From an uncultured Clostridium sp. (GTDB lineage Bacteria > Bacillota > Clostridia > UBA1212 > UBA1255): a stretch of 12,840 nt of DNA. Positions 1 to 12,840 of this stretch are shown here, one piece after another. The stretch spans positions 1 to 12,840 of the forward strand of contig USLW01000025.1 in NCBI GenBank assembly GCA_900555605.1, written 5' to 3'. The notes under the pieces were generated by a model. The model did not search any database. It saw nothing but the letters and a program-made list of their open reading frames with translations, and was not told where the DNA came from. Each line of letters begins with the position of its first letter. Within the stretch, counting starts at the first letter, position 1. The translations under genes and the position numbers were made by a program.

Positions 1-353
1 GTTCTCCGATTATCAGCAGAGCAACCGCGCTGATTGCCATGAATCAGCCTTCTCTGGAAAAATTTGAGCCGTTGGTGGAAGCGGACGGCCTGATCATTTT
101 AGACAGCAGTTTAGTTCCGGTCCGGCCGCAGAGAACGGATATCAAGGTGTTTACAATTCCGGCCACGGAAATGGCTTATGAGATGGGAAATGCCACGTAT
201 GCGGGGATTATACTCCTCGGGAAGCTGATCGGACAGACCGGCATCGTAACAATCGGAAATTTTGAAGAGGCACTAAGGAGTGTCTTGCCTGCCAGAAGGC
301 ACTATATGATTCCGGACGAAATGATTGCGCTGCATAAAGGAATGGAAGCCTGA
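1..353 (+). CDS. 2-oxoacid:ferredoxin oxidoreductase, gamma subunit (5' truncated)
   Basis: The gene enters from before the window. The reading frame is open from base 3 and the residues before the first ATG at 39 (SPIISRATALIA) continue the family's conserved stretch ahead of MNQPSL, so 39 is not the start. The visible C-terminal part has MNQPSLEKFEPLV, a DGLIILDSSLV strand and a helical segment AYEMGNATYAGIILLGKLIG, as in gamma subunits of ketoisovalerate, 2-oxoglutarate or indolepyruvate oxidoreductases (VorC/KorC/IorB type). These cytoplasmic complexes oxidatively decarboxylate 2-oxoacids to acyl-CoA and reduce ferredoxin, or run in reverse. The gamma subunit carries no cofactor motif, so the substrate cannot be read from this fragment. 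The gene ends 32 bases before aroB and is probably co-transcribed with it. The family call is firm; the substrate is unknown. Confidence 0.85.
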   Translation, partial: SPIISRATALIAMNQPSLEKFEPLVEADGLIILDSSLVPVRPQRTDIKVFTIPATEMAYEMGNATYAGIILLGKLIGQTGIVTIGNFEEALRSVLPARRHYMIPDEMIALHKGMEA

Positions 354-385
354 TTTCCCCGCGGAAAATACAAAGGAGATATCTG

Positions 386-1471
386 ATGGAACATTATATT
401 GTTGATCTGAAGGATCGATCATATCCGATTCTGATAGGCTCCGGCATTTTAACGGCTGCGGCAGAAACGGCGCTGAACAGCTGCGGAGGAACACCCTGCC
501 GCGTTTGTGTTGCGGGAGATTCTCATGTACGTACGCTTTACAGCCAGCGTCTGGAGGCTGCTTTAAAAGAGACCGGCTTTTCTGTGGTCTCTTTTTCCTT
601 CGAACCGGGAGAGTGCAGCAAATGCCTGCCTGTGCTTGAACAGCTGTGCTCGTTCCTGCTGCAGAATCAATTCGGCAGACATGATATGCTCATTGCGTTA
701 GGCGGGGGCGTCACCGGTGATCTGGTGGGCTTTGCCGCCGCTGTTTATATGCGGGGAATTCCTTATATTCAAATACCGACCTCTTTGATTGCACAGATTG
801 ACAGCTCCGTAGGAGGAAAAACTGCTGTGGATTTTGGCGGGGTAAAGAATATATTAGGGGCTTTTCATCAGCCTGCTGCTGTGGTAGCGGATGTCTCCCT
901 TTTAGAGACGTTAAGCAGCCGGGTTCTGCAGGACGGATTAGGCGAGATGGTAAAGTATGCGTTTTTAAAAGGCGGTTCCTTCTATGATAGAACCATGTCT
1001 ATGGAGCGGCCGGAAGATTTCTATACACAGGCACAGGCCCTTGTATCTGAATGTGTCCTTTACAAAAAAGGAGTAGTAGAACGGGACGAAAAGGAACAGG
1101 GTGAACGAATGCTGCTGAACTTAGGGCATACACTTGGGCATTGCATAGAAAGCTACCATCATTATCTCCGATATACACATGGAGAAGCGGTAGCTGTCGG
1201 CATGGCAGAAATGCTGCGTTATGCGGTACAGTATCACGGGGCTGATCCTGCGTTTGCCAAAGACGGAATCGCGCTGCTCAGACGGCTGAAGCTTCCAACG
1301 GTACCGGATACGGACAGAACTCTGCTGTATGAACGAGTGCTTCATGACAAAAAGGGAAACGGAAAGGAGCTCCGGATCGTGGTACCGTTTGCACCGGGCG
1401 ACGTACGGATTCTGCGTATAGAAAAAACGCTTTTTTTAGAACAAGTGAATCAACTGCAGCAAGATTGGTGA
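386..1471 (+). CDS. aroB: 3-dehydroquinate synthase
   Basis: This enzyme catalyses the second step of the shikimate pathway, turning DAHP into 3-dehydroquinate with NAD and a divalent metal, in the cytoplasm. The 361 residues match the usual length. The NAD-binding loop GGGVTGDLVGF lies at about 106-116, followed by IPTSLIAQIDSSVGGKTAVDF (about 130-150, with the substrate-binding Lys145). The metal ligands appear to be Glu187 (GLGEMVKYAF), His248 (NLGHTLGH) and His265 (YTHGEAVAVGM), spaced as in characterised AroB. The ATG start is supported by AAGGAG at 373-378, seven bases upstream. aroK follows after 18 bases and aroQ after that, so this is a middle-pathway shikimate operon. All key residues are present and the enzyme should be active. 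Confidence 0.97.
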   Translation: MEHYIVDLKDRSYPILIGSGILTAAAETALNSCGGTPCRVCVAGDSHVRTLYSQRLEAALKETGFSVVSFSFEPGECSKCLPVLEQLCSFLLQNQFGRHDMLIALGGGVTGDLVGFAAAVYMRGIPYIQIPTSLIAQIDSSVGGKTAVDFGGVKNILGAFHQPAAVVADVSLLETLSSRVLQDGLGEMVKYAFLKGGSFYDRTMSMERPEDFYTQAQALVSECVLYKKGVVERDEKEQGERMLLNLGHTLGHCIESYHHYLRYTHGEAVAVGMAEMLRYAVQYHGADPAFAKDGIALLRRLKLPTVPDTDRTLLYERVLHDKKGNGKELRIVVPFAPGDVRILRIEKTLFLEQVNQLQQDW

Positions 1472-1489
1472 AGGATAGGTGGAAGCGGC

Positions 1490-2011
1490 GTGGGAGAATA
1501 TTGCATTTATGACAGAATTATATTTATCGGTATGCCTTGTTCGGGAAAATCTTCGATTGGAAGGTCCGTGGCACAGTATTATGATTATGCATTCATTGAC
1601 ATGGATGATGAGATCGTAAAAAAGGCCGGCATGTCCGTAGAAGAGATTTTTGCACAGCTGGGGGAAGAAAAATTTCGAGAAATAGAAACAGCCGTGGCGC
1701 ATGATTTGAAAAACAAAAAGAAAGCGGTCATTGCCACCGGCGGCGGAATTGTAACGCGGCCGGACAATATGAAGCTGTTTCAGCAGGAGGGGAGCTTTAT
1801 TATATTTATTCACCGCGATTTTTTACGGCTTGCTACGACGCCGAAGCGGATTATGGATAAACGTCCGCTGCTGAAAAGTACCAGCTATGACAAATTGCTG
1901 GCGCTTTATCGGGAATATGCGGATTTTGAAGTATCAAACGACAGAAATAAAGAGGATGCAATTGCGAAGATCGTTCGTATCATTTTTAGAAAGAGTGCGC
2001 AGCTGGAATAG
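1490..2011 (+). CDS. aroK: shikimate kinase
   Basis: The product phosphorylates shikimate at the 3-hydroxyl using ATP, the fifth step of the shikimate pathway. It is 173 residues long, normal for this small P-loop kinase. The Walker A loop is GMPCSGKSS (14-22). The shikimate and Mg contacts are Asp37 and Asp39 in IDMDDEI, Arg63 in KFREIE, and the GGG loop at 84-86 (ATGGGIV). The lid carries Arg125 (KRPLL) and Arg141 (YREYADF). The start is GTG, chosen because AGGTGG lies seven bases upstream (1477-1482) and the next Met (M15) is already inside the P-loop. The gene lies between aroB and aroQ, and aroQ starts 21 bases after its stop. aroL is an equally valid symbol. Confidence 0.95.
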   Translation: MGEYCIYDRIIFIGMPCSGKSSIGRSVAQYYDYAFIDMDDEIVKKAGMSVEEIFAQLGEEKFREIETAVAHDLKNKKKAVIATGGGIVTRPDNMKLFQQEGSFIIFIHRDFLRLATTPKRIMDKRPLLKSTSYDKLLALYREYADFEVSNDRNKEDAIAKIVRIIFRKSAQLE

Positions 2012-2032
2012 ATCGGTAAGGAGAATGCGATT

Positions 2033-2461
2033 ATGAAGATATTGGTGATCAATGGTCCGAATCTGAACATGCTGGGGATCAGAGAGCCCGCGGTATACGG
2101 AAGCCGTACATATGAGGAATTATGTGCATATATTGAAGAAGAGGCTGCTGAAATCGGTGCTTCCGTAGATTTTATTCAGTCCAATCATGAAGGCGTGCTG
2201 ATTGATGCGATACAGGAAGCATATGGAGAGTATGACGGATTGGTGATCAATCCAGGCGCCTATACGCATTACAGCTATGCGATTTACGATGCGCTGAAAT
2301 CGGTTGGAATTCCTGCCGTAGAGGTTCATCTCAGTGATATCCGCAATCGGGAAACGTTCCGCGCTACCTCCGTTACCGCACCGGCCTGTGTCCTGCAGAT
2401 TGCGGGCCGCGGGTTTCAGGGATATGCAGAAGGAATACGCTATCTCACGGAAAGGAACTAA
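2033..2461 (+). CDS. aroQ: type II 3-dehydroquinate dehydratase
   Basis: This is the third shikimate-pathway step, dehydration of 3-dehydroquinate to 3-dehydroshikimate by the type II trans mechanism. The 142-residue length fits the small subunit of this usually dodecameric enzyme. The signature starts at the N-terminus, ILVINGPNLNMLGIREPAVYG, with Asn11, Arg17 and catalytic Tyr22 on the flexible loop. Asn73 and His79 sit in INPGAYTHYS, His99 in VEVHLSDI, and the substrate Arg in NRETFR (about 106-110). AAGGAG at 2018-2023, nine bases from the ATG, supports the start. The reading frame ends three bases before the YqeG gene, whose ribosome binding site lies in the aroQ 3' end, so the two are probably translated together. 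Confidence 0.97.
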   Translation: MKILVINGPNLNMLGIREPAVYGSRTYEELCAYIEEEAAEIGASVDFIQSNHEGVLIDAIQEAYGEYDGLVINPGAYTHYSYAIYDALKSVGIPAVEVHLSDIRNRETFRATSVTAPACVLQIAGRGFQGYAEGIRYLTERN

Positions 2462-2464
2462 TTT

Positions 2465-2950
2465 ATGGGCAAAGGGATGAAACCCGACAAAAGCATCGCG
2501 TGTATATATGATATTGACCCGGCGGAGATGCGTACCTTGGGCGTCAAGGGATTTTTATTTGATATTGACAACACCCTGGAAGTCTATGCGGCGCCTTTAC
2601 CGAGTGCACGGCTGCAGCAGTGGCTTTCGGAATTAAAACGGGAAGGCTTCCGCCTCGGCATTCTTTCAAATGCAAAAATTGTACGTGCAAAGCATTTTGC
2701 GGATGGCTTCGATTTTCCCGTGGAATTTGTGGGAAAAGCCGGGAAACCTTTAAAAAAAGGGTTTACGCAGCTGGCTGCTTTGCTGAAGCTCCGTCCTGCT
2801 GAAATTGCAATGGTAGGAGATCAGCTTTATACCGATATTTTAGGCGGAAATCGATTTGGCTGCTATACCATTTTAGTCAGCCCCATTGATTTGAGTCGGG
2901 AGCCTGCTTTTGTACGATTTAAACGGCTGCTTGAAAAACCGTTTTTATAA
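2465..2950 (+). CDS. yqeG: YqeG family HAD IIIA-type phosphatase
   Basis: The product is a 161-residue cytoplasmic HAD-superfamily phosphatase of the YqeG/YqeG-like group. HAD motif I is DIDNTL (Asp33 nucleophile, Asp35 acid/base), motif II is LSNA (Ser68), motif III is Lys94 in GKAGKPLKKG, and motif IV is GDQLYTD (Asp119, Asp124), followed by ILGGNRFG. All catalytic positions are present, so activity is expected. The physiological substrate of the family is not settled to my knowledge, although relatives act on phosphorylated lipid precursors. The start at 2465 is supported by AAAGGA near 2451-2456; Met5 (2477) is an alternative. The stop codon lies inside a terminator-like hairpin, so the 3' end of this gene also closes the shikimate operon. 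Confidence 0.9.
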   Translation: MGKGMKPDKSIACIYDIDPAEMRTLGVKGFLFDIDNTLEVYAAPLPSARLQQWLSELKREGFRLGILSNAKIVRAKHFADGFDFPVEFVGKAGKPLKKGFTQLAALLKLRPAEIAMVGDQLYTDILGGNRFGCYTILVSPIDLSREPAFVRFKRLLEKPFL

Positions 2951-2972
2951 TCGTTCAGAAAACGGTTTTTTT
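2934..2972 (+). terminator. intrinsic terminator overlapping the yqeG stop codon
   Basis: A perfect 12-base inverted repeat (AAAAACCGTTTT at 2934-2945 and AAAACGGTTTTT at 2959-2970) encloses a 13-base loop and runs into a T-tract (2966-2972). This is the form of a rho-independent terminator. It begins within the last codons of yqeG and has that gene's stop codon in the loop. It would separate the aro genes from the peptidase gene that starts 27 bases later. The core is only CCG/CGG, so termination may be partial, leaving read-through as a source of peptidase transcript. Confidence 0.75.
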
Positions 2973-2998
2973 AGAATAAAGAGACAGGAGGATACGGC

Positions 2999-4072
2999 GT
3001 GCTGGACAGAGTGAACCGCTTACGAGTCTTTTTACAGGAACAAAGTCTTGATGCGGCATTTATTACATCAGGAGAAAATGTGTTTTATTTATCGGGTTTT
3101 ACCGGATTCGGAGATGCGAGATTATTCATTACTGAAGAAGCTGCGGTTTTGTTAACTGATGCCAGATACGCGCTGCAGGCGGAACAGGAGGCGCCGCTGT
3201 TCACGCCGATCATTAAAAGTGCCGTTCATCTTCCCGCCTTCCGGGAACTGGTAGAAAAGCATGGTATCCGTTCGATCGCATTTGAAAATCAAAAAATACT
3301 ATATTCTGACTATATCCGATATACGGAGTTTGTCCCCGGACTGCGCTGGGCAGGATTGGATCATACAATTGAGCAAATTCGAAACCAAAAGGATATCGGA
3401 GAACAGCAGCGGATTCGGGAAGCCTGCAGGATTGCGGCGGACGCCTTCAACGAAACGCTGCCGTATCTGAGAGCAGGGATTACGGAACAGGATGTTGCCT
3501 GTGAATTGGAGTATCGGATGCGCAGACGCGGTGCGGCAAAACCGTCTTTTGATACGATTGTTGCTTCCGGAAAACGCGGTGCCATGCCGCACGGAACCGC
3601 GTCCGGCAAAAAATTGGAAAAAGGCGACGGAATCACAATGGATTTCGGAGCGGTTTACTGCGGCTATTGTTCGGATATGACGCGGACTGTTTTTTTAGAG
3701 GAGCCGGCACAAGAGCTCCGGCGGATCTATGAAATTGTATTAGAGGCTCAGCTGTGTGCAATAAATGGATTTTATGAGGGAATTGCGGCAAATTTACTGG
3801 ATCAGACCGCAAGGAATATCATTGCCTCCAACGGTTACGGCGCTTGTTTTGGCCATGGGCTGGGACATGGCGTAGGCGTTGAGATCCATGAAGGCGTCAA
3901 TATCAGTGCCAGAAGTCAGCAGCCTTTGACAGAGGGGATGGTGTTCAGTATAGAACCCGGAATTTATGTTCCTGATCTGGGCGGCGTCCGGATTGAGGAC
4001 TTGGTAACCGTATCCGGCGGAGCGCTTCAGATTCTGACGGCGGATGCTGCAAAGGATATTTTAATTCTGTAA
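2999..4072 (+). CDS. M24 family Xaa-Pro peptidase (aminopeptidase P / prolidase type)
   Basis: The product is a cytoplasmic dinuclear metallopeptidase that cleaves Xaa-Pro bonds. It has 357 residues: a creatinase-like N-terminal domain (about 3-125, with the typical FITSGENVFYLSGFTG opening) and a pita-bread catalytic domain (about 130-350). The metal ligands are all visible: Asp215 (MDFG), Asp226 (SDMTRT), His290 (GLGHGVG), Glu319 (SIEPG) and Glu333 (RIEDL). Catalytic His198 is in MPHGT. The start is GTG, with AGGAGG at 2986-2991 seven bases ahead; no better start is visible. In many Firmicutes this peptidase is followed by efp (elongation factor P). Here the next gene is a convergent AraC regulator overlapping its 3' end by 12 bases, so that linkage is broken. 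Sequence alone does not separate PepP from PepQ activity. Confidence 0.93.
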   Translation: MLDRVNRLRVFLQEQSLDAAFITSGENVFYLSGFTGFGDARLFITEEAAVLLTDARYALQAEQEAPLFTPIIKSAVHLPAFRELVEKHGIRSIAFENQKILYSDYIRYTEFVPGLRWAGLDHTIEQIRNQKDIGEQQRIREACRIAADAFNETLPYLRAGITEQDVACELEYRMRRRGAAKPSFDTIVASGKRGAMPHGTASGKKLEKGDGITMDFGAVYCGYCSDMTRTVFLEEPAQELRRIYEIVLEAQLCAINGFYEGIAANLLDQTARNIIASNGYGACFGHGLGHGVGVEIHEGVNISARSQQPLTEGMVFSIEPGIYVPDLGGVRIEDLVTVSGGALQILTADAAKDILIL

Positions 4073-5128
4073 GTAATTTGATTTATCTTTTACGATACCG
4101 GCAGCCTGCCGGCGGTATTCGCCCGGAGTACACTGGTAGGTCTGCTTAAATGTACGGATAAAAAATTCGGTTGACTCATATCCGACCTGATAGCATATTT
4201 CATTGATCTGGAGATTTGTTTCCCGCAGCATGGCACAGGCTTTGGTTAATCGAATATCACGCACGATTTTAATAAATGATGTTCCGGTCTGCCTTTTAAT
4301 CATATTGCCGATGTAGGTTGGTGAATAGTTGAATTGCTCCGCCAGCTCGTTCAGCGTCACGTCCTTATAATGATTCTGTATATAACGAAGAATTTTGTAA
4401 ATTTCTGATGATTGTGCCACTGCTTTTTTTGAAACAATGGCTTCATGGCTGCGCAGCAACTGGCAAAAAATTGTGCGCAGCAGATTTTCCATAGCCTTCA
4501 CACTGTATTGCTCCTGTATAATGCCTTCTGTCAAAAACAGATTTATTGTGCTGTGCAGCAGGGCATTTCCTTGGGTGGCGAAAAAAATATAGCTGTTGGA
4601 ATCTTTCGCGTAAAGAATATGGGAGAAGAAAAGAGACAGTGCCGCATCATCTGTGAAAATGTCAAAAAATACTTCTTTAAATGTACTCTTTCTAATAATC
4701 ACATTGATAATAATACTTTCGTCATCGAATACGCCTAATGTATGAGAGACTCCCGGCGCAATGATGCAGATATCATGCTGTTTCATATGAATCGGCGTGC
4801 CCTCGATCGTATTTTCACAACTGCCGCTGAAAACGTAAATCATTTCAAAAAAGGCATGTTCATGAAGAAATAGAGGCGTGTATCGCTCATGCTTTATAAA
4901 AGACACATTTGCGCTGTTATCTTCGATATACAGCTCTGAAATATAATCTGCGCCTGCCATATGAAGCTCCGGCAGCCATTGGCTGTATTTCAGCGGGCGG
5001 CTTGACACAATTGTGTGCAAAAACATATCAAATTGTTTTTTATCTTTTTTCGCTTCATAATATTCTTTATAAAAAGCTTCGTTTTCAGTGTATTTGCTGA
5101 AGTGCTCCAAAAGTGCCTGTTCGTCCAT
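4061..5128 (-). CDS. AraC family regulator with N-terminal cupin-like domain
   Basis: The product is a 355-residue DNA-binding regulator. The N-terminal half has a cupin-like ligand-sensing segment (about 75-150: HEHAFFEMIYVFSG, then IIAPGVSHTLG), as in AraC proteins that sense sugars or glycans. The C-terminal region (about 243-341) holds the two AraC helix-turn-helix motifs: LNELAEQFNYSPTYIGNMIK, and INEICYQVGYESTEFFIRTF followed by the TPGEYRR signature. I chose ATG 5128 because GGAGG (5135-5139) lies six bases upstream and a good promoter sits just above it. The open frame runs to 5257 but the extra 43 codons would cover that promoter. The gene is divergent from SP1 with 171 bases between them, which points to control of SP1 and the genes after it. 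Confidence 0.93.
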   Translation of the reverse strand: MDEQALLEHFSKYTENEAFYKEYYEAKKDKKQFDMFLHTIVSSRPLKYSQWLPELHMAGADYISELYIEDNSANVSFIKHERYTPLFLHEHAFFEMIYVFSGSCENTIEGTPIHMKQHDICIIAPGVSHTLGVFDDESIIINVIIRKSTFKEVFFDIFTDDAALSLFFSHILYAKDSNSYIFFATQGNALLHSTINLFLTEGIIQEQYSVKAMENLLRTIFCQLLRSHEAIVSKKAVAQSSEIYKILRYIQNHYKDVTLNELAEQFNYSPTYIGNMIKRQTGTSFIKIVRDIRLTKACAMLRETNLQINEICYQVGYESTEFFIRTFKQTYQCTPGEYRRQAAGIVKDKSNYLQN

Positions 5129-5165
5129 GCTGTGCCTCCATTTCCAATTGCGTTTATGATAGCTC

Positions 5166-5194
5166 CATTGTATCACAATGAAGAAAAAAGTCAA
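5166..5194 (-). promoter_or_regulatory. sigma-A promoter of the first AraC gene with overlapping palindrome
   Basis: Read on the minus strand there is a -35 TTGACT (5189-5194), a 16-base spacer and a -10 TACAAT (5167-5172) with an extended TG element just upstream (TGATACAAT). The leader is about 30 bases. The -10 overlaps the inverted repeat CATTGT-ATC-ACAATG (5166-5180), so a repressor bound there would block this promoter. Autoregulation is a reasonable inference but unproven. Confidence 0.65.
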
Positions 5195-5200
5195 TTCTAT

Positions 5201-5245
5201 ATCCTTGTTTTGTGTATACGGGATCCTTCTAAAACCGATTATAAT
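5201..5245 (+). promoter_or_regulatory. candidate activator-dependent promoter of SP1
   Basis: A consensus -10 TATAAT lies at 5240-5245, 55 bases before the SP1 start codon. No recognisable -35 sits 16 to 18 bases above it. The hexamer ATCCTT occurs twice, at 5201-5206 and 5223-5228, 22 bases apart (about two helical turns), the second one next to where the -35 should be. This layout resembles an AraC-type activator site, but six-base repeats can occur by chance. Confidence 0.35.
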
Positions 5246-5299
5246 AAATGTGATCAAGATGTTAACAGAATATCATACATATTAGGAGGTTATGAGATT

Positions 5300-6853
5300 A
5301 TGAAACGATTTATGAAAAGGGTTTTCGCAATAGCTGTTTGCCTGACTCTCGGGCTCAGCTGTCTCGGACTGCTTTCGGCAGCTGCGGAAACAAAGACCGT
5401 GAACGTAAAAGGCGACGGGGCAACCACAATCTTTGTAGCGGAATGCTTTGCGGAACAGGAAGGGCTTGTAGCGGGAGAACAGGACAACTGCGGCATTTAC
5501 TTTGACGATGTTGGGGTCAACGAATGGTTTACAGTAAAGCTGAATATTGCAAAAGCCGGGAACTATAAGGTCGCATTCAGTACCGGATGGGGAAAAGGCC
5601 ATGTTGCCGGAAATTTCAAGCTGGAGCTTGACGGTCAGGAAATCGGAACGCTGGTGAATACCGTTGAAGGTATTGATTGGAGAAGCTGGAAGAATACCAG
5701 TGAAATTACGGTTACCTTGCCCGCAGGCGCTGCCACGCTGCGCGTCACATCCTTAGGCAGCGGACCGAATATTCGTGCTCTGAAATTTGCACCGGAAAAT
5801 ATGACAATTCCGGGGGACTATCTTGCAGACTTTTTTAACGATTCCGATGTTGGTACAGATCCGCTGCCTGTAGTAAACAGCGACACCATGGGGGTTCATT
5901 TCAGCGCAACGCAAGCGTTTCATGCTGTAGAGCTGCACTGCCCGACCTGGCAGAAAACGGGAAGCGGTCTGACCATTCAGGTATTTGCCTGGAATTCCTC
6001 TTACGAGGAGTCTCTTACGGGCGCTGTGCTCGCAGAAAAGACGATAGAGAATATTTCGGACGGTGCCTGGATCCGGTTTTATTTTGATGAGCTAAAGGCC
6101 GGTGAATACCTGCTGCATATCAAGAATTCAGGGAAAAATCCGGATTCCTCTGTGGGGATATACGCGATGAAGGCGTCTGTCGATTATGCGGAAACCTTCA
6201 GACAGGGCCTCAAGCTTGATGACAGGTCTGCCAGAATGCGCGTTGTATATGCATATCCGACGGATACGCCTCATGGTGAAATCAATACGAAATTCAGTCA
6301 GAGCATTCCGTTCCACGGCGAAGGCAGAAATCCTGTGGAAGTGAAGGGAAATTATGCCGTACAATTTGCGACGACTGCAAAGTTTGAATCGCTGAGTATG
6401 GATTGCCCCAGCTGGAGCAATAATTTAGGAAATTTGACGTTTTCGCTGTACCGCTGGAATACGAATTATGAGACCACGTTAAAGGGCAGTGCTGCGGCAA
6501 GCCACGAGTTTGTAAACTATACGGATAATGCCACTTTAACATTCAAATTTGACGAAATGGAAGCAGGCGAATATTTGCTTTTGATTGAAAATACAAGCGA
6601 GGATCCGAAGGAACAGGTCGGATTGTATGCAGACAATCAAGCATTCGCACACGCAAAGAACTACCAGGATGGTTCGGAGGTTCAGACTGCTGCTTGGCTG
6701 AAGGTTCAGTATACGGAAGAAGTAGAAAATAAATACGGAAAAATCAGTAATCCCAGCACAGGAGAAACTGGAATGCTGATGGGAATCTGTGTATTTATGC
6801 TTGCGGCTGCCGCTGCTTTACCGGTAATCCGCAGAAAATATACACATATCTAA
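5300..6853 (+). CDS. SP1: surface protein with CBM6/35-like domain, two copies of the shared YxW domain and an NPSTGE C-terminus
   Basis: The start at 5300 is chosen because AGGAGG (5284-5289) precedes it and a signal peptide follows at once (MKRFMKRVFAIAVCLTLGLS, cleavage near SAAAE, about 28-30). The open frame reaches back to 5015 but that part runs through the promoter region and the regulator. The mature protein has a CBM6/CBM35-like beta-sandwich (about 32-166, with VAECFAEQEG, LELDGQEIG and TLPAGAATLRV), then two copies of the shared domain (about 171-326 and 333-482). Copy A has Trp231/Tyr235 and GEYLL at 268-272; copy B has Trp386/Tyr390 and GEYLL at 423-427. The C-terminus has NPSTGE (484-489), a hydrophobic segment and RRK, the layout of a sortase substrate of NPxTG type. 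It is probably a wall-bound glycan-binding protein and the first gene of a set with SP2 and SP3. The ligand is unknown. Confidence 0.88.
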   Translation: MKRFMKRVFAIAVCLTLGLSCLGLLSAAAETKTVNVKGDGATTIFVAECFAEQEGLVAGEQDNCGIYFDDVGVNEWFTVKLNIAKAGNYKVAFSTGWGKGHVAGNFKLELDGQEIGTLVNTVEGIDWRSWKNTSEITVTLPAGAATLRVTSLGSGPNIRALKFAPENMTIPGDYLADFFNDSDVGTDPLPVVNSDTMGVHFSATQAFHAVELHCPTWQKTGSGLTIQVFAWNSSYEESLTGAVLAEKTIENISDGAWIRFYFDELKAGEYLLHIKNSGKNPDSSVGIYAMKASVDYAETFRQGLKLDDRSARMRVVYAYPTDTPHGEINTKFSQSIPFHGEGRNPVEVKGNYAVQFATTAKFESLSMDCPSWSNNLGNLTFSLYRWNTNYETTLKGSAAASHEFVNYTDNATLTFKFDEMEAGEYLLLIENTSEDPKEQVGLYADNQAFAHAKNYQDGSEVQTAAWLKVQYTEEVENKYGKISNPSTGETGMLMGICVFMLAAAAALPVIRRKYTHI

Positions 6854-6873
6854 CGGCTGAGAACAGAACGAAT

Positions 6874-6894
6874 CGGAGTGCTTTCTGTACTCCG
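6874..6894 (+). repeat. short stem-loop after SP1
   Basis: CGGAGT (6874-6879) and ACTCCG (6889-6894) form a six-base stem with a nine-base loop, 21 bases after the SP1 stop. The sequence after it (TACGGTTTATAGGG) has no proper T-tract, so it is at best a weak terminator or a 3'-end stabiliser. Confidence 0.4.
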
Positions 6895-6904
6895 TACGGT
6901 TTAT

Positions 6905-6943
6905 AGGGTCTGCGGCATGATGAAAATGGATCTCGCAGACCCT
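6905..6943 (+). repeat. strong stem-loop in the SP1-SP2 gap
   Basis: AGGGTCTGCG (6905-6914) and CGCAGACCCT (6934-6943) form a perfect ten-base stem with six G/C pairs and a 19-base loop. No T-run follows; instead the SP2 ribosome binding site (AAGGGA, 6952-6957) comes eight bases later. It could act as an RNA-processing or stabilising element that sets different SP1 and SP2 levels, or affect SP2 translation. It is not a classical intrinsic terminator. Confidence 0.6.
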
Positions 6944-6969
6944 GTGTATAGAAGGGAAGTGCTGCATTT

Positions 6970-7734
6970 ATGAAAAAGAAACTATTATCCTATATCGGTT
7001 TCATAACGATTTGGGCACTGCTGTTTGCAGGCTGCGGAGTTCCGGATCATAATGGAAAAACAGATATAACTCCTGGAAAAGGCACGGCTTCTCCTGCGGC
7101 GACGGTTACGGTTCTGCCGACGGAAAATGCCGCTGCGACAGATGTGCCGCCAACAGAAGAGCCCACTGAGAAGCCGACTGAAAAACCGGCGCTTCCCACC
7201 ATTGAACCGGGCACGGGACAATACGCAGAAGGAATTGCGGATCCGGACAGCGCTGCAAAGGTATATTTTTGTGAGAACGGTATTTCCGGTCAAAATCAAA
7301 AGGCAGAGTACAACACAGGTTCCATGTGCATACAATTTTTCCCGACAACGACCTTTGATGCGATCGGTGTGCACTGTCCGACCTGGACGGCAAAATCCGG
7401 ATATTATGTAACCTTCTACTTGTATGCGTGGGCAGGCAGCTATGAGGCAACGATTCAATCAGATACGATTGCAGAAGGTGAGTTTTCAGACTGGCCGGAT
7501 GGGGAAGAGGTTACGCTTCGCTTTGACGAGCCGCTGCCAGATGGAGAATATCTTTTAGAAATGGTATGCGGAGGGATTACCACCGGCGTCTGGTATCAGC
7601 CGCAGGAGCATGTTGGCCAGCGGGCATATCGCGATGATGAGATCTGGTATGATGCCTCTATCCGCTTTTGTGTTTATTATACCCAGACTCCGAATCAGCC
7701 CTTCGGACCGCTTTCCGATTCCGGTCTGGAGTAA
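6970..7734 (+). CDS. SP2: lipoprotein with one copy of the shared YxW domain
   Basis: The 254-residue product opens with a lipoprotein signal peptide: MKKK, a hydrophobic core and LLFAGC, with Cys22 as the lipidated residue. The -3 position is Phe, slightly off the usual Leu/Val/Ile. A Pro/Thr-rich stalk follows (about 35-80) with tandem PTEKP units. The rest (about 85-247) is one copy of the shared domain: VHCPTW (134-139, nearly the LHCPTW of SP1 copy A), Trp154/Tyr158 in LYAWAGSYEAT, GEYLL (192-196) and the closing FGPLSDS. It has no catalytic motif I recognise and is probably a membrane-tethered binding protein. The start is supported by AAGGGA at 6952-6957, a slightly long 12-base spacing. 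It is likely co-transcribed with SP1 across the hairpin-containing gap of 116 bases. Confidence 0.88.
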   Translation: MKKKLLSYIGFITIWALLFAGCGVPDHNGKTDITPGKGTASPAATVTVLPTENAAATDVPPTEEPTEKPTEKPALPTIEPGTGQYAEGIADPDSAAKVYFCENGISGQNQKAEYNTGSMCIQFFPTTTFDAIGVHCPTWTAKSGYYVTFYLYAWAGSYEATIQSDTIAEGEFSDWPDGEEVTLRFDEPLPDGEYLLEMVCGGITTGVWYQPQEHVGQRAYRDDEIWYDASIRFCVYYTQTPNQPFGPLSDSGLE

Positions 7735-7826
7735 TCAAATTTTTATCATGTATAAATCTTTTTACTTTTCACGCCCTGCCGGCCGGGAATATGACCGGTT
7801 TCTTATTATATTTTAGATTTATTCTC

Positions 7827-7838
7827 ATAAGCGCTTAT
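7827..7838. promoter_or_regulatory. 12-base palindrome with a LacI-family operator core upstream of SP3
   Basis: ATAAGCGCTTAT is a perfect palindrome 98 bases before the SP3 start. Its centre AAGCGCTT fits the AANCGNTT core bound by LacI/GalR-family regulators. The outer bases do not match the TG...CA ends of a catabolite-response element. The 201-base gap between SP2 and SP3 otherwise holds no gene and no convincing -35/-10 pair. An operator for SP3 is possible; no LacI gene is in the window. Confidence 0.35.
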
Positions 7839-7935
7839 CGGCTGTACTGCGTAAAATGCATGTTCCGCCGCTGCTGTATTTTGCCCTTGCGATAGGCGCT
7901 GGAAGAGAATGGCCGCGGCGGGGAAATGAGGCATT

Positions 7936-10401
7936 ATGAAACGGAAGACCTTGATTATGTATTTATCTGCTGCACTTTGCGTCTGCTGTGCGTTGGCAGC
8001 TTTCGGAACGGCAGCGCCGCTGTGGCAGGCTGCGGAAGAAAACCGCCTCGTCTGTTTTTATGAAGATACGGAGGCTGCGCCGCAGGAGGTTGCGACTACT
8101 GAGAATGAATGCTACGGGATTCGCTTTCATGCAACCGGGTCCTTCAAAAAGATTGAAATATATGTGCAGCAGGTTCGCCTGTCTGTGAGCAGGATGAAGC
8201 TGTCGCTTTATAAATGGGATCAGACGTATCAAAAGACCATTCGTTCCGTGCCTGTCTATGAAAATACCGCAGAGGGGTTTTCCAGAAGAAGCTATGTGGC
8301 ATTTGCATTTCCGGATTATGAGCAGATGACCGGAGAAGGCGAATATCTTGCGGTGTTCAGCGGATTCGGCGGTAATCCTACGCTCAATAAATATAAAAAT
8401 GATATGGAAAATGTAGAACTATATTTCGGAGGTGTTTTAATGGGGGGCAGTTTGGTTGCCAATCTCGAATACGGCAATGCGCCGGCAGTGCCGCTGGGCA
8501 CGTTATCTGAAAAAGGCGGTACGCAGGCAAACGGCGTGGAAATTGCGGGACCGGATACCTGGGCGGCAACAGATGGATTAGGCAGAACGCTGCCTGATCA
8601 CAGCAGTACCGGGAATGTCCGAGAGGAAAAATTTGTCGGTATGTTTTATTGGACTTGGCACTGCCGTTTTTATACGTTGCCCAGCGGAGACGTCACACAG
8701 GTGTTGCGCGAACACCCGGAAATCGTACATGATTACAAAAGTCCGCTGTGGGAGGGCAAAACACAATTTTTCTGGAATGAGCCGGTCTACGGATATTATA
8801 ACGGATTGGATCAATGGGTATTTCGAAAACAAGCGGAACTCCTGGCTGATGCCGGTGTGGATGTCATCATTTTTGACAACTCAAACGGGACAGATACGTT
8901 TATGGAAGGACTGCTTGTTTTGCTGGAGACCTTTGCCCAGGCGCGTGCGGATGGGGTCCGAACGCCGCAGGTTTCCTTTCTGCTGCCCTTTTGGGATTAC
9001 GAAAACGTAGCCATTCAGCTGCGCGAGCTGTATGAAAAAATTTATTCGGTAGGCAAATACAAGGAATTATGGTTTTATTGGAAGGGAAAGCCTCTGATGA
9101 TGGGGTCCCCCGATCATTTAGATGTGCACGATCCTGATGATAAAGAGATCTTTGACTTCTTCACATATCGTCCTTGTCAGCCCTCTTATACAACGGGACA
9201 GGAATATCCGGGACAGTGGGGATGGCTTTCCGTATATCCGCAGAAGGTTTATACGAATTTAGATGGTACGCCGGAGCAGATATCTGTAGGCGTGGCGCAG
9301 AATCATAATGAAAAGATCGGCTTAACTGCCATGAATGGCGAAAATGTATTCGGCCGGACTTATTCCGGAAAATTAGGCGGATATGATACGCGTGAAGACG
9401 CAAAATTATACGGGGCTAATTTTGCGGAGCAGTTTGAGTATGCGCTGGAGGTTGATCCGGAGTTTATATTTATTACCGGATGGAATGAATGGCGCGCCGG
9501 TCGTTATGATGAATGGTGCGGTGTGGTGAATGCTTTTCCGGATACCTTTGATGATACCTACAGCCGCGATATCGAACCGTCAAAGGGTGATTTAAAAGAT
9601 CATTATTATTATCAAATGGTTTCTTATATCCGCCGCTTCAAGGGCACAAATCCCTTGCCGGCTGCCTCTGAAAGCAAAACCATCGATATCTATTCTGAGG
9701 AGGACCAATGGGCGGCTGTGTCGCCGAATTATCTGGCATATGGCGGAAATACGCTGGCTCGCGACTGCGACGGCTATACGCCGTATCACTATACGAATCA
9801 TACGGGCCGCAACGATATTACAGGCGCAAAGCTGACATACGATCAGGAATATCTTTATTTTATGGTTGAAACGGCAGGGGTGCTGACTTCACCTTCTGAT
9901 CCGGGCTGGATGCGGCTGTTTATTGATGTAGAAGGTATGGAAGCGGCAAATTGGGAAACCTTTGAATATGTTGTTAACAGAGTGAATCCCGGAGAAACGG
10001 CGGTTCTGGAGCGTTCCTTAGGAGGATGGAACTGGGAAGAGGTCGGACAGGTCGCATATCATGTCAGCGGCAATCGTCTGCAGATTAAAATTCCGCGTAT
10101 GCTGATCGGCGTGTCGGCGGCAGACTTTACGATCCATTTTAAATGGTCTGATAATATGCAGGCAGAAGGTGATATCATGGACTTTTACAATAATGGCGAC
10201 GTTGCCCCTGGCGGCCGTTTTAAATATACGTTCAGCAGCGGAAAGGGCAGTCTGAATCCGCAGGAGCCGGCGTCTCCGGAAAGAATGTCCACGGGTCAAA
10301 AGATCTTATTGGCTTCTGTGGGCGCGGGAGTACTGATCGGTGCGGCAGTCGGCGGAATCTGTATCGGCAAAAAATGCAAATCGAAAAAGGCCCAGGCGTA
10401 A
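7936..10401 (+). CDS. SP3: membrane-anchored glycoside-hydrolase-like protein with an N-terminal YxW domain and a C-terminal CBM9-like domain
   Basis: The 821-residue product has a signal peptide (about 1-27, ending near GTAA) and four regions. Residues 38-192 are one copy of the shared domain (Trp94/Tyr98 in LYKWDQTY, GEYLA at 135-139, closing PLGTLSEK). Residues 230-575 look like a TIM-barrel glycoside hydrolase resembling GH99/GH71-type proteins: VGMFYWTWH (234-242), a WVFRKQAELLADAGVDVIIFDNSN strand with Asp314, ITGWNEW (513-519) and the closing YYYQMVSYIRRFKG. Residues 580-765 resemble a CBM9/DOMON-like sandwich (RNDITGAKLTYDQEYLYFMVE and RLFIDVEG). The C-terminus is a membrane span (about 788-811) and a Lys-rich tail. 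If Glu518 matches the first catalytic Glu of GH99, the second one, three residues on, is Ala521. Substrate and activity are inferred only. The gene ends eight bases before the convergent second regulator. Confidence 0.8.
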   Translation: MKRKTLIMYLSAALCVCCALAAFGTAAPLWQAAEENRLVCFYEDTEAAPQEVATTENECYGIRFHATGSFKKIEIYVQQVRLSVSRMKLSLYKWDQTYQKTIRSVPVYENTAEGFSRRSYVAFAFPDYEQMTGEGEYLAVFSGFGGNPTLNKYKNDMENVELYFGGVLMGGSLVANLEYGNAPAVPLGTLSEKGGTQANGVEIAGPDTWAATDGLGRTLPDHSSTGNVREEKFVGMFYWTWHCRFYTLPSGDVTQVLREHPEIVHDYKSPLWEGKTQFFWNEPVYGYYNGLDQWVFRKQAELLADAGVDVIIFDNSNGTDTFMEGLLVLLETFAQARADGVRTPQVSFLLPFWDYENVAIQLRELYEKIYSVGKYKELWFYWKGKPLMMGSPDHLDVHDPDDKEIFDFFTYRPCQPSYTTGQEYPGQWGWLSVYPQKVYTNLDGTPEQISVGVAQNHNEKIGLTAMNGENVFGRTYSGKLGGYDTREDAKLYGANFAEQFEYALEVDPEFIFITGWNEWRAGRYDEWCGVVNAFPDTFDDTYSRDIEPSKGDLKDHYYYQMVSYIRRFKGTNPLPAASESKTIDIYSEEDQWAAVSPNYLAYGGNTLARDCDGYTPYHYTNHTGRNDITGAKLTYDQEYLYFMVETAGVLTSPSDPGWMRLFIDVEGMEAANWETFEYVVNRVNPGETAVLERSLGGWNWEEVGQVAYHVSGNRLQIKIPRMLIGVSAADFTIHFKWSDNMQAEGDIMDFYNNGDVAPGGRFKYTFSSGKGSLNPQEPASPERMSTGQKILLASVGAGVLIGAAVGGICIGKKCKSKKAQA

Positions 10402-10409
10402 GGCGGGAT

Positions 10410-11315
10410 CTATTTTCTTTCATGAGACGCCTGTCTTTGCGTCATGACTTTTTTATATTCCATAGGAGTGAAGGTGGTATACTGCTTAAATGCGGAAGAA
10501 AAATACTGTGAGGAAGAAAAACCGAGGCTGAGCGCAATGTCTGTCACGGTCTGGTCTGTCGTACGCAGCATTTTCTCCGCATACTTGATTTTTTCCCGGA
10601 TGATATATTCCCGCGGCGGAAAACATAATTCTTCTTTAAACTTGGCCTGAAACCTGGGCTTGCTCATATCCACCATGGCAGCTAAATCGTCCAGCGAGAT
10701 GAATTCCGTGATATGTTCGCCGATATACTGGAGAACCGGCTGAAAAACAGATTCCCCGCAGGCAATTTCTTTTTGTGCGCAATCAATCATATACAGCAGC
10801 AGATCTGTAATGGTATTGCGCAGAATTGTCTTTTTAAACGGCGTATTTTCTTCATACAAATCAATCAGCCGCTCAAAGTATCTGCCGCCCCTCGAACCTA
10901 ATGTAACAATCCTCTTTTTTATAAAAGTTTCTTTAAAGCTTTTGACCAAGCAGGCTGTTTCCTCCGGCGTACTGCCTAAACAGCCCGGCCCGAATTGCTC
11001 CATTTTGATAATCATGTAGAAGAATTTCGATTTATCAAAAGGAATCCCGCCTGTGCTGTGTTCCTCATTGGGAAGCGTGACGAATGCCTGACCGGCGTTG
11101 ACGACATAGGTGCTGCCTAAAACCTCATAGGTCTGCCTGCCTTTCAGCTGATATGTAATTTCAAAGGCCGACGGCAGAATCTCGGGAAACAGGGGCACAC
11201 TGTTCTTTTTATATACGACCTTTCCGATATAAAAGGGAAACGCCCGGTCGATTAATTCATAATCTGCAACGATACGGCCGCCGTACTGATCGGTTCCTTT
11301 ATATAAAGATATCAT
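10410..11315 (-). CDS. second AraC family regulator
   Basis: The 301-residue product has an N-terminal half with a cupin-like segment (about 45-100: FEITYQLKGRQTYEVLG, then AGQAFVTLPNEEHS) and an AraC-type C-terminal domain (about 192-290). The two helix-turn-helix units are LDDLAAMVDMSKPRFQAKFK and VTDIALSLGFSSSQYFSSAF, followed by the family signature TPMEYKKV. The start is supported by GGAGGG (11324-11329 on the complementary strand), eight bases ahead. The gene converges on SP3 and diverges from SP4 with 163 bases between them, so SP4 is the likely first target. It is only distantly similar to the first regulator, so the two probably sense different signals or bind different sites. Confidence 0.92.
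   Translation of the reverse strand: MISLYKGTDQYGGRIVADYELIDRAFPFYIGKVVYKKNSVPLFPEILPSAFEITYQLKGRQTYEVLGSTYVVNAGQAFVTLPNEEHSTGGIPFDKSKFFYMIIKMEQFGPGCLGSTPEETACLVKSFKETFIKKRIVTLGSRGGRYFERLIDLYEENTPFKKTILRNTITDLLLYMIDCAQKEIACGESVFQPVLQYIGEHITEFISLDDLAAMVDMSKPRFQAKFKEELCFPPREYIIREKIKYAEKMLRTTDQTVTDIALSLGFSSSQYFSSAFKQYTTFTPMEYKKVMTQRQASHERK
10421..10454 (+). terminator. candidate terminator for SP3
   Basis: CAT+GACGC (10421-10423 and 10426-10430, with a two-base bulge) pairs with GCGTC+ATG (10439-10446) around an eight-base loop, and is followed by AC and a run of six T (10449-10454). It lies just inside the 3' end of the convergent regulator gene, where an SP3 transcript would have to stop. The T-run is two bases off the stem and the stem is bulged, so strength is uncertain. 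Confidence 0.4.
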
Positions 11316-11363
11316 CCTGCCATCCCTCCGTTTTTGCCGAATATGAATCCGTGCTGTGCAATT

Positions 11364-11398
11364 GAAAATTTTATATTATAATATCATGATAAATTTTC
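11364..11398. promoter_or_regulatory. AT-rich symmetric promoter/operator region between the second AraC gene and SP4
   Basis: ATTATAAT (11375-11382) is a palindrome that gives a perfect -10 TATAAT on both strands (minus 11375-11380, plus 11377-11382). Beside it is the palindrome TATCATGATA (11382-11391), and the whole is bracketed by the inverted repeat GAAAATTT (11364-11371) and AAATTTTC (11391-11398). On the minus strand this is probably the regulator's -10; its -35 (around 11397-11402) is poor. AT-richness makes some of the symmetry cheap. Confidence 0.4.
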
Positions 11399-11424
11399 GA
11401 ACGCAAGCTGCTGCCCTATTTATT

Positions 11425-11430
11425 TATAAT
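11425..11430 (+). promoter_or_regulatory. candidate -10 box of SP4
   Basis: TATAAT lies 49 bases before the SP4 start codon. The -35 position holds CGCAAG-like sequence, far from consensus, which fits a promoter that needs an activator. It was chosen by match and position alone. Confidence 0.35.
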
Positions 11431-11478
11431 CAAAATGTAATTACGATTCTATTTTAACAAAGAAAGGAATGAATATGA

Positions 11479-12768
11479 ATGATGCTGAAAGAAGGAAAAC
11501 GGAACATCGTAATGGCCATAACGGTACTCCTGCTGATCTGCATGACGGTAGTTCCGTCTTTTGCTGCGGAGCAGCAGCTGAATCCGTACGGAAGCGATGC
11601 GGCGGAGAAGCCGTATTTAAAGGTAACGGACGGAACACTGGCAATGAGAGTCGACGTAACGGGGGGAAATTTTACTGGCTTGATCATTCCCAGCTGGTAT
11701 GTCGGCGTATTTACGCTGTCAATCGGGGTGTATAAATGGGATCAATCGTATGAGGCAACGATTGCGGCAGAGCCGGTGTACGGCGGCACAATACAGGGAA
11801 ACTCACCCGGCGTTTGGATTGATCCGGGACAGCAGGACTTTCGGGTGGATTTTGAACGTGCATTCCCGGAGGGAACATATTTGGTGGTTTTTTATCATAA
11901 TTCCGGCGATCCGCTGCATATACCGCTTCATTCTGCAAGCGACCGGGCAATGTGTTATGTGGACGGCAAGGAGGATCCCGCGATTACGCTGCGCATAACC
12001 TGCCTGACGGATCCGGAGGCGGCGCTGAATGATACGCCGAATGTGAAGGAACCGTTTATGACCGATTCGGCCATGAATGCATACGGCGACGGAGCCGCTT
12101 TAGACGGGACCAGCTATCTTTCTCTGAATAACTATTATACGGTGGCGCAGCGTTTTACCGCGGATAAGGGACTGCTGACGGGAATGCTGATCAATCAGCT
12201 GTTTTTAGCTTCTGATTATGCTGAGATCATGCTGACCCTTTATAAATGGGATACGGATTATGAGACCACCTTAGCTGGGACGGAGATCTTTTACGGTGTG
12301 TTCGAGGCGGAAAAGGATCCCGAGGATGAGACGTATCATGATTTCATTATGCCTTTTAATCGTGCTTTCTCTCAAGGGGATTATTTGGTGGTTTTGGAGT
12401 CTTTGGACGGCGTGAATCTGTGGGCGCATGCACCAAAGGTAGGAATTGAGACCTATCTGGATGACGAGCCGTATGAGGACGGAACCCTAAAGCTCAGCTA
12501 CATGGTCAGCTACACTGCGGAGCTCAATGAAACGCCTGTTTTAAAGCCGACACCTGCGCCGACACAAGTACCCACTGAAAAACCGGAAGCAACGAGTACG
12601 CCTCCCGCTACGTCTGCGGTAACTCCAGGAAAAACGCCAGTGAAATCGGCAAATCAGAAAAATTCTTCAGATAACAATACCATTCTGTACATCGCGGTCA
12701 GTGCGGCCGCAGTCGTTGTAATTGCCGCTGCTGTCATTCTGATTGTACGGGTAAAAAGGAAAAAATAA
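11479..12768 (+). CDS. SP4: membrane-anchored surface protein with two copies of the shared YxW domain
   Basis: The 429-residue product has a signal peptide (MMLKEGKRNIVMAITVLLLI onward, cleavage near SFAAEQ, about 29-30), two copies of the shared domain (about 40-185 and 196-353), a Pro/Thr-rich stalk (about 355-395, including PTEKP as in SP2) and a C-terminal membrane span (about 401-424) with the tail RVKRKK. Copy A has Trp87/Tyr91 in VYKWDQSYEAT and GTYLV at 132-136. Copy B has Trp257/Tyr261 in LYKWDTDYETT and GDYLV at 300-304. There is no catalytic domain and no sorting motif. AAAGGA (11463-11468) precedes the ATG by about ten bases; the next ATG is directly adjacent and equally possible. 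The probable role is an exposed binding protein working with SP1 to SP3, controlled by the divergent AraC gene. Confidence 0.88.
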   Translation: MMLKEGKRNIVMAITVLLLICMTVVPSFAAEQQLNPYGSDAAEKPYLKVTDGTLAMRVDVTGGNFTGLIIPSWYVGVFTLSIGVYKWDQSYEATIAAEPVYGGTIQGNSPGVWIDPGQQDFRVDFERAFPEGTYLVVFYHNSGDPLHIPLHSASDRAMCYVDGKEDPAITLRITCLTDPEAALNDTPNVKEPFMTDSAMNAYGDGAALDGTSYLSLNNYYTVAQRFTADKGLLTGMLINQLFLASDYAEIMLTLYKWDTDYETTLAGTEIFYGVFEAEKDPEDETYHDFIMPFNRAFSQGDYLVVLESLDGVNLWAHAPKVGIETYLDDEPYEDGTLKLSYMVSYTAELNETPVLKPTPAPTQVPTEKPEATSTPPATSAVTPGKTPVKSANQKNSSDNNTILYIAVSAAAVVVIAAAVILIVRVKRKK

Positions 12769-12784
12769 GCAGAAAAAGATCGGT

Positions 12785-12815
12785 GCACGCCGTGCTGCCG
12801 CAGCTGCCGGCGTGC
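12785..12815 (+). repeat. GC-rich stem-loop after SP4
   Basis: GCACGCCG (12785-12792) and CGGCGTGC (12808-12815) form a perfect eight-base stem 16 bases after the SP4 stop. The loop contains a smaller GCTG/CAGC pairing. There is no T-run after it (CGAGGGTCAAAAG), so it is not a standard terminator; it may stabilise the 3' end. The window ends 25 bases later. Confidence 0.45.
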
Positions 12816-12840
12816 CGAGGGTCAAAAGCTGCGGAGAAAC

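Follow-up and report, generated by a model that had tools for sequence, protein, structure and literature searches.

A probable new family of non-catalytic jelly-roll modules with a predicted carbohydrate-binding role in four neighbouring surface proteins of an uncultured Clostridium

Six segments in four neighbouring surface proteins (SP1 to SP4) of an uncultured Clostridium sp. probably constitute a new family of non-catalytic, jelly-roll carbohydrate-binding module (CBM), which would tether the hydrolase-like SP3 and hold glycan at the cell surface. The domain family to which the segments belong is real and had no description; in all likelihood it adds one more family to the CBMs and is not an entirely new type of system. 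The layout of the locus is given in Table 1 for the window, that is, the whole stretch of 12,840 nucleotides that was analysed; bit scores refer to a profile built from 60 module copies, none of them from the window (the window-free profile). Three types of anchor can be read from the sequence, as had been proposed in a preliminary description of this DNA: a lipobox in SP2, NPSTG followed by a membrane tail in SP1, and membrane tails in SP3 and SP4. That description was silent on the enzyme-type barrel of SP3 (GH71/GH99 fold) and on the CBM6 of SP1.

Table 1. Features of the locus on the window
Feature	Position	Strand	Description
AraC-family regulator, divergent from SP1	4061..5257	-	Pfam HTH_18, E 1.1e-22
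SP1 gene, 517 aa	5300..6853	+	Signal peptide, CBM6, module copies 1 and 2; NPSTG-like motif, membrane helix and basic tail at the C terminus
CBM6 region of SP1	5387..5794 (approximate limits)	+	Pfam CBM_6, E 8.8e-8
Module copy 1 (SP1a)	5825..6286	+	128.5 bits, window-free profile
Module copy 2 (SP1b)	6326..6754	+	143.3 bits, window-free profile; copy used for folding, pLDDT 92.8
SP2 gene, 254 aa	6970..7734	+	Lipoprotein with FAGC lipobox; Pro/Thr linker and module copy 3
Module copy 3 (SP2)	7267..7722	+	136.0 bits, window-free profile
SP3 gene, 821 aa	7936..10401	+	Signal peptide, module copy 4, barrel of GH71/GH99 type, second beta domain, membrane helix at the C terminus
Module copy 4 (SP3, N-terminal)	8032..8514	+	109.3 bits, window-free profile; SP1b strand order in the model
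SP3 catalytic-type (beta/alpha) barrel	8548..9651	+	GH99 and GH71 are the nearest folds
SP3 second beta-rich domain	9658..10236	+	From the model; weak CBM9 match, E 0.0023
AraC-family regulator, divergent from SP4	10410..11315	-	Pfam HTH_18, E 5.9e-18
SP4 gene, 429 aa	11479..12768	+	Signal peptide, module copies 5 and 6, Pro/Thr linker, membrane helix at the C terminus
Module copy 5 (SP4a)	11578..12027	+	62.2 bits, window-free profile
Module copy 6 (SP4b)	12067..12492	+	42.9 bits, window-free profile

The preliminary description had aligned the four proteins by eye into one module of about 150 residues, with two copies in SP1, one each in SP2 and SP3, and two in SP4. This assignment is borne out both by BLASTP and by the window-free profile. 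In a database of the four proteins, all pairs match one another, from SP1-SP2 (E 4e-16), SP1-SP3 (4e-10), SP3-SP4 (7e-9) and SP1-SP4 (2e-8) to SP2-SP4 (8e-6) and SP2-SP3, the weakest (0.002). The window-free profile recovers all six copies at 42.9 to 143.3 bits, against at most 10.5 bits for 4,000 shuffled proteins; its one further match in the four proteins, a stretch scoring 6 bits, falls within the CBM6 region of SP1. The residue numbers and spacings quoted earlier all proved exact on recount. An aromatic-x-Trp with Tyr at +4 is present in 6/6 copies (W231/Y235 and W386/Y390 in SP1, numbered with the ATG at 5300 as start, the only start for which SP1 residue numbers are valid; W154/Y158 in SP2; W94/Y98 in SP3; W87/Y91 and W257/Y261 in SP4), and the distance from this Trp to G-[E/D/T]-Y-L is 37, 37, 38, 41, 45 and 43 residues, respectively. 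Four of the six copies close with G-x-[L/I]-[S/N], which is absent from both copies of SP4, and SP4b is the most divergent of the six.

SP1b, predicted alone as 156 residues, folds into a jelly-roll beta-sandwich with a pLDDT of 92.8 and a pTM of 0.88. The models of the SP1b and SP3 copies have a common strand order, and of the 73 positions in SP1b strands, 66 fall on a strand of SP3 when the two are aligned; the beta-sandwich proposed earlier thus finds support in both models. Judged from these models, the module appears to be a discrete, self-contained, non-catalytic domain, occurring alone, in tandem and fused. Among the structure matches listed, phage baseplate and tail proteins come closest in fold, and the near solved folds include the lectin-like domain of Cwp84 and the PHR domains of E3 ligases.

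The earlier suggestion of an exposed aromatic ligand surface found no support for the WxxxY motif. Its Trp column is W in 61 of 66 copies and aromatic in 66/66, and the Tyr of G-x-Tyr is conserved in 65/66. Since WxxxY is conserved in copies with and without other loop aromatics, a structural role fits better, and the motif was rated structural and set aside as a ligand site; it marks the family and probably belongs to the core. As an alternative candidate ligand site, the loops carrying Pro-x-Trp (W372 in SP1b) and Gly-Val-Trp/Tyr may offer a lead only. Both loop aromatics are found in 67, neither in 38 and one in 14 of 119 copies (Fisher 4e-17, valid if the copies are independent). A tree built without these columns requires 2 changes to account for the 'both' and 'neither' groups, and 6 and 7 for the single columns, and the number of independent pairs differing in loop aromatics is 1 on supported branches and 6 on all branches. 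The co-variation proves nothing, because so few changes might reflect one event.

The expectation that the module belongs to no named family also stood. Searches of the window proteins against Pfam-A, NCBIfam and PHROG gave no model credibly covering the module, and 0 of 66 copies matched a Pfam CBM family at E ≤ 0.1. Searching family databases and predicting structures, as had been recommended, gave one shared fold and no credible match to a named family. NCBIfam matches of single copies from the 66-copy alignment were weak and scattered (best E 0.002) and were judged to be chance. A module profile (A2) matched nothing among PDB sequences better than E 0.34; its fourth match, a surface glycan binding protein at E 0.78, was discounted. 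One chain matched by the query A1 at E 0.0026 and the ankyrin-type chains matched by SP3 (best E 0.0004) were likewise judged spurious. A literature search found no paper naming the module, a word search being poorly suited to a module without a name.

A profile built from the six copies detected 130 copies in 97 of 125 proteins, comprising 121 database proteins (two of which are SP1 and SP3 of the window or near copies) and the four window proteins. SP1 has only a 99% self copy and one relative in the protein database, and SP4 has nine relatives besides itself; these are few because word-based searches miss such a divergent family. A genome scan yielded 79 loci, mostly from Clostridia of the herbivore gut according to the sequence records, and also from Bacteroidota and a few others; some presumably come from anaerobic digesters. 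Together with the window, they hold 84 module copies in 75 ORFs, and 57 of these ORFs carry the GH71/GH99-like enzyme domain, which is predicted to be of carbohydrate-active type, as are the GH130-like propellers into which the module is inserted in Bacteroidota; 18/75 lack the enzyme domain. With further neighbourhoods the count rises to 153 copies in 132 ORFs, some genes being counted twice in overlapping loci. The module is carried by lipoproteins, sortase-type wall proteins, membrane-anchored proteins and GH71/GH99-like enzymes, and in loci retrieved with the enzyme, fusion to it is more frequent than any other architecture. Two Clostridia genomes have as many as 29 (G003) and 30 matches.

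SP3 is one member of a large GH71/GH99-like enzyme family without a family name, found mainly in Clostridia and having at least 4,504 database relatives. On the predicted structure its barrel has the GH99 fold, with GH71 also among the nearest folds. Searched against Pfam, SP3 matched no family above the cut-off (best quoted, WbsX at E 0.008), and the GH99 model gave no match at E ≤ 1; among 120 listed relatives of SP3, a GH99 Pfam match is precomputed in three. A single one of these 120 has a precomputed match, in the second beta-rich domain, to PF06452, which we take to be CBM9-like. The position presumed to hold the second glutamate of GH99 (the pair is E333/E336, numbered after PDB titles), three residues past the motif Glu, is occupied by Ala in 18 of 19 sequences and by Val in the other, with the equivalence judged by eye. 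Compared with GH99 on this by-eye motif equivalence, the acid pair appears to be different in SP3-type enzymes.

The best independent evidence for a carbohydrate context comes from Bacteroidota. All five module-bearing Bacteroidota loci among the 79 carry the module inside a propeller-type protein in a gene run with SusD; a SusC-type protein is present in 4/4 tested, and two to four GH99-like paralogues in 5/5. The propeller protein of L062 has no PDB relative at E ≤ 0.01, whereas a relative was found for that of L058. Among 395 Bacteroidia genomes scanned, the genome used as the centre gave the only clear match. In the class sampled, module genomes are nested in enzyme genomes: all 11 genomes with the module have the enzyme, which occurs in 20 of 291 (9/9 and 18 of 289 once the seeds G003 and G005 are set aside).

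The locus has syntenic relatives. L001 has genes like SP3, SP2 and the regulator divergent from SP1 in a row (58, 49 and 51% identity to the window), and this regulator is also 44% identical to an ORF of L011. In L095, an SP4-like gene (42%) adjoins an ORF 50% identical to the regulator divergent from SP4, and GH20 and GH127 lie in the same stretch, as do a lipoprotein carrying the module and a pair of GH99-like genes; in L119, an SP1-like protein with three modules has a GH78-type gene nearby, and also one like the regulator divergent from SP1. The idea of a dedicated system stands for the window locus and these relatives and suits this locus better than the family at large: in G003, 10 of the 15 stand-alone module genes examined have no GH71/GH99-like enzyme within 4.5 kb. 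An enzyme lies within this distance of 5/15 such genes in G003 and 6/18 in G005, a total of 11/33 that is partial, because several stretches stop at contig ends, and that leaves out contigs C11, C130 and C19 of G005 (in L005, L001 and L007) and C9 and C23 of G003. On C130 of G005, outside this count, one module lipoprotein adjoins the enzyme. The 70 module neighbours in G005 include six AraC HTH, two GH20, two GH127 and two GH43 domains (25 of 110 families listed), against at most one AraC (outside the 25 of 131 families listed), two sulfatases and two BNR proteins in 79 control proteins from 18 arbitrary contig starts of the same genome. With one control AraC the Fisher p is 0.05, and with none 0.01, so that the enrichment of AraC and enzymes near modules is suggestive at most. 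Among 59 module neighbours in G003, no glycoside hydrolase appears in the 25 of 77 families listed, and glucuronyl-esterase-type, F5/8-C and fucose isomerase proteins are included; several of the stand-alone copies in G003 score near the bottom of the range, at 30-50 bits.

These observations bear on what else the segments might be. Chance or convergent likeness of unrelated beta-sandwiches could be imagined, since SP1b is only 15-31% identical to the other window copies, and yet it has next to no probability: the scores of all six copies with the window-free profile, far above the 4,000 shuffles, together with the strand alignment of SP1b and SP3, were judged to refute it already. It is unlikely, though worth weighing, that the module serves protein-protein contact or packing, bracing the SP3 catalytic domain or joining surface proteins without touching sugar. 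The lectin-like domain of Cwp84, which packs against its protease, and the PHR domains are near folds, and the best-conserved residues of the module look structural; however, on lipoproteins and wall-type proteins the module, single or in tandem, has no enzyme to brace, and the SusD-bearing loci have the module inserted in a second, unrelated enzyme-type fold.

Rather improbable, too, is a general surface adhesin directed at host mucus, at other cells or at the glycan of the bacterium's own wall, with the enzyme link as one use of several. A broader adhesive role keeps some plausibility because many stand-alone module genes of G003 and G005 are without a nearby enzyme (22 of the 33 examined, within 4.5 kb); many of the matches in the two genomes with 29 and 30 of them are on sortase-type or membrane-anchored proteins, and the phage proteins named above are the closest folds listed. 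Against it, the module-bearing genomes of the class sampled are a subset of the enzyme-bearing ones, and the syntenic relatives of the window place the module with glycoside hydrolases and AraC regulators.

Under the preferred reading, that of a carbohydrate-binding module, the SP3 copy would keep the fused GH71/GH99-like hydrolase, if active, on its polysaccharide, while the modules of SP2 (lipoprotein), SP1 (wall-sorted) and SP4 (membrane-anchored) would retain this polysaccharide, or a glycan related to it, at the surface, where it could be cut and taken up close to the cell. The two AraC-type regulators would probably activate the locus in response to the sugar, and the four proteins would be co-regulated and co-operate. 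The GH20, GH127, GH78 and GH43-type domains of neighbours point at most to a complex glycan of mixed sugars as substrate. A bolder proposal, to which we give somewhat less than an even chance, is that the module is the common glycan handle of a Gram-positive counterpart to the Sus surface apparatus, in which one polysaccharide is the common target of a lipoprotein, a wall protein of sortase type, a membrane protein and a hydrolase whose family has an acid pair apparently unlike that of GH99, and that this partnership arose in, or moved into, Bacteroidota SusC/SusD loci independently. The Pfam and NCBIfam models searched name neither the module family nor, a few GH99-matching relatives excepted, the companion enzyme family. 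If the module binds glycan, it would give a handle on the polysaccharide diet of uncultured, largely herbivore-gut bacteria and illustrate a possible way for Gram-positive cells to present a single module through different kinds of anchor. Its interest is moderate and is raised by the partnership with the enzyme family across two phyla.

Among known systems, the beta-sandwich CBMs of CAZy (CBM6, CBM35, CBM36 and CBM15) resemble the module in their fold, although it has no match to the Pfam CBM families; as far as Pfam profiles and PDB sequences (E at least 0.34) show, it stands apart from them. CBM families are still being named, as the reports on CBM112 (PMC13357471) and CBM114 (PMC13254593), with the most recent numbers met here, indicate. 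CBM112, described as a beta-sandwich inserted in a catalytic domain with demonstrated beta-mannan specificity (PMC13357471), is a useful precedent for the module. The lectin-like domain of Cwp84 of Clostridioides difficile (PDB 4ci7) is 10% identical to the module and is attached to a cysteine protease. In its report it is called lectin-like from its fold, with the usual sugar site seemingly absent and the function left open (PMC4089489), which is a caution against reading sugar binding from a fold. In a 2024 phage paper, this domain is among the structural matches of Bacillus phage tail proteins, treated there as CBM folds (PMC11406892). The baseplate domain of phage phi812 (PDB 9eui, 9euf and 9euj), 10-13% identical to the module, is part of the phage attachment machinery. 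GH99 endo-alpha-mannosidase/mannanase and GH71 alpha-1,3-glucanase are like the SP3 barrel in fold, although SP3 has no Pfam match to them. The Sus-type surface glycan-binding proteins of Bacteroidota are surface lipoproteins that hold polysaccharide for neighbouring hydrolases. The window differs from these systems in combining lipoprotein, sortase-like and membrane anchors and in that SusC/SusD were not seen among its ORFs (six Pfam-scanned, the others read by eye) within 12.8 kb; the likeness extends to the module itself, which occurs in a lipoprotein-like protein of the SusD-bearing Bacteroidota loci.

Outside the window, the module, the putative carbohydrate-binding domain of SP1-SP4, is found inserted near the N-terminus of propeller-type, lipoprotein-like proteins at five Bacteroidota loci (L058, L060, L062, L063 and L078), each of which also encodes SusD and two to four GH99-like paralogues. 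At L062, a gene for a DUF5722 protein separates the propeller gene that carries the module from a GH99-like one. At L095, a module-bearing lipoprotein is followed by two consecutive GH99-like ORFs, in both of which no Pfam family was matched at E ≤ 0.01. The adjacent wall-sorted-type pair of L113 (about 1,157 residues each; tails NPPTG and NPGTG) adjoins genes of ordinary appearance.

Coordinates of the features
Feature	Position	Pfam E
SP3 barrel, GH71/GH99 fold	window 8548-9651	
Propeller-type protein with module	L058:6429-7871	
Propeller-type protein with module	L060:6357-7820	
Propeller-type protein with module	L062:9803-11245	
Propeller-type protein with module	L063:6406-7854	
Propeller-type protein with module	L078:5152-6651	
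DUF5722 protein	L062:7686-9785	4e-125
GH99-like ORF	L095:8993-10729	
GH99-like ORF	L095:10705-12714	
Wall-sorted-type protein, two weak module copies	L113:4549-8022	
Wall-sorted-type protein, two weak module copies	L113:8296-11766	

Positions 1-4072 of the window, as judged by eye from the ORF list, presumably carry shikimate-pathway and housekeeping genes, including an AroB-like synthase (ORF at 386), a kinase (1490), a dehydratase (2033), a phosphatase and a peptidase, which puts the surface locus in an ordinary chromosome context. The barrel of the exported protein SP3 belongs to a large, unnamed family of the GH71/GH99 fold with at least 4,504 relatives, a candidate for a separate new glycoside hydrolase family. 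The site at which the second glutamate of GH99 is expected, its equivalence being judged by eye, is Ala or Val in all 19 family members compared.
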